NCBI GenBank assembly: GCA_029779845.1
Contig: JAKOZT010000032.1
Location: 1 to 64,000, forward strand
Direction of reading: 5' to 3'
From: Pseudomonadota bacterium
Lineage (GTDB): Bacteria; Pseudomonadota; Gammaproteobacteria; Burkholderiales; Burkholderiaceae_C
DNA: 64,000 nt
Positions 1 to 64,000 of the stretch are shown here, one piece after another. The notes below the pieces were generated by a model. It was given only the letters and a program-made list of their open reading frames with translations. It was not told the DNA's origin and ran no database searches. Both the position numbers and the translations under genes were made by a program. The number at the start of each line of letters is the position of its first letter. The first letter of the stretch is position 1.

Positions 1-1047
1 CTCGTCCATCGTGGAGACGACCTGGGAGACGACGCTGCCGCCGCGCTGGGCGACCTCGGCGGCGGAGGCGGCGAGCTGGTTGGCCTGGCGCGCCGAGTCG
101 GCGCTCTGGCGCACGGTGCCGGTGAGCTGCTCCATCGAGGAGGCGGTCTGCTGCAGGTTGCTGGCGGTCTGCTCGGTGCGCGCCGACAGGTCCTGGTTGC
201 CGGTCGCGATCTCGACGCTGGCGGTGCCGATGCTGTCGGTGCTGGCGCGCACCTGGCCGACCAGCGTGCGCAGCGATTCCTGCATGCGGCCGACGGTGCG
301 CAGCAGCTCGCCGAGTTCGTCGCGGCGCTGCGTCGCGATGTGTTGCGTCAGGTCGCCGGCGGCGATGGCCTCGGCGGCGCGCACCGCCTCGCCGACCGGC
401 ACGGTGACCGAGCGCGCGGTCGACCAGGCCAGCAGGCCGCCGAGCGCGAGCGCAGCGACCAGCAGCACGGCGAGGATCAGCTTGCCGCGCGCCAGGCCGT
501 CGATCACTTTCTGCGAATGGCCCGCGGCCAGTTCGTTCTCCAGGTCGAGCACGGCCTTCATCGAGGCGAGGTAGCTCTGCGAGGCCGGCAGCACCTTGGC
601 GCCGAGCAGCGCCTCGGCGGCGATCGGGTCGGCGTTCTTGACCAGCCCCATCAGCTCCTTGCGCAGGTCGAGGTAGGCCTTGCGCTTCTCGCCCACCTCG
701 GCCATCAGCGCCTTGCCGCGTTCGCTGGTGATGCTGGCCTCCAGGTCCTTCTGGATCTCGGAGATCTTCGCCGAGGTCTCCTTCATCAGCGGGCCGAAGT
801 GCGCCTCCACCTGCGGCATGCCGGTGGCCTTGGCGATGGCCAGCGTGCGCGTCACGTTCAGCTCGGTGTATGCCGTCCACTGCGCGGCCAGGCCGGCGCG
901 GCGGCTGTACTCGTCCGCGGTACGGCTGTGCTCGGCGTTGGCCAGCAACTGCGTGAACGCGGCGGCGAACATCACCGCCGTCAGCGCCAGCAGCGCGCCA
1001 AAGCCCAACGCGAGGCGCTGGCCGATCTTGAAGTTGTTCAGGTTCAT
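1..1047 (-). CDS. Methyl-accepting chemotaxis protein (partial, C-terminus outside window)
   Basis: Minus-strand reading frame open from the window edge to ATG at 1047 (MNLNNFKIGQRLALGFGALLALTAVMFAAAF...); N-terminal TM, four-helix-type sensor and start of signalling region. Not in ORF track because no stop lies within the window. Confidence 0.85.
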   Translation of the reverse strand, partial: MNLNNFKIGQRLALGFGALLALTAVMFAAAFTQLLANAEHSRTADEYSRRAGLAAQWTAYTELNVTRTLAIAKATGMPQVEAHFGPLMKETSAKISEIQKDLEASITSERGKALMAEVGEKRKAYLDLRKELMGLVKNADPIAAEALLGAKVLPASQSYLASMKAVLDLENELAAGHSQKVIDGLARGKLILAVLLVAALALGGLLAWSTARSVTVPVGEAVRAAEAIAAGDLTQHIATQRRDELGELLRTVGRMQESLRTLVGQVRASTDSIGTASVEIATGNQDLSARTEQTASNLQQTASSMEQLTGTVRQSADSARQANQLAASAAEVAQRGGSVVSQVVSTMDE

Positions 1048-1081
1048 GGTGACGGGCCGGTGAGGGTTGAGGCGATTCGGC

Positions 1082-3184
1082 TCAGTGACGCGAGCGGCGC
1101 TGCAGGCTGCCCACGTCGAGGATGAGGGCGACGCGGCCGTCGCCCATGATGGTGGCGCCCGACACGTCGTCGACGCGGCGGTAGTTGGCTTCGAGGTTCT
1201 TGACGACCACCTGCTGCTGGCCGAGCAGCTCGTCGACCAGCAGCGCGACGCGGCCGCCCTCGGCTTCGACGACGACCAGGATCTCGCTGACCTTCTCGAA
1301 ATCGAAGCGCGGCACGTCGAACACCCGCTCGAGCTCGATCACCGGCATGTACTCGTCGCGCACCTCGACCACGCGGCCGCTGCCGCCGATCGTGCGCACC
1401 ATGCCGGGCTGCACCTGGAAGGATTCGACCACGCTGGACAGCGGCAGGATGTAGACCTCCTCGCCGACGCCCACGCTCATGCCGTCCATGATCGCCAGCG
1501 TCAGCGGCAGGCGCACCTTGACGCTCATGCCGTAGCCCTCGGCCGAGTCGATCTCGACCGTGCCGCCCAGCGAGGTGATGTTCTTCTTCACCACGTCCAT
1601 GCCGACGCCGCGGCCCGACACGTCGGTGACGACTTCGGCGGTCGAGAAGCCCGGCGCGAAGATCAGCGCCCAGACGTCCTGGTCGCTCATCGAGTCGGGC
1701 GCGTCGATGCCCTTCTCGCGCGCCTTCTTCAGCAGCTTCTCGCGCGACAGGCCCTTGCCGTCGTCGCGCACCTCGATGACGATCGAGCCGCCCTGGTGCG
1801 AGGCGCTCAAGGTGATCGTGCCGTGCTCGGGCTTGCCGCGGGCGATGCGCTCGGCCGGCAGCTCGATGCCGTGGTCGCAGCTGTTGCGAACCAGGTGGGT
1901 GAGCGGGTCGGTGATCTTCTCGACCAGGCCCTTGTCGAGCTCGGTGGCCTCGCCGTGCGTGACGAACTCGACCTTCTTGCCGAGCTTGCCGGCCAGGTCG
2001 CGCAGCATGCGCGGGAAGCGGTTGAACACCACCGACATCGGAATCATGCGGATCGACATCACCGATTCCTGCAGGTCGCGCGTGTTGCGCTCCAGGTCGG
2101 CGAGGCCGGCGGCGAGCTGCTGGTACAGCGCCGTGTCGACGTTCTTGCTGTTCTGCGCCAGCATGGCCTGCGTGATGACGAGCTCGCCGACGAGGTTGAT
2201 CAGCTGGTCGACCTTCTCCACCGAGACGCGCAGCGTCGAGGCTTCGAGCGTGGCGGCTGCCGACTTCTCGGTCTTGGGCGCGGGGCGCGCGGCCGGCTTG
2301 GGCGCGGCTGCGGCCGGCGCGGCTTCGGCGGCCGGCTTGGCGGCGGCGGCGCCGCCCGGAGCGCCCGGCGCATCGTCGAAGAAGCCGTAGCCGGGGTCGG
2401 CCGCCTCTTCCGGCGGCGCGCCGGGGTTGCCGGCGTGGAAGCCATAGCCCGGGCCGAGCGGCAGCAGCGCCACCGCTTCGCGCGGCACGTGGAAGGTGAA
2501 CAGGTCCAGCAGGTCGCTGTCGCTGCTGGTGGTGGTGATCTTGAAGCGGCGCATGCCGTCGCTGGCCTGGCCGCCGTCGATCGGCTCGATCGTGCCGAGA
2601 TCGCTGATCTCCTTGAACAGATCGATCAGGTTGTCGGCCATCTCGGGCTTGTCGAGCGGGCCGACGCGCAATTCGAGCGCGCGCGCGCCGGCGCCGGCCG
2701 GCGCGGCGGGGGCGCTCGCCGCAGCCGCGGCCGGCGCGGCCGGCACCGACGCGGGCGGCGTTTCGCCGGCCACCAGCGCGCGGATGTTGAACAGCAGTTC
2801 CGTCGTGTCGATCGCCTCGCCGCCGGCGCCCTGGTGGCGCGCCAGCTGCGCGCGCAGCGCGTCGCCCGAGGCGAGCAGCACGTCGACCATCGCGGCCGTC
2901 GGCGCGAGTTCGTGGCGGCGCAGCTTGTCGAGCAGCGTCTCCATCTGGTGCGTCAGCTCGGCCACGTCGGCGAAGCCGAAGGTCGCCGCGCCGCCCTTGA
3001 CGGAATGCGCGCAGCGGAAGATCGAGTTCAGCTCCTCGTCGTCGGCCGCCTCGATGTCGACCTCGAGCAGCAGCTGCTCCATGCGCTCGAGGTTCTCGCC
3101 GGCCTCCTCGAAGAAGACCTGGTAGAACTGGCTCAGGTCGATGCCGGCGCCGGCGTTGGCGCTGTCGGTACTCATCTCGGCCAT
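1082..3184 (-). CDS. cheA: Chemotaxis histidine kinase CheA
   Basis: Hpt motif AHSVKGGAATFGF, H-box/N-box LVRNSCDHGIE, GRGVGMDVVKKNI, C-terminal CheW-like domain. Confidence 0.95.
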   Translation of the reverse strand: MAEMSTDSANAGAGIDLSQFYQVFFEEAGENLERMEQLLLEVDIEAADDEELNSIFRCAHSVKGGAATFGFADVAELTHQMETLLDKLRRHELAPTAAMVDVLLASGDALRAQLARHQGAGGEAIDTTELLFNIRALVAGETPPASVPAAPAAAAASAPAAPAGAGARALELRVGPLDKPEMADNLIDLFKEISDLGTIEPIDGGQASDGMRRFKITTTSSDSDLLDLFTFHVPREAVALLPLGPGYGFHAGNPGAPPEEAADPGYGFFDDAPGAPGGAAAAKPAAEAAPAAAAPKPAARPAPKTEKSAAATLEASTLRVSVEKVDQLINLVGELVITQAMLAQNSKNVDTALYQQLAAGLADLERNTRDLQESVMSIRMIPMSVVFNRFPRMLRDLAGKLGKKVEFVTHGEATELDKGLVEKITDPLTHLVRNSCDHGIELPAERIARGKPEHGTITLSASHQGGSIVIEVRDDGKGLSREKLLKKAREKGIDAPDSMSDQDVWALIFAPGFSTAEVVTDVSGRGVGMDVVKKNITSLGGTVEIDSAEGYGMSVKVRLPLTLAIMDGMSVGVGEEVYILPLSSVVESFQVQPGMVRTIGGSGRVVEVRDEYMPVIELERVFDVPRFDFEKVSEILVVVEAEGGRVALLVDELLGQQQVVVKNLEANYRRVDDVSGATIMGDGRVALILDVGSLQRRSRH

Positions 3185-3224
3185 GACGGCGTGCTCCTGT
3201 CGTTCGCTTCTTCGTCCGCGCGCT

Positions 3225-3587
3225 TCAGCGGATCACCTTCTTGATGACCTCGATCAGCTTGGTCGGGTCGAAAGGCTTGACCAGCCAGCCGGTGGCGCCG
3301 GCGGCACGGCCGGCCTGCTTCATCTGGTCGCTCGACTCGGTGGTCAGGATCAGGATCGGGGTGGCCTTGAACTTCGGGTTGTCGCGCAGCTTCTTCGTCA
3401 GCCCGATGCCGTCCAGGCGCGGCATGTTCTGGTCGGTCAGCACCAGGTCGAAATCGCGCGCGCCGGCCTTTTCCCAGGCGTCCTGGCCGTCCACGGCCTC
3501 GACGACGTTGTAGCCGGCGCTCTTGAGGGTGAACGAGACCATCTGGCGCATCGAGGCCGAGTCGTCCACGGCGAGGATTGAGTGCAT
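3225..3587 (-). CDS. cheY: CheY-like single-domain response regulator
   Basis: 120 aa receiver domain (ILAVDDSASMRQMV, DLVLTDQNMPRLDG, WLVKPFDPTKL), adjacent to cheA. Confidence 0.92.
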   Translation of the reverse strand: MHSILAVDDSASMRQMVSFTLKSAGYNVVEAVDGQDAWEKAGARDFDLVLTDQNMPRLDGIGLTKKLRDNPKFKATPILILTTESSDQMKQAGRAAGATGWLVKPFDPTKLIEVIKKVIR

Positions 3588-3658
3588 GTCGGGCTCCAGT
3601 AACGAGTGGATTTCGGGTGGATTGCGGATTTCTTGAATGCCGGAGGTCTTGCAGCGTC

Positions 3659-4123
3659 CTAGAACAGCTCGACGGAGCCGGCGTCCATCTCGTCCTGCGT
3701 GACGGGGTTGGGCCGCAGCGGCGCCGATTCGACGACGGCCGCGCCGTCCTCGTCCTCGCCCATCGCCTCGGCGGCGAGGCGGTCGGCGCAGCTGCGCAGC
3801 CGCGTGTTGGTGTGGTGGATCAGCTGCGAGGCCATGTCCTGGAACTGCATCGCGGTGATCGCGCCGGCCATGTGCTGCATCGCGTCGTGCAGCTGGCGCA
3901 CGTCGACCTCGGGGTGCTGCGCCATCGTGTGCAGCAGGTGGTTCAGCTGGCCCGACGCGCCGTAGAAGTGGCCCAGCAGCGCGTCGCTGGCGTCGCCGAG
4001 CAGGCGTTGCAGGCGCTCCAGGTCGTTGCTGGCCGTCATCAGGTTGTCCTGGATGTCGGCGGCAGCCATCAACGGCAGGGGACTGCTGCTCCCACCGGGG
4101 TCGATTTCGAGGCGGTCTGACAT
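3659..4123 (-). CDS. CheZ-like chemotaxis-associated protein
   Basis: ORF trimmed to ATG at 4123 (MSDRLEIDPGG...); helical, MQFQDMASQLIHH motif reminiscent of CheZ; in cheY-cheA operon. Confidence 0.6.
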   Translation of the reverse strand: MSDRLEIDPGGSSSPLPLMAAADIQDNLMTASNDLERLQRLLGDASDALLGHFYGASGQLNHLLHTMAQHPEVDVRQLHDAMQHMAGAITAMQFQDMASQLIHHTNTRLRSCADRLAAEAMGEDEDGAAVVESAPLRPNPVTQDEMDAGSVELF

Positions 4124-4178
4124 CGTGGCTCCGCTGAATGTGCCGATGCCGGCGCGCAGGCGCCGGCGACTCAAGTCA

Positions 4179-4205
4179 TTTTCGGCAGAGCCCCGCCAAT
4201 CATTA
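4179..4205 (-). promoter_or_regulatory. Putative sigma-28 (FliA) promoter for cheZ-like/cheY/cheA/MCP operon
   Basis: Minus strand TAAT-N15-GCCGAAAA (consensus TAAA-N15-GCCGATAA), upstream of ATG at 4123. Confidence 0.6.
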
Positions 4206-4266
4206 AGGTGATGTCTGCGCGGATTGCCCGCCAGATCCACCCCTTCGGGCGCGGCATACTTCACGC

Positions 4267-5412
4267 ATGCCCATCCCTCGACTCGCGCATGCGCTGCGCG
4301 TCCTGCACCTGGAGGACTCGGCGCCCGACCACGAGCTGATGCTGGCGCACCTGCGCCGCGGCGGCATCGAGGTGCGCTCGCTGCGCGTCGATTCGGAAGG
4401 CGCCTTCCTCGCCGCCCTGCAGCAGGACTGGGACGTGGTGCTGTCCGACTTCAACCTGCCCGGCTTCTCCGGCCTGGTGGCGCTCGACCTGCTGCGCGCG
4501 AGCGGCCGCGACATCCCCTTCATCCTGGTCTCCGGCGAGATCGGCGAGGACGTGGCCGTCGAGGCGATGCGCAACGGCGCGTCCGACTACCTGCTGAAGA
4601 ACAACCTGGCGCGGCTGGTGCCGGCCATCCTGCACGCGGTCGAGGCCACCGAGACGCGCCACGCGCGCGAGCGCGCCGACCGCGAGCTGAACAAGTCGCG
4701 CCAGCGCCTGCGCGAGCTGGCCCAGCACCTGCAGACCAGCATCGAGCACGAGCGCGCGGCGATCGCGCGCGAGATCCACGACGACGTCGGCGGCTCGCTG
4801 ACCGCGCTGAAGTTCGACCTCGCCTGGATCGCCCGCCACACCACCGACGAGGGCGTGCGGCTGCGCGTGCAATCGGCGCTCGAGACGGTGACGCTGGCGA
4901 TCGAATCGAGCCAGCGCATCATGCACAACCTGCGCCCGGCGATCCTCGAGCAGGGCCTGGTGGCGGCGCTGCAGTGGATCGCCTCGCGCTTCGAGAAGCG
5001 CACCGGCATTCCCTGCGAGGTGCGCATTCCGTCACACGCGCCCGAGTGGCCGCCGGGCGTGCCGCTGGTGGCCTACCGCACCGCGCAGGAGGCGCTGACC
5101 AACATCACCAAGCACGCGCAGGCCACGCGCGTGCAGATCGATCTCTCGCTGGCCGGCGGCGTGATGTCGCTGGAGATCAGCGACAACGGCCGCGGCCTGT
5201 CGCAGCAGGATCTGGCCAAGGCGCGCTCGTTCGGCATCCGCGGGCTGCACGAGCGGGCCGGCACGGTGGGCGGCTGGGTCGACCTGTCCAGCGGGCCGGC
5301 CGGAACCACCCTGATACTCTCGGTCCCGTTGAACACGCCGGGCGAGACCGCGCCGATGCCCAGCGGGCCGGGCGGCGAGCCGGACGATCCATCGCAGTGG
5401 GGGGGTCTGTGA
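4267..5412 (+). CDS. Soluble histidine kinase with N-terminal receiver domain (NarX-type HisKA_3/HATPase)
   Basis: REC (LRVLHLEDSAPDHELML...VVLSDFNLPG), HisKA_3 (ERAAIAREIHDDVGGSLTALKFDL), HATPase (EISDNGRGL). Confidence 0.88.
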   Translation: MPIPRLAHALRVLHLEDSAPDHELMLAHLRRGGIEVRSLRVDSEGAFLAALQQDWDVVLSDFNLPGFSGLVALDLLRASGRDIPFILVSGEIGEDVAVEAMRNGASDYLLKNNLARLVPAILHAVEATETRHARERADRELNKSRQRLRELAQHLQTSIEHERAAIAREIHDDVGGSLTALKFDLAWIARHTTDEGVRLRVQSALETVTLAIESSQRIMHNLRPAILEQGLVAALQWIASRFEKRTGIPCEVRIPSHAPEWPPGVPLVAYRTAQEALTNITKHAQATRVQIDLSLAGGVMSLEISDNGRGLSQQDLAKARSFGIRGLHERAGTVGGWVDLSSGPAGTTLILSVPLNTPGETAPMPSGPGGEPDDPSQWGGL

Positions 5413-6047
5413 TCAAAGTCATGCTGTGCGACGACCACGCGCTGATCCGGCGCGGCATCCGCGACACGCTGTCGGACGCGCCGGACATCGAGGTGGTCGG
5501 CGAGGCCGGCGACTACGGCGAACTGCGCACGCTGCTGCGCCAGGCCAGCTGCGACGTGCTGGTGCTCGACATCAACCTGCCCGGCGGCCGCTCGGGCCTG
5601 GACGTGCTGCACGTGCTGAAGGACGAGGGCCTGCCGATGCGCGTGCTGGTGGTGTCCATGTACCCGGAGGACCAGTACGCGATCCGCGCGCTGCGCGCCG
5701 GCGCCTACGGCTACGTCAACAAGGGCGGCGATCCGGCGCTGCTGGTGGCCGCGGTGCGCACCGTGGCGCAGGGGCGCAAGTACGTCACGCCCGAGATCGC
5801 GCAGATGCTGGTCGAGAGCCTGACCGCGCCGGTGGTCGAGAACTCGCACGACAAGCTCTCCGACCGCGAGCTGCAGACGCTGGTGCTGATCGCCTCCGGC
5901 AAGCGCCTGTCCGACATCGCCGAGGAGCTCAAGCTCAGCCCCAAGACCGTCAGCGTCTACCGCGCGCGCGTGCTGGAGAAGCTGTCGCTGACGAACAACT
6001 CCGAGATGACGGTCTACGCAATCCGCAACGGGCTGGTGGGCAGCTGA
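5409..6047 (+). CDS. NarL/FixJ-family response regulator
   Basis: REC (IKVMLCDDHALIRRG) + LuxR HTH (LSDRELQTLVLIASGKRLSDIAEELKLSPKTVSVYRARVLEKL); GTG start overlaps upstream TGA (GTGA). Confidence 0.92.
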   Translation: MIKVMLCDDHALIRRGIRDTLSDAPDIEVVGEAGDYGELRTLLRQASCDVLVLDINLPGGRSGLDVLHVLKDEGLPMRVLVVSMYPEDQYAIRALRAGAYGYVNKGGDPALLVAAVRTVAQGRKYVTPEIAQMLVESLTAPVVENSHDKLSDRELQTLVLIASGKRLSDIAEELKLSPKTVSVYRARVLEKLSLTNNSEMTVYAIRNGLVGS

Positions 6048-6116
6048 GAGCCACCGATCCGGGGGACGGCGCCGGCCAGATGCGGCGTGCGTCACGCGCG
6101 GGCCGACCGGGTGGGC

Positions 6117-6143
6117 TCAAGACCGCAGAAGTGATGCCGAAAG
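6117..6143 (+). promoter_or_regulatory. Putative sigma-28 promoter upstream of GGDEF-EAL gene
   Basis: TCAA-N15-GCCGAAAG directly upstream of the 6181/6199 ORF. Confidence 0.55.
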
Positions 6144-6180
6144 CGCGGAAGATCGGGGGCAGCGTCCTTCGACGCACCCT

Positions 6181-8259
6181 TTGCCGCCGCCCGATCGAAT
6201 GCTTCTTGCCGCCTCCTTCCTCGTGACCGCCGCGCTGCTGTGGCTGGCCGGCGGCGTCGCCGCGCGCGCCGAGCGGCGCGCCCGGCCGGTCGCGCTGGCG
6301 GTGCGCGGCGGTGCCGCGCTGCTGGCGGCCTGCGCGCTGTGGTGGCCGCCGCACCTGTTGCAGGCCGAGGGCACGCTGGGTGCCGGCGCGGGCGGGGCCG
6401 CGATGCTCGGCTGGCTGCCGGTGCTGGGCCTCGCGCTGCTGGCGCTGGCCACCGGGCGCGCGGCGGCGGCACGCTCCATCGCCGGCGGGCTGACGGGCGG
6501 CGTGGCCACGCTGGCGGCCGCCTACGGCTTCGCGATGCTGATGCTGCCGGGGCTGTTCCGCGTCGTCGCGCCGCTCGGCCTGACGGCCGGCGAGGGCCTG
6601 CCGATCACGCTGCTGGCGCTGGCGCTGGTGGCGCTGTTCCTGCCGGTCCGGCGACGCCGGCTCGGCATCACGCTGCGCGGCATCGGCGCATCGATCGCGG
6701 CCGGCGTGGTGGCGCTGGCGCTGTCTCCTTTCGGCGACCAGCCGCTGCCGAGCGGCATCTGGTCCGAGCTGGCCGTGCTGGCGGTGCTCGGCACGCTGGC
6801 CGGCGTGCTGTGCGCGGTGCTCGCGCAGGGCGAAGTGGCGGCGGTGTCGTCGTCGTCCTCGCCGCGCGCGGCGCGCGGCGGGTCCGCCGTCGACGGGCTG
6901 ACCGGCCTGCCGACGCGCCAGTTCTTCGAGGAGCGCCTGGCTTCGGCGGCGCGCCGCTGCGAGAGCAACAAGACCAAGCTCGCGGTGCTGTTCATCGACC
7001 TCGACGGTTTCAAGCCCGTCAACGACACCTACGGCCATGCCAGCGGCGACCGCGTGCTCGAGCAGGTCGGCATCCGGCTGCGCTCGATCACGCGCGGCGC
7101 CGACGTGGCCGCGCGCGTCGGCGGCGACGAGTTCCTGATGCTGCTGCCGGCGATCAGCTCGCAGGAGTCGGTGGCGCGCATCGCCAGGGCGATGATCGAG
7201 CTGCTGAGCCGGCCGTACAAGGTGGACGAGCGCGAGGTCAACATCTCCTGCTCGGTGGGCATCGCGCTCTATCCGGACGGCTGCAAGCCCAACAAGCTGA
7301 TCCCGCGCGCCGACGCGGCGATGTACGCCGCCAAGCGAGCCGGCGGCACGCGCCATGCGTTCTTCCTGCCCGAGATGGACCACGACGCGAAGCAGAACTT
7401 CGAGCTGGTGCGCGACCTGCGCCGCGCGCTGGCCAACAACGAGCTGGAGCTGTACTTCCAGCCCAAGATCGACGCGCGCAGCGGCCAGGTGACCGCTGCC
7501 GAGGCGCTGCTGCGCTGGAACCATCCCAAGCTCGGCACCGTGATGCCCGACGAGTTCGTCAAGCTCGCCGAACGCAGCGGCCTGATCGGCGCGATGGGCG
7601 ACTGGGTGATCGAGGCCGCCTGCAAGCAGGCGCGCTCGTGGCGCGACAAGGGCCTGCGCATGCGCGTGGCGATCAACCTGTCGGCCAACCAGATGCGCCA
7701 GGACGACATCGTCGACCGCATCACCGAGGCGCTCAAGCGCCACAAGATCCGCCCCTCGCTGCTGACCTGCGAGATCACCGAGTCGACCGCGATGGAGGAC
7801 ACGCGCGCGACGCAGGAGACCTTCCGCCGCCTCGGCGAGCTGGGCGTGCACCTGTCGATCGACGACTTCGGCACCGGCCACTCGAGCCTGGCCTACCTGC
7901 GCAAGCTGCCGGCCGAGGAGCTGAAGATCGACCGCATGTTCGTGCAGGACCTGGAGCACAGCGCCGACGCGCGCGCGGTGGTCGACGCGGTCGTCAAGCT
8001 CGCGCACGCGCTCGGCCTGAAGGTGGTGGCCGAGGGCGTGGAGAACCCGCGCCAGCACCAGATCCTCGCCGAGATGGGCTGCGACGAGCTGCAGGGCTAC
8101 CTGTTCGCGCGCCCGATGACGGCGCGCGCGCTGCTGCTGTGGGCGCTGGGCGACCGCGGCGAAAGCTCGGTGTTCCGCAACTCGCTGTTCGGCGAGACGC
8201 GCCAGACCTCGCGGCTGGCGACGCAGCCGCATTCGAGCGAGCCGTTGAAGGCGGCTTGA
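6181..8259 (+). CDS. Membrane-anchored GGDEF-EAL protein
   Basis: Multiple N-terminal TM segments; RGADVAARVGGDEF (intact GGDEF and RxxD) and AAEALLRW (EAL). Start could be ATG 6199. Confidence 0.93.
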   Translation: MPPPDRMLLAASFLVTAALLWLAGGVAARAERRARPVALAVRGGAALLAACALWWPPHLLQAEGTLGAGAGGAAMLGWLPVLGLALLALATGRAAAARSIAGGLTGGVATLAAAYGFAMLMLPGLFRVVAPLGLTAGEGLPITLLALALVALFLPVRRRRLGITLRGIGASIAAGVVALALSPFGDQPLPSGIWSELAVLAVLGTLAGVLCAVLAQGEVAAVSSSSSPRAARGGSAVDGLTGLPTRQFFEERLASAARRCESNKTKLAVLFIDLDGFKPVNDTYGHASGDRVLEQVGIRLRSITRGADVAARVGGDEFLMLLPAISSQESVARIARAMIELLSRPYKVDEREVNISCSVGIALYPDGCKPNKLIPRADAAMYAAKRAGGTRHAFFLPEMDHDAKQNFELVRDLRRALANNELELYFQPKIDARSGQVTAAEALLRWNHPKLGTVMPDEFVKLAERSGLIGAMGDWVIEAACKQARSWRDKGLRMRVAINLSANQMRQDDIVDRITEALKRHKIRPSLLTCEITESTAMEDTRATQETFRRLGELGVHLSIDDFGTGHSSLAYLRKLPAEELKIDRMFVQDLEHSADARAVVDAVVKLAHALGLKVVAEGVENPRQHQILAEMGCDELQGYLFARPMTARALLLWALGDRGESSVFRNSLFGETRQTSRLATQPHSSEPLKAA

Positions 8260-8347
8260 AGCTGGTTCATGCGTGGGCTCGAGCGGCCCGGACGGATCTT
8301 TGCCGAACCAGAGGTGGCGTGCCACCTGACGGCATGCCACCGTTGGT

Positions 8348-8779
8348 TCAGCGCGTCGCCCGCCGCCGCACGCACTCCAGGTAACGCTCCCCGTCCGGCG
8401 GCAGCCCGCTCTTCTGCGAGGCCCAGATCATCTCGCCCAGGCATTCCATCACCTCGTGCTGCGCCTCGTGCGCCGAGCCGCGCTTGGCGGCCAGCAGCGC
8501 GAAGGCCTGCTTGATGCCGCGCGGCTGGTCGATGGCGATCTGCTCGGTGATCGTCAGGTGCATCGAAAGATGCAGGAACGGATTGGTGCGCCCGCTCTCG
8601 ACGTCGTAGACCGCCGCCAGCGCGGCGTCCAGGTCGTCGAGCTCGGCGTGGTACTCCGGATGCTCGGCGATCCAGTCGGCGGCGATGGTTTCCATCGGCG
8701 TGAGCGGCGCACGCTCGCGCAGCTTCTTGCGCGTCTCGCAGAAGAAGCGCCGCACGTCGTTCTGGGAAGGGGCAAACAT
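8348..8779 (-). CDS. DUF1841 family protein
   Basis: 143 aa; MFAPSQNDVRRFFCETRKKL...NPFLHLSMHLTITEQIAIDQP typical of this family. Confidence 0.75.
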   Translation of the reverse strand: MFAPSQNDVRRFFCETRKKLRERAPLTPMETIAADWIAEHPEYHAELDDLDAALAAVYDVESGRTNPFLHLSMHLTITEQIAIDQPRGIKQAFALLAAKRGSAHEAQHEVMECLGEMIWASQKSGLPPDGERYLECVRRRATR

Positions 8780-8796
8780 CGCACAATTGTCGCCTC

Positions 8797-9573
8797 ATGA
8801 CGGCATGGAACCTGTTGCGCGGCATGCCGCTGATCACCGATCCGGCTTTCTGGGCCGTGGCCGTGCCGGCGGTGCTGATGATGGGCTTGAGCAAGAGCGG
8901 TTTCCTCGGCGGCTTCGGCTCGCTGGCGGTGCCGCTGATGGCGCTGACGATTCCGGTGCCGCAGGCGGCGGCGATCATGCTGCCGCTGCTGCTGGTGATG
9001 GACGCCACCGGCCTGCAGCAGCTCTGGCGTCACTGCGACCGCGCGCTGCTGCGCCGCCTGCTGCCGGCCGGGCTGCTCGGCACGCTGGTGGGCACGGCGC
9101 TGTTCGGCGTGCTGAGCACGGCCACGGTGGCCGCTGTCGTCGGCGCGCTGACGCTGCTCTTCCTCGCGCAGCGCCTTGCCTTCCCGCCGCGCGCCGATTC
9201 GCCGCCGCCGCCCAAGGCCGTCGGCTTCGTGCTCGGCATCGCCTCGGGCTTCACCAGCTTCGTCGCGCACGCCGGCAGCCCGCCCTTGAATGCCTACGTG
9301 CTGCCGCTGCGCCTGAACCCGGTGACCTACGCCGCCACCGCCGCGGTGTTCTTCGCGGCGGTGAATCTGTCGAAGTGGATTCCCTACGCCTGGCTCGGCC
9401 TGATCGACCTGCGCAACATGGCGACCTCGCTGCTGCTGATGCCGCTCGCGCCGATCGGCGTGTGGCTGGGCATCCGCGCGACGAAACGCATCGACCCGAG
9501 TTGGTTCTACCGCATCGCCTACGCCGGCATGGCGCTCACGGGCCTCAAGCTGCTCTACGACGGCTTGCGCTGA
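8797..9573 (+). CDS. TauE/SafE family membrane transporter
   Basis: 8-TM-type pattern, MGLSKSGFLGGFG...FVLGIASGFTSFVAHAGSPP. Confidence 0.85.
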   Translation: MTAWNLLRGMPLITDPAFWAVAVPAVLMMGLSKSGFLGGFGSLAVPLMALTIPVPQAAAIMLPLLLVMDATGLQQLWRHCDRALLRRLLPAGLLGTLVGTALFGVLSTATVAAVVGALTLLFLAQRLAFPPRADSPPPPKAVGFVLGIASGFTSFVAHAGSPPLNAYVLPLRLNPVTYAATAAVFFAAVNLSKWIPYAWLGLIDLRNMATSLLLMPLAPIGVWLGIRATKRIDPSWFYRIAYAGMALTGLKLLYDGLR

Positions 9574-10454
9574 AGCGCGGCGAGGATGGCGTCTATGTTG
9601 TGCGCCATCAGCTTCAGATACGTGTCGGGGCCCTTGCCGGGCAGCGCCAGCGCGTCGGAGTAGAGCGTGCCGCCGATGCGCGCGCCGGTCTCCTGCGCGA
9701 TGCGCTCGATGCTGCGCGGCTCGCTGATGTTCTCGACGAACAGCGCCTGCGCCTTGTTGCGGCGCAGTTCGCGGATCACCGCGGCGACGTCGGCAGCCGA
9801 GGCTTCGCTGGCGGTGCTCCAGCGGCGCGGCGCGATGAACGCGATGCCGTAGGCCTCGCCGAGGTAGCCGAAGGCGTCGTGCGTGCTGACGACGCGGCGC
9901 TGCGCGCGCGGGATGGCGTCGAAGGCGGCGCGCGCGCGCGCATCGAGCGCGGCCAGCTGGGCGCCGTAGGCGCGGGCGCGCGCGCCGATCGCCTCGGCCT
10001 GCGCCGGCGCGGCGGCGGCCAGCGCGGCGCGGATGTTCTCGACGTAGCGCTGCGCGTGCACGAGGCTCTGCCAGGCGTGCGGGTCGACCTCCGCGCCCAG
10101 GCGGCGCGGCGTGATGCCGTTCGTTGCCACGACCACCGTGCCGCGGTAGCCGGAGCTGCGGATCAGCCGCTCGATCCAGCCTTCGAAATGCAGGCCGTTG
10201 ACGATCACGAGATCGGCCTGCGCGAGCCGGCGCGCGTCGGCCGGCGTCGGCTCGAAGACGTGCGCGTCGGCATTCGGGCCGACCAGCGAATGCACCTGCG
10301 CCGCGTCGCCGGCCACTTCGCGCGCCATGTCGGCCAGCAGCGAGAAGCTCGCCACCACTCGCAGAGGGCGCGCCGGTTGAGCGCGCAGCGGCAGCGCGGC
10401 GGCGGCGAGAGCGGCGAGTGCGCTGCGGCGATGCATCATCGAATCAGGCCGCAC
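9555..10454 (-). CDS. znuA: Zinc/manganese ABC transporter substrate-binding protein (ZnuA-like)
   Basis: Signal peptide, VVASFSLLADMAREVAGD, DPHAWQS, STHDAFGYLGEAYGI; operon with znuB/C. Confidence 0.88.
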   Translation of the reverse strand: MRPDSMMHRRSALAALAAAALPLRAQPARPLRVVASFSLLADMAREVAGDAAQVHSLVGPNADAHVFEPTPADARRLAQADLVIVNGLHFEGWIERLIRSSGYRGTVVVATNGITPRRLGAEVDPHAWQSLVHAQRYVENIRAALAAAAPAQAEAIGARARAYGAQLAALDARARAAFDAIPRAQRRVVSTHDAFGYLGEAYGIAFIAPRRWSTASEASAADVAAVIRELRRNKAQALFVENISEPRSIERIAQETGARIGGTLYSDALALPGKGPDTYLKLMAHNIDAILAALQRKPS

Positions 10455-11328
10455 GGTGCGCGTGCAGCGCGAGGCGCCGCGCCAGCAGGCTGTCGTGCCG
10501 CCCCGCCAGCAGCGAGCCCACGTAGGCCAGCCCGGCCAGCAGCACGATCGCCGGCCCCGAGGGCAGCTGCAGGTGGTAGCTCAGCAGCAGCCCGCCGGCG
10601 GCACTGGCCAGCGCGATCAGCGCCGCCACCGCCGCGAGGCTCCACACCTCGCGCGCCCAGAAGCGCGCCGCGGTGGCCGGCAGCATCATCAGGCCCACCG
10701 CCATCAGCGTGCCCAGCGCCTGGAAGCCGGCGACGAGGTTGAGCACCACCAGGCCGAGGAAGACGAAGTGCAGCGTGCGCTCGGCGCCGCCCACCGCGCG
10801 CAGGAAGCCGGGGTCGACGCTGGCCACCAGCAGCGGCCGGTACAGCGCCGCCGCCGCCAGCAGCGTGAGGCTGGCCACCGCGGCGACGCCGACCAGCGCC
10901 GTGTCGTCCACCGCCAGGATGCTGCCGAACAGCACGTGCATCAGGTCCACCGGCGTGCCGTGCGTCGAGATGATCAGCACGCCGGCGGCCAGCGCGATCA
11001 GGTAGAAGGCGGCGAAGCTGGCGTCCTCGCGCTGCGTGGTCACCTGCGCCACCCAGCCGGCCAGGAGCGCCACCAGCAGCGCGGCGGCCAGCCCGCCGGC
11101 GCCCATCGCCGGCAGCGAGAAGCCGGCCAGCGCGAAGCCGATCGCCGCGCCGGGCAGCACCGCGTGCGCCATCGCGTCGCCCATCAGGCTCATGCGGCGC
11201 AGCACCAGCAGCGTGCCCATCGGCGCGCTGCCCAGCGCGAGCGCGAGGCTGGCCACCAGCGCGCGGCGCATGAAGCCGAATTCGGCGAAGGGCTGGATGA
11301 AGAGTTCGTACACGCCCATCGTCGTCAC
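10444..11328 (-). CDS. znuB: Metal ABC transporter permease (ZnuB-like)
   Basis: ABC-3 family membrane protein: MRRALVASLALALGSAPMGTLLVLRRMSLMGDAMAHAVLPGAAIGF. Confidence 0.9.
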   Translation of the reverse strand: MTTMGVYELFIQPFAEFGFMRRALVASLALALGSAPMGTLLVLRRMSLMGDAMAHAVLPGAAIGFALAGFSLPAMGAGGLAAALLVALLAGWVAQVTTQREDASFAAFYLIALAAGVLIISTHGTPVDLMHVLFGSILAVDDTALVGVAAVASLTLLAAAALYRPLLVASVDPGFLRAVGGAERTLHFVFLGLVVLNLVAGFQALGTLMAVGLMMLPATAARFWAREVWSLAAVAALIALASAAGGLLLSYHLQLPSGPAIVLLAGLAYVGSLLAGRHDSLLARRLALHAHRAA

Positions 11329-12089
11329 GCGGCGCGCTCGCAGACGGGTGCCGCCTCGTCCCAGCGCTCGGCCATCTGGCGCGCGCGGAACAGGTTGCCT
11401 GCGTGCAGCACCCGCGGCGTCGGCCCCCAGGCGAGCGGCTCGCGCGCCAGCAGCAGCGCGTGCGGAAAGTGCTCGCGCACCAGCTCCATGTCGTGCAGCA
11501 CCGCCACCACGGTGCGGCCCTCGGCGTGCCAGCGGTGCACCACGCGCAGCAGGTCGGCGCAGGTGCGCGCGTCGATGCCGTTGAAGGGCTCGTCGAGCAG
11601 GATCAGCCGCGCGTCCTGCACCAGCACGCGCGCGAACAGCACGCGCTGGAACTGGCCCACCGACAGCTCGCCGATGCGGCGCTGCTCGAAGCCGGCGAGG
11701 CCGACCGCACCGAGCGCCTCGCGCGCCTTGGCGATCAGCGCCGCGTCGAGCGCGCCGAAGGCGCCGCGCCGCGGCCAGTGGCCGAGCGCGACGAAGTCGA
11801 GCACGCCGAGCGGGAAGCCGCGGTCGATGTGCGACTGCTGCGGCAGGTAGGCGATGCGGCCGGCGAGTTCGGGGTCGATTTCGATGCGCCCGGCGCTGGC
11901 CGGCAGCCGGCCCGCCAGCGCTTCGAGCAGGCTGCTCTTGCCGGCGCCGTTCGGGCCGATCACGGCGGTCAGCGAGCCGGCGGCGAGTTCGCCGCTGAGG
12001 TGATGCACCGCCGGGTGGCGCTGGTGCGTCACCGTCAGGTCGACGATGCGGACGGCGGGGGATGTCGGCCCCTCGCCCGATGGATACAT
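11325..12089 (-). CDS. znuC: Metal ABC transporter ATP-binding protein (ZnuC-like)
   Basis: Walker A GPNGAGKSS, signature LSVGQFQRVLFARVL, Walker B LILLDEPF. ATG at 12089 preferred over the 399-aa ORF start. Confidence 0.9.
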   Translation of the reverse strand: MYPSGEGPTSPAVRIVDLTVTHQRHPAVHHLSGELAAGSLTAVIGPNGAGKSSLLEALAGRLPASAGRIEIDPELAGRIAYLPQQSHIDRGFPLGVLDFVALGHWPRRGAFGALDAALIAKAREALGAVGLAGFEQRRIGELSVGQFQRVLFARVLVQDARLILLDEPFNGIDARTCADLLRVVHRWHAEGRTVVAVLHDMELVREHFPHALLLAREPLAWGPTPRVLHAGNLFRARQMAERWDEAAPVCERAA

Positions 12090-12095
12090 CGGTCG

Positions 12096-12133
12096 ATCCC
12101 CCTGGGGGATGCGGGCCGGCTTGGGAGCGGCCC
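12096..12133. repeat. Palindromic intergenic element (ATCCCCCTGGGGGAT + GGGCCG-N9-CGGCCC)
   Basis: Perfect 15-bp palindrome at 12096-12110 and a 6-bp-arm inverted repeat at 12113-12133, just upstream of znuC ATG. Confidence 0.65.
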
Positions 12134-12148
12134 GGCGCTCGGCCCGCT

Positions 12149-12331
12149 TCATGCGGAAAGATCCGTCAGCGCCCAGGCGACGGCGGCCCACAGCAGCGCC
12201 ACCGCGGCCAGCGCCGCCAGCACGCGCGAGGCCGCGCCGCGCATCAGCACGCTCGCGCCTTCGCTCGCAGGGGCCGGCGCGTGCTCGTGGTCGTGGTCGT
12301 GCCCGTGGGCATGCACGTGCTCGTGGCTCAT
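12149..12331 (-). CDS. Histidine-rich small membrane protein in zinc-uptake operon
   Basis: 60 aa: MSHEHVHAHGHDHDHEHAPAPASEG... then one TM segment; ATGA overlap with upstream fur/zur stop. Confidence 0.7.
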   Translation of the reverse strand: MSHEHVHAHGHDHDHEHAPAPASEGASVLMRGAASRVLAALAAVALLWAAVAWALTDLSA

Positions 12332-12777
12332 GCCGCGCTCCCCGCGCTCTCCGCGCAATCGGCGCAGCGCCCGCGCAGCGTGAGCTCGTGCTGTTCGATG
12401 CGAAAGCCCGCCGGGGCCAACTTCTCGATGCCGCCCGGGCAGGCGTGGATCGGGAAGACGCGGTCGCACACGATGCAGTGGAAGTGGTGGTGATGGTGCG
12501 CCGCCCGCCCGCGCGCATGCGCATGGCCGCAGGGCGCCTCGAAGCGCGCCGGCTGGCCGGGCAGGTCGACCCTCACCACCTGCGCCTCCTCGTGCAGCGC
12601 GCGCAGCTGGCGGTAGACGGTCGAGAGGTTCAGCGTCGGCACCTCGGCGCGCGCCAGCGCGAGGATCTCCGCCGGCGCGAGCGAACGGCCGCTTTGCGCG
12701 AGCGAGCGCAGCACGGCGTCCTTCTGGCGCGTCTGGCGGGTCGGGCGGATGTCGGCATCGTTCATCGAGGTGCGCAT
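12328..12777 (-). CDS. zur: Fur-family regulator (Zur-like)
   Basis: Winged helix (LAPAEILALARAEVPTLNLSTVYRQLRAL), HHHHHFHCIVCDRV and C-terminal CADC metal ligands; heads the znu operon. Alternative start at 12765. Confidence 0.85.
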   Translation of the reverse strand: MRTSMNDADIRPTRQTRQKDAVLRSLAQSGRSLAPAEILALARAEVPTLNLSTVYRQLRALHEEAQVVRVDLPGQPARFEAPCGHAHARGRAAHHHHHFHCIVCDRVFPIHACPGGIEKLAPAGFRIEQHELTLRGRCADCAESAGSAA

Positions 12778-12783
12778 CTTATT

Positions 12784-12803
12784 GCAAATGCGATTGCATT
12801 TGC
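12784..12803. promoter_or_regulatory. Putative Zur operator
   Basis: Perfect inverted repeat GCAAATGC-GATT-GCATTTGC immediately upstream of the Zur-like gene. Confidence 0.65.
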
Positions 12804-12822
12804 CCGATGCACCCCTGCGGGC

Positions 12823-14634
12823 TCAGGGCAGGCCGCGTTGCCGCCCCGCCGCCTCGCGCTCGCGCGCGAACTGTTCCTCCAGCTGCTGGCGGCCTTGCTG
12901 CGCGATCGCGATCAGCTTCTGCTCGTCGCCGAAGTGGTGGCGCATCTGCTCCACCAGCTCGATGTTGTGCTGGCGGAAGCGCAGCGCCAGCGTGTGCGCC
13001 TGGCCGGCCTCGATGCCCAGCGCTTCGAGCGCGCTGCGCCCGCTCTGCAGCGCCGACTCGAAGGTCTCGCGCTCGACCGCCTCGATGCCGAGGTTGCGCA
13101 GCTGGTAGTAGTGCGACACGTTGCGCGCCCGCGCCACGATCACCAGCTGCGGAAAGTGCTGGCGCACCAGCCTGGCCACCGCCACGCTCTGCTCGACGTC
13201 GTCGATCGCCAGCACGAACAGGCGCGCCGTCGCCGCGCCGGCGCTGCGCAGCAGATCGAGCCGCGTCGCGTCGCCGTAGTACACCGGCCAGCCGAAGCGG
13301 CGGATCGCCTCGACCTGCTCGGCATCGTGCTCCAGCACGGTGGCCGAGAAGCCGCTGGCGAACAGCAGCCGGCCGACGATCTGCCCGTAGCGCCCGAAGC
13401 CGGCGATGATCACCGGCTCGGCATGGCCCTCGCTGATGCGGTCGTAATCGGCGGCGGCGCGGTCCTGCGCGGCGTGGCGGCGCGCGCGCAGGCGGTCGGA
13501 GCCGATCAGCAGCAGCGGCGTCAGCAGCATCGACAGCGCCACCGCCGCCACCAGCAGCGACGATGTCGGCGCGTCGATCACGCTCGCCGCGGCGGCGGCC
13601 TGGAACACCACGAAGCCGAACTCGCCGCCTTGCGCGAGCAGGATCACGAAGGGCGCGCGCTCGCGCGGCGGGATCGGCATCGCGCGGCTCATCGCCCACA
13701 GCACGATCGCCTTCACGAGCAGGAAGCCCAGCACGATGCCGGCCACCCGCAGCGGCTGCGCCCACACCACCGCGAAGTCGATGCTCATGCCCACGGCGAT
13801 GAAGAAGAGGCCGAGCAGCAGGCCCTTGAAGGGCTCGATGTCGGTTTCCAGCTCGCGGCGGTATTCGCTCTCGGCCAGCAGTACGCCGGCGAGGAAGGCG
13901 CCCAGCGCCATCGACAGGCCGACCGACTCCATCAGCGCCGCGGTGGCCACCACCAGCAGCAGCGACGCGGCGGTGAAGATCTCCGGCGTGCGGCTGCGCG
14001 CGATCCAGCGCAGCGCCGGGCGCAGCAGCAGCCGGCCGCCGAGCACGATCAGCGCGATCACGCCGGCCGCCTTGGCCGCGCCCGCCCAGCCGCCGCCGTC
14101 GTGCGCCGCGCCGGCGGCGCCGGCCAGCAGCGGCACGAAGGCGAGGATGGGGATGGCCGCCACGTCCTGCAGCAGCATCACCGCGAGCACGCCCCGGCCC
14201 GAGCTGGTGGCCGTCAGGTTGCGCTCGGCGAGCACGCCCAGGCCGATGGCCGTCGAACTCATCGCCAGCCCGAGCGCGGCCACCAGGGCCACGTGCCAGT
14301 CGACGCCGCAGGCGATGGCCACGCCGGCCAGCAGCGCCGCCGAGCCGAACAGCTGCACGCTGCCCCAGCCGAACACCGAGCCGCGCATCGCCCACAGCCG
14401 GCGCGGCTCCAGTTCGAGGCCGACCAGGAACAGCATCAGCACCACGCCGAACTCGGCGAAGTGCAGCATGTGCTGCGGGTCGGACACCAGCTTCAGCCCC
14501 CAGGGCCCGATGACGATGCCGGCAGCCAGGTAGCCGATGATCGATCCGAGGCCGAGCGCCTTGGCCAGCGGCACCGCCAGCACCGCCGCGGCGAGGTAGA
14601 CCAGGCTGCCGCGCAGCCAGTCGAAGTGCTCCAT
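12823..14634 (-). CDS. CPA2-family cation:proton antiporter with TrkA-N domain (KefB/C-like)
   Basis: 12-TM N-terminus, VIIAGFGRYGQIVGRLL Rossmann domain; start trimmed to ATG 14634 (MEHFDWLRGSLVYL). Confidence 0.9.
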   Translation of the reverse strand: MEHFDWLRGSLVYLAAAVLAVPLAKALGLGSIIGYLAAGIVIGPWGLKLVSDPQHMLHFAEFGVVLMLFLVGLELEPRRLWAMRGSVFGWGSVQLFGSAALLAGVAIACGVDWHVALVAALGLAMSSTAIGLGVLAERNLTATSSGRGVLAVMLLQDVAAIPILAFVPLLAGAAGAAHDGGGWAGAAKAAGVIALIVLGGRLLLRPALRWIARSRTPEIFTAASLLLVVATAALMESVGLSMALGAFLAGVLLAESEYRRELETDIEPFKGLLLGLFFIAVGMSIDFAVVWAQPLRVAGIVLGFLLVKAIVLWAMSRAMPIPPRERAPFVILLAQGGEFGFVVFQAAAAASVIDAPTSSLLVAAVALSMLLTPLLLIGSDRLRARRHAAQDRAAADYDRISEGHAEPVIIAGFGRYGQIVGRLLFASGFSATVLEHDAEQVEAIRRFGWPVYYGDATRLDLLRSAGAATARLFVLAIDDVEQSVAVARLVRQHFPQLVIVARARNVSHYYQLRNLGIEAVERETFESALQSGRSALEALGIEAGQAHTLALRFRQHNIELVEQMRHHFGDEQKLIAIAQQGRQQLEEQFAREREAAGRQRGLP

Positions 14635-14813
14635 CAGGGCGCCTCGCAGGCCGCGCAGCGGGGCCACTCGGCGATTTCCGGCCCGGCGGGCGGGCGCGCG
14701 GCCGGCACCAGCACCTCGGGTTCTTCTTGAGTCGGCATGGGATGGGGGCGGGGCCGGGGTGCCGCTACCATACCCGCAAAGCCCGACCAACACAGACGAG
14801 GACGGAGGCCCGC

Positions 14814-15428
14814 ATGCCGGTGATCGTGGTGGCCAATCCCAAGGGAGGCGTTGGCAAGAGCACGCTGTCGACCAATCTGGCGGGCTACCTCGCCGCGCGC
14901 GGGCACGCGGTGATGCTCGGCGACGTCGACCGCCAGCAGTCGGCGCTGACCTGGCTCGCGCTGCGCCCGCCGCAGCTGCGCCCCATCGGCACCTGGGACA
15001 GGCACGGCGAGCTGGTGCGTCCGCCCAAGGGCACCACGCACGTGGTGCTCGACACGCCGGCCGGCCTGCACGGCAAGCGCCTCGACGAGGTGATGAAGCT
15101 GGCCGACAAGGTGATCATCCCGATCCAGCCGAGCATCTTCGACATCCACGCCACGCACGCCTTCGTCAACGAGCTGCTGGCGCACAAGCGCAGCGACAGG
15201 GTGAAGTTCGGCATCGTCTGCATGCGCGTGCGCGAGGGCACGCTGTCGGCCGAGCACCTGCGCGCCTTCGTCGACAAGCTGAAGGTGCCGCTGATCGGCC
15301 AGCTGCGCGACACGCAGAACTACGTGCACCTCGCGGCCCACGGCCTGACGCTGTGGGACGTGGGCGCGGCGCGCTTCGAGCGCGACCACGAGCAATGGAA
15401 GAGCATCGTCGAATGGGTGGATGCATGA
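14814..15428 (+). CDS. ParA/MinD-like P-loop ATPase
   Basis: Deviant Walker A NPKGGVGKSTLSTNLAGYL; D-x-D (GDVDRQQS), VVLDTPAG. Confidence 0.9.
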   Translation: MPVIVVANPKGGVGKSTLSTNLAGYLAARGHAVMLGDVDRQQSALTWLALRPPQLRPIGTWDRHGELVRPPKGTTHVVLDTPAGLHGKRLDEVMKLADKVIIPIQPSIFDIHATHAFVNELLAHKRSDRVKFGIVCMRVREGTLSAEHLRAFVDKLKVPLIGQLRDTQNYVHLAAHGLTLWDVGAARFERDHEQWKSIVEWVDA

Positions 15429-15877
15429 GGAGATTCGCATCGCTGGAGGAACTCGGGCGCGAACTGGGCCAGGTCGTCGGCACCAGCGAGTGGGTGACGA
15501 TCACGCAGGAGCGCATCGACGAGTTCGCGCGCGCCACCGGCGACCTGCAGTGGATCCACGTCGACCCGGCGCGCGCCGCCGCCGGGCCGTTCGGCACGAC
15601 CATCGCGCACGGCTTCCTGACGCTCTCGCTGCTGCCGCAGATGGGCGAATCGGCGCTGGACATTGGCGGCGTGCGCATGGGCGTCAACTACGGGCTGAAC
15701 AAGGTGCGCTTCCCGGCGCCGGTGCCGGTGGGCAGCCGGCTGCGCGGGCACTTCAAGCTGACCGGCTTCGAGCCCATCGAGGGCGGCGCGCAGATCACCT
15801 TCGAGGTCACGATGGAGCGCGAGGGCTCGGCCAAGCCGGTGTGCGTGGCCGAATCGCTGTCGCGCCGCTACGTGTAG
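15425..15877 (+). CDS. MaoC family dehydratase
   Basis: Hot-dog fold motif FARATGDLQWIHVDPARAA...GTTIAHGFLTLSLLP; ATGA overlap with parA-like gene. Confidence 0.9.
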   Translation: MRRFASLEELGRELGQVVGTSEWVTITQERIDEFARATGDLQWIHVDPARAAAGPFGTTIAHGFLTLSLLPQMGESALDIGGVRMGVNYGLNKVRFPAPVPVGSRLRGHFKLTGFEPIEGGAQITFEVTMEREGSAKPVCVAESLSRRYV

Positions 15878-15896
15878 AGCTGAAGGAGCCACGGCC

Positions 15897-16628
15897 ATGA
15901 AAGTCCTGCTGATCGACGACCACCCGCTGATCCTCTCGGCGCTCAAGACGGTGATCCAGGGCCTGGGCGAGGGCGTGAGCGTGGTCGGCGCGGCCAGCGC
16001 CGCCGAAGCGCGCGCCACGCTCGCCGCCGACCCCGACTTCGACCTCGTGCTGCTCGACCTCGCGCTCGGCGACGCGCACGGCTTCGACGTGCTGACCGAG
16101 TTCCGCGCCCAGTACCCGGCGCTGCCGGTGGTGGTGGTGTCGGCCTCGGACCGCAGCAGCGACGTGATCCACGCCATCGACCTCGGCGCGATGGGCTTCG
16201 TGCCCAAGCGCGCCAGCAACGACATCCTGTTCGAGGCGCTGCACGTGGTGATGTCCGGCGGCATCTACGTGCCGCCGATGACGCTGCGCAGCTTCGACGA
16301 CGCGCCCGCGCCGTCCGCCGCCGGCAGCGTGCCGCAGGCGCTGGCCGTGGTGCGCGAGCACGCCGAGGCCGGGCAGGGGCAGAAGGCGGTGCCGCTCGCC
16401 TCGATCGGCCTGACGCCGCGCCAGACCGACGTGCTGGCGCTGCTGCTGCAGGGCAAGCCGAACAAGCTGATCGCGCGCGACCTGAACCTCTCCGTCGAGA
16501 CCGTGAAGGACCACGTCGCCGCCGTGCTGCGCGCGCTCAACGTCAGTTCGCGCACGCAGGCGGTGCTGGCGGTCAGCCAGATGACGCACCAGGGCGGCCT
16601 GAACGCATGGCGCAACCCGACGCGCTGA
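15897..16628 (+). CDS. LuxR-family response regulator
   Basis: REC (KVLLIDDHPLILSAL) + HTH (LTPRQTDVLALLLQGKPNKLIARDLNLSVETVKDHVAAVLRAL). Confidence 0.92.
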   Translation: MKVLLIDDHPLILSALKTVIQGLGEGVSVVGAASAAEARATLAADPDFDLVLLDLALGDAHGFDVLTEFRAQYPALPVVVVSASDRSSDVIHAIDLGAMGFVPKRASNDILFEALHVVMSGGIYVPPMTLRSFDDAPAPSAAGSVPQALAVVREHAEAGQGQKAVPLASIGLTPRQTDVLALLLQGKPNKLIARDLNLSVETVKDHVAAVLRALNVSSRTQAVLAVSQMTHQGGLNAWRNPTR

Positions 16629-18448
16629 GCGCCGCGGGCGTGCCCTCCGCGCGCCCCGCGCCGCCGCCGCGCGAGGCGCTGCTGCCCGACGAGGTGCTGG
16701 CGCTGTACGCCTTCACCGGCGCCACGCTGGCCGGGCTGGCGGGCGGCTTCGGCCTGATGCTGATGCTGTTCTGGGCGAGCGCGCGCACGCCGCGCTTCCT
16801 CGCCTGGGCGGCGCTGTTCGTCGGGCTGTGGATCGCGCGCATCGTGCTGGCGCGCGCCTTCCGGCGCGCCTTCAAGAGCGGCGCGGCGATGGACTGGCCG
16901 CGCTGGCAGCTGCGCTGGAACGTGCTGACGCTCGCCTCCGCCTCGGCCTGGGGGCTGTCGGGCTGGCTGTTCCACTCGCGCGCGATCGGCATCCAGCACA
17001 TCGGCCTGATCCTGGTGATCTACACCTTCTGCATCGCGGTGGTGCCGGTGCTGGGCAACCACCCGCGCATGTTCGTCGCCTACGTGACGATCTGCTTCAC
17101 GCCGCTGATCGCGCGCATCGCGATGGTCGGCGATGCCTACAGCTACCAACTGGCCGGCATGCTGGCGATCATCGTCTCGCTGACCACCGTGCTGGCGCGC
17201 AACTACCGCCACACGCTGCAGCGCCTGCTCGAGCACAAGCTGCGCGCCGACACGCTGGCCGCGCAGCTGCGGGTGGAAACGCGCGCCGCCGAGGCGGCGC
17301 GCCAGGAGGCCGAGATCGCCAATCGCGCGAAGACGCAGTTCTTCACCGCCGCCAGCCACGACCTGCGCCAGCCGCTGCACGCGATGGGCCTGTTCGCCGA
17401 GGCGCTGCGCCAGCGCACCCACGAGCCCGAGGTGGCCAACCTCGTCAACAGCATCAACGCCTCGGTCGACGCGCTCGAGGGCCTGTTCTCCGAGCTGCTC
17501 GACATCACCCGCATCGACGCCGGCGGCGTCGACGTGCGGCCGCAGCACTTCGAGTTCGACGACATCCTGCGCAAGCTGCGCCTGCACTTCGAGCCCACCG
17601 CCTTCGAGAAGGGCCTGGCGCTGTCGCTGCGCGGCGGCCGCCACGTGATCCATGCCGACCCGCTGCTGGTCGAGCGCATCGTGCGCAACCTCGTCAGCAA
17701 CGCGATCCGCTACACCGACGACGGCGGCGTGCTGGTGGCGGCGCGTGCGCGCGCCGGCAAGGTGATCGTGCAGGTGTGGGATTCGGGCCTGGGCATCCGC
17801 GAGCAGGAGCAGGCCAAGGTCTTCGAGGAGTTCTACCAGGTGCCCAACACGCCGGCGGTGGCGCCGCACCAGCGCAAGGGGCTGGGGCTGGGGCTGGCGA
17901 TCGTCAAGCGCCTGGCCGACCTGATGGGCGCGGCGATCACGCTGCGCTCGCGCCCCGGCCACGGCACGGTGTTCACGCTCGAACTGCCGGCCGGCGAGCG
18001 CGCGCGGCCGCAGCCGGCGCCGTCGGGCAGCCGCGGCGTGCCGGGGCTGACGCTGGACGGCCGGCTGATCGTGGTGGTGGAAGACGAACCCGCGGTGCGC
18101 AGCGGCCTGGAGGTGCTGCTGCAGGGCTGGGGCGCGCAGCTGCTGTCCTTCGACAGCGTGGCCGAGTGCGCCGCCTGGGCCGCGGCCGCCGATCCCGCGA
18201 GCGTGCGGCCCGACCTGTGCATCGTCGACTACCGGCTGGAGAGCGGGCGCAACGGCGTGGAGGCGCTGGCCGCGCTGCGCCAGCGCTTCGGCGCGGCGCT
18301 GCCGGCCATCGTCGTCACCGGCAGCACGATGAGCACGCTCGACAAGGAGGCGCAGGACAAGGACTTCCACCTGCTGCTCAAGCCGGTGGTGCCCAACAAG
18401 CTGCGTGCGATGATCGCATTCAAGCTCGGCGCGCGGATGCCGCGCTGA
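16607..18448 (+). CDS. Hybrid sensor histidine kinase (TM-HisKA-HATPase-REC)
   Basis: TM helices, FFTAASHDLRQPLHAMGLFAEAL, KGLGLGLAIVKRLADLMG, C-terminal REC. Confidence 0.92.
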   Translation: MAQPDALSAAGVPSARPAPPPREALLPDEVLALYAFTGATLAGLAGGFGLMLMLFWASARTPRFLAWAALFVGLWIARIVLARAFRRAFKSGAAMDWPRWQLRWNVLTLASASAWGLSGWLFHSRAIGIQHIGLILVIYTFCIAVVPVLGNHPRMFVAYVTICFTPLIARIAMVGDAYSYQLAGMLAIIVSLTTVLARNYRHTLQRLLEHKLRADTLAAQLRVETRAAEAARQEAEIANRAKTQFFTAASHDLRQPLHAMGLFAEALRQRTHEPEVANLVNSINASVDALEGLFSELLDITRIDAGGVDVRPQHFEFDDILRKLRLHFEPTAFEKGLALSLRGGRHVIHADPLLVERIVRNLVSNAIRYTDDGGVLVAARARAGKVIVQVWDSGLGIREQEQAKVFEEFYQVPNTPAVAPHQRKGLGLGLAIVKRLADLMGAAITLRSRPGHGTVFTLELPAGERARPQPAPSGSRGVPGLTLDGRLIVVVEDEPAVRSGLEVLLQGWGAQLLSFDSVAECAAWAAAADPASVRPDLCIVDYRLESGRNGVEALAALRQRFGAALPAIVVTGSTMSTLDKEAQDKDFHLLLKPVVPNKLRAMIAFKLGARMPR

Positions 18449-18481
18449 ACACCAGGTGGCAACAACCGAGGGAGGTTCGGA

Positions 18482-18841
18482 ATGAACTGGTTCGTGGCGG
18501 TGTTGAAGAAATATGCCGAGTTCTCCGGGCGCGCGCGGCGCAAGGAGTACTGGATGTTCCTGCTGATCTACGTGCTGATCGCCATCGTCGTCGGCTTCCT
18601 CGACAACATGCTCGGCAGCGCCGGCATCCTCGGCGGCGTGCTCGGCCTGGCGCTGCTGGTGCCCAGCCTCGCGGTGACGGCGCGCCGCCTGCACGACACC
18701 GACCGCAGCGGCTGGTGGATGCTGATCGGCTTCGTGCCCGTCATCGGCGGCATCGTGCTGCTGGTCTTCATGGTGCTGGCCGGCACGCCGGGCCGCAACC
18801 AGTACGGCGAGGATCCGCTGGGCGAGGCGGAGCCGGGCTGA
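18482..18841 (+). CDS. DUF805 family membrane protein
   Basis: FSGRARRKEYWMFLLIYVLI...ARRLHDTDRSGWWMLI...GTPGRNQYGEDPLG. Confidence 0.92.
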   Translation: MNWFVAVLKKYAEFSGRARRKEYWMFLLIYVLIAIVVGFLDNMLGSAGILGGVLGLALLVPSLAVTARRLHDTDRSGWWMLIGFVPVIGGIVLLVFMVLAGTPGRNQYGEDPLGEAEPG

Positions 18842-18845
18842 GGCT

Positions 18846-19271
18846 CTACGGCCGCGCCGCCCGCGCCCCGGCGGGCCACACGCGCAGCGGGCAGTGTCTG
18901 GCGGCGTGCGTGAAGTCCTTGTCGGTGGTCAGCAGCGTCAGCTCGTGCCGGATGCACAGCTGGGCGAGCAGCGCGTCGATGGTGCCGATCTGCACACCGG
19001 CGCGCCGGCAGGTGTTGCGGATGCCGGCCGCGGCGACGTGATCGTCGCGGTCGGGCTGCACCAGCGGCAGGGCCGCGAAACGCTCGACGATCTGCGCCTG
19101 CGCCTTCGGGCCCGAGAAGCCTTGCAGAAGCTCCTGGAGGATCAGCCCCGTGGTGACGATGACTTCCGAACCGAACAGGGCCTTCTTGAGGGCCTCCACC
19201 TGCGGCTCGGCGACTTCAGCATCGCGGCGAAGCGCCAGCGACCAGACGCTGGTGTCGACCAGCAGCGTCAT
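18846..19271 (-). CDS. vapC: PIN-domain VapC-type toxin
   Basis: MTLLVDTSVWSLALRR, acidic PIN residues, IGTIDALLAQLCI, LLTTDKDFTHAA; downstream of and overlapping VapB-like gene. Confidence 0.85.
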   Translation of the reverse strand: MTLLVDTSVWSLALRRDAEVAEPQVEALKKALFGSEVIVTTGLILQELLQGFSGPKAQAQIVERFAALPLVQPDRDDHVAAAGIRNTCRRAGVQIGTIDALLAQLCIRHELTLLTTDKDFTHAARHCPLRVWPAGARAARP

Positions 19272-19471
19272 TTGCCGCGCGAGCGTTCGGCCTTGGGATC
19301 GAACGACGGATCCCATTCGAGCTGGCCGAGCAGTTCGGCCACGCGCCGTTGCTCGCGGCGCGCGACGAACTCCTGCAAGGCCTTGGTGACGGCGGCCTTC
19401 TTGGTGCGCTCGCCGCTGACGCGCACCGCGCGTTCGAGAAGCTCCGGATCGAGTGCGAGATTGGTGGCCAT
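19268..19471 (-). CDS. vapB: VapB-type antitoxin
   Basis: 67 aa: MATNLALDPELLERAVRVSGERTKKAAVTKALQEFVARREQ. Confidence 0.85.
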   Translation of the reverse strand: MATNLALDPELLERAVRVSGERTKKAAVTKALQEFVARREQRRVAELLGQLEWDPSFDPKAERSRGK

Positions 19472-19530
19472 GTGTGACTCCTTGTGCGGCAGTCTACACA
19501 TTCGGGCGTCGGGCGACACCCGGGCCCGCG

Positions 19531-20034
19531 CTACGGCCGGGGAATCCCGGCCTCCTTCATCGACTGCTCGACGACCTGCCCCATGCGCGGGATCAGCGTG
19601 CGCATCTGGTCCTGCACGATGCTCATCGACTTCTGCATCACCACGGGCATCTTGGTGATCAGCGCCTGGCCCGCCGGCGTGCCGTAGAAGGCGATCAGGC
19701 CGGCGATCTCCTCCTGCTCGAAGCTCTCCTGGTAGATGCGCACGTACATCGGCTTGAGCGTGGCCCAGTTCAGCTCCTGCCGCATGATCGCGACGAACTT
19801 CGCCGGCATCTCGTCGAGCGCACGCTGCTGCTGCGCCGTCAGCGTGCGGTTGCCGACGCTCTGGCGCATCGACTGGCGCATCATCTGGTCGGCGTTGGCG
19901 TACATCGTGTCGAGCAGCGCTTCCGCCTTGGTCATCGCGAGCAGCTGCTCGATCGCTTCGGCCGAGGCGGGCTCGGCGTGAACACTCGCCGCAAGCACGG
20001 TCAGGCCGATGGCGGCCAGGATCTTCTTCTTCAT
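19531..20034 (-). CDS. DUF2059 family secreted protein
   Basis: Signal peptide; EQLLAMTKAEALLDTMYANADQMM...FYGTPAGQALITKMPVVMQ. Confidence 0.85.
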   Translation of the reverse strand: MKKKILAAIGLTVLAASVHAEPASAEAIEQLLAMTKAEALLDTMYANADQMMRQSMRQSVGNRTLTAQQQRALDEMPAKFVAIMRQELNWATLKPMYVRIYQESFEQEEIAGLIAFYGTPAGQALITKMPVVMQKSMSIVQDQMRTLIPRMGQVVEQSMKEAGIPRP

Positions 20035-20068
20035 CGTGGATCTCCCTGGGATGTGGGTATCGAGCGGC

Positions 20069-20132
20069 CGCCGCGGAACCGGCTTTGCCGGTCCGCCGGC
20101 GGCGCCCCCTGGGGGGAGCGCGCGAGCGCTCC
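20069..20132. repeat. Compound GC-rich palindromic intergenic repeat
   Basis: Imperfect hairpin GCCGCCGCGGAACCGGC-TTT-GCCGGTCCGCCGGCGGC followed by GGAGCGC-GCGA-GCGCTCC, between scpA stop and DUF2059 start. Confidence 0.65.
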
Positions 20133-20143
20133 GGGGGGACCTT

Positions 20144-21013
20144 TCAAGCCGGCTCGTACGCCAGCCGAACGTAGATCGGCGCGAAGGCCTCGGCCTGCGT
20201 GATCTCGAGCAGGCGCTCGCGCGCCAGCTCGAGCATCGCGATGAAGGTCACCACCAGCACCTGCGGGCCGCGCGTGGTGTCGAACAGGTCCTCGAACAGC
20301 GCGAAGCGCCGCCCCTGCAGGCGGCGCAGCACGATGCTCATGTGCTCGCGCACGCTCAGTTGTTCGCGCGTGATGGTGTGGTGCTGGTTCAGCTTCGCGC
20401 GGCGCAGGATGTCGGCCCAGGCGGCGCGCAGGTCGTCGGGGTCCACGTCGGGGAAGCGCGGCGCGAGCGACTGCTCGATCGCCACCTGCGCGCGCAGGAA
20501 GTCGCGGCCCAGCAGCGGCAGCGCGTCGAGCTTCGCCGCGGCGAGCTTCATCTGCTCGTACTCGATCAGCCGGCGCACCAGCTCGGCGCGCGGGTCCTCG
20601 GGCTCCTGGCCGTCGGCGCTCTTCTTCGGCGGCAGCAGCATGCGCGACTTGATCTCGATCAGCATCGCCGCCATCAGCAGGTACTCGCTGGCCAGCTCGA
20701 GGTTGGTGGCGCGGATCTGGTCGACGTAGGCCAGGTACTGGCGTGTCACGTCGGCCATCGGGATGTCGAGGATGTTGAAGTTCTGCTTGCGGATCAGGTA
20801 CAGCAGCAGATCGAGCGGGCCCTCGAAGGCTTCGAGGAAGACCTCCAGCGCGTCGGGCGGGATGTACAGGTCCGTCGGCAGCGCGAAGAGGGGCTCGCCG
20901 TACAGGCGCGCCACCGCGACGCTGTCCACCTCCACCGGCGGCAGCGCCTGCGCGTCGGGGGTGGGCGGGGGCATGTCGGGCACCTCGGGCGCCGCTGCGG
21001 CCTCGTGGCTCAT
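20144..21013 (-). CDS. scpA: Segregation and condensation protein A
   Basis: FEGPLDLLLYLIRKQNFNILDIPMADVTRQYLAYVDQIRATNLELASEYLLMAAMLIEIKSRMLLP; start trimmed to ATG 21013. Confidence 0.93.
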   Translation of the reverse strand: MSHEAAAAPEVPDMPPPTPDAQALPPVEVDSVAVARLYGEPLFALPTDLYIPPDALEVFLEAFEGPLDLLLYLIRKQNFNILDIPMADVTRQYLAYVDQIRATNLELASEYLLMAAMLIEIKSRMLLPPKKSADGQEPEDPRAELVRRLIEYEQMKLAAAKLDALPLLGRDFLRAQVAIEQSLAPRFPDVDPDDLRAAWADILRRAKLNQHHTITREQLSVREHMSIVLRRLQGRRFALFEDLFDTTRGPQVLVVTFIAMLELARERLLEITQAEAFAPIYVRLAYEPA

Positions 21014-21027
21014 CGCCGCGCGAAGAC

Positions 21028-21231
21028 TCAGTGGCCCGAGTTCTGGTAGACGTAGGGCTGCTGCGGCACGCGCGCGGCGCGGTACTCGGCCTGCGCCTCG
21101 CGGTCGATCGGCTTGTCCCACAGCAGGGCGCGGCCGGCCTGCTGCTCGGCTTCGAGGGTGGGACGCCGGGCCTTCAGCTGTTCGATGAAGGTCGTCACGT
21201 CGGACTTGTAGGGTTTCCAGAAGAGCGGCAT
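21028..21231 (-). CDS. DUF3460 family protein
   Basis: 67 aa: MPLFWKPYKSDVTTFIEQLKARRPTLEAEQQAGRALLWDK. Confidence 0.8.
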   Translation of the reverse strand: MPLFWKPYKSDVTTFIEQLKARRPTLEAEQQAGRALLWDKPIDREAQAEYRAARVPQQPYVYQNSGH

Positions 21232-21241
21232 GGCGACGATT

Positions 21242-21916
21242 TTATCCGGCCTCCACCCGCCGCAGGTTGCGCGCCCCGTCGAAGAAGCGGTGCGGCTCGC
21301 CGAGCATCCACTTGGCCAGCTCGTCCAGGCGCGCCGAGCCGACCTCCACCGCGGGGAAATCGAGCGTGATGGTCTCGAAGCCGTCGAGGTTGATCGCCTT
21401 GAAATGCAGCCGCGCGTCGTCGTGCTCGGGCGTCACCGTCACGCCGAAGGCGAAGTCGACCACCACCTCGTAGCGCATCTCCTGCAGCTTGTGGTTGTCG
21501 GGGTTGCGCAGCGCCTGGGCGTGCACCGGCGCGCCGGCCTGGCGCAGCTTCGCGTCGATCTTCTCGATCTCGGCGACGAAGTCCTTCGCGAAGGCGATCT
21601 TGCGGCCGTCGCGCAGCCGGCCGTGCAGCGCGATGTACTCGTGCGCGTCGAGGCCGCGCAGCTTGCGGCGGCGCGCGTCGACCTTCAGCTCGACCATCGG
21701 CAGCTGCTCGAAGACCGTGCGGCGATCCAGCGCGTAGCGTGTCTTAGAGATGGGCTTGAGCACTTCGAGCTGGCGGATCAGCGTGTCGAAGTAGGTGAAC
21801 ACCGTCTTGCAGGCCGCCTCGGTGAGCAGCGCGTTGCGCTCCAGCGCGGCCGTGTCGATGGTCTGGCCGGCCCTGGCGGCTTCGGCCTGGCGCTTGAGGT
21901 CGTCGAGGAATCCCAC
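21242..21916 (-). CDS. Conserved hypothetical protein
   Basis: 224 aa ORF with coherent coding content; no family recognised. Confidence 0.75.
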   Translation of the reverse strand: MGFLDDLKRQAEAARAGQTIDTAALERNALLTEAACKTVFTYFDTLIRQLEVLKPISKTRYALDRRTVFEQLPMVELKVDARRRKLRGLDAHEYIALHGRLRDGRKIAFAKDFVAEIEKIDAKLRQAGAPVHAQALRNPDNHKLQEMRYEVVVDFAFGVTVTPEHDDARLHFKAINLDGFETITLDFPAVEVGSARLDELAKWMLGEPHRFFDGARNLRRVEAG

Positions 21917-21991
21917 GGGCGTGGAGGATATCGCAGCGCGTCGCGCCGGATTTCATCAAGAACGGCGAGTGCCTCTGCCAAGATCGCCGCA

Positions 21992-23404
21992 ATGACCGAG
22001 ATCGAGCTGAAGTTCCAGGTGCCCGAAGCGGCGCGCGCGGCGGTGCTGGCGGCGGTGGCGGGGCGCGGCGGCACGGCGCGCAGCGTGCGCTTGCAGGCCG
22101 CGTATTTCGACACGCCCGATGGCCGATTGGCCGCGGCGGGGGTGGCGCTGCGCCTGCGCCGCGAAGGCACGCGCTGGGTGCAGACGCTGAAGGCGGCCGG
22201 CGACGATGCGATGACGCGCCTGGAGCACAACGTGCCGCGCCGCGAGCGCTCCGCCGTGCCGCCCGCGCCCGACCTCGCGCTGCATGCCGGCACGCCGGCC
22301 GGCGAACGGCTGGCGGCGCTGCTCGGCCCCGGAGATGAACTGGTGTGCCGCTACCGCACCGACATCCGCCGCATGCAGCGTGCCGTGCGCCGCCAAGGCG
22401 CGCTGCTGGAACTTGCCTTCGACCAGGGCCGCATCGTTGCTGGCGATGCCGCGGTGCCGGTGTGCGAACTGGAGATCGAATTGCTGCGCGGCGAGCCGGC
22501 CGCGCTGCTGGACGCCGCGCGCACCTGGGTGGCGCACCACGGCCTGTGGCTGGACCTGCGCAGCAAGGCCGAGCGCGGCACGCTGCTGGCCGCCGGCGCG
22601 GCGCGCGCCGAGGCGCGCAAGGCGCAGGCGACGGCGGCGTCGCTCGCCGAGTGCGTGCAGCAGATCGCCGTCAACGCCAGCACGGTCGCCAGTGGCGACT
22701 TCGGCGACGAGCACCTGCACCAGTTGCGCGTCGGCCTGCGCCGGCTGCGCAGCGCGCTGGCGCTGTTCGCGCCGGGGGACGAGGACGATCCGCTCGCCGC
22801 CGGCGCGGCCGCGCTGTTCCGCGCGCTCGGCGCGGCGCGCGACCAGGCCGCCATCGCGGGGCCGCTGCGAACGCAGCTCGCCGAGGCGATGCACGAGGCC
22901 GGCTTGGCGCTGGCGCCGCCCGACTGGAGCGCAGCGCCCGCCGAGGATCCGGCGCACATCGTGCGAGCCACTGCCGCGCAGACCTGGCTGCTCGATGCGC
23001 TGCGTGCCGGCCTGATTGCGCCGGCGAACGACGACGTCACCGAGCGCCTCGCCGCCTGGCACCGCCGCGTGCGCCGCGATGCCAAACGCTTCGCCACGCT
23101 GGCCGACGAGGCGCGCCACCGCCTGCGCAAGCGCCTCAAGCGCCTGCGCTACGCCGTCGAGTTCTCGCGCGGCCGGCTGCCCGCGAAGAAGACCGCGCGC
23201 CTGCTGAAAGCGCTGGGCGAACTGCAGACGCGCCTGGGCGCGCTGACCGACGCCGTCGTCGCCTTGCAGGCGCTGCGCGAGGCGCCGGCCGACGACGCCG
23301 CAGCCGCCTTCGCACGCGGCTGGCTGGTTGCGCGCCGCGCTGCCCTCGCCGACGCCTGCGCGCCCGCGCTAGCCGACTTCATCAGCGCGAAGACACCCTG
23401 GTAA
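21992..23404 (+). CDS. CYTH and CHAD domain protein
   Basis: MTEIELKFQVP (CYTH ExExK) followed by His-rich helical CHAD (LHQLRVGLRRLRSALALF ... RHRLRKRLKRLRYAVEF); ATG 21992. Confidence 0.93.
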   Translation: MTEIELKFQVPEAARAAVLAAVAGRGGTARSVRLQAAYFDTPDGRLAAAGVALRLRREGTRWVQTLKAAGDDAMTRLEHNVPRRERSAVPPAPDLALHAGTPAGERLAALLGPGDELVCRYRTDIRRMQRAVRRQGALLELAFDQGRIVAGDAAVPVCELEIELLRGEPAALLDAARTWVAHHGLWLDLRSKAERGTLLAAGAARAEARKAQATAASLAECVQQIAVNASTVASGDFGDEHLHQLRVGLRRLRSALALFAPGDEDDPLAAGAAALFRALGAARDQAAIAGPLRTQLAEAMHEAGLALAPPDWSAAPAEDPAHIVRATAAQTWLLDALRAGLIAPANDDVTERLAAWHRRVRRDAKRFATLADEARHRLRKRLKRLRYAVEFSRGRLPAKKTARLLKALGELQTRLGALTDAVVALQALREAPADDAAAAFARGWLVARRAALADACAPALADFISAKTPW

Positions 23405-25052
23405 GCGCCTCTTCGAGCGTCGCCGCGAACGCCGCCTCGCCGACATGCGACTCGAAACCCGCGCGCCGCATCAGCGAGCGCGGCTGCTCGTTCACCTCGG
23501 CCAGCAGCAGCGCGATGCCGCGCTTCTTCAGCGCGCGCTCCAGCTGCTCCAGCGCTTCCAGCCCCGAGGTGTCCATGCCGATCAGGCGGTGCAGGTCGAG
23601 CACCAGCGCGCGCGTGCCGGCGGGCATCTGCGCCGGCAGCGCTTCGAGCTTGCCGACCGCGCCGAAGAAGAGGGCGCCGTACATCTCGCGCACCTGCACG
23701 CCTTCGGGCGCGTCCGCAACCGCGCGCGGCTCGACGCGGAACAGCGTGCTCATGCGGTAGATGAAGAACACGCAGGCCAGCACCAGCCCGACCTCCACCG
23801 CGACGGTGAGGTCGAAGATCACCGTCAGCAGGAAGGTGCCGACGAGGATGGTGCGGTACTGCACGCTGAACTGGCGCAGCCGCGCGAACTCGCGCCACTC
23901 GCCCATGTTCCAGGCCACGAACATCAGGATGCCGGCCAGCGCCGCCAGCGGCACGCTGGCCGCCAGCGGCGCGGCAGCCAGCACCACCACCAGCAGCGTC
24001 AGCGAGTGCACGATGCCGGCCACCGGGCTGGTGGCGCCCGAGCGCACGTTGGTCACGGTGCGCGCGATCGTGCCGGTGGCCGGGATGCCGCCGAAGGCCG
24101 GCGTCACCATGTTGGCCACGCCCTGCGCCATCAGCTCCTGGTTGGGGTCGTGGCGCGGTGCGTCGATCAGGTTGTCGGCCACGCGCGCGCACAGCAGCGA
24201 TTCGATCGCGCCGAGCATCGCCAGCGTCAGCGTCGGGATCAGCAGCTGCTTGGCGCTCTCCCAGCTGAACGCGGGCAGCTGCAGATCCGGCAGGCTCTGC
24301 GGAATGCCGCCGAACTTGCTGCCGATGGTCTCCACCGGCAGGTTGAACAGCGCGGTGGCGAGCGTGGCCAGCACCAGCGCGACGATGGTGCCCGGCACGT
24401 GCGCCGCGAGGCGGTAGACGCGGTGCCGCCAGCCGATGTTGTCCAGCGGCATCGTGTACGACTTCGGCCACGCCACCACCAGCGCCAGGCAGGCCAGCCC
24501 GATCGCCAGCGCGTAGGGGTTGAAGGTGTCGGCGTGCTTCGCCAGCACGCCGATCTGCGTGAAGAAGTCGGCCGGCAGTTTGTCGATAGTCAGGCCGAAC
24601 AGGTCCTTCACCTGCGACAGCCCGATCAGCACCGCGATGCCGTTGGTGAAGCCGATGATGATGGTCACCGGGATGTAGCGCACCAGCGCGCCGAGCTTGA
24701 ACAGGCCCATCGCGAACAGCAGCACGCCCGACAAGGCGGTCGCGATCAGCAGGTTCGTCAGCCCGTAGCGCTGCACGATGCCGTAGACGATGACGATGAA
24801 GGCGCCCGCCGGCCCGCCGATCTGCACCTGCGAGCCGCCCAGCGCGGCGACCAGGAAGCCGGCGACGATCGCGGTGATGATGCCCTGCTCGGGCTTGACG
24901 CCCGAGGCGATGGCGAAGGCCATCGCCAGCGGCAGCGCGACCACGCCGACCGTCAGGCCGGCGGCGATGTCGGCGCGCAGCCGCGCGGCGTCGTAGCCGC
25001 GCAGGGCATCGAGCAGGCGCGGGCGGAAAGGGTGAAGCTGGGGCAGGGCCAT
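23382..25052 (-). CDS. SulP family inorganic anion transporter with STAS domain
   Basis: LTVGVVALPLAMAFAIASGVKPEQGIITAIVAGFL...; C-terminal STAS (LVLDLHRLIGMDTSGLEALEQL). Confidence 0.93.
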   Translation of the reverse strand: MALPQLHPFRPRLLDALRGYDAARLRADIAAGLTVGVVALPLAMAFAIASGVKPEQGIITAIVAGFLVAALGGSQVQIGGPAGAFIVIVYGIVQRYGLTNLLIATALSGVLLFAMGLFKLGALVRYIPVTIIIGFTNGIAVLIGLSQVKDLFGLTIDKLPADFFTQIGVLAKHADTFNPYALAIGLACLALVVAWPKSYTMPLDNIGWRHRVYRLAAHVPGTIVALVLATLATALFNLPVETIGSKFGGIPQSLPDLQLPAFSWESAKQLLIPTLTLAMLGAIESLLCARVADNLIDAPRHDPNQELMAQGVANMVTPAFGGIPATGTIARTVTNVRSGATSPVAGIVHSLTLLVVVLAAAPLAASVPLAALAGILMFVAWNMGEWREFARLRQFSVQYRTILVGTFLLTVIFDLTVAVEVGLVLACVFFIYRMSTLFRVEPRAVADAPEGVQVREMYGALFFGAVGKLEALPAQMPAGTRALVLDLHRLIGMDTSGLEALEQLERALKKRGIALLLAEVNEQPRSLMRRAGFESHVGEAAFAATLEEALTRVSSR

Positions 25053-25055
25053 GAA

Positions 25056-25103
25056 ACCTCCGGGGTGGAACAGGGGCGAAGCGATCGCTTCGCGCCCGGA
25101 GGT
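25056..25103 (-). promoter_or_regulatory. Nested inverted repeat in the SulP 5' leader, pairing with its Shine-Dalgarno
   Basis: Outer arms ACCTCCGGG / CCCGGAGGT (25056-25064 and 25095-25103) enclose the perfect 18-bp palindrome GCGAAGCGATCGCTTCGC (25076-25093); the SD GGAGGT precedes ATG 25052. Confidence 0.7.
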
Positions 25104-25185
25104 CCGCAGTGGTGCGCGCGCGCCATGAAGCGACGCCTGCGCGTCGGCCCCTGGAGCAACGAGCCGTGGTGCATGGCCGCGTGGT

Positions 25186-27231
25186 TCAGCGCACGCGCAG
25201 GCCCGGCGTCGCGCCCGGCCAGGGTTCGAGCACGTACAGGCCGGGGTTGGCCTTCTCGTCGGCGTGGCTGGCAGCCAGCACCATGCCTTCGCTGACGCCG
25301 AACTTCATCTTGCGCGGCGCGAGGTTGGCGACCATCACGGTGAACTTGCCGACCAGGTCTTCGGGCTGGTAGGCCGACTTGATGCCGCTGAAGACGTTGC
25401 GCGTTTTCCCTTCGCCGACGTCCAGCGTCAGGCGCAGCAGCTTGTCGCTGCCCTCGACTGCCTCGCAGGCGAGGATCTTCGCGATGCGCAGGTCGATCTT
25501 CGCGAAGTCGTCGACCTTGATCTCGGCGGCGATCGCCTCGCCGCCGGGCGGCGGCAGCTCGACCTTGGGCGGCTCGAACAGCTTGTCGAGCAGCGCCGGG
25601 TCTACACGCTGCATCAGGTGCTTGTATTCGCCGATCGTGTGCGCGCCGAGCGCGCGCGAGGCGTCGGCGAACGCCATCGGCGCCACCTTGAGGAAACCCT
25701 CCACCTGCGCGGCCAGCGCCGGCAGCACCGGCTTCAGGTAGATCGTCAGCACGCGGAAGGCCTCGATGCACACCGTGCAGACGTCGTGCAGCACGGCATC
25801 CTGCCCGGCCTGCTTGGCCAGTTCCCAGGGCTTGTGCTGGTCGACGTATTCGTTCACGCGGTCGGCCAGCAGCATGATCTCGCGCAGCGCCTTGCCGTAC
25901 TCGCGCTCTTCGTAGAGGCGCTCGACCTCGGCGCGGTGCGCGCGCAGGCCGTCGAGCAGCGTGCGTCCCTCGACGCCGATGTCGGCCGAGAGCCGCCCGG
26001 CAAAGCGCTTGCTCAGGAAGCCGGCGGCCCGGCTGGCGATGTTGATGTACTTGCCGACCAGATCGGAGTTCACACGCGCGACGAAGTCGTCGGGGTTGAA
26101 GTCGATGTCCTCCACCTTCGCGTTCAGCTTGGCGGCGATGTAGTAGCGCAGCCATTCGGCGTTCATGCCGAGCTCGAGGTATTTCAGCGGCGAGATGCCG
26201 GTGCCGCGGCTCTTGCTCATCTTCTCGCCGCCGTTGACGGTGATGAAGCCGTGCACGAACACCTTGTCGGGCGTCTTGCGGCCGCTGAAGTGCAGCATCG
26301 CCGGCCAGAACAGCGTGTGGAAGTAGGTGATGTCCTTGCCGATGAAGTGCACCTGCTCGAGCGCCGGGTCCTTCATCAAGGCCTCGTAATCGAGGCCGCG
26401 CTTGTCGCAGTAGTTCTTCAGCGAGGCGAGGTAGCCCACCGGGGCGTCGAGCCAGACGTAGAAGTACTTGTCCTCGGTGTCGGGGATGCGGATGCCGAAG
26501 TAGGGTGCGTCGCGGCTGATGTCCCAGTCGGCCAGGCCCACGTGGCCCTCGTCGTCGGTGGCGAACCACTCGCGGATCTTGTTCAGCACCTCGCCTTGCA
26601 GCCGGCCGGGCGTCTGCGTCCAGTCCTGCAGGAAGTCGAGGCAGCGCTGCGACGAGAGCTGGAAGAAGTGATGCTCGCTGGACTTCATCACCGGCGTCGC
26701 ACCGGTCAGCGTCGAATACGGGTTCTTCAGCTCGGTGGGCGTGTAGACCGCGCCGCACACCTCGCAGGAATCGCCGTACTGGTCCTTCGCGCCGCACTTC
26801 GGGCATTCGCCCTTGATGTAGCGGTCCGGCAGGAACATGCCCTTGACGGGGTCGTAGAACTGCTCGATCGCGCGCACCGCGATCAGGCCCTGGCGGCGCA
26901 GCGCGAGGTAGATGTCCTGCGCCAGCACGTGGTTCTCGGGGCCGTCGGTGCTGTGCCAGTTGTCGAAGCCGATGTGGAAGCCGTCGAGGTACTGCTTGCG
27001 GCCGGCGGCGATCTGCGCGACGAACGCCTGCGGCGAGAGCCCGGCCTTCTCGGCGGCGATCATGATCGGCGCGCCGTGGGCGTCGTCGGCGCAGACGAAG
27101 TGCACCTCTGCGCCCATCATGCGCTGGAAGCGCACCCAGATGTCGGCCTGGATGTACTCCATCATGTGCCCGACGTGGAACGGCGCGTTGGCGTAGGGCA
27201 GGGCGGTGGTGACGAAGAGCTTGCGGGTCAT
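25186..27231 (-). CDS. metG: Methionyl-tRNA synthetase
   Basis: [39 protein letters not shown]-terminal tRNA-binding domain. Confidence 0.97.
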
Positions 27232-27288
27232 CCCTGAATTCTAGAAGCGATAGACTGCCCAGCCCCGTCCGCAACGCCCCGTGCTCCC

Positions 27289-28380
27289 ATGGCCGCCACC
27301 GAATCCGCCCTGCTCGATGCCCTGAAGACCGTCATCGACCCGAACACGGGCAAAGACTTCGTCTCGACCCGGCAGATCAAAAACCTGAAGATCGCCGGCG
27401 GCGACGTGGCTTTCGACGTCGAGCTGGGCTACCCGGCGAAGAGCCAGATCCCGGCCTTGCGCCAGGCGCTGGTGGCGGCGGCGCGCGGCGTGGCGGGGGT
27501 GGACAACGTCAGCGTCAGCCTCGCCAGCAAGGTGACCGCGCACGCGGTGCAGCGCGGCGTGCAGCTGCTGCCGGGCGTCAAGAACATCGTCGCGGTGGCG
27601 TCCGGCAAGGGCGGCGTGGGCAAGAGCACCACCGCGGCCAACCTCGCGCTGGCGCTGGCCGCCGAGGGCGCGACGGTGGGCATCCTCGACGCCGACATCT
27701 ACGGCCCCAGCCAGCCGATGATGATGGGCCTCACCGGCAAGCCCGAGAGCAGCGACGGCAAGACCATGGACCCGCTGATCGGCCACGGCGTGCAGGTGAT
27801 CTCGATCGGATTGCTGATCGAGCCTGACAACCCGATGATCTGGCGCGGCCCGATGGCCACGCAGGCGCTCGAGCAGCTGCTGCGCCAGACCAACTGGCGC
27901 GACCTCGACTACCTGATCATCGACATGCCGCCGGGCACCGGCGACATCCAGCTGACGCTGTCGCAGCGCGTGCCGCTGACCGGCGCGGTGATCGTGACGA
28001 CCCCGCAGGACATCGCGCTGCTCGACGCCAAGAAGGGCATCCGCATGTTCGAGAAGGTCGGCGTGCCCATCCTCGGCATCGTCGAGAACATGGCGGTGCA
28101 CGTGTGCAGCAACTGCGGCCACGTCGAGCACATCTTCGGCGCCGAGGGCGGCAAGCGCATGGCCGCCGAGTTCGGCATCGACTACCTGGGCGCGCTGCCG
28201 CTGGCGATGGCGATCCGCGAGCAGGCCGATTCGGGCCGGCCGACGGTGGTCAGCGAGCCCGACGGCGAGGTCGCCGGCATCTACAAGACCGTGGCGCGCC
28301 AGGTGGCGGTGAAGATCGCGCAGCGCGCCAAGGACTTCAGCGCCAAGTTCCCGACCATCACGGTGTCGAAGAGCACCTGA
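27289..28380 (+). CDS. apbC: Mrp/ApbC iron-sulfur carrier ATPase
   Basis: VASGKGGVGKSTTAANLALAL, N-terminal MIP18-like domain, CSNCGHVEHIFG. Confidence 0.95.
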   Translation: MAATESALLDALKTVIDPNTGKDFVSTRQIKNLKIAGGDVAFDVELGYPAKSQIPALRQALVAAARGVAGVDNVSVSLASKVTAHAVQRGVQLLPGVKNIVAVASGKGGVGKSTTAANLALALAAEGATVGILDADIYGPSQPMMMGLTGKPESSDGKTMDPLIGHGVQVISIGLLIEPDNPMIWRGPMATQALEQLLRQTNWRDLDYLIIDMPPGTGDIQLTLSQRVPLTGAVIVTTPQDIALLDAKKGIRMFEKVGVPILGIVENMAVHVCSNCGHVEHIFGAEGGKRMAAEFGIDYLGALPLAMAIREQADSGRPTVVSEPDGEVAGIYKTVARQVAVKIAQRAKDFSAKFPTITVSKST

Positions 28381-30355
28381 GCACGATGGTGAACACCGCG
28401 CCGCGCGTGCCGTCGGCGCCGCTCTTGTCACGATTCGCGGCGCGGATCTCGCCGCCGTAACGCTCGACGATGCCGCGGCTGATCCACAGGCCCAGCCCGG
28501 TGCCGTCCTTCTTGTGCGTGACGAAGGGCGTGAACAGTTCGGCCAGCACCTCGGGCGCGAGCCCCGCGCCGGTGTCGATCACGTCGATCTCGACGGCGTC
28601 GTCGCCGGCATCGCGCGTGGCCAGCGTCAGCGTGCCGCCCTCGGGCATCGCATGCACCGCGTTGACCAGCAGGTTGACGATCACCTGCTGCAGCTCGTTG
28701 CGGTTGATCGCCGGGCGGCGCGTCGCCGCGTAGCGCCGCGCCAGCACGATGTTCGTGCGCGCGAGCAGGTGCGCCACCAGCACCAGGCAGCCCTCTAGCA
28801 CCGGCGCGGTGTCGACATCGTCGACGTAGCCGGCGAACTCGTTCGGCTTGGCGAACTGCAGCAGCTGCGTGACGATCAGCCGCATGCGCTCGACCTGCTC
28901 GTCGACCAGGCGCAGCTCGCCGTGCACGCGCCGCGCGTCGTCGCCCAGCAGCTCGCGCGCCAGGTCGAGGTTGCCCTGGATCACCGCGATCGGGTTGTTC
29001 ACCTCGTGCGCGATGCTGGCGGTGAGCTGGCCCACCGCGGCCAGCTTCTCGCTGCGCACCAGCTGCTGCTGCGCGGCCTGCAGCTCGCGCGTGCGCTCGG
29101 CCACCTTGGCGTCCAGCTCGGCGTTCCAGCGCTCCAGCGCGCGCGTCTTCTCGGCGATGGTGTCGAGCAGGTGGTCGAGGTGGCCGGCCAGGCGGCCGAT
29201 CTCGTCGCGGCTGCCCACCGCGCCGACGCGCGCGGCCATCTCGCCGCCTTCGACGCGCTGCATGGTCTGCGCCATCTGCTCGATGGGGCGGAAGATGGCG
29301 CGCGCGCCGCGCAGCGAGAGCAGCGCCGCGCCGATCATCACCGCGAAGAAGATCGCGCCGATGGCCGCCAGCGCGCCGTACTTCAGCCAGGTGAAGGGCT
29401 CTTCCAGGAAGCCGACGTAGAGCATGCCGACGCGCTGGCCGGCGCCGTCGGCCAGCGGCTGGTAGCCCGAGACGTACCAGTCGCTGACGACGAAGGCGCG
29501 GTCCAGCCAGGTGCTGCCCTCGCCGAGCACGGCGTCGCGCACCGTCTGCGAGACGCGCGTGCCGATGGCGCGGTGCGCCGGATCGCTGCCGAACAGGCGC
29601 ACGTTGGTGCTGATGCGCACGTCGTCGAGGAACAGCGTCGCCGTGCCCTGGCTGCCGAAGGGCAGCGAGCCCTGCGGATACACGATCTGATTGATGTGGT
29701 CGATGAAGGCCAGGTTGCGGTTCAGCAGCACGCCGGCCTGCACGTGGCCGAGGCGCCGCCCGTCGGGCGTGACGACGGGCGCGCTGGCCAGCACCACCAT
29801 CGCGCGCTCCTCCTGCGCGCGTTCGGTGGGCGCGGCGTTGCGCGTGGGCACCAGCGGCACCGCCACGCGCGGCAGCAGCGCGGGCGCCAGCACGGCCAGC
29901 TCGGCGGGCGCGAGCACCTCCACGCTGCCGTGGCGCACGGGCCGTTCGGGGCGGCGCAGCGGCGGCGCGGCGGTGCCCGGCAGTGCGAGGCCGGAGTCGG
30001 TGGCGACCAGCGTGCCGTCGTCGCGCCGCAGGTTGACGAAGTCCAGCCCCTCGCGCGCCTTGAAGCGCTGCAGCAGCGGCACCAGCGCGGCGGCGGGCTC
30101 GGCCAGCGCGTGCTGCAGCGCGCTCGATTCGGCCACCGTCATCGCGCTGGCGCCCACCTCGCCGAGCACGCGCTCGAAGTAGCCGTGGGCCACCGCGAGA
30201 TCGGAGCGCACCTTGGTGATCAGCAGCCGGTCGAAGGCTAGGCCGGCCCAGGCCAGCAGGATCACGCCCAGCAGCGGCAGCACCAGCGCCAGCGGCACCA
30301 GCACCATCGCCAGCAGCTTGCCGCGGATCGGCAGGTCGCGGAAGCGGCGCAGCAT
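28358..30355 (-). CDS. Sensor histidine kinase with periplasmic sensor and HAMP
   Basis: TM/sensor/TM, HAMP, LTASIAHEVNNPIAVIQGNLDLA, GTGLGLWISRGIVERYGG. Confidence 0.92.
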   Translation of the reverse strand: MLRRFRDLPIRGKLLAMVLVPLALVLPLLGVILLAWAGLAFDRLLITKVRSDLAVAHGYFERVLGEVGASAMTVAESSALQHALAEPAAALVPLLQRFKAREGLDFVNLRRDDGTLVATDSGLALPGTAAPPLRRPERPVRHGSVEVLAPAELAVLAPALLPRVAVPLVPTRNAAPTERAQEERAMVVLASAPVVTPDGRRLGHVQAGVLLNRNLAFIDHINQIVYPQGSLPFGSQGTATLFLDDVRISTNVRLFGSDPAHRAIGTRVSQTVRDAVLGEGSTWLDRAFVVSDWYVSGYQPLADGAGQRVGMLYVGFLEEPFTWLKYGALAAIGAIFFAVMIGAALLSLRGARAIFRPIEQMAQTMQRVEGGEMAARVGAVGSRDEIGRLAGHLDHLLDTIAEKTRALERWNAELDAKVAERTRELQAAQQQLVRSEKLAAVGQLTASIAHEVNNPIAVIQGNLDLARELLGDDARRVHGELRLVDEQVERMRLIVTQLLQFAKPNEFAGYVDDVDTAPVLEGCLVLVAHLLARTNIVLARRYAATRRPAINRNELQQVIVNLLVNAVHAMPEGGTLTLATRDAGDDAVEIDVIDTGAGLAPEVLAELFTPFVTHKKDGTGLGLWISRGIVERYGGEIRAANRDKSGADGTRGAVFTIVLRCSSTP

Positions 30356-30368
30356 CGGAGCGGGAGGC

Positions 30369-31745
<1,377 letters not shown>

Positions 31746-31769
31746 TGCCCTCCAGTGTGGCCTAAGCGC

Positions 31770-32297
31770 TCAGGCGATGCGGGCCAGGTCGCGCAGCACC
31801 GTCGGGCCGGCGCGGCGCTCGATCTCGGCCAGCAGCGCCTTGCCCCAGCCGAACGAGAACAGCGCCTCGGCGACCACGAACATCGGGCCGACCAGCAGGC
31901 CGACCGGGTCGTCGAAGAAGGCCGGCTTGCGGCCCTCGTACCAGTGGCCGACGAACTGGATGATCCAGCCGACCACGAAGCAGCCCACGCCCCAGGCCAG
32001 CCAGGCGGCGGTGCCGCTGTCGCCCACGCGCTGCGCCAGCGCCACCAGCACGCCCATCGCGGCGCTGACCGCCAGCCCGAGCGGCAGGTTGCCGCGCGTC
32101 AGGTACCAGGCCGCCAGCGCGGCAAAGGCGATCCAGGCCGGGCTCAGCGCCCAGCCGCCGAGCAGGAAGGCCGGTTTGGCCAGCAGCACGCCGAGCGCGA
32201 ACACGACCATCGGCACGCCGATGAAATGGCTGGTGATGTTGCGCCGGTCGCGGTGGTACGCCGCGTGCTGGGCGAGGAGGTCGGTGGCGCCGCGCAT
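31770..32297 (-). CDS. DUF962/Mpo1-like membrane protein
   Basis: AAYHRDRRNITSHFIGVPMVVFALGVLL...IQFVGHWYEGRKPAFFDDP. Confidence 0.87.
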   Translation of the reverse strand: MRGATDLLAQHAAYHRDRRNITSHFIGVPMVVFALGVLLAKPAFLLGGWALSPAWIAFAALAAWYLTRGNLPLGLAVSAAMGVLVALAQRVGDSGTAAWLAWGVGCFVVGWIIQFVGHWYEGRKPAFFDDPVGLLVGPMFVVAEALFSFGWGKALLAEIERRAGPTVLRDLARIA

Positions 32298-32407
32298 GGT
32301 CTGTCTCCGAAGGTGCGACTGCTGTGAGCCCCGACTGTCGCACAGCTTGGCGCCGGCGCACGCGCGGCGGTCCCTAAAATGCACGCTTCCCACCCGGAAT
32401 TCGCGAG

Positions 32408-32977
32408 ATGAGCATCAAGAGCGACAAGTGGATCCGCCGCATGGCCGAGCAGCACGGCATGATCGAGCCGTTCGAGCCCGGCCAGGTGCGCCACGCAGCC
32501 GACGGCCACAAGATCGTCAGCTACGGCACCAGCAGCTACGGCTACGACATCCGCTGCGCGCCGGAATTCAAGGTCTTCACCAACATCCACAGCACCGTCG
32601 TCGACCCGAAGAACTTCGACGAGAAGAGCTTCGTCGACATCGAGTCCGACGTCTGCATCATCCCGCCCAATAGCTTCGCGCTGGCGCGCACGGTGGAGTA
32701 CTTCCGCATCCCGCGCAGCGTGCTGACCATCTGCCTGGGCAAGAGCACCTACGCGCGCTGCGGCATCATCGTCAACGTCACGCCCTTCGAGCCGGAGTGG
32801 GAAGGCTACGTGACGCTCGAGTTCAGCAACACCACGCCGCTGCCGGCCAAGATCTACGCCGGCGAGGGCTGCGCGCAGGTGCTGTTCTTCGAGAGCGACG
32901 AGGTCTGCGAGACCAGCTACAAGGACCGCGGCGGCAAGTACCAGGGCCAGCGCGGCGTGACGCTGCCCAAGACCTGA
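32408..32977 (+). CDS. dcd: dCTP deaminase
   Basis: [28 protein letters not shown]...YTLEFSN-type core, [22 protein letters not shown]. Confidence 0.97.
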
Positions 32978-32991
32978 CCCGGGAGGCCAGC

Positions 32992-33873
32992 ATGAAGTGG
33001 GAAGGCAACCGCGAGAGCGAGAACGTCGAGGACGCGCGCAGCAGTTCGGGCGGCGGCGGCATGCGCTTCGGCGGCCGCGGCATCGGGCTGGGCACCATCG
33101 TGATCGCGCTGGTGGGCGGCTGGATCCTCGGCATCAACCCGCTGACCATCCTGGGCGCGCTCAGCGGCGGCGGCGGAGAGATCGGGCCGGCCTCGGTGCA
33201 GCAGGCGCCGGCCGGCAAGCCGCCGGCCGACGACCAGATGGCGCGCTTCGTCTCGGTGGTGCTGGCCGACACCGAGGACGTGTGGCGCGAGCAGTTCCAG
33301 CAGATGGGCGGCCGCTACCGCGAGCCCAAGCTGCGCCTGTTCCGCGGCGCCGAGGCCACCGCCTGCGGCACCGGGCAGGCGGCGATGGGGCCGTTCTACT
33401 GCCCCGGCGACGAGAAGGTCTACATCGACCTGTCGTTCTACGAGACCATGCGCACCCAGCTCGGCGCGCCGGGCGACTTCGCGCAGGCCTACGTGATCGC
33501 GCACGAGGTCGGCCACCACGTGCAGAACCTGATGGGCATCACCGAGAAGATCGACAGCGCGCGCCGGCGCATGAGCGAGACGCAGGCCAACGCGGTGAGC
33601 GTACGCCTCGAACTGCAGGCCGACTGTTTCGCCGGCGTGTGGGCCCATCACGCGCAGAAGGCGCGCCAGATCCTCGAGCAGGGCGACCTGGAAGAGGCGC
33701 TGAACGCCGCCAGCCGCATCGGCGACGACGCCTTGCAGCGCCAGTCCACCGGCACGGTGCGGCCGGAGAGCTTCACCCACGGCAGCAGCGCGCAGCGTGT
33801 GCGCTGGTTCAAGGCCGGCATGGGCAGCGGCCGGGTGCAGGACTGCAATACCTTCGAGGCGCGCCAGCTTTAG
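32992..33873 (+). CDS. YpfJ/KPN_02809-family neutral zinc metallopeptidase
   Basis: [18 protein letters not shown]...; [12 protein letters not shown] zinc motif. Confidence 0.95.
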
Positions 33874-33874
33874 G

Positions 33875-34144
33875 CTAGGTTTTCAGTGCGGCGATCCAGT
33901 CGCAGCGCAAGCGGCCGCGCCGGTGCAGCCGGGTGCGGCAGGCGACGTACAGGCCGGGCAGGAAGACGAGCGCGGCGATCGCCAGCGCCGCCTCGTCCTG
34001 CTTGAGCAGCCAGGCGGCTGGCGCGCCCACCCAGCCGATCAGCCAGAGCGTGACCACCGCCGTCCAGATGTGCCCTTCCAGCGGATGGTCGCGGCGGTGC
34101 AAGAGATGCCAGTGGCGCAGTTGCTGGAATTGATCGAGGGTCAT
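33875..34144 (-). CDS. Small membrane protein, hypothetical
   Basis: 89 aa from ATG 34144 (MTLDQFQQLRHWHLLHRRDHPLEGHIWTAVVTLWLIGW...), two TM segments. Confidence 0.65.
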   Translation of the reverse strand: MTLDQFQQLRHWHLLHRRDHPLEGHIWTAVVTLWLIGWVGAPAAWLLKQDEAALAIAALVFLPGLYVACRTRLHRRGRLRCDWIAALKT

Positions 34145-34216
34145 GGCGCATCCCCGGAAGCCCGTGGATGCGCAGTGTAAGTTTCGCGTCAGCGAAGCGA
34201 AACCCCCCAAGATGAT

Positions 34217-35362
34217 TCAGAACGTGCCCGGCAGCAGGATGGTCTTGTCCACCGTCGCTATCCGCGTATGGCCGCAGAAGGCCATCGTCAGGTCGAGTTC
34301 GCGATGGATGATCTCCAGCGTCTTGTCGACGCCGGCCTCGCCCAGGGCGCCCAGGCCGTAGAGGAAGGCGCGGCCGATGTAGGTGCCGCGCGCGCCCAGC
34401 GCCCAGGCCTTCAGCACGTCCTGGCCCGAGCGGATGCCGCCGTCCATGTGCACCTCGATCTTCGAGCCCACCGCCTCGACGATCTCCGGCAGCGCGCGGA
34501 TGCTCGATTCCGCCCCGTCGAGCTGGCGCCCGCCGTGGTTGCTGACGATCAGCGCGTCGGCGCCCGAGTCGGCGGCGAGCTTCGCGTCTTCCACGTCCTG
34601 GATGCCCTTGAGGATCAGCTTGCCGCCCCAGCGCTTCTTGATCCACTCGACGTCGCCCCAGTTCAGGCGCGGGTCGAACTGCTGCGCGGTCCAGGCGCCG
34701 AGGTTGGCCATGTCGGTCACGCCCTTGACGTGGCCGACGATGTTGCCGAACTGGCGCCGCTTCGTGCCCAGCATCCCCAGGCACCAGCGCGGCTTGGTCA
34801 GCAGGTTGAGCATGGTCGACAGCGTCGGCTTGGGCGGCGCCGACAGGCCGTTCTTCAGGTCCTTGTGGCGCTGGCCGAGGATCTGCAGGTCCAGCGTCAG
34901 CACCAGCGCGCTGCAGTTCACCGACTTGGCACGGTCGATCAGGCGCTCGATGAAGTCGCGGTCGCGCATCACGTAGAGCTGGAACCAGAACGGCGCTTTC
35001 GTGTGCGCGGCGATGTCCTCGATCGAGCAGATGCTCATCGTCGAGAGCGTGAACGGGATGCCGAAGCGCTCGGCCGCCTTGGCGGCGAGGATCTCGCCGT
35101 CGGCGTGCTGCATGCCGGTCAGCCCGGTGGGGGCGATCGCCACCGGCATCTTGACGTCGATGCCGACCATCTTCGTCGCGGTGGAGCGGTTCTCCATGTT
35201 CACCGCGACGCGCTGGCGCAGCTTGATCTTCTGGAAGTCGGCTTCGTTGGCGCGGTAGGTGCTCTCGGTCCACGAGCCCGAGTCGGCGTAGTCGTAGAAC
35301 ATGCGCGGCACGCGCTTCTTCGCCAGCACGCGCAGGTCTTCGATGGTGGTGATCACGCTCAC
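34217..35362 (-). CDS. FMN-dependent alpha-hydroxy acid oxidase/dehydrogenase (LldD-like)
   Basis: RVPRMFYDYADSGSWTE, LILKGIQDVEDAK, SNHGGRQLDGA. Confidence 0.93.
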   Translation of the reverse strand: MSVITTIEDLRVLAKKRVPRMFYDYADSGSWTESTYRANEADFQKIKLRQRVAVNMENRSTATKMVGIDVKMPVAIAPTGLTGMQHADGEILAAKAAERFGIPFTLSTMSICSIEDIAAHTKAPFWFQLYVMRDRDFIERLIDRAKSVNCSALVLTLDLQILGQRHKDLKNGLSAPPKPTLSTMLNLLTKPRWCLGMLGTKRRQFGNIVGHVKGVTDMANLGAWTAQQFDPRLNWGDVEWIKKRWGGKLILKGIQDVEDAKLAADSGADALIVSNHGGRQLDGAESSIRALPEIVEAVGSKIEVHMDGGIRSGQDVLKAWALGARGTYIGRAFLYGLGALGEAGVDKTLEIIHRELDLTMAFCGHTRIATVDKTILLPGTF

Positions 35363-35454
35363 GCTTGTCTCCTTTTTTGAATGGCGGCGATGCTAGCGGC
35401 GCGCCCGGCGGCGGGCCGGAAAGATTTTCAGGCGGCAGCAGAAAGCAGCGCCGA

Positions 35455-36369
35455 TCAGGCGCAAAGCAGCGCCGCCGCGGCACGGACCGCCTCGTCGCAC
35501 TCGGCGCGCAGCCACGCGGCGAAGCCGGCGGCCGGCTCGCCGGCGCCCATCGGCAGCAGGTAGTAGCGCCAGGCCGGCGCGGCGCCGAGGCCGAACAGCG
35601 GCCGCAGCGCGCCGCTGGCCAGCCAGTGGCGCGCCAGGCTGGGGCGGGCCAGCGCGATGCCCTGGCCGCTGACGGCGGCCTCCAGCGTCAGCCCCAGGTC
35701 GACCAGCCGCGTGCCCTGCGCCGGCTCGGGCCAGGGGAGACCGGCGGCGGCGAACCACGGCGCCCAGGGCTCCAGCGGCGTGCGCAGCAGCGGCGCGTCG
35801 CGCAGATCGGCGGGCGTGCGCAGCGCGGGCAGGCGCGCCAGCAGCGCCGGTGCGGCCAGCGGCACGACCTGCTCGTCCAGCAGCGGCATGCCGCCGTGCG
35901 CGGCCGGGTCGCCGTGGCGCACTTCCACGTCGGCCTCGGTGGCGGCGGCGTCGAGGTAGGGGATCGACAGCACGATCTCCAGCTCGACGCCCGGGTGCGC
36001 GGCGGTGTAGCGCTCCAGCGCCGGCACCAGGATCTGGCGCGCGAAGGTGGGCGGCGCGCTGACGCGCAGCTTCTCGGCGCGCTGCGCCGCGCGCCGGTGC
36101 AGCGGCACCGCGGCGAGCAGCCCGAGCGCAGCGCCCACCTGGGCGAGGTACTCCTTGCCGGAGGCCGTCAGCGCCAGCGCCTTGGGCCCGCGCGTGAAGA
36201 GGGGCGTGCCCAGCAGGTCTTCCAGCGCGGCGATGCGCTTGCCCACCGCGCTGGCGGTGACGGCCAGCTCCTCGGCGGCGCGCTCGAAGCTGCCCAGCCG
36301 CGCCGCCGCCTCGAAGGCGCGCAGGCCGTCGATGGACGGGAAGCGGACGTCGGCGGGTGGGGCGGCCAT
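35455..36369 (-). CDS. LysR-family transcriptional regulator
   Basis: N-terminal HTH LRAFEAAARLGSFERAAEELAVTASAVGKRIAALEDLLGTPLFTRGPK. Confidence 0.93.
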   Translation of the reverse strand: MAAPPADVRFPSIDGLRAFEAAARLGSFERAAEELAVTASAVGKRIAALEDLLGTPLFTRGPKALALTASGKEYLAQVGAALGLLAAVPLHRRAAQRAEKLRVSAPPTFARQILVPALERYTAAHPGVELEIVLSIPYLDAAATEADVEVRHGDPAAHGGMPLLDEQVVPLAAPALLARLPALRTPADLRDAPLLRTPLEPWAPWFAAAGLPWPEPAQGTRLVDLGLTLEAAVSGQGIALARPSLARHWLASGALRPLFGLGAAPAWRYYLLPMGAGEPAAGFAAWLRAECDEAVRAAAALLCA

Positions 36370-36400
36370 GGCGTGATTGTCGCCAAGGCCGCGGCCGGGC

Positions 36401-37618
36401 TCAGTGCTGCGCGAACAGCGGCAGTTCGTACAGCGGCGCCGCTTCCTCGGCGCGCGGCGGCGGGGGTTCCGGCGCGGCGATCGGCGCCACCAGGTCGGTC
36501 AGCCGCGCCAGCGCCCCGGCGCGCACGCCGAGCAGGCGCAGCCGCCGGCTCAGGTCGACGCGCTTGAGGCATTCGCCGGCCGCGCGGCGGATCGTGCGCG
36601 CGTCCATCGTGTGCGCGGGCAGCGTCAGGTCGCGCGTCACCGACTTGAAGTCGTCGAAGCGCAGCTTGATGCCGATGGTCTTGCTCGCGTAGCCCTTGCG
36701 CGCCAGGTCGCCGGCGAGCTCGACGCACAGCTCGGTGAAGATGCCCGACAGCGTGGCGCGGTCGCGCACCGCGTGCAGGTCGCGCTCGAAGGTGGTCTCG
36801 CGGCTGATCGACACCGGCTCGCTGTGCGTCACCACCTCGCGCTGGTCGCGCCCGTGCGCGGTGTCGTGCAGCCAGCGCCCGTAGTTGGCGCCGAAATGCC
36901 GCACCAGGAAATCCGGCTGGGCCGCGGCGATGTCGCCCACCGTGCGCAGCCCCAGCGCGGCCAGCTTCTCGCTCGCCTTCGGCCCGATGCCGTTGACCTT
37001 GCGCGCCGCCAGCGGCCAGATGCGCGCGGGAATGTCCTCGAAGCCGAGCAGCGTCAGCCCGTCGGGCTTGTCGAGTTCCGACGCCAGTTTCGACAGCAGC
37101 TTGTTGGGCGTGATGCCGATCGAGCAGGACAGGCCGGTGGCCTCGCGCACCGCGTCCTTCAGCCACCGGCCGACCGCGCGGCCGCCGTCGTCCAGCGCGC
37201 CGGGCACGTCGCTCAGGTCGATGTAGATCTCGTCGATGCCGCGGTCTTCGATGTGCGGCGCGATCTCGCGCACGGCGGCCTTGAACATCCGCGAGTAGCG
37301 CCGGTATTCGTCGAAGTCGACCGGCAGCAGGATGGCGCCGGGCGCGAGCTGCGCCGCCTTCATCGTGCCCATCGCCGAGAACACGCCGAGCGCGCGTGCC
37401 TCGTAGGTGCTGGTGGTCAGCACGCCGCGGCCGGTGTAGTCGCGCAGGCGGAAGTAGCGCCGCGAGCCGTCGGGCAAGGTCTCGGGCTGGTGGCGGCGCC
37501 CGCCGCCGATCACCACCGGCAGGCCGCGCAGATCCGGGTAGCGCAGCAGCTCGACCGATGCGTAGAACGCATCCATGTCGAGGTGGGCGATGAGCCTGCG
37601 CTCGCCGAGGCTGTACAT
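36401..37618 (-). CDS. dinB: DNA polymerase IV (Y-family)
   Basis: AHLDMDAFYASVELLRYPDLRGLPVVIGG, SIGITPNKLLSKLASELDKPDG. Confidence 0.95.
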   Translation of the reverse strand: MYSLGERRLIAHLDMDAFYASVELLRYPDLRGLPVVIGGGRRHQPETLPDGSRRYFRLRDYTGRGVLTTSTYEARALGVFSAMGTMKAAQLAPGAILLPVDFDEYRRYSRMFKAAVREIAPHIEDRGIDEIYIDLSDVPGALDDGGRAVGRWLKDAVREATGLSCSIGITPNKLLSKLASELDKPDGLTLLGFEDIPARIWPLAARKVNGIGPKASEKLAALGLRTVGDIAAAQPDFLVRHFGANYGRWLHDTAHGRDQREVVTHSEPVSISRETTFERDLHAVRDRATLSGIFTELCVELAGDLARKGYASKTIGIKLRFDDFKSVTRDLTLPAHTMDARTIRRAAGECLKRVDLSRRLRLLGVRAGALARLTDLVAPIAAPEPPPPRAEEAAPLYELPLFAQH

Positions 37619-37626
37619 CCGTACAG
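37611..37626. promoter_or_regulatory. LexA box overlapping dinB start codon
   Basis: CTGTACATCCGTACAG = CTGT-N8-ACAG; the dinB ATG (37616-37618, minus) lies inside it. Confidence 0.8.
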
Positions 37627-37655
37627 CATAACAAGCGCGCCGGAGAAAGGGAACG

Positions 37656-38042
37656 TCAGGCCTGGATGACGCCGCCGCGCGCGGCGCGCTCGGCGCTGCC
37701 TTGCGGCGAGTAGACGCTGGCCGCTTCGCGCGGCAGCAGCACGTCCATCGCGCGATCCAGCGCGGCGGTGGCGCGCGACAGCGATTCGCGTTGCGCGGCC
37801 ACCAGGCCGCTGGTGCGGGCCAGGCGCTGGCGCAGCGCGGGGGTGATGGGGCCGCGCCTGGCGGCCTGCGCGAACTGGGTCACCGCCGCGCTCAGCGTGC
37901 GGTGCAGCTCGTCGGCCTGCGTCTCGATGGCGGCGCTGTCGCGTTCGCGCAGCGCGTCGCCGAGCGCGGCCAGGCGTTCCTCGACGGCGGCCAGCGCCGC
38001 GTCGAGGCGGGTGTCGTGGGCGGCGGCGAGCGCGTCGCTCAA
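37656..38042 (-). CDS. flgN: FlgN-like flagellar chaperone
   Basis: Downstream of flgM; helical; probable TTG start at 38042 overlapping the flgM stop (TTGA), giving MSDALAAAHDTRLDAALAAVEERL... Confidence 0.75.
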   Translation of the reverse strand: MSDALAAAHDTRLDAALAAVEERLAALGDALRERDSAAIETQADELHRTLSAAVTQFAQAARRGPITPALRQRLARTSGLVAAQRESLSRATAALDRAMDVLLPREAASVYSPQGSAERAARGGVIQA

Positions 38043-38356
38043 CGCTGCACCTTGCCGAGCAGTTCCTGCGCGTTGGCGATCAGCTTGTCGGCGATCACCT
38101 CGGCGTTGACCTGGTAGCTGCCGTCGGCGATGGCCTGCGAGATGCGCTGCACCTTCTCGGCGTCGAAGTCGGCGGCGCTCGGGTTGGCCATCAGGCTGGC
38201 GGCGCTGGACAGCTCGACCTTGGCGCTCGGGTCGCTGGCCGCATTCGCCGCGCCGGCCACGCCCGCCTGCTTGGCGGTCTCGGCCGTGGCCTTGGCGGCC
38301 GCGGCCTTCTCGTTGGCGACGACATTGCGTTTGTCTGCAGGATTGCCGATCTTCAT
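38039..38356 (-). CDS. flgM: Anti-sigma-28 factor FlgM
   Basis: KVELSSAASLMANPSAADFDAEKVQRISQAIADGSYQVNAEVIADKLIANAQELLGK. Confidence 0.92.
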   Translation of the reverse strand: MKIGNPADKRNVVANEKAAAAKATAETAKQAGVAGAANAASDPSAKVELSSAASLMANPSAADFDAEKVQRISQAIADGSYQVNAEVIADKLIANAQELLGKVQR

Positions 38357-38407
38357 GGTGTTCTCCCGATGGAGGCGCCGGGGTGATCTCCGGCGTGCAT
38401 GGATGCC

Positions 38408-38434
38408 TTATCGGAGCCACGTGGCGTGACTTTA
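38408..38434 (-). promoter_or_regulatory. Putative sigma-28 promoter of flgMN
   Basis: Minus strand TAAA-N15-TCCGATAA upstream of flgM ATG 38356. Confidence 0.75.
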
Positions 38435-38477
38435 GGCTGTTTTCGGGAACCTCCCTCGCTCATGGGGGTGACGCCGT

Positions 38478-39164
38478 TCACGGATTCACCATCGCGCGCC
38501 GCTCGCCGACCGCTTCGGCGGTGAGGACGCGCCCACTTTCGGTGCGAATGCGCACCGGCTGGCCCTCGACGCCGGCGTTCAGCGCCTGGCCGGCGCCGCC
38601 GACCTGGAATCCCGGGCCGTGCGCCACCAGTTGCACCGTCTCGCCGGCCGCAAACCATTGGCGCGGTTTGAGGTGCGACTGGCGCAGGCTCGCGCCGGCG
38701 GCCAGCGGCCGATCCAGTGCGCGGCCGAGCGCGGCGTTCGCACGCAGCACGGCGGCCGAGGGGTCTTCGGCCAGATCGACCTCGGCTTGAGCGAGATCGG
38801 CTTCTTCGAGCACGCTGCCGGCCGGCAGCGCGCGCGTGGCCACCAGTGCCGGCGCGAACACCTTCACGGTGATCGGCAGGTAGACGTTCCAGCGCGTCGG
38901 CCCTTTCGCGCAGCGCAGGCCGATGCGGCTCCGGCCCCACAGCCGCGCGTTGGGCGGCACATAGGGCTGGATCTCCTCGCAGGGGGCGAGCTTCAGGCGC
39001 GGGTCGAGCGAGCCGACCTCGACCTGCACGCGCGTGCCCTGCGCCGCTGGCACCGACGCGCCGGCGAACTGGCGCGCCTGGTCCTGCAGGCCATCGGCGC
39101 GCGCCGGCGCCGCGCCGCCCAGCAGCGCGATCGACAACAGGAGGAGCCAGGCCCACGAATGCAT
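38478..39164 (-). CDS. flgA: Flagellar P-ring chaperone FlgA
   Basis: Signal peptide MHSWAWLLLLSIALLGGAAPARA, SAF-like domain; divergent from flgB. ATG 39164. Confidence 0.9.
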   Translation of the reverse strand: MHSWAWLLLLSIALLGGAAPARADGLQDQARQFAGASVPAAQGTRVQVEVGSLDPRLKLAPCEEIQPYVPPNARLWGRSRIGLRCAKGPTRWNVYLPITVKVFAPALVATRALPAGSVLEEADLAQAEVDLAEDPSAAVLRANAALGRALDRPLAAGASLRQSHLKPRQWFAAGETVQLVAHGPGFQVGGAGQALNAGVEGQPVRIRTESGRVLTAEAVGERRAMVNP

Positions 39165-39289
39165 GTGGGCACTGTAGGGCGGCCGTGTCCAGCGCAAGGC
39201 GGCGAAATGGCGGGCCAAGACCGCGCTTATCTCGCTTATGTCCGGCGGGGGGGCTGAACAGAATGCCGTCACACAAGCCTTCACGGGAC

Positions 39290-39703
39290 ATGAGCGCCAT
39301 GCTGAACCGACTCACCGCATCGCTGGACTTCCACGGCCAGGCGCTCGCGCTGCGCTCGGAACGCCAGCGCCTGCTGGCCAGCAACATCGCCAATGCCGAC
39401 ACGCCCGGCTACGTCGCGCGCGACATGGATTTCGCGACGGCCTTGAAGCAGGCCACCGGCAGCGCCAACACCGCCGCGACGCTTTCCACCTCGACCAACG
39501 GCCACATCGCCGCGGCCACCGGCGCGCGCGCCGAACCGAACCTGCTGTATTCGAGCGCCAGCCAGACCAACCTCGACCGCAACAGCGTCGACATGGACCG
39601 CGAGCGCGCCGCCTTCGCCGACAACAGCGTGAAGTACGAAGCGACGCTGCGCTTCATCAACGGCAACGTGCGCACCATGCTCGACGCCATCAAGGGCCAG
39701 TAA
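39290..39703 (+). CDS. flgB: Flagellar rod protein FlgB
   Basis: LLASNIANADTPGYVARDMDF; start 39290 or 39299. Confidence 0.95.
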   Translation: MSAMLNRLTASLDFHGQALALRSERQRLLASNIANADTPGYVARDMDFATALKQATGSANTAATLSTSTNGHIAAATGARAEPNLLYSSASQTNLDRNSVDMDRERAAFADNSVKYEATLRFINGNVRTMLDAIKGQ

Positions 39704-39714
39704 GGAGGCTGCTC

Positions 39715-40119
39715 ATGTCGATGTTCAACATCTTCAACGTCTCCGGCAGCGCGGCGTCGGCGCAGAGCCAGCGCCTGAACGTGGTGGCGAGCAACCTCGC
39801 CAACGCCGACACCGTGGCCGGCCCCGACGGCCAGGCCTACAAGGCGCGCCAGGTGGTGTTCCAGACCGAGCTGATGGGCTCGGTGGGCGCCGCGGGCGTG
39901 CGCGTCAGCACCATCCAGGAAGACCAGACGCAGGGCCGCCGCGTGCACGACCCCAAGCACCCCGGCGCCGACGCCGAGGGCTACGTCACCTACAGCAACG
40001 TCAACCCGGTGGAGGAGATGGTCAACATGATCTCTGCCTCGCGTTCGTACCAGAACAACGTCGAGGTGATGAACACCGCCAAGAGCCTGCTGCTGAAGAC
40101 GCTGCAGATGGGCCAGTGA
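39715..40119 (+). CDS. flgC: Flagellar rod protein FlgC
   Basis: RLNVVASNLANADT...GYVTYSNVNPVEEMVNMISASRSYQNNVEVMN. Confidence 0.97.
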   Translation: MSMFNIFNVSGSAASAQSQRLNVVASNLANADTVAGPDGQAYKARQVVFQTELMGSVGAAGVRVSTIQEDQTQGRRVHDPKHPGADAEGYVTYSNVNPVEEMVNMISASRSYQNNVEVMNTAKSLLLKTLQMGQ

Positions 40120-40142
40120 ACCCGAACTGAAAGAAGCACCCC

Positions 40143-40778
40143 ATGGCCGTCTCCTCCGTCACTTCCAACGGCAGCGTCACGTCGCAGGCCGGCGCGAACG
40201 CCACCGGCGCGTCCGAGCGCTTCCTCAAGCTGCTGGTCGCGCAGATGCAGAACCAGGACCCGCTCAACCCGATGGACAACGCCCAGGTCACCAGCCAGAT
40301 GGCGCAGATCCAGACGGTCACCGGCATCGAGCAGCTCAACACCACCGTCGAGGGCTTGTCCAGCCAGTTCGTGCAGCTGCAGGCGCTGCAGGGCGCCTCG
40401 CTGGTCGGGCGCGACGTGATCGTGCCGGGCAACCTGCTGGACATCGACAACGGCACCGCGCAGGGCGGCTTCGAGCTGACCTCGGCGGCCGATTCGGTCA
40501 AGGTCGAGATCCTCTCGGCCGGCGGCCAGGTGGTCGACACCCTCAACCTCGGCGCGCAGACCGCCGGGCTGCACAGCTTCGACTGGGCTGCCGGCACGGC
40601 CACCAACGACAGCGGGCTGCGTTTCCGCGTCACCTCGAAGCTGGGCGGCACCACCACCACCGCCACCGCGCTGATGCGCGATTCGGTCAGCGCCGTCAGC
40701 ACCTCGGGCACCGGCTTCGCGCTCGAGCTGTCGCGCGGCGGCAGCGTCGACTACACGGCGGTCAAGGCCTTCAACTGA
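40143..40778 (+). CDS. flgD: Hook assembly protein FlgD
   Basis: RFLKLLVAQMQNQDPLNPMDNAQVTSQMAQIQTVTGIEQLN. Confidence 0.96.
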   Translation: MAVSSVTSNGSVTSQAGANATGASERFLKLLVAQMQNQDPLNPMDNAQVTSQMAQIQTVTGIEQLNTTVEGLSSQFVQLQALQGASLVGRDVIVPGNLLDIDNGTAQGGFELTSAADSVKVEILSAGGQVVDTLNLGAQTAGLHSFDWAAGTATNDSGLRFRVTSKLGGTTTTATALMRDSVSAVSTSGTGFALELSRGGSVDYTAVKAFN

Positions 40779-40799
40779 TCACTCCAGGGACACACGCAC

Positions 40800-42002
40800 A
40801 TGGGCTTCCAGCAAGGACTCTCCGGTCTCAACGCCACCGCCAAGAACCTCGAGGTGATCGGCAACAACGTCGCCAACGCCAACACCTACGGCTTCAAGTC
40901 GTCGCGCGCCGAGTTCGCCGACATGGTGGCCAACGCGCTGGCCGGCACCGGCAACACCAGCCCGGGCATCGGCACGCGGCTGGCCGCGGTGGCGCAGCAG
41001 TTCACGCAGGGCAACGTCACCACCACCGAGAACTCGCTGGACGTGGCGATCAACGGCGCCGGCTTCTTCGAGCTGCGCGACGGCAACGGCCGCACGCTGT
41101 ACACGCGCAACGGCCAGTTCAAGGTCGACGCGGCGACCGGCAACATCACGACGACGGCCGGCGAGCAGGTGATGGGCCGCGCCGTCGACGGCACCTACCC
41201 CTCGCCGCTGCGCCTGCCGACCGCCGGCATGGGCGCGCGGGTGACCACCCAGATGTCGATCGAGGCCAACCTGCCGGGCAGCGCCAGCGCGATCGCCAGC
41301 AGCATCGCCTTCGACCCGAGCAACGTGGCGAGCTACAACAACGCCACCTCGGCGACCGTGTTCGACTCGCAGGGCAACGACGTCGCGCTGACCTACTACT
41401 TCCGCAAGACCGACGCCAACGAGTGGACGGTCTACGCCTTGCCCGAGGGCGAGACCACGCCGCAGACCTTCACGCTCAGCTTCGACAGCACCGGCGCCAC
41501 GCCGACCATCACGCCGGCCTCGCCCTCGGTGACGGTGGCGAATCCGCCGTCCACCGGCGCGCTGAACATCGCGCTCGACCTCTCGCAGATCACCCAGTAC
41601 GGCACCAGCTTCGGCGTCACCGACCTGACGCAGGACGGCTACGCGCCGGGCCAGCTCGTCAGCGTGGTGATCGAGGCCAACGGCACCATCACCGCGCGCT
41701 TCTCGAACAACGAGACGATGGCCGCCGGCACGGTGCAGCTGGTGACCTTCCGCAACCCGCAGGGCCTGCAGCCGATGGGCGGCAACAACTGGGCCGCGAC
41801 GATGGCCGCCGGCGCGCCGATCCAGGGCAACCCGGGCGAGCAGAACCGCGGCGTGCTGCAGTCCGGCGCGCTGGAGGATTCGAACGTCGACCTGACCGCC
41901 GAGCTGGTCTCGATGATGACCGCGCAGCGCATCTACCAGGCCAATGCGCAGACCATCAAGACCGAGGACGCGGTGCTGCAGACGCTGGTGAACCTGCGCT
42001 GA
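40800..42002 (+). CDS. flgE: Flagellar hook protein FlgE
   Basis: MGFQQGLSGLNATAKNLEVIGNNVANANTYGFKSSRAEF. Confidence 0.97.
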   Translation: MGFQQGLSGLNATAKNLEVIGNNVANANTYGFKSSRAEFADMVANALAGTGNTSPGIGTRLAAVAQQFTQGNVTTTENSLDVAINGAGFFELRDGNGRTLYTRNGQFKVDAATGNITTTAGEQVMGRAVDGTYPSPLRLPTAGMGARVTTQMSIEANLPGSASAIASSIAFDPSNVASYNNATSATVFDSQGNDVALTYYFRKTDANEWTVYALPEGETTPQTFTLSFDSTGATPTITPASPSVTVANPPSTGALNIALDLSQITQYGTSFGVTDLTQDGYAPGQLVSVVIEANGTITARFSNNETMAAGTVQLVTFRNPQGLQPMGGNNWAATMAAGAPIQGNPGEQNRGVLQSGALEDSNVDLTAELVSMMTAQRIYQANAQTIKTEDAVLQTLVNLR

Positions 42003-42031
42003 TCGGATGGCACATCGTGAATGAATCCTTG

Positions 42032-42108
42032 CTCCCGTTCGGGCTGAGCTTGTCGAAGCCCCGTCGTGCTTCTCGAGCGCCCTTCGACAAGCTCAGGGCG
42101 AACGGGAG
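42032..42108. repeat. Long inverted repeat (REP-like, TTCGACAAGCTCAG family)
   Basis: 27-nt arms CTCCCGTTCGGGCTGAGCTTGTCGAAG / CTTCGACAAGCTCAGGGCGAACGGGAG (25/27 complementary) between flgE and flgF. Confidence 0.9.
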
Positions 42109-42114
42109 ACATTC

Positions 42115-42840
42115 ATGGACCGCCTGATCTACCTGAGCATGGCCGGCGCCAAGGCCGACATGCAGCGCCAGGACGTGCTGGCGAACAACCTCGCCAACGC
42201 CTCGACGCCGGGCTTTCGCGCCGAGCTGACGGCCTTCCGCGCGGTGCCGGTGCAAGGCAGCGGCGCCAGCACGCGCGTCTACGCGCTCGAATCGACGCCG
42301 GGCCACGACATGAGCCCGGGCGTGGTGGCCACCACCGGCCGGCCGCTGGACGTGGCGATGCGCGGCAACGCCTGGCTGGCGGTGCAGGGCCTGGACGGCA
42401 CCGAGGCCTACACGCGCGGCGGCTCGCTCGAAGTGGGCGCCGACGGCACGCTGGTCACGCATTCCGGCCTGCAGGTGATGGGCGACGGCGGGCCGATCCA
42501 GATTCCCGCCAACAGCGAGGCGAGCATCGCCGCCGACGGCACGGTCAGCGCACGCGGCGCGAACGGCCGCAGCACCAACGTCGGCCGTCTCAAGCTGGTG
42601 ACGCCGGAGGCGCCGCTGCAGCGCGGCACCGATGGTCTGTTCCGCGCCGCCGACGGCGACCTGCCGGCCGATGCCACCGCGCGCTTGCAGGACGGCGCGC
42701 TGGAAGGCAGCAACGTCAGCCCGGTCGAGACGATGGTGGCGATGATCGCCGCGGCGCGCCAGTTCGAGGCGCAGATGAAGATGCTGCAGACCGCCGAAGG
42801 CAACGAGAAGGCGGCGGCGCAGCTGCTGTCGATGTCGTAA
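42115..42840 (+). CDS. flgF: Flagellar rod protein FlgF
   Basis: MDRLIYLSMAGAKADMQRQDVLANNLANASTPGFRAELTAFR. Confidence 0.97.
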   Translation: MDRLIYLSMAGAKADMQRQDVLANNLANASTPGFRAELTAFRAVPVQGSGASTRVYALESTPGHDMSPGVVATTGRPLDVAMRGNAWLAVQGLDGTEAYTRGGSLEVGADGTLVTHSGLQVMGDGGPIQIPANSEASIAADGTVSARGANGRSTNVGRLKLVTPEAPLQRGTDGLFRAADGDLPADATARLQDGALEGSNVSPVETMVAMIAAARQFEAQMKMLQTAEGNEKAAAQLLSMS

Positions 42841-42861
42841 GACAGTCAAGGAGAGCCGATC

Positions 42862-43644
42862 ATGATGCGATCGCTGTGGACCTCGAAGACCGGCATGGAA
42901 GCCCAGCAGACCCAGCTGGACGCCATCTCGCACAACCTCGCCAACTCGGCCACCAACGGCTACAAGAAGTCGCACGTGGTGTTCGAGGATCTGATGTACC
43001 AGAACATCCGCCAGGCCGGCGCCAGCAGCTCCGAGCAGACCACGCTGCCCACCGGGCTGCAGGTGGGCCTGGGCACGCGCGCGGTGGCCAACGTGCGCAG
43101 CTTCACGCAGGGCAACCTGCAGCAAAGCAGCAACCCGCTCGACGTGGCGGTGCAGGGCAACGGCTTCTTCGAGGTGCAGATGCCCGACGGCACCACCGGC
43201 TACACGCGCGACGGCTCGTTCCAGGTCAATCCTCAGGGCCAGATCGTCACCAACAACGGCTACCTGCTGAATCCCGGCATCACGATCCCCGCGACGGCGC
43301 AGAGCGTCACCATCGGCACCGACGGCACCGTCAGCGCCACGCTGCCGGGCAGCGCCCAGCCGCAGACGCTGGGCCAGATCCAGCTCGCCGGCTTCGTCAA
43401 CCCGGCCGGGCTGGAAGCCAAGGGCGAGAACCTCTATGCCGAGACGGCCGCCTCCGGCGCGCCGCAGACCGGCGCACCGGGCAGCAACGCGCTGGGCACG
43501 CTGCGGCAGGGCTTCGTCGAGACCAGCAACGTCAACGTGGTCGAGGAGCTGATCGGCATGATCCAGACGCAGCGCGCCTACGAGCTGAATTCGAAGGCGA
43601 TCCAGACCTCCGACCAGATGCTGCAGAAGCTGGGCCAGCTGTGA
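42862..43644 (+). CDS. flgG: Flagellar rod protein FlgG
   Basis: [47 protein letters not shown]. Confidence 0.97.
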
Positions 43645-44312
43645 TGAAGACGATCGCCATTGCGGCCGCCGCCGCCCTGCTCGCCGGCTGCCAGACCCTC
43701 AACGCGCCGGCCAAGGTCGACGTGGCCGAGCCCACCAGCGCGCTGCCGGTGGCGCAGCCGGCGCCGATGGTCAACAACGGCGCGATCTTCCAGGCCGCGC
43801 AGTACCGCCCGCTGTTCGAGGACCACCGCGCGCGGCTGGTCGGCGACACGCTGACCGTGCAGATCGTCGAGAAGGTCTCGGCGACGCAGAAGAGCACCAG
43901 CAGCATCGACAAGAGCGGCAAGGTCAGCGCGGGCATCACCGCGCTGCCGTTCGTCTCGGCCAATTCCTTCGGCCGCGCCAGCGCCGCCGGCACGTCGAGC
44001 AACACGATGGACAGCAAGGGCAGCACCGAGAACACCAACGACTTCTCGGGCACCATCACCGCCACGGTGACCGGCGTGCTGCCCAACGGCCATCTGCTGG
44101 TCGCCGGCGAGAAGCAGATCGGCGTGAACCACAACGTCGACGTGCTGCGCTTCTCGGGCCAGGTCGACCCGCGCGCCATCCAGCCCGGCAACACGGTGCC
44201 CAGCGCGCAGATCGCCAACGTGCGCATCGAGCACCGCGGCCGCGGCGCGCAGGCCGAGGCGAACGGAATTGGCTGGCTGGCACGCTTCTTTTTGAACGTT
44301 CTGCCGATCTGA
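43644..44312 (+). CDS. flgH: Flagellar L-ring lipoprotein FlgH
   Basis: Lipobox LLAGCQTL; LTVQIVEKVSATQKSTSSIDKSG; ATG overlaps flgG stop. Confidence 0.95.
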   Translation: MKTIAIAAAAALLAGCQTLNAPAKVDVAEPTSALPVAQPAPMVNNGAIFQAAQYRPLFEDHRARLVGDTLTVQIVEKVSATQKSTSSIDKSGKVSAGITALPFVSANSFGRASAAGTSSNTMDSKGSTENTNDFSGTITATVTGVLPNGHLLVAGEKQIGVNHNVDVLRFSGQVDPRAIQPGNTVPSAQIANVRIEHRGRGAQAEANGIGWLARFFLNVLPI

Positions 44313-44331
44313 GCGCGCGAAGAATGGGGTC

Positions 44332-45501
44332 ATGGAACATGACTCCATCTCCGTTGCCTCCGCCCGGCGCCTCGAAGCGCTGATCCGCACGCTGATCGCG
44401 TTCGCCGCGCTGGCGGCCAGCGCCGCGCTGTGGTGGCCGGCCACGGCCCATGCCGTCGGCTCCGCGCGCATCAAGGAGATCGCCAGCGTGCAGGGCGTGC
44501 GCAGCAACCCGCTGGTGGGCTACGGCATCGTCGTCGGCCTGGACGGCACCGGCGACCAGACCACCTCCACGCCCTTCACCGCGCAGAGCATCGCCGCGAT
44601 GCTGCAGCAGATGGGCGTGACCGTGCCCGCGGGCGCGAGCATGCAGCTGAAGAACGTCGCGGCGGTGATGGTCACCGCGCAGCTGCCGCCCTTCGCGCAG
44701 CCGGGCCAGACGCTGGACGTGAACGTCTCCTCGCTGGGCAACGCCAAGAGCCTGCGCGGCGGCACGCTGATCGCCACGCCGCTGAAGGGCGCCGACGGGC
44801 AGATCTACGCGCTCGCGCAGGGCAACCTGATCGTCGGCGGCGCGGGCGCCTCGGCGGCCGGCTCCAAGGTGCAGATCAACCACCTCGCCGCCGGGCGCAT
44901 CCCCGAGGGCGCCACGGTCGAGCGCGCGGTGCCCACGCCGCTGAACCAGGGCGACACGCTGCAGCTCGACCTCGCCGCCAGCGACTACGGCACGGCGCGC
45001 GACGTCGCCAAGGCCATCAACGCCAAGATGGGCGAGGGCGCCGCGCAGGCGCTCGACGGCCGCACGGTGCGCGTGCGCATGCCGGCCTCGCCGGACGCGC
45101 GCGTGGCCTTCCTGGCCGACATCGAGAACCTGCCGGTGGAACGCGCCGCGCCGGCCGCGCGCGTGGTGATCAATGCGCGCACCGGCTCGATCGTCGTCAA
45201 CCAGGCGGTCACGCTCTCGCCCTGCGCGGTGGCGCACGGCAGCCTGTCGGTGACGATCAGCACCACGCCGGTGGTCAGCCAGCCGGGGCCCTTGTCGAAC
45301 GGCCAGACGGTGGCGCGCGAGAAGGCCGACATCACGATCAACCAGCAGCCCGGCTCGCTGATCCAGATGCCGGCCGGCACGCAATTGGTGGACGTGGTCA
45401 AGGCGCTCAATTCGCTGGGCGCGACGCCGCAGGACCTGCTCGCGATCCTGCAGGCCATCAAGGCGGCCGGGGCCTTGAATGCGGAACTCGAGGTGATCTG
45501 A
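44332..45501 (+). CDS. flgI: Flagellar P-ring protein FlgI
   Basis: ARIKEIASVQGVRSNPLVGYGIVVGLDGTGDQTTSTPFTAQSIAAML. Confidence 0.97.
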   Translation: MEHDSISVASARRLEALIRTLIAFAALAASAALWWPATAHAVGSARIKEIASVQGVRSNPLVGYGIVVGLDGTGDQTTSTPFTAQSIAAMLQQMGVTVPAGASMQLKNVAAVMVTAQLPPFAQPGQTLDVNVSSLGNAKSLRGGTLIATPLKGADGQIYALAQGNLIVGGAGASAAGSKVQINHLAAGRIPEGATVERAVPTPLNQGDTLQLDLAASDYGTARDVAKAINAKMGEGAAQALDGRTVRVRMPASPDARVAFLADIENLPVERAAPAARVVINARTGSIVVNQAVTLSPCAVAHGSLSVTISTTPVVSQPGPLSNGQTVAREKADITINQQPGSLIQMPAGTQLVDVVKALNSLGATPQDLLAILQAIKAAGALNAELEVI

Positions 45502-46313
45502 TGAGCATCGACGTGCGTTCGCTGCAGGCGCTGAAGTACACGGCCGGCACCGACCCCAAGGCGGCGATCAAGGAGACCGCCAAGCAGTTCGAGGCGCTGT
45601 TCATGCAGCAGCTGATGAAGAGCATGCGCGATGCGAATCTGGCCGGCGGCATGCTCGACAACGAAGGCTCCAAGCTCGGCACCGAGATGCTCGACACGCA
45701 GTTCGCCACCAAGATGACCGGGCTGCCGGGCGGGCTGTCGGACATCATCGCCAGGCAGCTGGAGCGGCAGATGAGCGGGGCGCAGCCGGCGATTCCGGGC
45801 AGTACCGAAACGTCCGCGTCGAGCAGCCGCAAGACCACCCCCGACCAGGCCGGCTTCGTCAGCCGGCACAGCGACGCGGCGCGCGCCGCCGAGGCCGCCA
45901 GCGGCATCCCGGCGGCGTTCATGATCGCCCAGGCCGCGCACGAAACCGGCTGGGGCAGGCGCGAGATCCGCAACGCCGACGGCAGTTCGTCGAACAACCT
46001 GTTCGGCATCAAGGCCGGCGCGAGCTGGAAGGGCCCGGTCGCCGAGGTCACCACCACCGAATACGTCAACGGCGAAGCGCGCAAGGTGACGGCCAAGTTC
46101 CGCGCCTACGCGAGCGCCGCCGAATCCTTCGCCGACTACGCGAAGCTGATGACCACCAGCCCGCGCTACACCGGGGTCGTCGCCAACGCGAGCAGCGCGC
46201 AAGGCTTCGCGCAAGGCCTGCAGAACGCCGGCTACGCCACCGACCCGGCCTATGCCGACAAGCTGGCGCGCACCATCAACACCACGCTGCGGCTGCAGCG
46301 GGCCATGAGCTGA
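45501..46313 (+). CDS. flgJ: Flagellar rod assembly protein/muramidase FlgJ
   Basis: QFEALFMQQLMKSMRDAN + glucosaminidase domain MIAQAAHETGWGRREIRNADGSSSNNLFGIKAG. Confidence 0.96.
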   Translation: MSIDVRSLQALKYTAGTDPKAAIKETAKQFEALFMQQLMKSMRDANLAGGMLDNEGSKLGTEMLDTQFATKMTGLPGGLSDIIARQLERQMSGAQPAIPGSTETSASSSRKTTPDQAGFVSRHSDAARAAEAASGIPAAFMIAQAAHETGWGRREIRNADGSSSNNLFGIKAGASWKGPVAEVTTTEYVNGEARKVTAKFRAYASAAESFADYAKLMTTSPRYTGVVANASSAQGFAQGLQNAGYATDPAYADKLARTINTTLRLQRAMS

Positions 46314-46326
46314 GGGAATCGAGGAC

Positions 46327-48318
46327 ATGGGCGCTTCCGCACTGATGTCGCTGGGCATGCGCGCGATGAGCGCGAACTACGCCGCGCTGCAGGCCGTCGG
46401 CCACAACATCGCCAACGCCAACACCGTGGGCTACTCGCGCCAGAGCGTGGTGCTGGAGACCAACGGCGGGCAGTTCACCGGCGCGGGCTTCTTCGGCAAG
46501 GGCGTCAACGTCGCCACGGTGCAGCGCGAGCACAGCGACTTCCTCACCCGCGAGGCGGCCACCACCAAGGCGGTGGCCGCCGCCGACGAGGCGCGCAGCA
46601 GCCAGCTGACGCAGCTGGAGAAGGTGTTCCCGCTCGGCGAGTCGGGCCTGGGCTATGCCGCCACGCAGATGTTCAACGCGCTGGTCGACGTGGCCAACAA
46701 GCCCTCGGACACCTCGTCGCGCCAGGTGGTGCTGGCGCGCGCCGGCGAGTTCGCGAGCAAGATCAAGACCGCCGGCGAGCAGCTCGACACGCTGCAGCGC
46801 GGCGTCAGCGAGGAGCTGAAGGCCAACATCACGCAGGTCAACATGCTGGCCGCGCGCGTGGCCGAGCTGAACCAGAAGATCGCCTCGGCCAAGGGTTCGG
46901 GCCAGACGCCCAACGACCTGCTCGACCAGCGCGACCAGACCATCAGCGAGATCAGCCAGTACATCCAGGTGACCACCGTCGACGCGGGCGACGGCAGCAC
47001 CAGCCTGTTCATCGGCGGCGGCCAGAAGCTGGTGCTGGGCAACCAGGCCACCACGCTGGTGGCGGTGGCCGACCCCTACGACGTCTCCAAGCTGCAGCTG
47101 GGCGTCAACGACGGCGGCTCGCTGCGCATGCTGCCGCAGGGGCAGGTGAGCGGCGGCGCGATCGCCGGGCTGCTGCGCTTCCAGAACGAAGACCTGGCGA
47201 CCGCGCGCAACCAGCTCGGCCAGTTCGCCGCCGCGGTGGCCGGCGCCATCAACGAGCAGCAGGCGCTCGGCCTGGACGGCAGCCAGCCGCCCGGCAGCGG
47301 CGCGCCGCTGCTGGCCGTCGGCGCGCCGCGCGTGCTGCCGGCCGGCAGCAACAGCAGTGGCAGCACGGGCGTCTCGATCAGCGTCGCGGTGCCGAGCGAA
47401 CTGCAGGCGAGCGACTACGAACTGGTGGCCGACCCCGCGCTGCCGGCCGGCAGCTACACGCTGACGCGGCTGTCGGACGGCCTGTCGCAGACCGTCACCG
47501 ACGGCCAGGTGGTCGACGGCATGCTGATCGGCATCGGCACGCCCGCGCCGGCCGCCAACGACCGCTTCCTGCTGCAGCCGGTGGCGGCGGCGGCGAGCGG
47601 CGCCAAGCTGGCGATGGAGAACACGCGCGGCATCGCGGCGGCCTCGCCGGTGGCGGCGACCTTCGGCGTCGACAACGTCGGCACCGCGTCGGTCTCGGCG
47701 CTCAGCGCGACGGCGGTCGACGCGGCCGCCGCGCCGCTGACCGCGAGCATCGCCTTCACCGACGACAACGGCAGCTACACCTGGGAGCTGCGCGACGCCA
47801 GCAATGCGCTGGTGCGCAGCGGCACCGGCACCTGGACGGCCGGCGAGGCGATCCGCAGCGATGCCTGGACGCCCGCCACGCCGGGGCAGCGCTACGACTG
47901 GTCGCTGGAGCTGTCCGGCGTGCCGCGCAGCGGCGACACGCTGACGGTGGGCAACACGCCCTTCCCGGCCTCCGACAACGGCAACGCGAAGGCGATGATG
48001 GCCTTGCGCGACGCCGGCCTGATCGGCCAGCGCACCTTGACCAGCGGCACCGTGGTGCCCGGCGCCAGCGTCACCGACGCCTACGCCAACCTGCTCGCCG
48101 ACGTGGGCGTGCGGGTGCAGGGCGCGGCGCTGTCGGCCAAGCAGTCGGCCTCGATCGCCGACCAGGCCGAGGCCGATCTGCAATCCAAGGTCGGCGTCAA
48201 CCTCGACGAAGAAGCCGCGCGGCTGATTCAGTTCCAGCAGAGCTACCAGGCCGCGGCCAAGATGCTTCAAGTGGCGCAGTCGCTGTTCGACACGCTCCTG
48301 CAAACCGCCGGCGCCTGA
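46327..48318 (+). CDS. flgK: Hook-associated protein FlgK
   Basis: MRAMSANYAALQAVGHNIANANTVGYSRQSVVLET; C-terminal EEAARLIQFQQSYQAAAKMLQVAQSLFDTLL. Confidence 0.96.
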   Translation: MGASALMSLGMRAMSANYAALQAVGHNIANANTVGYSRQSVVLETNGGQFTGAGFFGKGVNVATVQREHSDFLTREAATTKAVAAADEARSSQLTQLEKVFPLGESGLGYAATQMFNALVDVANKPSDTSSRQVVLARAGEFASKIKTAGEQLDTLQRGVSEELKANITQVNMLAARVAELNQKIASAKGSGQTPNDLLDQRDQTISEISQYIQVTTVDAGDGSTSLFIGGGQKLVLGNQATTLVAVADPYDVSKLQLGVNDGGSLRMLPQGQVSGGAIAGLLRFQNEDLATARNQLGQFAAAVAGAINEQQALGLDGSQPPGSGAPLLAVGAPRVLPAGSNSSGSTGVSISVAVPSELQASDYELVADPALPAGSYTLTRLSDGLSQTVTDGQVVDGMLIGIGTPAPAANDRFLLQPVAAAASGAKLAMENTRGIAAASPVAATFGVDNVGTASVSALSATAVDAAAAPLTASIAFTDDNGSYTWELRDASNALVRSGTGTWTAGEAIRSDAWTPATPGQRYDWSLELSGVPRSGDTLTVGNTPFPASDNGNAKAMMALRDAGLIGQRTLTSGTVVPGASVTDAYANLLADVGVRVQGAALSAKQSASIADQAEADLQSKVGVNLDEEAARLIQFQQSYQAAAKMLQVAQSLFDTLLQTAGA

Positions 48319-48332
48319 AAAGGAAACACGAC

Positions 48333-49535
48333 ATGAGCCTACGCATCAGCACCTTGCGCCAGACCGAGGCCGGCATCTCCACCTTGCAGAAGCGCCAGGT
48401 CGAGATGGCCGAATCGCAGGAGCGCCTGACCAGCGGCAAGCGCGTGCTCAAGGCGAGCGACGACCCGGCCGCCGCGGCGCGCGCCGAGCGGGCGCTGGCC
48501 GGGGAGATGCGCGCCACGACCAGCCAGCGCGCGGTGGACGCGAGCCGCTCCGCGATGTCGCTGTCGGAAACGGCGATGGGCGATTCGCTCGAACTGCTGC
48601 AGCAGGCGCGCGAGGCGATGGTGGCGGCCGGCAACGCCTCGTACAGCGACCAGGAACGCCAGAACCTGGCCGAGAAGATCAAGGCCATCCGCAACCAGCT
48701 GCTGAGCGTGGCCAACCGCACCGACGGCGCCGGCAGCTACCTCTTCGGCGGCCAGGGCGCGACCACGCAGCCCTTCGTCGACGCGGCCGGCGGCGTGGCC
48801 TACCGCGGCATCAGCGGCGAGCGCCGCACCGAGATGGGCACCGACCTGCCGCTGACCGTCAACGGCGACGGTGTCTTCATGACCGCGCGCAGCGGCAACG
48901 GCGTGTTCAAGACCAGCGCCGATGCGGGCGTGAGCAAGGCCTGGATCGACAACGGCCAGGTCAGCGACCCCGCCGCGCTGACCGGCTCGACCTACACGCT
49001 GCAGTTCGCCGTCTCCGGCGGCAACACCACCTACGCGGTGCTGAAGGACGGCGTGGCGACGGCCGTGACCGCCGCGCCCTACACCTCGGGCCAGGACATC
49101 ACCGTCGACGGCATGACCTTCCGCATCAGCGGCGCGCCGGCCGCGGGCGACAGCTTCACGGTCGAGCCCTCGGCCTCGTCGCTGTCGATCTTCGACGCGC
49201 TCGACCGCGCCGCCGCGCAGCTCGCCACCGGCGGGCGCACCTCGGCGCAGATCGCCCAGGGCAACACCGACGCGCTGCGCGACATCGACCAGGCGATGGC
49301 GCAGATGCAGGGCGCGCGCGCGGTGGCCGGCGAGATGCTCGCGCGCATCGAGGGCGAGACCTCGCGGCTGGCCGACCAGAAGCTCTCGGCGCAGACGGAG
49401 CGCAGCAATGCGGAAGATTTGGACATGACCGAGGCCTTGTCGAAGTTCGCCAACATGCAAACCGGCTACGATGCCGCGCTGAAGTCGTACTCGATGGTGC
49501 AGCGCCTGTCGCTGTTCGATTACGTCAAAGGCTAG
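48333..49535 (+). CDS. flgL: Hook-associated protein FlgL
   Basis: MSLRISTLRQTEAGISTLQKRQVEMAESQERLTSGKRVLKASDDPAAAARAERA. Confidence 0.95.
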   Translation: MSLRISTLRQTEAGISTLQKRQVEMAESQERLTSGKRVLKASDDPAAAARAERALAGEMRATTSQRAVDASRSAMSLSETAMGDSLELLQQAREAMVAAGNASYSDQERQNLAEKIKAIRNQLLSVANRTDGAGSYLFGGQGATTQPFVDAAGGVAYRGISGERRTEMGTDLPLTVNGDGVFMTARSGNGVFKTSADAGVSKAWIDNGQVSDPAALTGSTYTLQFAVSGGNTTYAVLKDGVATAVTAAPYTSGQDITVDGMTFRISGAPAAGDSFTVEPSASSLSIFDALDRAAAQLATGGRTSAQIAQGNTDALRDIDQAMAQMQGARAVAGEMLARIEGETSRLADQKLSAQTERSNAEDLDMTEALSKFANMQTGYDAALKSYSMVQRLSLFDYVKG

Positions 49536-49553
49536 CGCCAACAGGCCCTTCTC

Positions 49554-50753
49554 ATGCTCGACGTCGCGATCCTCGGCCAGGTGGCCTTCGGCTACTCGCC
49601 CTACATCGCCCGCAACCGCTCGGTCTCGGCGACGCGGCTGACGGTGTTCCCGCTCAGGCCCGACATGGCGCCCGACGCGGCGCAGCTGCTCGAGGCGATC
49701 GCCGGCGTCTGGCCGGCCGGCGGCGCGAAGGTGTCTCTCAACGTCGCGGGCGAATCGCTGCTGCAGGAGCTGATGCAGGCGCAGCCGGCCGGCAACGTGA
49801 TGGTCGAGATCCCGGCCTTCATGGCCTGCGACCCGGCCAACACCGCGGCCATCGTCGCGCTGCGCGCGCACGGCAACGAGCTGCTGCTCAAGGGCCGGCC
49901 GCTCGCGGAGCTGCCGCGCGAGGTGCTGCCCTGCTTCAAGTACTCGATCATCGACCTGGCCGACGACCGCCGCCTCGACGGCACGCAGCCGCCGCCGGGC
50001 GTGACGCGCAGCATCCCGCACCTGCAGGCCGGCGTGCGCACCATCGCCGAGATGGAGCAGGCCTTCGCGCGCGGCGCCGAGGCGGTGCTGGGCTGGCCGA
50101 TCGACGACGTGATCCAGGGCGGCGGCGGCAAGGCCAACGCCGGCCAGGCCGACATGCAGACGATGGTCGAGCTGATCCGCCAGGTCGACGCGGCCGAGCC
50201 GATCGAGAAGCTGGAGAACACGCTCAAGCGCGACCCCTCGCTGGCCTTCAAGCTGATGCGCTACATCAACTCGCCGGCCTTCGGGCTGCGCGTCGAGATC
50301 AGCTCGTTCCGCCACGCCATCATGATGCTGGGCTACAAGCGCCTGAAGCGCTGGCTGGCGCTGCTGCTGGCCACCGCGAGCAAGGACGTCAACATGAAGC
50401 CGGTGATGTTCGCCGCCGTGCGCCGCGGCCTGCTGATGGAAGAGCTCGGCCGCGCCAGCAGCGACGAGGAGATGCGCAGCGAGCTGTTCATCTGCGGCGT
50501 GTTCTCGCTGCTCGACCGCATGTTCCACCAGCCCTTCAGCGACCTGCTCGCGAACATCCCGGTGCCCGACCGCGTCTACCAGGCGCTCGCGAAGGAGACG
50601 GGCCCGTTCCAGCCCTACGTGAACATGGTGCGCGCGATCGAGGCCGGCTCGCTGTTCGACTTCCGCGAAGCCGCCGACGCGCTGATGCTCGGCGTCAGCG
50701 AGGTCAACCGCGCGCAGCTGCGCGCGCTCACCGCGGCATCCCAGCTGGAATGA
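49554..50753 (+). CDS. EAL-like/HDOD (YuxH-type) signalling protein
   Basis: Degenerate EAL-like N-terminus and C-terminal HDOD (LKRDPSLAFKLMRYINSPAFGLRVEISSFRHAIMMLGYKRLKRWLALLL). Confidence 0.85.
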   Translation: MLDVAILGQVAFGYSPYIARNRSVSATRLTVFPLRPDMAPDAAQLLEAIAGVWPAGGAKVSLNVAGESLLQELMQAQPAGNVMVEIPAFMACDPANTAAIVALRAHGNELLLKGRPLAELPREVLPCFKYSIIDLADDRRLDGTQPPPGVTRSIPHLQAGVRTIAEMEQAFARGAEAVLGWPIDDVIQGGGGKANAGQADMQTMVELIRQVDAAEPIEKLENTLKRDPSLAFKLMRYINSPAFGLRVEISSFRHAIMMLGYKRLKRWLALLLATASKDVNMKPVMFAAVRRGLLMEELGRASSDEEMRSELFICGVFSLLDRMFHQPFSDLLANIPVPDRVYQALAKETGPFQPYVNMVRAIEAGSLFDFREAADALMLGVSEVNRAQLRALTAASQLE

Positions 50754-53700
50754 CGGGCATGCCGGCGCACGCGCTGCCGGAGGCCTTGCGCATCGTCTGG
50801 GATGCGCCCTTTCCCGCGCTGCTGGAAGACGAGGGCTTCCGCCTCGTCGACGTCAACGAGGCCTTTCTCGATTTCACGGGCCGCACGCGCGACGAGCTGA
50901 TCGGCCGCGACGCCGTCGAGCTGGAGCCGCCCGAAGACCAGAGCGCCAGCCGCGCCGCGCGCAGTGCCCCGGCCGGCGCGCTGTTCGAGCGCCGCTTGGT
51001 CGACGTGGCCGGCCACGAGCGCTGGTACCGCGCGACGCGCCGGCGTGTCGGCGATGGCCTGCACCTGGTGCTGATGCAGGACTCCAGCGCCGAGCACGCC
51101 GCGCGCGAACGCGCCGACCGCTCGGCGCGCGAACTCGATCACTGGTTCGACCTCAGCACCGTCGGCATGGTGCTGTTCGACGAACGCGGCCTGCTGGTGC
51201 GCAGCAACCCGGCCTTCGAGGCGCTGGTGGGCAGCGTGCCGGTGACGCTGGGCGCGGCCGGCGAGCCGCTGTCCGAACTGCTGTGCTGGCAGGGCGACGC
51301 GGTGCTGAGCGCATTGCGCCCCGGCGCGCCGCCGATCGAGCGCCAGGTGTGGATGCCGCGCGCCGACGCCGCGCCGCTGCGGCTGCGCTCCATCGTGCGC
51401 TGCTACAAGGCGCCGGGCGGCGCGCCGCGCTTCATGGCGGTGGTGGAGGATCGCAGCGTCGAGGAGGAGCGCGACCTCGCGCAGATCCAGATCGGCGCGA
51501 TGATGGACACCGCCGGCGTCGGCCTGGCCACCTTCGCCGAATCGCACGGCTGGGTGCGCCAGCGCCAGTCGGTGGGCAGCGGCGGCGGCTCGCCCTCGGC
51601 CCTGCAGGCGATCGGGCGCGACGTGGTGCTGCCCGACTCCATCCCCGAATACGAGCGGCTGCAGCAGGCGCTGCGCCGGGGCGAGCGCGCCGAGGTGCGC
51701 TACGCGGTGCGCCACCCGGAGCTGGGCCAGCGCTGGCTGCTGACGCGCGTCGAGCCGGCGATGCTGGCCTCGGGCAAGCGCACCACCTCGGTGGTGACGC
51801 TGGACGTCACCGAGCAGGAGCAGGCGCGCTCGCGCAGCGAGGAGCTGCTGCGCGAGATGAGCAGCATCCTGGAGAGCACGGTCACCGGCATCGCGCACCT
51901 GCGCGGCGAGCACCTGGTGCGCTGCAACCACCGCTTCGAGCGCATGCTGGGCCTGCCGGCCGGCGTGGCGGCGGGGCGCTCGCTGGCCGAGCTGTTCGCC
52001 GCCCATCCGCGCGTGCTGGAGATCGCCGGGCAGGCGCAGCGCACGCTCGCGCCCGGCGCGGCGATGGAGGCCGAGTTCGACTTCGCGCCGCCCGGCCACC
52101 CGACGCTGTGGTACGCGCTGTCGGTGCGGCGCGGCGAGGGGCCGGCCGGCGCGGTCGAGCTGATCGCGGTGCTGTCCGACATCACACGGCTGAAACTGCA
52201 GCAGACCGAGCTGGAGCTGGCCGCGCGCGACCGCGAGCTGATGTTCAGCCTCTCGGAGGTGGGCATCGCCGCGGTGCGCGACGGCCGCATCCAGCGCGCC
52301 AACGACGCGCTCGCGCAGCTGGCCGGCTGGCCGGCCGCCGATCTCGCCGGGCTGACGCTGTCGACGCTGTACGCCGACCCGGCCGACTACGCGCGCCGCT
52401 GGCCGCAGCAGGAGCGCGAGCTGGCCGCGCAGGGGCGCTGGAGCGGCGAGCTGCAGCTGCGGCAGCGCGACGGCGCGCTGCTGTGGGTGCAGCTCGGGCT
52501 GCGCCTGGTGCAGCCGGGCGACCTGTCGGCCGGCTTCATCGCCAGCTTCGTCAACGTCGATGCGCGCCATCGCGCCGAGCTGGCGGTGGCGCTGCAGGCC
52601 GAGCGCACGCGCGCCATCCTCGACTCGGTGCTGGTGGGCATCGTCACCGTCGGCGCGAGCGGCATCGAGTGGATGAACCGCTCGGCGCGGCGCATGTTCG
52701 GCGGCGACCTGGCCGACTTCCTGAACCAGCCGATCTCGACGGTGGCCACGCCCGAGCCCGCCCACCCGTTCCGCCGCACGCACTACCTGCAGGAGCTGGC
52801 CGAAGGCCAGGCCGAGACCTTCGAGTGCCGCGTCAAGGCGCGCGACGGGCGCGAGTTCTGGGTGGTCGGCAACGCGGTGGCGACCAGCCGCGAATCGACC
52901 GGGCGCCAGCTCACCTACGCGCTGCTGGACATCGAGCGGCGCCGCCAGGCCGAGGCGCGCATGTCGGAGGCGCAGGCGTCCTTGCAGCGCATCATCGAGG
53001 CCGCGCCGATGGCGATCTCGCTGCACGACGCGCGCACGCTGAAGATCCTGCAGGCCAACCGGGTGGCGGCGCGCAGCGTGCGCCGCGAGCCCGAGCAATT
53101 GATCGGCCTGCTGCCCGAGCAGGTGCTCGATGCGGCGCTGGCCGCGCAGCGCCGCGCCGACATGGAGGCGGCGCTGGCCTCGCGCGAGCTGACGCAGCGC
53201 GAGTACCGCGTCGAGCACGACGGCGCCGCGATGGTGTGGGACGCGCGCTACCTGCCGCTGGCCACCCAGCCCGGCCAGGCGCCCGACCAGCTGCTGCTGG
53301 TGGCCACCGACGTCACCGAGCAGCGCGCCGCGCAGGAGGCTCGCTTCGAGGCGGCGATCGCGCAGCGCGAGATGCTGGTCAAGGAAGTGCACCACCGCAT
53401 CAAGAACAACCTGCAGGGCGTGGCCGGTCTTCTTCAGCAGATCGCCCAGCGCAAGCCCGAGGTGGCCGGCGTGATGTCGGAGGTGATCGGCCAGGTGCAG
53501 GCGATCGCGCAGGTGTACGGGCTGCAGGTCGGCGCCGGCGGGCCGCTGCGCGTGGCCAGCGTGGTGGAGGCGATCGCCGGCTCGGTGCAGCGCACCTTCG
53601 GCCGCACGATCCGCTTCGAGCTCAGCGGCCCGGCGCCGGCGCGCTGGGCGCTGCCGGAGGCCGAGTCGATCCCGATCGCGCTGACCGTCAACGAGCTGCT

Positions 53701-53974
53701 GACCAACGCCGTCAAGCACAGCGCCGGCGCCGAGGTGGGCTGCACGCTGGCGTGCGACGAGCACGGCGTGCTGCTGGCGATCGTCAACGCCGGCCGGCTG
53801 CCCGAGGGCTTCAACCTCGCGCGCGTGCCGGGCGGCGTCTCCGGGCTCGGGCTGGTGCGCGCGCTGCTGCCGCGGCGCAGCGCCACGCTGACCATCGAGC
53901 CGCAGGGCGAGCAGGTGCGCGCCAGCGTGACGCTGTCGCCGCCATGCATCACGCGGCTGGACGACCCCGCATGA
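50750..53974 (+). CDS. Multi-PAS sensor histidine kinase, HisKA_2/HWE-like
   Basis: Several PAS repeats, MLVKEVHHRIKNNLQGVAGLLQQIA, ALTVNELLTNAVKHS; ATGA overlap with the HDOD gene. Confidence 0.9.
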   Translation: MTGMPAHALPEALRIVWDAPFPALLEDEGFRLVDVNEAFLDFTGRTRDELIGRDAVELEPPEDQSASRAARSAPAGALFERRLVDVAGHERWYRATRRRVGDGLHLVLMQDSSAEHAARERADRSARELDHWFDLSTVGMVLFDERGLLVRSNPAFEALVGSVPVTLGAAGEPLSELLCWQGDAVLSALRPGAPPIERQVWMPRADAAPLRLRSIVRCYKAPGGAPRFMAVVEDRSVEEERDLAQIQIGAMMDTAGVGLATFAESHGWVRQRQSVGSGGGSPSALQAIGRDVVLPDSIPEYERLQQALRRGERAEVRYAVRHPELGQRWLLTRVEPAMLASGKRTTSVVTLDVTEQEQARSRSEELLREMSSILESTVTGIAHLRGEHLVRCNHRFERMLGLPAGVAAGRSLAELFAAHPRVLEIAGQAQRTLAPGAAMEAEFDFAPPGHPTLWYALSVRRGEGPAGAVELIAVLSDITRLKLQQTELELAARDRELMFSLSEVGIAAVRDGRIQRANDALAQLAGWPAADLAGLTLSTLYADPADYARRWPQQERELAAQGRWSGELQLRQRDGALLWVQLGLRLVQPGDLSAGFIASFVNVDARHRAELAVALQAERTRAILDSVLVGIVTVGASGIEWMNRSARRMFGGDLADFLNQPISTVATPEPAHPFRRTHYLQELAEGQAETFECRVKARDGREFWVVGNAVATSRESTGRQLTYALLDIERRRQAEARMSEAQASLQRIIEAAPMAISLHDARTLKILQANRVAARSVRREPEQLIGLLPEQVLDAALAAQRRADMEAALASRELTQREYRVEHDGAAMVWDARYLPLATQPGQAPDQLLLVATDVTEQRAAQEARFEAAIAQREMLVKEVHHRIKNNLQGVAGLLQQIAQRKPEVAGVMSEVIGQVQAIAQVYGLQVGAGGPLRVASVVEAIAGSVQRTFGRTIRFELSGPAPARWALPEAESIPIALTVNELLTNAVKHSAGAEVGCTLACDEHGVLLAIVNAGRLPEGFNLARVPGGVSGLGLVRALLPRRSATLTIEPQGEQVRASVTLSPPCITRLDDPA

Positions 53975-54066
53975 CGGTGGCCTGACGAGCGCCTGAGGAC
54001 GGCTCATTTCGCGGACAATCCGGGTCGGCTCCGATCAGGAGAGGCAAGAAGCGCAAAGAGGCTTCG

Positions 54067-54675
54067 GTGAACACGACGGGCAAGGGCACGATCCTCGTGG
54101 TGGACGACGACCGGCTGGTGCTGGCCACGCTGGCGCACGGCCTGGCGCAGGCCGGCTACGCCGTGCTCGACGCCGACAACGGCAACGACGCCATCCTGCT
54201 GGCGCACCAGCACCGGCCCGAGCTCGCGCTGCTCGACATCCGCATGGAAGGCATGAGCGGCTTCGACGTGGCCGAGACGCTGCGCGACAAGTACCGCATC
54301 CCCTTCATGTTCCTCTCGGCCTTCTCCGACGACGCCACGGTCGCGCAGGTGAAGGCGCTGGGCGCGGTGGCCTACCTGGTCAAACCGCTGGACATCCGCC
54401 AGATCGTGCCGGCGGTGGAGGCGGCGCTGGCCAACGTCGGCGCGCGCCGCGCCGCGCCGGCGGCATCCGCGCCTGCCGTGGCGCCGGCCCCCGCGCCGGC
54501 GCTGGACCCGACGGTCGCGATGGCCGTCGGCGTGCTGATGCACCGCTATTCGCTGCCGCGCGGCGCGGCGCTGGAGCGCCTGAAGCGCCAGGCCGAGAGC
54601 GAGCAGCGCGCGCTGGCCGAGCAGGCCGAGCGCTTGCTGCAGGCGGTCGAGCTGCTGTCCGATCCGGGGAGCTGA
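54067..54675 (+). CDS. Response regulator with C-terminal ANTAR (RNA-binding antiterminator) domain
   Basis: REC (ILVVDDDRLVLATL...LLDIRMEGMSG) + ANTAR-like AVGVLMHRYSLPRGAALERLKRQAESEQRALAEQAERLLQAVELL. Encoded start is GTG/ATG-proximal. Confidence 0.82.
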   Translation: MNTTGKGTILVVDDDRLVLATLAHGLAQAGYAVLDADNGNDAILLAHQHRPELALLDIRMEGMSGFDVAETLRDKYRIPFMFLSAFSDDATVAQVKALGAVAYLVKPLDIRQIVPAVEAALANVGARRAAPAASAPAVAPAPAPALDPTVAMAVGVLMHRYSLPRGAALERLKRQAESEQRALAEQAERLLQAVELLSDPGS

Positions 54676-54681
54676 CGGACT

Positions 54682-55830
54682 TCAGGGCGGCGGCAGCGAG
54701 AAGTGGAAGCTCGCGCCGCGCTCCACTTCCGCTTCCGCCCACACCTCGCCGCCATGACGGCGCACGATGCGCCGCACCGTCGCCAGGCCGATGCCGGTGC
54801 CGGGGAAGTCGCTCGCGCTGTGCAGGCGCTGGAACACGCCGAACAGGCGATCGGCGAAGCGCATGTCGAAGCCGGCGCCGTTGTCGCGCACCGTGTAGGT
54901 GTCGGGATGCTGCGGCCGGCGCTCCAGCCAGATCTCGGGCGCGCGCGCCTTGCCGGTGTATTTCCAGGCGTTGCCGAGCAGGTTCTCCAGCACCAGGCGC
55001 AGCAGCGTCGGGTCGCCCGAGACCTGCAGGCCCGGCTCGATGTGCAAGGCCACCTCGCGGCCGGGCGACTGGCGGCGCAGGTCCTCGGCCACGTAGGCGG
55101 CCAGCTGCGAGAGATTGACCGGCTGGCGTTGCAGCGGCTGCGTCGACAGCCGCGACAGCGCCAGCAGCGCGTCGATCATCGCGTTCATGCGCGCGGCGGC
55201 GCCGAGCACGCGGTCGAGGTGGTCGTTGCCGATGCGATCCAGGCTGGCGCCGTAGTCCTCCTTGAGGATCTTGGTGAAGCCCTCGACCACGCGGATCGGC
55301 GCGCGCAGGTCGTGCGAGACGGTGTAGCCGAAGGATTCGCGCTCGGCGGCGTCGGCCTGCGCATCGGCGGCCGGCGCGGGGAGCCGATCGTCGAGCACGC
55401 GCAGCGTGCCGGCGTAGCCGTCGAAGCGGCCGGCCGCGTCGCCGACCGGCCGGCCGCGCAGCAGCGCGCGGCGCGAAGGCTCGTCGGGTGCCGCCGCGAA
55501 GCGGCCTTCCACGTCGTGCAGCGCTGCGCCCGCATCGAGCTGCTGGCGCAGCGCCTGCGGCGCCGCGAAGGCGATGCGCTCGGCCAGCGGCGTGCCGGCC
55601 GCCAGCGGCGGTGTGTCGCAGCCGGCTGGTGCGCGCAGCCAGCGCAGGCGGTGCTCGGCGTCGCTGCGCCACTGCCACACGTCGAGCTGCTCGCTCAACT
55701 GGCGCAGCTCTTCGCGCGCGCGGCGCAGCTCGTCGCGGACCCGCGCGTGGCGCCGCGCCAGCACGGCGGCGATCAGGGCGCCGGCCAGCAGCGAAGGCAG
55801 GACGATGGCCCAGAGGGTCAGCGCGGACAT
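54682..55830 (-). CDS. Sensor histidine kinase
   Basis: N-terminal TM, ESFGYTVSHDLRAPIRVVEGFTKIL, FPGTGIGLATVRRIVRRHGGEVWAE; start trimmed to ATG 55830. Confidence 0.9.
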   Translation of the reverse strand: MSALTLWAIVLPSLLAGALIAAVLARRHARVRDELRRAREELRQLSEQLDVWQWRSDAEHRLRWLRAPAGCDTPPLAAGTPLAERIAFAAPQALRQQLDAGAALHDVEGRFAAAPDEPSRRALLRGRPVGDAAGRFDGYAGTLRVLDDRLPAPAADAQADAAERESFGYTVSHDLRAPIRVVEGFTKILKEDYGASLDRIGNDHLDRVLGAAARMNAMIDALLALSRLSTQPLQRQPVNLSQLAAYVAEDLRRQSPGREVALHIEPGLQVSGDPTLLRLVLENLLGNAWKYTGKARAPEIWLERRPQHPDTYTVRDNGAGFDMRFADRLFGVFQRLHSASDFPGTGIGLATVRRIVRRHGGEVWAEAEVERGASFHFSLPPP

Positions 55831-55880
55831 GCGCGCGATTGTAGGGAGAGCCCTCGCGCCCGCCTGCCCGCAGGCGCGGT

Positions 55881-55907
55881 TCAAGTTCGGGGCCTGTGCG
55901 CCGAAGA
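55881..55907 (+). promoter_or_regulatory. Putative sigma-28 promoter upstream of Hpt / REC-GGDEF-EAL / GGDEF genes
   Basis: TCAAGTTC-N11-GCCGAAGA (TCAA-N15-GCCGAAGA), 50 bp upstream of ATG 55958. Confidence 0.65.
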
Positions 55908-55957
55908 CAGCGAGATGTCGCGCACGGCCCACGCACGCGGTCCCGCGATCACGCCCG

Positions 55958-57067
55958 ATGCTGTTCCGTTCTTCCCGAATCCTGTTCTGGATCGCTGCCG
56001 CCGCGGCGCTCACCGCGCTGGCCGGCCCGGCGCGCCTCGCCACCGCGCTCACCGCCGTGGCCGGGGTGGCGCTGCTGGGCGCCTATGCGCTGGCGCGCTG
56101 GGCGCTGCAACGCGAGCGCGATGTGGCCGCGTCCGATGACGGTGCCGTGACGGCCGCGCTGGATGCGGCGGCGCTGGCCGAGATCGGCGAGCGCCTGCGT
56201 GCGGCCGTGACCGCCGCCGCCGGCGAGGGCGCCGAAGCGGCCGCGCGGGCCGCCGCCACCGTGCTGCGCGCCGAACTCGGCGCGCGCCAGGCCACGGTGC
56301 ACCGCGTGCGCGAGATCGCGCCGCCGTTCGTGACGCTGGTCACGCTCGCGCCCGATGGCGGTGCAGGCGTCGAGCACCGCGTGCGCCTGGAGCGCTCGCC
56401 GCTCGGCGTGGCGCTGCGCGACGGCCGCCCGGCGCGCGGCGCGGCCGGCGACTGGGCCGTTCCGGTCCATGCCGGCGAACGCTGCGCCGCGCTGATCGAA
56501 CTCGGGCCGCCCGCCCTCCAGGCCGACGAGGCCGGGCTGGCGGATCTGTTCGGCGCGCTGCGTGACATCCTGCCGCTCGATGATGCGTCCGGCGCCACCC
56601 CCACTGCACGCCAGGCCGAGGGTTGTGAAAGACAATACCTGCGAACCAGCGTCGACCCGGATTCCTTGACTGCCTGCGCCGTGCCCGATCTGCCGACCCG
56701 TCCGACCGCGCCCACCGTGCTCGATGCGCAGGCGCTCGGACGGTTGCGCGAGCTCGATCCGAAGGGCGAGAGCCAGCTGATCGAGCGCGTGCTGCGCGCC
56801 TTCGAGACCTCGGCGACGCGGCTGCTGCCCCAGCTCGAGGCGGCGCGCGCCGGCGGCGACCGCAACGGCGTGCGCCACGTGGCGCACACGCTCAAGTCGT
56901 CCTCGGCCAGCATCGGCGCGCTGGCGCTGTCGCAGCATTGCGCGGCGGTCGAGGCGATCGTCCGCGAGGAGCGCGCCGACGACCTCGAAGCGCCGCTCGA
57001 TGCGCTGCTGGCCGAACTGGCCGCGGTGCGGCAGGCGATCCGCGCCATGCTCGGCGAGGGCGCATGA
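55958..57067 (+). CDS. Membrane protein with GAF-like region and C-terminal Hpt domain
   Basis: Two TM helices at N-terminus; Hpt motif HVAHTLKSSSASIGALALSQHC. Confidence 0.82.
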   Translation: MLFRSSRILFWIAAAAALTALAGPARLATALTAVAGVALLGAYALARWALQRERDVAASDDGAVTAALDAAALAEIGERLRAAVTAAAGEGAEAAARAAATVLRAELGARQATVHRVREIAPPFVTLVTLAPDGGAGVEHRVRLERSPLGVALRDGRPARGAAGDWAVPVHAGERCAALIELGPPALQADEAGLADLFGALRDILPLDDASGATPTARQAEGCERQYLRTSVDPDSLTACAVPDLPTRPTAPTVLDAQALGRLRELDPKGESQLIERVLRAFETSATRLLPQLEAARAGGDRNGVRHVAHTLKSSSASIGALALSQHCAAVEAIVREERADDLEAPLDALLAELAAVRQAIRAMLGEGA

Positions 57068-59313
57068 ACCCGACGCTGATGCCCCAGGACGACGATCTGC
57101 CCGGGCAGCCGAAGGTGCTGCTGGTCGACGACGACGAGGTCAACCTGCTGCTGACCTCGATCGCGCTGCGCGAGCGCGGCTTCGAGATCACCGAGGCCAC
57201 CGGCGGCGAGCAGGCGATGCGCGCGCTTACCGAGTGGCTGCCCGACGTGGTGGTGCTCGACGCGCTGATGCCCGGCATCGACGGCTTCGAGACCTGCCGC
57301 CAGCTGCGCCACCTGCCCGGCTTCGAATCGCTGCCGGTGCTGATGCTGACCGGCCTGGACGACGACGCCTCGATCACGCGCGCCTACGAGGCCGGCGCGA
57401 CCGACTTCTTCGTCAAGTCGACCCAGTGGAGCCTGCTGGCCGGGCGGCTGCGCTACCTGCTGCGCTCGGCGCGCACGCGCCAGGAGCTGGAGCGCAACAA
57501 GGCGCGCCTGGCGCGCGCGCAGGACCTGGCGCGCATGGGCAGCTTCGACTGGAAGCGCGGCGACGGCGGGCCGGTGTTCTCCGCCGAGGGCCTGCGCGTG
57601 TTCGGCCTCGCGCCCGACCAGACGCTGCCCTTCCGCACGCTGCTGCGCATGCTGCCCGACGTCGAGCGCGACGGCCTGATCACCGTGCTGCGCGAGGTCA
57701 TCCGGCACAGCTCGGTGCTGGCGCGCGACGTCACCGTCACGCTGCTCGACGGCCGCCAGCGCATCGTGCACGTCGAGGCCGAGCCGGAGTTCAACGAGCA
57801 CGGCAACCTGATCGGCTACACCGGCATCGTGCAGGACGTGACCGACCGCCGCGTCGCCGAGGACAAGATCAAGCACCTGGCCAACTTCGACGGCCTGACC
57901 GGCCTGCCGAACCGCCGCCAGCTGATCTGGCGCACCGAGCGCGCGCTGGAGCACGCGCGCCGCCTCGGCCACCAGGTGGCGCTGCTGCTGATCGACCTGG
58001 ACCGCTTCAAGGTGATCAACGACACGCTCGGCCACGGCGCCGGCGACGAGCTGCTGATGGAGGTGTCGCGGCGGCTGCGCTCGTGCGTGCGCCACTCCGA
58101 CCAGGTGATGGAAAGCTCGCTCGAGGCGATGGGCTCGCGCTCGCATCGCACGCTGGAGGCGGTGGGGCGGCTCGGCGGCGACGAGTTCGTCGCGCTGCTG
58201 CCCGAGGTGGCCGACGAGCGCGACGCCGAGCGCGTCGCGCGCCGCATCCTCGACCTGATGCGCGAGCCGATCTTCGTCGGCGGGCAGGAGTGCTTCGTCA
58301 CCGCCAGCGTCGGCATCGCGCTGTACCCGCGCGACGGCGCGACGATGGCCGACGTGCTGCGCAACGCCGACGTGGCGATGTACGCCGTCAAGTCGAGCGG
58401 CCGCAACGCCCAGCAGCTGTATTCGCCGATGCTCGCCGGCAAGGGCCGCGAGAAGCTCGCGCTCGAGACCGACCTGCACAAGGCGCTGGAGCGCGAGGAG
58501 CTGGTGCTGCACTACCAGCCCAAGATCGACGTGCGCAGCGCGCGCATGGTTGGCGCCGAGGCGCTGATGCGCTGGCGCCGCGGCGGCGAGCTGGTGCCGC
58601 CGGGCGACTTCATCCCCCTGGCCGAGGAAACCGGCCTGATCAACCCGTTCTCCGAATGGGCGATCCGCGAGGCGGCGCGCCAGGCGCGCGTCTGGCAGGA
58701 CAGCTTCGGCTTCGCCGAGTCGATCGCCGTCAACCTGCCGAGCCGGCTGTTCGAGCGCACCGATCTCGTCGAGCACATCCACGACGCGGTCAGCGCCTAC
58801 GGCGTGCCGCACCACGCGATCCAGCTCGAGATCACCGAGACGGGCCTGATGAAGGAACTGCAGAGCGTGATCCCGTCGCTGCACCGGCTCAACGAGATCG
58901 GCGTCGAGATCTCGATCGACGACTTCGGCACCGGTTATTCCTCGCTCGCCTACCTGACCACGCTGCCGATCTCCGAGCTGAAGATCGACCGCAGCTTCGT
59001 GCGCGACCTCGGCCTGACGCCGGCCAGCAGCGCGATCGTCAAGGCCATCATCTCGCTGGCGCGCGCGCTCGGCCTGCGCGTCATCGCCGAAGGCGTCGAG
59101 AGCCTGCGCCAGATGGAGGCCTTGCACAAGGAAGGCTGCTGGCTGATGCAGGGTTATTTGTTCAGCCGCCCGCAGCCGGCCGACGACATCGAGGCCTGGC
59201 TGCAGCAGACCGTGCTGCCGCGCAAGGCGCCGTGGATCGGCAAGGTCGGCGAGGCCGACCTGCTCTCCGACGCGCTGCGCCCGGCCGGCGTGCGCAGCAA
59301 GCCGGCCGGCTGA
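57064..59313 (+). CDS. REC-PAS-GGDEF-EAL response regulator
   Basis: VLLVDDDEVNLLLTSIALRERG, RLGGDEFVALLP, GAEALMRW, DDFGTGYSSLAYL; ATGA overlap with upstream Hpt gene. Confidence 0.94.
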   Translation: MNPTLMPQDDDLPGQPKVLLVDDDEVNLLLTSIALRERGFEITEATGGEQAMRALTEWLPDVVVLDALMPGIDGFETCRQLRHLPGFESLPVLMLTGLDDDASITRAYEAGATDFFVKSTQWSLLAGRLRYLLRSARTRQELERNKARLARAQDLARMGSFDWKRGDGGPVFSAEGLRVFGLAPDQTLPFRTLLRMLPDVERDGLITVLREVIRHSSVLARDVTVTLLDGRQRIVHVEAEPEFNEHGNLIGYTGIVQDVTDRRVAEDKIKHLANFDGLTGLPNRRQLIWRTERALEHARRLGHQVALLLIDLDRFKVINDTLGHGAGDELLMEVSRRLRSCVRHSDQVMESSLEAMGSRSHRTLEAVGRLGGDEFVALLPEVADERDAERVARRILDLMREPIFVGGQECFVTASVGIALYPRDGATMADVLRNADVAMYAVKSSGRNAQQLYSPMLAGKGREKLALETDLHKALEREELVLHYQPKIDVRSARMVGAEALMRWRRGGELVPPGDFIPLAEETGLINPFSEWAIREAARQARVWQDSFGFAESIAVNLPSRLFERTDLVEHIHDAVSAYGVPHHAIQLEITETGLMKELQSVIPSLHRLNEIGVEISIDDFGTGYSSLAYLTTLPISELKIDRSFVRDLGLTPASSAIVKAIISLARALGLRVIAEGVESLRQMEALHKEGCWLMQGYLFSRPQPADDIEAWLQQTVLPRKAPWIGKVGEADLLSDALRPAGVRSKPAG

Positions 59314-59335
59314 ACCTTCTTCTTTCCACCGCTTC

Positions 59336-60952
59336 ATGGACACCACCCCGGCGCAGATCGCCAAGGCCGCGCTGCGCCGCCTGGCGCTCGACAAGCTCGA
59401 GCCGACGCCCGACAACTACGCGCGTGCCTACGCGCAGGAATCCGGCGAAGCGGCGGCGAGCAGCGCTGGGGACGGCGCGGCGCTCGCCACGCTGATCGGC
59501 AAGCTGGTGCGCGGCGTCGAGCGCGGCGGCCGGCACTGGACCGCGGCGCGCCGCAAGGACAGCCTGCAGCGCGTGCTCGAAGGCAGCCGCAGCGACGCCA
59601 AGCGGTTGCAGCAGCGCCTGACGCAACTGGCCGCGAGCTGGGATTCCGACACCCCCGACGGCGCGGTCGAGACCGAGCCGGCGCCGCTGGACGCACTCCC
59701 GCCGGCCGCCGCCGCGCCTGCCACGGCGATGGAAGCGCCGATTTCCCTGAACCTCGCCGGCGAGCGCCCCTGGGGCCGCATCGTCGACACGCTGGGCGGC
59801 ACCACGCGGCGCGCGCTGCCTTCGCAGGACGAAGCGGCCGAGCTGTCGAACGCGCTCGGCGCGCTGGTCGAGCGCGTTGCGCGCGAAGGCGCCTCGGCGC
59901 CGCTGGCCGAGGAACTCGACGCGCTGTGCGCGCGCGCCGGCATCGTGCTGCAGCACCGCCATCACCTCGTCGACCAGCTCGGCGCCTTGTGCCAGGAATT
60001 GACCGCGAGCCTGACCGACCTCGCCGAGGACGACAGCTGGGCCCGCGGCCAGTGCGACGCGATGCGCGTCAAGCTCGACGAGGGCCTGACCGCGCGCGGC
60101 GTGAAGGCCGTGAGCGAGCTGCTGCGCGACACGCGCGAGCGCCAGGGCGCGCTGCGCGCCGAGCGCGAGAAGGCGCGCGAAGCGCTCAAGACGCTGATCA
60201 ACCGCATGCTGAGTGAACTGGGCGAACTCGGCTCGCAGACCGGCCGCTTCCACGAGAGCGTGGGGCGCTATGCCGACGTGATCGAGAAGGCCGATTCGCT
60301 GGAGAGCCTGGCCGGCGTGGTGCGCGAGATGGTCGAGGAAAGCCGCACCGTGCAGGCGCTGGTGCAGCAGACGCAGGGCCGCCTGCAGGAGGAGCACGCG
60401 CGCGCCAGCGAGCTGACGGCGCGCGTGGGCGAACTGGAAGGCGAGCTGCGCCGCCTGTCGAACGAGGTCTCGACCGACCAGCTGACGCAGATCGCGAATC
60501 GCCGCGGGCTGTTGCAGGCCTTCGATGCCGAGCGCTCGCGCGTCGAGCGCGAAGGCGCTGTGCTGGCCGTGGGCCTGCTCGACATCGACAACTTCAAGCG
60601 CCTGAACGACGAACTCGGCCACGCCGCCGGCGATGAAGCGCTGCGCTCGCTGGCCGCGGTGGTGAGCAAGACGCTGCGCCCGAGCGACATGGTGGCGCGC
60701 TACGGCGGCGAGGAATTCGTGGTGCTGCTGCCGGCCACGCCGGTGGACGAGGGCCAGCAGATCCTGACGCGGCTGCAGCGCTCGCTGTCGGGCGGCCTGT
60801 TCATGCACGAGAACAAGCAGGTGTTCGTCACCTTCTCGGCCGGCGTCACCGCCTACCGCGCCGGCGAGCGCATCGAAGCGGCGCTGGAACGCGCCGACCA
60901 GGCGCTCTACGAGGCCAAGCGGACGGGCAAGAACCGGACGTGTATCGGGTGA
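59336..60952 (+). CDS. GGDEF diguanylate cyclase
   Basis: Long coiled N-terminus; RPSDMVARYGGEEFVVLLP (active GGEEF with RxxD five residues upstream). Confidence 0.94.
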   Translation: MDTTPAQIAKAALRRLALDKLEPTPDNYARAYAQESGEAAASSAGDGAALATLIGKLVRGVERGGRHWTAARRKDSLQRVLEGSRSDAKRLQQRLTQLAASWDSDTPDGAVETEPAPLDALPPAAAAPATAMEAPISLNLAGERPWGRIVDTLGGTTRRALPSQDEAAELSNALGALVERVAREGASAPLAEELDALCARAGIVLQHRHHLVDQLGALCQELTASLTDLAEDDSWARGQCDAMRVKLDEGLTARGVKAVSELLRDTRERQGALRAEREKAREALKTLINRMLSELGELGSQTGRFHESVGRYADVIEKADSLESLAGVVREMVEESRTVQALVQQTQGRLQEEHARASELTARVGELEGELRRLSNEVSTDQLTQIANRRGLLQAFDAERSRVEREGAVLAVGLLDIDNFKRLNDELGHAAGDEALRSLAAVVSKTLRPSDMVARYGGEEFVVLLPATPVDEGQQILTRLQRSLSGGLFMHENKQVFVTFSAGVTAYRAGERIEAALERADQALYEAKRTGKNRTCIG

Positions 60953-60957
60953 TGTAT

Positions 60958-61007
60958 CCGTTCGCCCCGAGCTTGTCGAAGGGCTTCGACAAGCTCAGCC
61001 CGAACGG
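60958..61007. repeat. Second copy of TTCGACAAGCTCAG-family inverted repeat
   Basis: CCGTTCGCCCCGAGCTTGTCGAAG-GG-CTTCGACAAGCTCAGCCCGAACGG; lies between the convergent GGDEF gene and glnS and contains the glnS stop codon. Confidence 0.9.
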
Positions 61008-62788
61008 GGGCGGTCCCAGGTGTCCTTCAACCCGGTGATCTTGTTGAACACCGGCTTGCCGGCCGTGTGATCGACGCGGTCGGCGACGAAGTAGCCGTGG
61101 CGCTCGAACTGCACGCGCTTGTCGGGTGTCAGCCCCGCCAGCGACGGTTCGAGATACCCCGTCACGACGCGCTTGCTGGCCGGGTTCAGGCTGGCCTTGA
61201 AGTCCTTGCCGCCGGCGTCCGGCTGCGCCTCGGTGAAGAGGCGGTCGTACAGGCGCAGTTCGGCCGGCACCGCGTCGTGCGCGCCGACCCAGGTGATCGT
61301 GCCCTTGACCTTGACGCGGTCGGCGCCCGGCGTGCCGCTGCGCGTGTCGGGCACGATGCTCGCGAACACTTCGGTGACCTCGCCGGCCTCGTTCTTCGCG
61401 CAGCCGGTGCACTCGACCACCACGCCGTACTTCAGCCGCACCTTGTTGCCGGGGAAGAGGCGGAAGAAGCCCTTGGGCGGCACTTCGGCGAAGTCGTCGC
61501 GCTCGATCCACAGCGAGGGGGCTAGGCCGAAGCGCCGAACGCCCAGCTCGGGCCGTTGCGGATGCGCCGGCGCTTCGCAGGGTTCGCTCGCGGCGCTGCC
61601 GAAGATCTCGCTCCAGTTCGTCAACGTGAGCTTGAGCGGCTCGACCACCGCCATCGCCCGCGCCGCCTTGCCTTCCAGGTCGTCGCGCAGCGCGATGTCC
61701 AGGCTGGCGTAGTCGGTCCAGCCGCCGGCCTTGCTGGTGCCGGCGCGCTCGCACATCAGGCGGATCGCCTCGGGCGTGTAGCCGCGCCGGCGCAGGCCGG
61801 CGATGGTGGGCATGCGCGGGTCGTCCCAGCCGTCGACGATTCGCTCGTCCACCAGCGCCTTCAGCTTGCGCTTGCTGGTGATCACGTAGGTCACGTTCAG
61901 CCGCGCGAACTCGTACTGGTGCGGGCGCGGCTGCGCCAGCAGGCCGAGCGTGCACAGCGTGTCGAGCAGCCAGTCGTAGAAGGGGCGCTGGTCCTCGAAC
62001 TCCAGCGTGCAGATGCTGTGCGTGATCTGCTCGAGCGCATCCTCGATCGGGTGCGCGTAGGTGTACATCGGGTAGATGCACCAGCGGTTGCCGGTGTTGT
62101 GGTGCTCGGCGTGCTTGATGCGGTAGATGGCCGGGTCGCGCAGGTTGATGTTGGGCGAGGCCATGTCGATCTTCGCGCGCAGCACCATCGCGCCGTCGGG
62201 GTGCTTGCCGTCGCGCATCTCGCGAAAGCGCGCCAGGTTCTCGGCCGGCGTGCGGTCGCGGTAGGGGCTGTTCGTGCCGGGCGTGCCGAAGTCGCCGCGG
62301 GCCGCGCGCATCTGCTCGGGCGTCTGCTCGTCGACGTAGGCGTGGCCGGCGGCGATCAGCGCCTCGGCGGCGCGGTACATGAAGTCGAAGTAGTTACTGG
62401 CGTAGTAGAGGTGATCGACGCCGTTGGCCTTCCAGTCGAAGCCGAGCCACTTCACCGCGTCGAGGATGGAGTCGACGTACTCCTGCTCCTCCTTCTCCGG
62501 GTTGGTGTCGTCGAAGCGCATGTGGCAGACGCCGCCGTACTCGGCAGCGAGCCCGAAGTTCAGCGTGATGCTCTTGGCGTGGCCGATGTGCAAGTAGCCG
62601 TTCGGCTCGGGCGGGAAGCGGGTGCGGATGCGTGCCGCATCGGGCGCCGCCGCCGCGTGGTGCGCCGCATCGCCCGGCGAGCCGGCGAAACGGCGTTGCG
62701 CGTAGGTGCCGGCGTCGAGGTCGCGCTCGATGATCTGGCGCAGGAAGTTGCTTGCTTTGGGGCTGTCGTCGGCGGGCGCGGAACTCAT
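60995..62788 (-). CDS. glnS: Glutaminyl-tRNA synthetase
   Basis: RFPPEPNGYLHIGHAKSITLNFGLA, VTYVITSKRKLKALVDERIVDGWDDPRMPTIAGLRRRGY. Confidence 0.97.
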   Translation of the reverse strand: MSSAPADDSPKASNFLRQIIERDLDAGTYAQRRFAGSPGDAAHHAAAAPDAARIRTRFPPEPNGYLHIGHAKSITLNFGLAAEYGGVCHMRFDDTNPEKEEQEYVDSILDAVKWLGFDWKANGVDHLYYASNYFDFMYRAAEALIAAGHAYVDEQTPEQMRAARGDFGTPGTNSPYRDRTPAENLARFREMRDGKHPDGAMVLRAKIDMASPNINLRDPAIYRIKHAEHHNTGNRWCIYPMYTYAHPIEDALEQITHSICTLEFEDQRPFYDWLLDTLCTLGLLAQPRPHQYEFARLNVTYVITSKRKLKALVDERIVDGWDDPRMPTIAGLRRRGYTPEAIRLMCERAGTSKAGGWTDYASLDIALRDDLEGKAARAMAVVEPLKLTLTNWSEIFGSAASEPCEAPAHPQRPELGVRRFGLAPSLWIERDDFAEVPPKGFFRLFPGNKVRLKYGVVVECTGCAKNEAGEVTEVFASIVPDTRSGTPGADRVKVKGTITWVGAHDAVPAELRLYDRLFTEAQPDAGGKDFKASLNPASKRVVTGYLEPSLAGLTPDKRVQFERHGYFVADRVDHTAGKPVFNKITGLKDTWDRPRSG

Positions 62789-62908
62789 GCGGCGGATTCT
62801 AGGTGCGCGGGCAACATGTCTTTACCTTGAGCCGTCAACGCGCGCCCCCCGGCCAGCCGTTGTCGGCAGCAGGTGCGCCCGCTTGCGCGCCGCCCAAGGA
62901 GAAACCGC

Positions 62909-63361
62909 ATGAACAAGTCCCTGATTGCCGCCATCGCCGCCACCGCCTCGCTGCTGGCCGCCGGCAGCGCCCAGGCCGGCCATGTCCACTGGTCGATCGG
63001 CATCAACCTGCCGCCGGTGGCCGTGATCTCCAGCGGGCCGGTGCCCGTCTACGCGCCCGCGCCGGTCTACGCCCCGCCGCCGGTGGTGTACGCGCCGCCG
63101 CCCCCGGTGGTCTACATGCCTCCGCCGGTGGTCTATGCGCCTGCGCCGGTGGTCTACACGCCGCCGCGGGTGATCTACCCGGCGCCGCGCGTGGTCTACC
63201 CGGCGCCGGTGCCGGTGGTCTACGGCCCGCCGCATCGCCACGGCCCCGGCTGGGGCGACCGCGACCGCGACGGCATCCCGAACTGGCAGGACCGCTACCC
63301 CAACCGCCCCGATCCGCGCGGCTACCGCGATTACCGCGACGATCGCAAGTACCGTCACTGA
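62909..63361 (+). CDS. Secreted Pro/Val/Tyr-repeat protein with TSP3-like calcium-binding motif
   Basis: Signal peptide MNKSLIAAIAATASLLAAGSAQA, tandem P-x-P-V-V-Y-x units, GDRDRDGIPNWQDRYPNRPD. Confidence 0.8.
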   Translation: MNKSLIAAIAATASLLAAGSAQAGHVHWSIGINLPPVAVISSGPVPVYAPAPVYAPPPVVYAPPPPVVYMPPPVVYAPAPVVYTPPRVIYPAPRVVYPAPVPVVYGPPHRHGPGWGDRDRDGIPNWQDRYPNRPDPRGYRDYRDDRKYRH

Positions 63362-63460
63362 CCGGCGGCCCGGCGCGCATCTCCCCCCGACGGGCGATGC
63401 GCGCGCGGCGCGGCTCTCTTAAATTGCTCGCACGTCGACGATGCATGAAGGAGAGTCCGC

Positions 63461-63601
63461 ATGAAGCACTACGAGTCCTACGTGAGCGAAGCGCAGGCGC
63501 GCCGCCGCCGCCAGCTGGCGCTGGGCGTGGTGGGCGCGGTGATGCTGGCGACGCTGGCGATGAGCGCGCTGATGGTGCTCGGGCCGGTGCCCGTGGTCTG
63601 A
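63461..63601 (+). CDS. 46-aa putative single-pass membrane protein
   Basis: ATG at 63461 with GAAGGAGAG upstream: MKHYESYVSEAQARRRRQLALGVVGAVMLATLAMSALMVLGPVPVV. Below the ORF-track length cutoff. Confidence 0.6.
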   Translation: MKHYESYVSEAQARRRRQLALGVVGAVMLATLAMSALMVLGPVPVV

Positions 63602-63602
63602 G

Positions 63603-64000
63603 CTACATCGGCTTGAAGCGATGCGCGTAGAGGCGGCTGACGCTCAGGCGGTCGGGATGGCCGCGCAGCGTCAGCGTCACCTTGCCGGCCTCGTCGCGCA
63701 GCGCCGTGGCGATGGCGTCGCAGCGCACCACGGTGCCGCGGTGCACCTGCCAGAAACGATCCGGATCGAGTTGCGGCAGCAGCTCGCGCAGGGACGTGCG
63801 GATCAGGTGTTCGCGCTCGGCGGTGACCACGCGCACGTACTTGTCGGCCGCCTCGAAATAGATCACCTCGCCGATCGGCACCAGGTGCACCGCCGAGTCC
63901 GTGCCGGCGGCCTGGATCACCGCCAGCCGCGCCGGCGCCACCGCCGGCGTGCCCAGCCCGGGTGCGGCGAGCAGCGCGCGCAGCTGCGCGAGCGTCGCCT
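63603..64000 (-). CDS. LytTR-domain response regulator (partial)
   Basis: LytTR domain LVPIGEVIYFEAADKYVRVVTAEREHLIRTSLRELLPQLDPDRFWQVHRGTVV; frame stays open to window end. Confidence 0.87.
   Translation of the reverse strand, partial: ATLAQLRALLAAPGLGTPAVAPARLAVIQAAGTDSAVHLVPIGEVIYFEAADKYVRVVTAEREHLIRTSLRELLPQLDPDRFWQVHRGTVVRCDAIATALRDEAGKVTLTLRGHPDRLSVSRLYAHRFKPM

Follow-up and report, generated by a model that had tools for sequence, protein, structure and literature searches.

In a Piscinibacter-like bacterium, a histidine kinase and response regulator pair adjoins the flagellar genes, and the C-terminus of this regulator is homologous to the ANTAR domain, by descent and by fold, while it no longer looks able to bind RNA. 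The reading preferred here is that of a two-kinase module in which a repurposed, RNA-blind ANTAR output would act through protein contacts, probably near the control of c-di-GMP or motility; judged from sequence, this reading has about an even chance of being right. The window (the whole 64,000-nucleotide stretch of DNA that was analyzed) had been given an initial annotation in which genes for an HDOD protein, a kinase, and a regulator follow flgL, and the coordinates, order, plus-strand orientation, and position downstream of flgL of all three open reading frames are confirmed. The genes and domains concerned are as follows:

48333–49535, plus strand: flgL (hook-filament junction protein), with a full-length TIGR02550 match at 48342–49526 (244 bits)
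49554–50753, plus strand: HDOD protein, with an EAL-like fold in its N-terminal half and HDOD in its C-terminal half (Pfam, Foldseek)
50750–53974, plus strand: soluble multi-PAS HisKA_2 histidine kinase, H-box EVHHRIKNNLQ (Pfam)
54067–54675, plus strand: response regulator, REC plus ANTAR-derived domain (Pfam, AlphaFold2, Foldseek)
54091–54417, plus strand: receiver domain of the regulator, with D13/D14, D57, S84, and K106 intact
54430–54507, plus strand: variable Pro/Ala linker of the regulator, where the ANTAR coiled coil would be expected (composition, pLDDT, dN/dS)
54508–54660, plus strand: three-helix domain derived from ANTAR, in which none of the 11 EutV RNA-contact residues is kept
54682–56052, minus strand: convergent HisKA histidine kinase (Pfam HisKA 39.2 bits, HATPase_c 78.8 bits)
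55958–57067, plus strand: Hpt protein with a hydrophobic segment at its N-terminus and a putative start (Pfam Hpt 54.8 bits)
57064–59313, plus strand: REC-PAS-GGDEF-EAL protein (Pfam EAL 232.9, GGDEF 158.3, and REC 81.5 bits)
59336–60952, plus strand: GGDEF diguanylate cyclase (Pfam GGDEF 152.3 bits)

The stop of flgL lies at 49535 and the ATG of the HDOD gene at 49554. The convergent HisKA kinase probably starts at 55830, the part before this position being without conservation.

The kinase at 50750–53974 matches HisKA_2 with 36.1 bits against a Pfam cut-off of 22.3, as had been proposed, and carries several PAS domains; its H-box HHRIKNNLQ and N-box NELLTNAVKH are kept across 49 kinase cores. 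The receiver domain of the regulator scores 86.7 bits (Pfam REC), and its phosphoacceptor and active-site residues are invariant in the orthologue alignment A1. Since these residues and the H-box and N-box of the kinase are kept, phosphotransfer from kinase to regulator appears likely. The kinase precedes the regulator in 45 of 45 loci with enough flank (48 loci were examined), an adjacency from which we infer that the two form a cognate pair. The ATGA overlap between the HDOD and kinase genes is present at 50750–50753, but it is a local feature and untypical of relatives, in most of which 20–700 nt separate the HDOD stop from the conserved kinase region. In near relatives, this gap is filled by an additional kinase N-terminus of about 120 amino acids that the window kinase does not have.

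Taken by itself, the ANTAR match of the regulator (PF03861) is marginal, with 27.9 bits barely exceeding the cut-off of 27.3 over profile positions 12–54 of 54, which correspond to regulator residues 149–191. It is backed by the relatives, as 36 of 36 aligned regulators match PF03861 at E≤0.01 (this set includes one, L089, from a higher-scoring ANTAR group), and by a phmmer search of the PDB, in which Rv1626/PdtaR was the best full-length sequence match, covering regulator residues 9–193. In an AlphaFold2 model of the regulator (mean pLDDT 79), the ANTAR helices are predicted at residues 148–161, 165–178, and 183–198, with block scores of 87–95 over most of the domain, so that the three helices fall where an ANTAR fold had been expected, at about residues 150–200. 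A Foldseek search with this model returned RNA-bound EutV first, then EutV and Rv1626, with a score that owes much to the receiver domain. Pfam, Foldseek, and gene order together thus uphold the pairing of a HisKA_2 kinase with a regulator of REC-ANTAR fold downstream of flgL. ANTAR matches in the genome number two, the window regulator and a protein on contig C13 that scores 84.6 bits, adjoins an nrtA-like gene, and is taken as NasT.

The features by which ANTAR domains recognize RNA are a different matter. In the EutV-RNA structure, contacts are made by R142, K143, K147, K149, E160, Y164, R168, M172, N173, R175, and R177 (PMC8934654), and R340 of NasR has been reported to be near-universal and essential (PMC7496416). 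In the present analysis, this NasR arginine was aligned with EutV R142. None of the 11 contact residues is found in the window regulator, which has, in order, D, P, M, V, R, L, K, E, S, Q, and A at these sites, and the loss is common to the orthologues of its clade (about 50): K149 is replaced by V, L, A, or I in 50 of 50 rows, E160 by R in 49, and Y164 by L in 37. Among the orthologues, the RNA-contact positions have a mean entropy of 2.02 versus 1.25 elsewhere (permutation P about 0.02). The pattern is reversed in 29 NasT domains, with 0.56 at the contact positions versus 1.33 elsewhere, although these rows were picked by a pattern requiring a lysine or arginine at 142, 143, and 149 and are slightly biased toward conservation there. 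The coiled coil that precedes ANTAR is replaced by a Pro/Ala linker of variable length (mean 4.7 prolines, with at least two in 47 of 50 regulators), and linker residues 127–142 have pLDDT values below 50 in the AlphaFold2 model and are disordered. The mean net charge of the ANTAR-derived domain is slightly positive, at +1.3. With both the RNA-contact residues and the coiled coil lost, an output through protein contact would be likelier than RNA antitermination, the mode of control suggested in the initial annotation, against which the searches for an RNA target also speak.

The motif itself is detectable: in several relatives, a dual hexaloop carrying A1 and G4 was seen downstream of nasT. 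An Rfam scan of the window gave no match, and a dual-hexaloop scan gave three matches over both strands, about 1.9 being expected per strand. A covariance model was built from eleven leaders of nas (nitrate assimilation) genes, that of this genome among them, and it recovered nasT-adjacent sites outside the training set in loci L012 and L028. In this genome, the model found the nas leader, which is a training sequence and can be assigned to NasT, and nothing else convincing past it (the next match had 21.7 bits, E 0.5); the genome-wide search for a two-hexaloop ANTAR RNA, proposed as a check, thus recovered the nas leader alone. The best covariance match in the window, at 46456–46509 with 16.6 bits, lies inside a flgK-like coding gene. 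As had been noted initially, an RNA target is not apparent in the window, where neither the hexaloop scan nor the covariance model found a hexaloop pair above chance. Divergent ANTAR RNAs can evade models trained on close RNAs (PMC8164766), and the RNA search is therefore supporting rather than decisive.

Other positions of the domain are far from variable. A153, G155, M158, R160, A168, L172, A193, E195, and L197 are invariant across 50 rows, and H159, S162, L163, and R165 are almost so, which makes plain decay of the tail unlikely. By rough estimate, the median pairwise dN/dS is about 0.54 for the ANTAR-derived domain, 0.21 for REC, and 0.92 for the linker. The faster evolution of the domain in comparison to REC would fit partial decay as well. 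In a phylogenetic tree, 46 such regulators form one clade with support of 100/100. The clade is centered on Sphaerotilaceae, with members from Piscinibacter, Rubrivivax, Roseateles, Mitsuaria, Pelomonas, Aquabacterium, Leptothrix, Ideonella, Methylibium, and Paucibacter as well as several metagenome bins of unplaced Burkholderiales, and the cassette of kinases and regulator has so far been found in this clade alone. Outside it fall HisKA_2-linked regulators with a better ANTAR score (L043, L044, L046, L047, L050, and L089), in which R142 and K149 are already gone while F164, R168, R175, and K/R177 are kept. As this outside group shows part of the loss, the loss of RNA contacts looks stepwise.

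Comparison of loci indicates that the annotated trio spans the junction of two gene units. A convergent HisKA kinase neighbors the regulator in 45 of 46 loci with enough flank (48 loci examined), and in a sample of 26 genomes both kinases were present in all 11 with the regulator and absent from all 15 without it, a 38%-identical kinase in genome G008 being part of that genome's own canonical pair. Upstream of the cassette, flgL-HDOD is found in 37 of 41 loci; downstream there are usually Hpt, REC-GGDEF-EAL, and diguanylate cyclase genes, with the REC-PAS-GGDEF-EAL gene present in 30 of 32. Gene linkage on this scale is far beyond chance, although synteny conserved within one related clade is weaker functional evidence than independent linkages would be. 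At loci L054, L057, L069, and L074, all four with enough flank, the cassette lies away from flgL, as it does at L067, where the flank is slightly shorter; in these genomes flgL is elsewhere, with HDOD still after it. An HDOD homologue follows flgL in 27 of the family's 29 flgL loci, cassette-free genomes included; the two genes form an ancient pair throughout this family. Genome G029 has flgL-HDOD-Hpt-REC-GGDEF-EAL-DGC in this order, uninterrupted by a cassette. The description of the trio as lying by the flagellar operon thus holds for its order downstream of flgL and fails for its unity: a single HDOD-kinase-regulator unit was rejected, as HDOD pairs with flgL and the kinases pair with the regulator.

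The HDOD protein itself matches the HDOD domain with 49.5 bits against a Pfam cut-off of 22.9, and 29 of 29 orthologues match PF08668. The label "EAL" given to this gene is right as to fold, since EAL proteins are the best Foldseek matches for the N-terminal half (E 1.7e-5), but not as to sequence: no EAL motif was found in the protein and no Pfam EAL match (PF00563) in the 29 orthologues, and an active EAL phosphodiesterase was rejected on these grounds. The Foldseek matches of this half include STM1697 from the STM1697-FlhD complex, and FlhD is encoded in the genome. HDOD proteins that affect motility include Xanthomonas GsmR, Campylobacter Cj0248, and Pseudomonas SadB (PMC11004494, PMC6543031). 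These three observations make a role for the HDOD gene in flagellar control, independent of the kinase pair, plausible.

It may be proposed, then, that the HisKA_2 kinase, the regulator, and the convergent HisKA kinase make up a three-gene signaling cassette in which one or both kinases would phosphorylate the intact receiver domain. The output would be a former ANTAR domain, with its RNA contacts and coiled coil lost and its fold and other conserved residues kept, and would most likely work through protein-protein contact rather than RNA antitermination. The position of the cassette between flgL-HDOD and the Hpt, REC-GGDEF-EAL, and diguanylate cyclase genes suggests, more weakly, that the partner may belong to c-di-GMP or motility control. 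The version in which one RNA-blind ANTAR regulator is common to two kinase types and its protein-interaction output feeds into c-di-GMP or flagellar control is somewhat more doubtful than not. It is also conceivable that the regulator still recognizes RNA, with an altered specificity, and exerts control over flagellar or c-di-GMP transcripts through antitermination or sequestration. ANTAR homology and fold, the RNA-binding function of the solved structures nearest to it along the whole chain, the slightly positive charge, and the evasiveness of divergent ANTAR RNAs are all consistent with this, but every EutV contact residue is lost at sites that now vary, no coiled coil remains, and the hexaloop model found no leader in the genome other than that of nas, which leaves such binding unlikely.

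We consider it similarly improbable that the ANTAR-derived tail is vestigial and the receiver acts alone, serving as an intermediate between the kinases and the neighboring Hpt and REC-GGDEF-EAL proteins that would shuttle phosphate or act as a sink for it. The strong constraint on REC beside a faster tail, and the nearby Hpt and REC-GGDEF-EAL genes, would suit such a role; a tail whose predicted fold persists, along with many invariant residues, in about 50 orthologues, while the adjoining linker drifts freely, argues against it. Compatible with either of these alternatives is a cassette that merely hitchhikes at this site and is unrelated to motility or c-di-GMP. Its separation from flgL-HDOD in four loci, the occurrence of flgL-HDOD without a cassette in most of the family, and the gene order of G029 point that way, but the close REC-GGDEF-EAL gene, found also at loci away from flgL, and the presence of flgL in 12 of 12 sampled genomes with the regulator make this, too, a poor prospect. 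The preferred reading, a two-kinase module with a protein-contact output, would have consequences beyond this locus. ANTAR domains are assumed to bind RNA, and proteins that carry them are annotated as antiterminators; if the reading is true, this label would be wrong for a whole group with a constrained, contact-free ANTAR, the ANTAR fold would join the sigma-like domain of PhyR as one that can be put to new use as a protein switch, and a two-kinase module would be added to the flagellar and c-di-GMP neighborhood of Sphaerotilaceae. No report of a degenerate or RNA-blind ANTAR, or of flgL-HDOD linkage, was found in the open-access literature, a scope outside which most subscription journals lie.

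Among known systems, the pair resembles EutW/EutV of Enterococcus faecalis, in which EutW is a HisKA_2 kinase and EutV, the top Foldseek match, a REC-ANTAR regulator; the coiled coil and the RNA contacts present in EutV are both missing from the window regulator. PdtaS/PdtaR (Rv1626) of Mycobacterium tuberculosis likewise combines a soluble kinase with a REC-ANTAR regulator. The input of PdtaS is GAF-PAS, and PdtaR binds RNA (PMC8131098), whereas the window kinase has PAS only, without GAF, and its regulator is without the RNA-contact residues. Closer at hand are the HisKA_2-linked REC-ANTAR pairs of other Burkholderiales that fall outside the clade. Their regulators are 40–44% identical to that of the window and mostly adjoin a HisKA_2 kinase, but they score 46–50 bits for ANTAR, keep the coiled coil, and are not adjacent to flgL. 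In PhyR, the general stress regulator of Alphaproteobacteria, which works with HisKA_2/HWE-type kinases, an output fold of the nucleic-acid-binding type is reused for protein contact. PhyR acts by partner switching (PMC5964349). Its output is a sigma-like domain without homology to the ANTAR output, so the likeness, an output fold redirected to protein contact, is one of analogy and not of membership.

The EAL-fold/HDOD gene is a long-standing neighbour of the flagellar gene flgL, lying directly 3' of it in 27 of the 29 flgL loci of the family (window 48333-50753; L133-L171), and this adjacency is kept at identities as low as ~27%. At locus L179 (G029:C13:303000-320000), the order is flgL-HDOD-Hpt-REC-GGDEF-EAL-DGC and the kinase-regulator-kinase cassette is missing, reflecting either the older arrangement or a clean loss of the cassette. 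The window kinase itself lacks, at its N-terminus (50750-50780), a stretch of ~120 residues that is present in its near relatives (loci L034, L037, and L033), where it follows HDOD, ahead of the conserved part of the kinase, and appears PAS-like by eye.

Elsewhere in the source genome, a leader with a hexaloop and hairpins was found:

L001 1755-1850 (contig C13 of G000), the leader that separates nasT from an nrtA-like gene

It carries a P1 hexaloop (AACGCC), a second, weaker hairpin, and a terminator-like hairpin with a T run at its end, and is likely a target of NasT.

REC-ANTAR regulators also occur in other Burkholderiales (L043, L044, L046, L047, L050, and L089), most of them adjoined by HisKA_2 kinases. 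Possibly an intermediate group, these regulators lack R142 and K149, which are among the RNA-contact residues of Enterococcus faecalis EutV, and retain the remaining basic residues.
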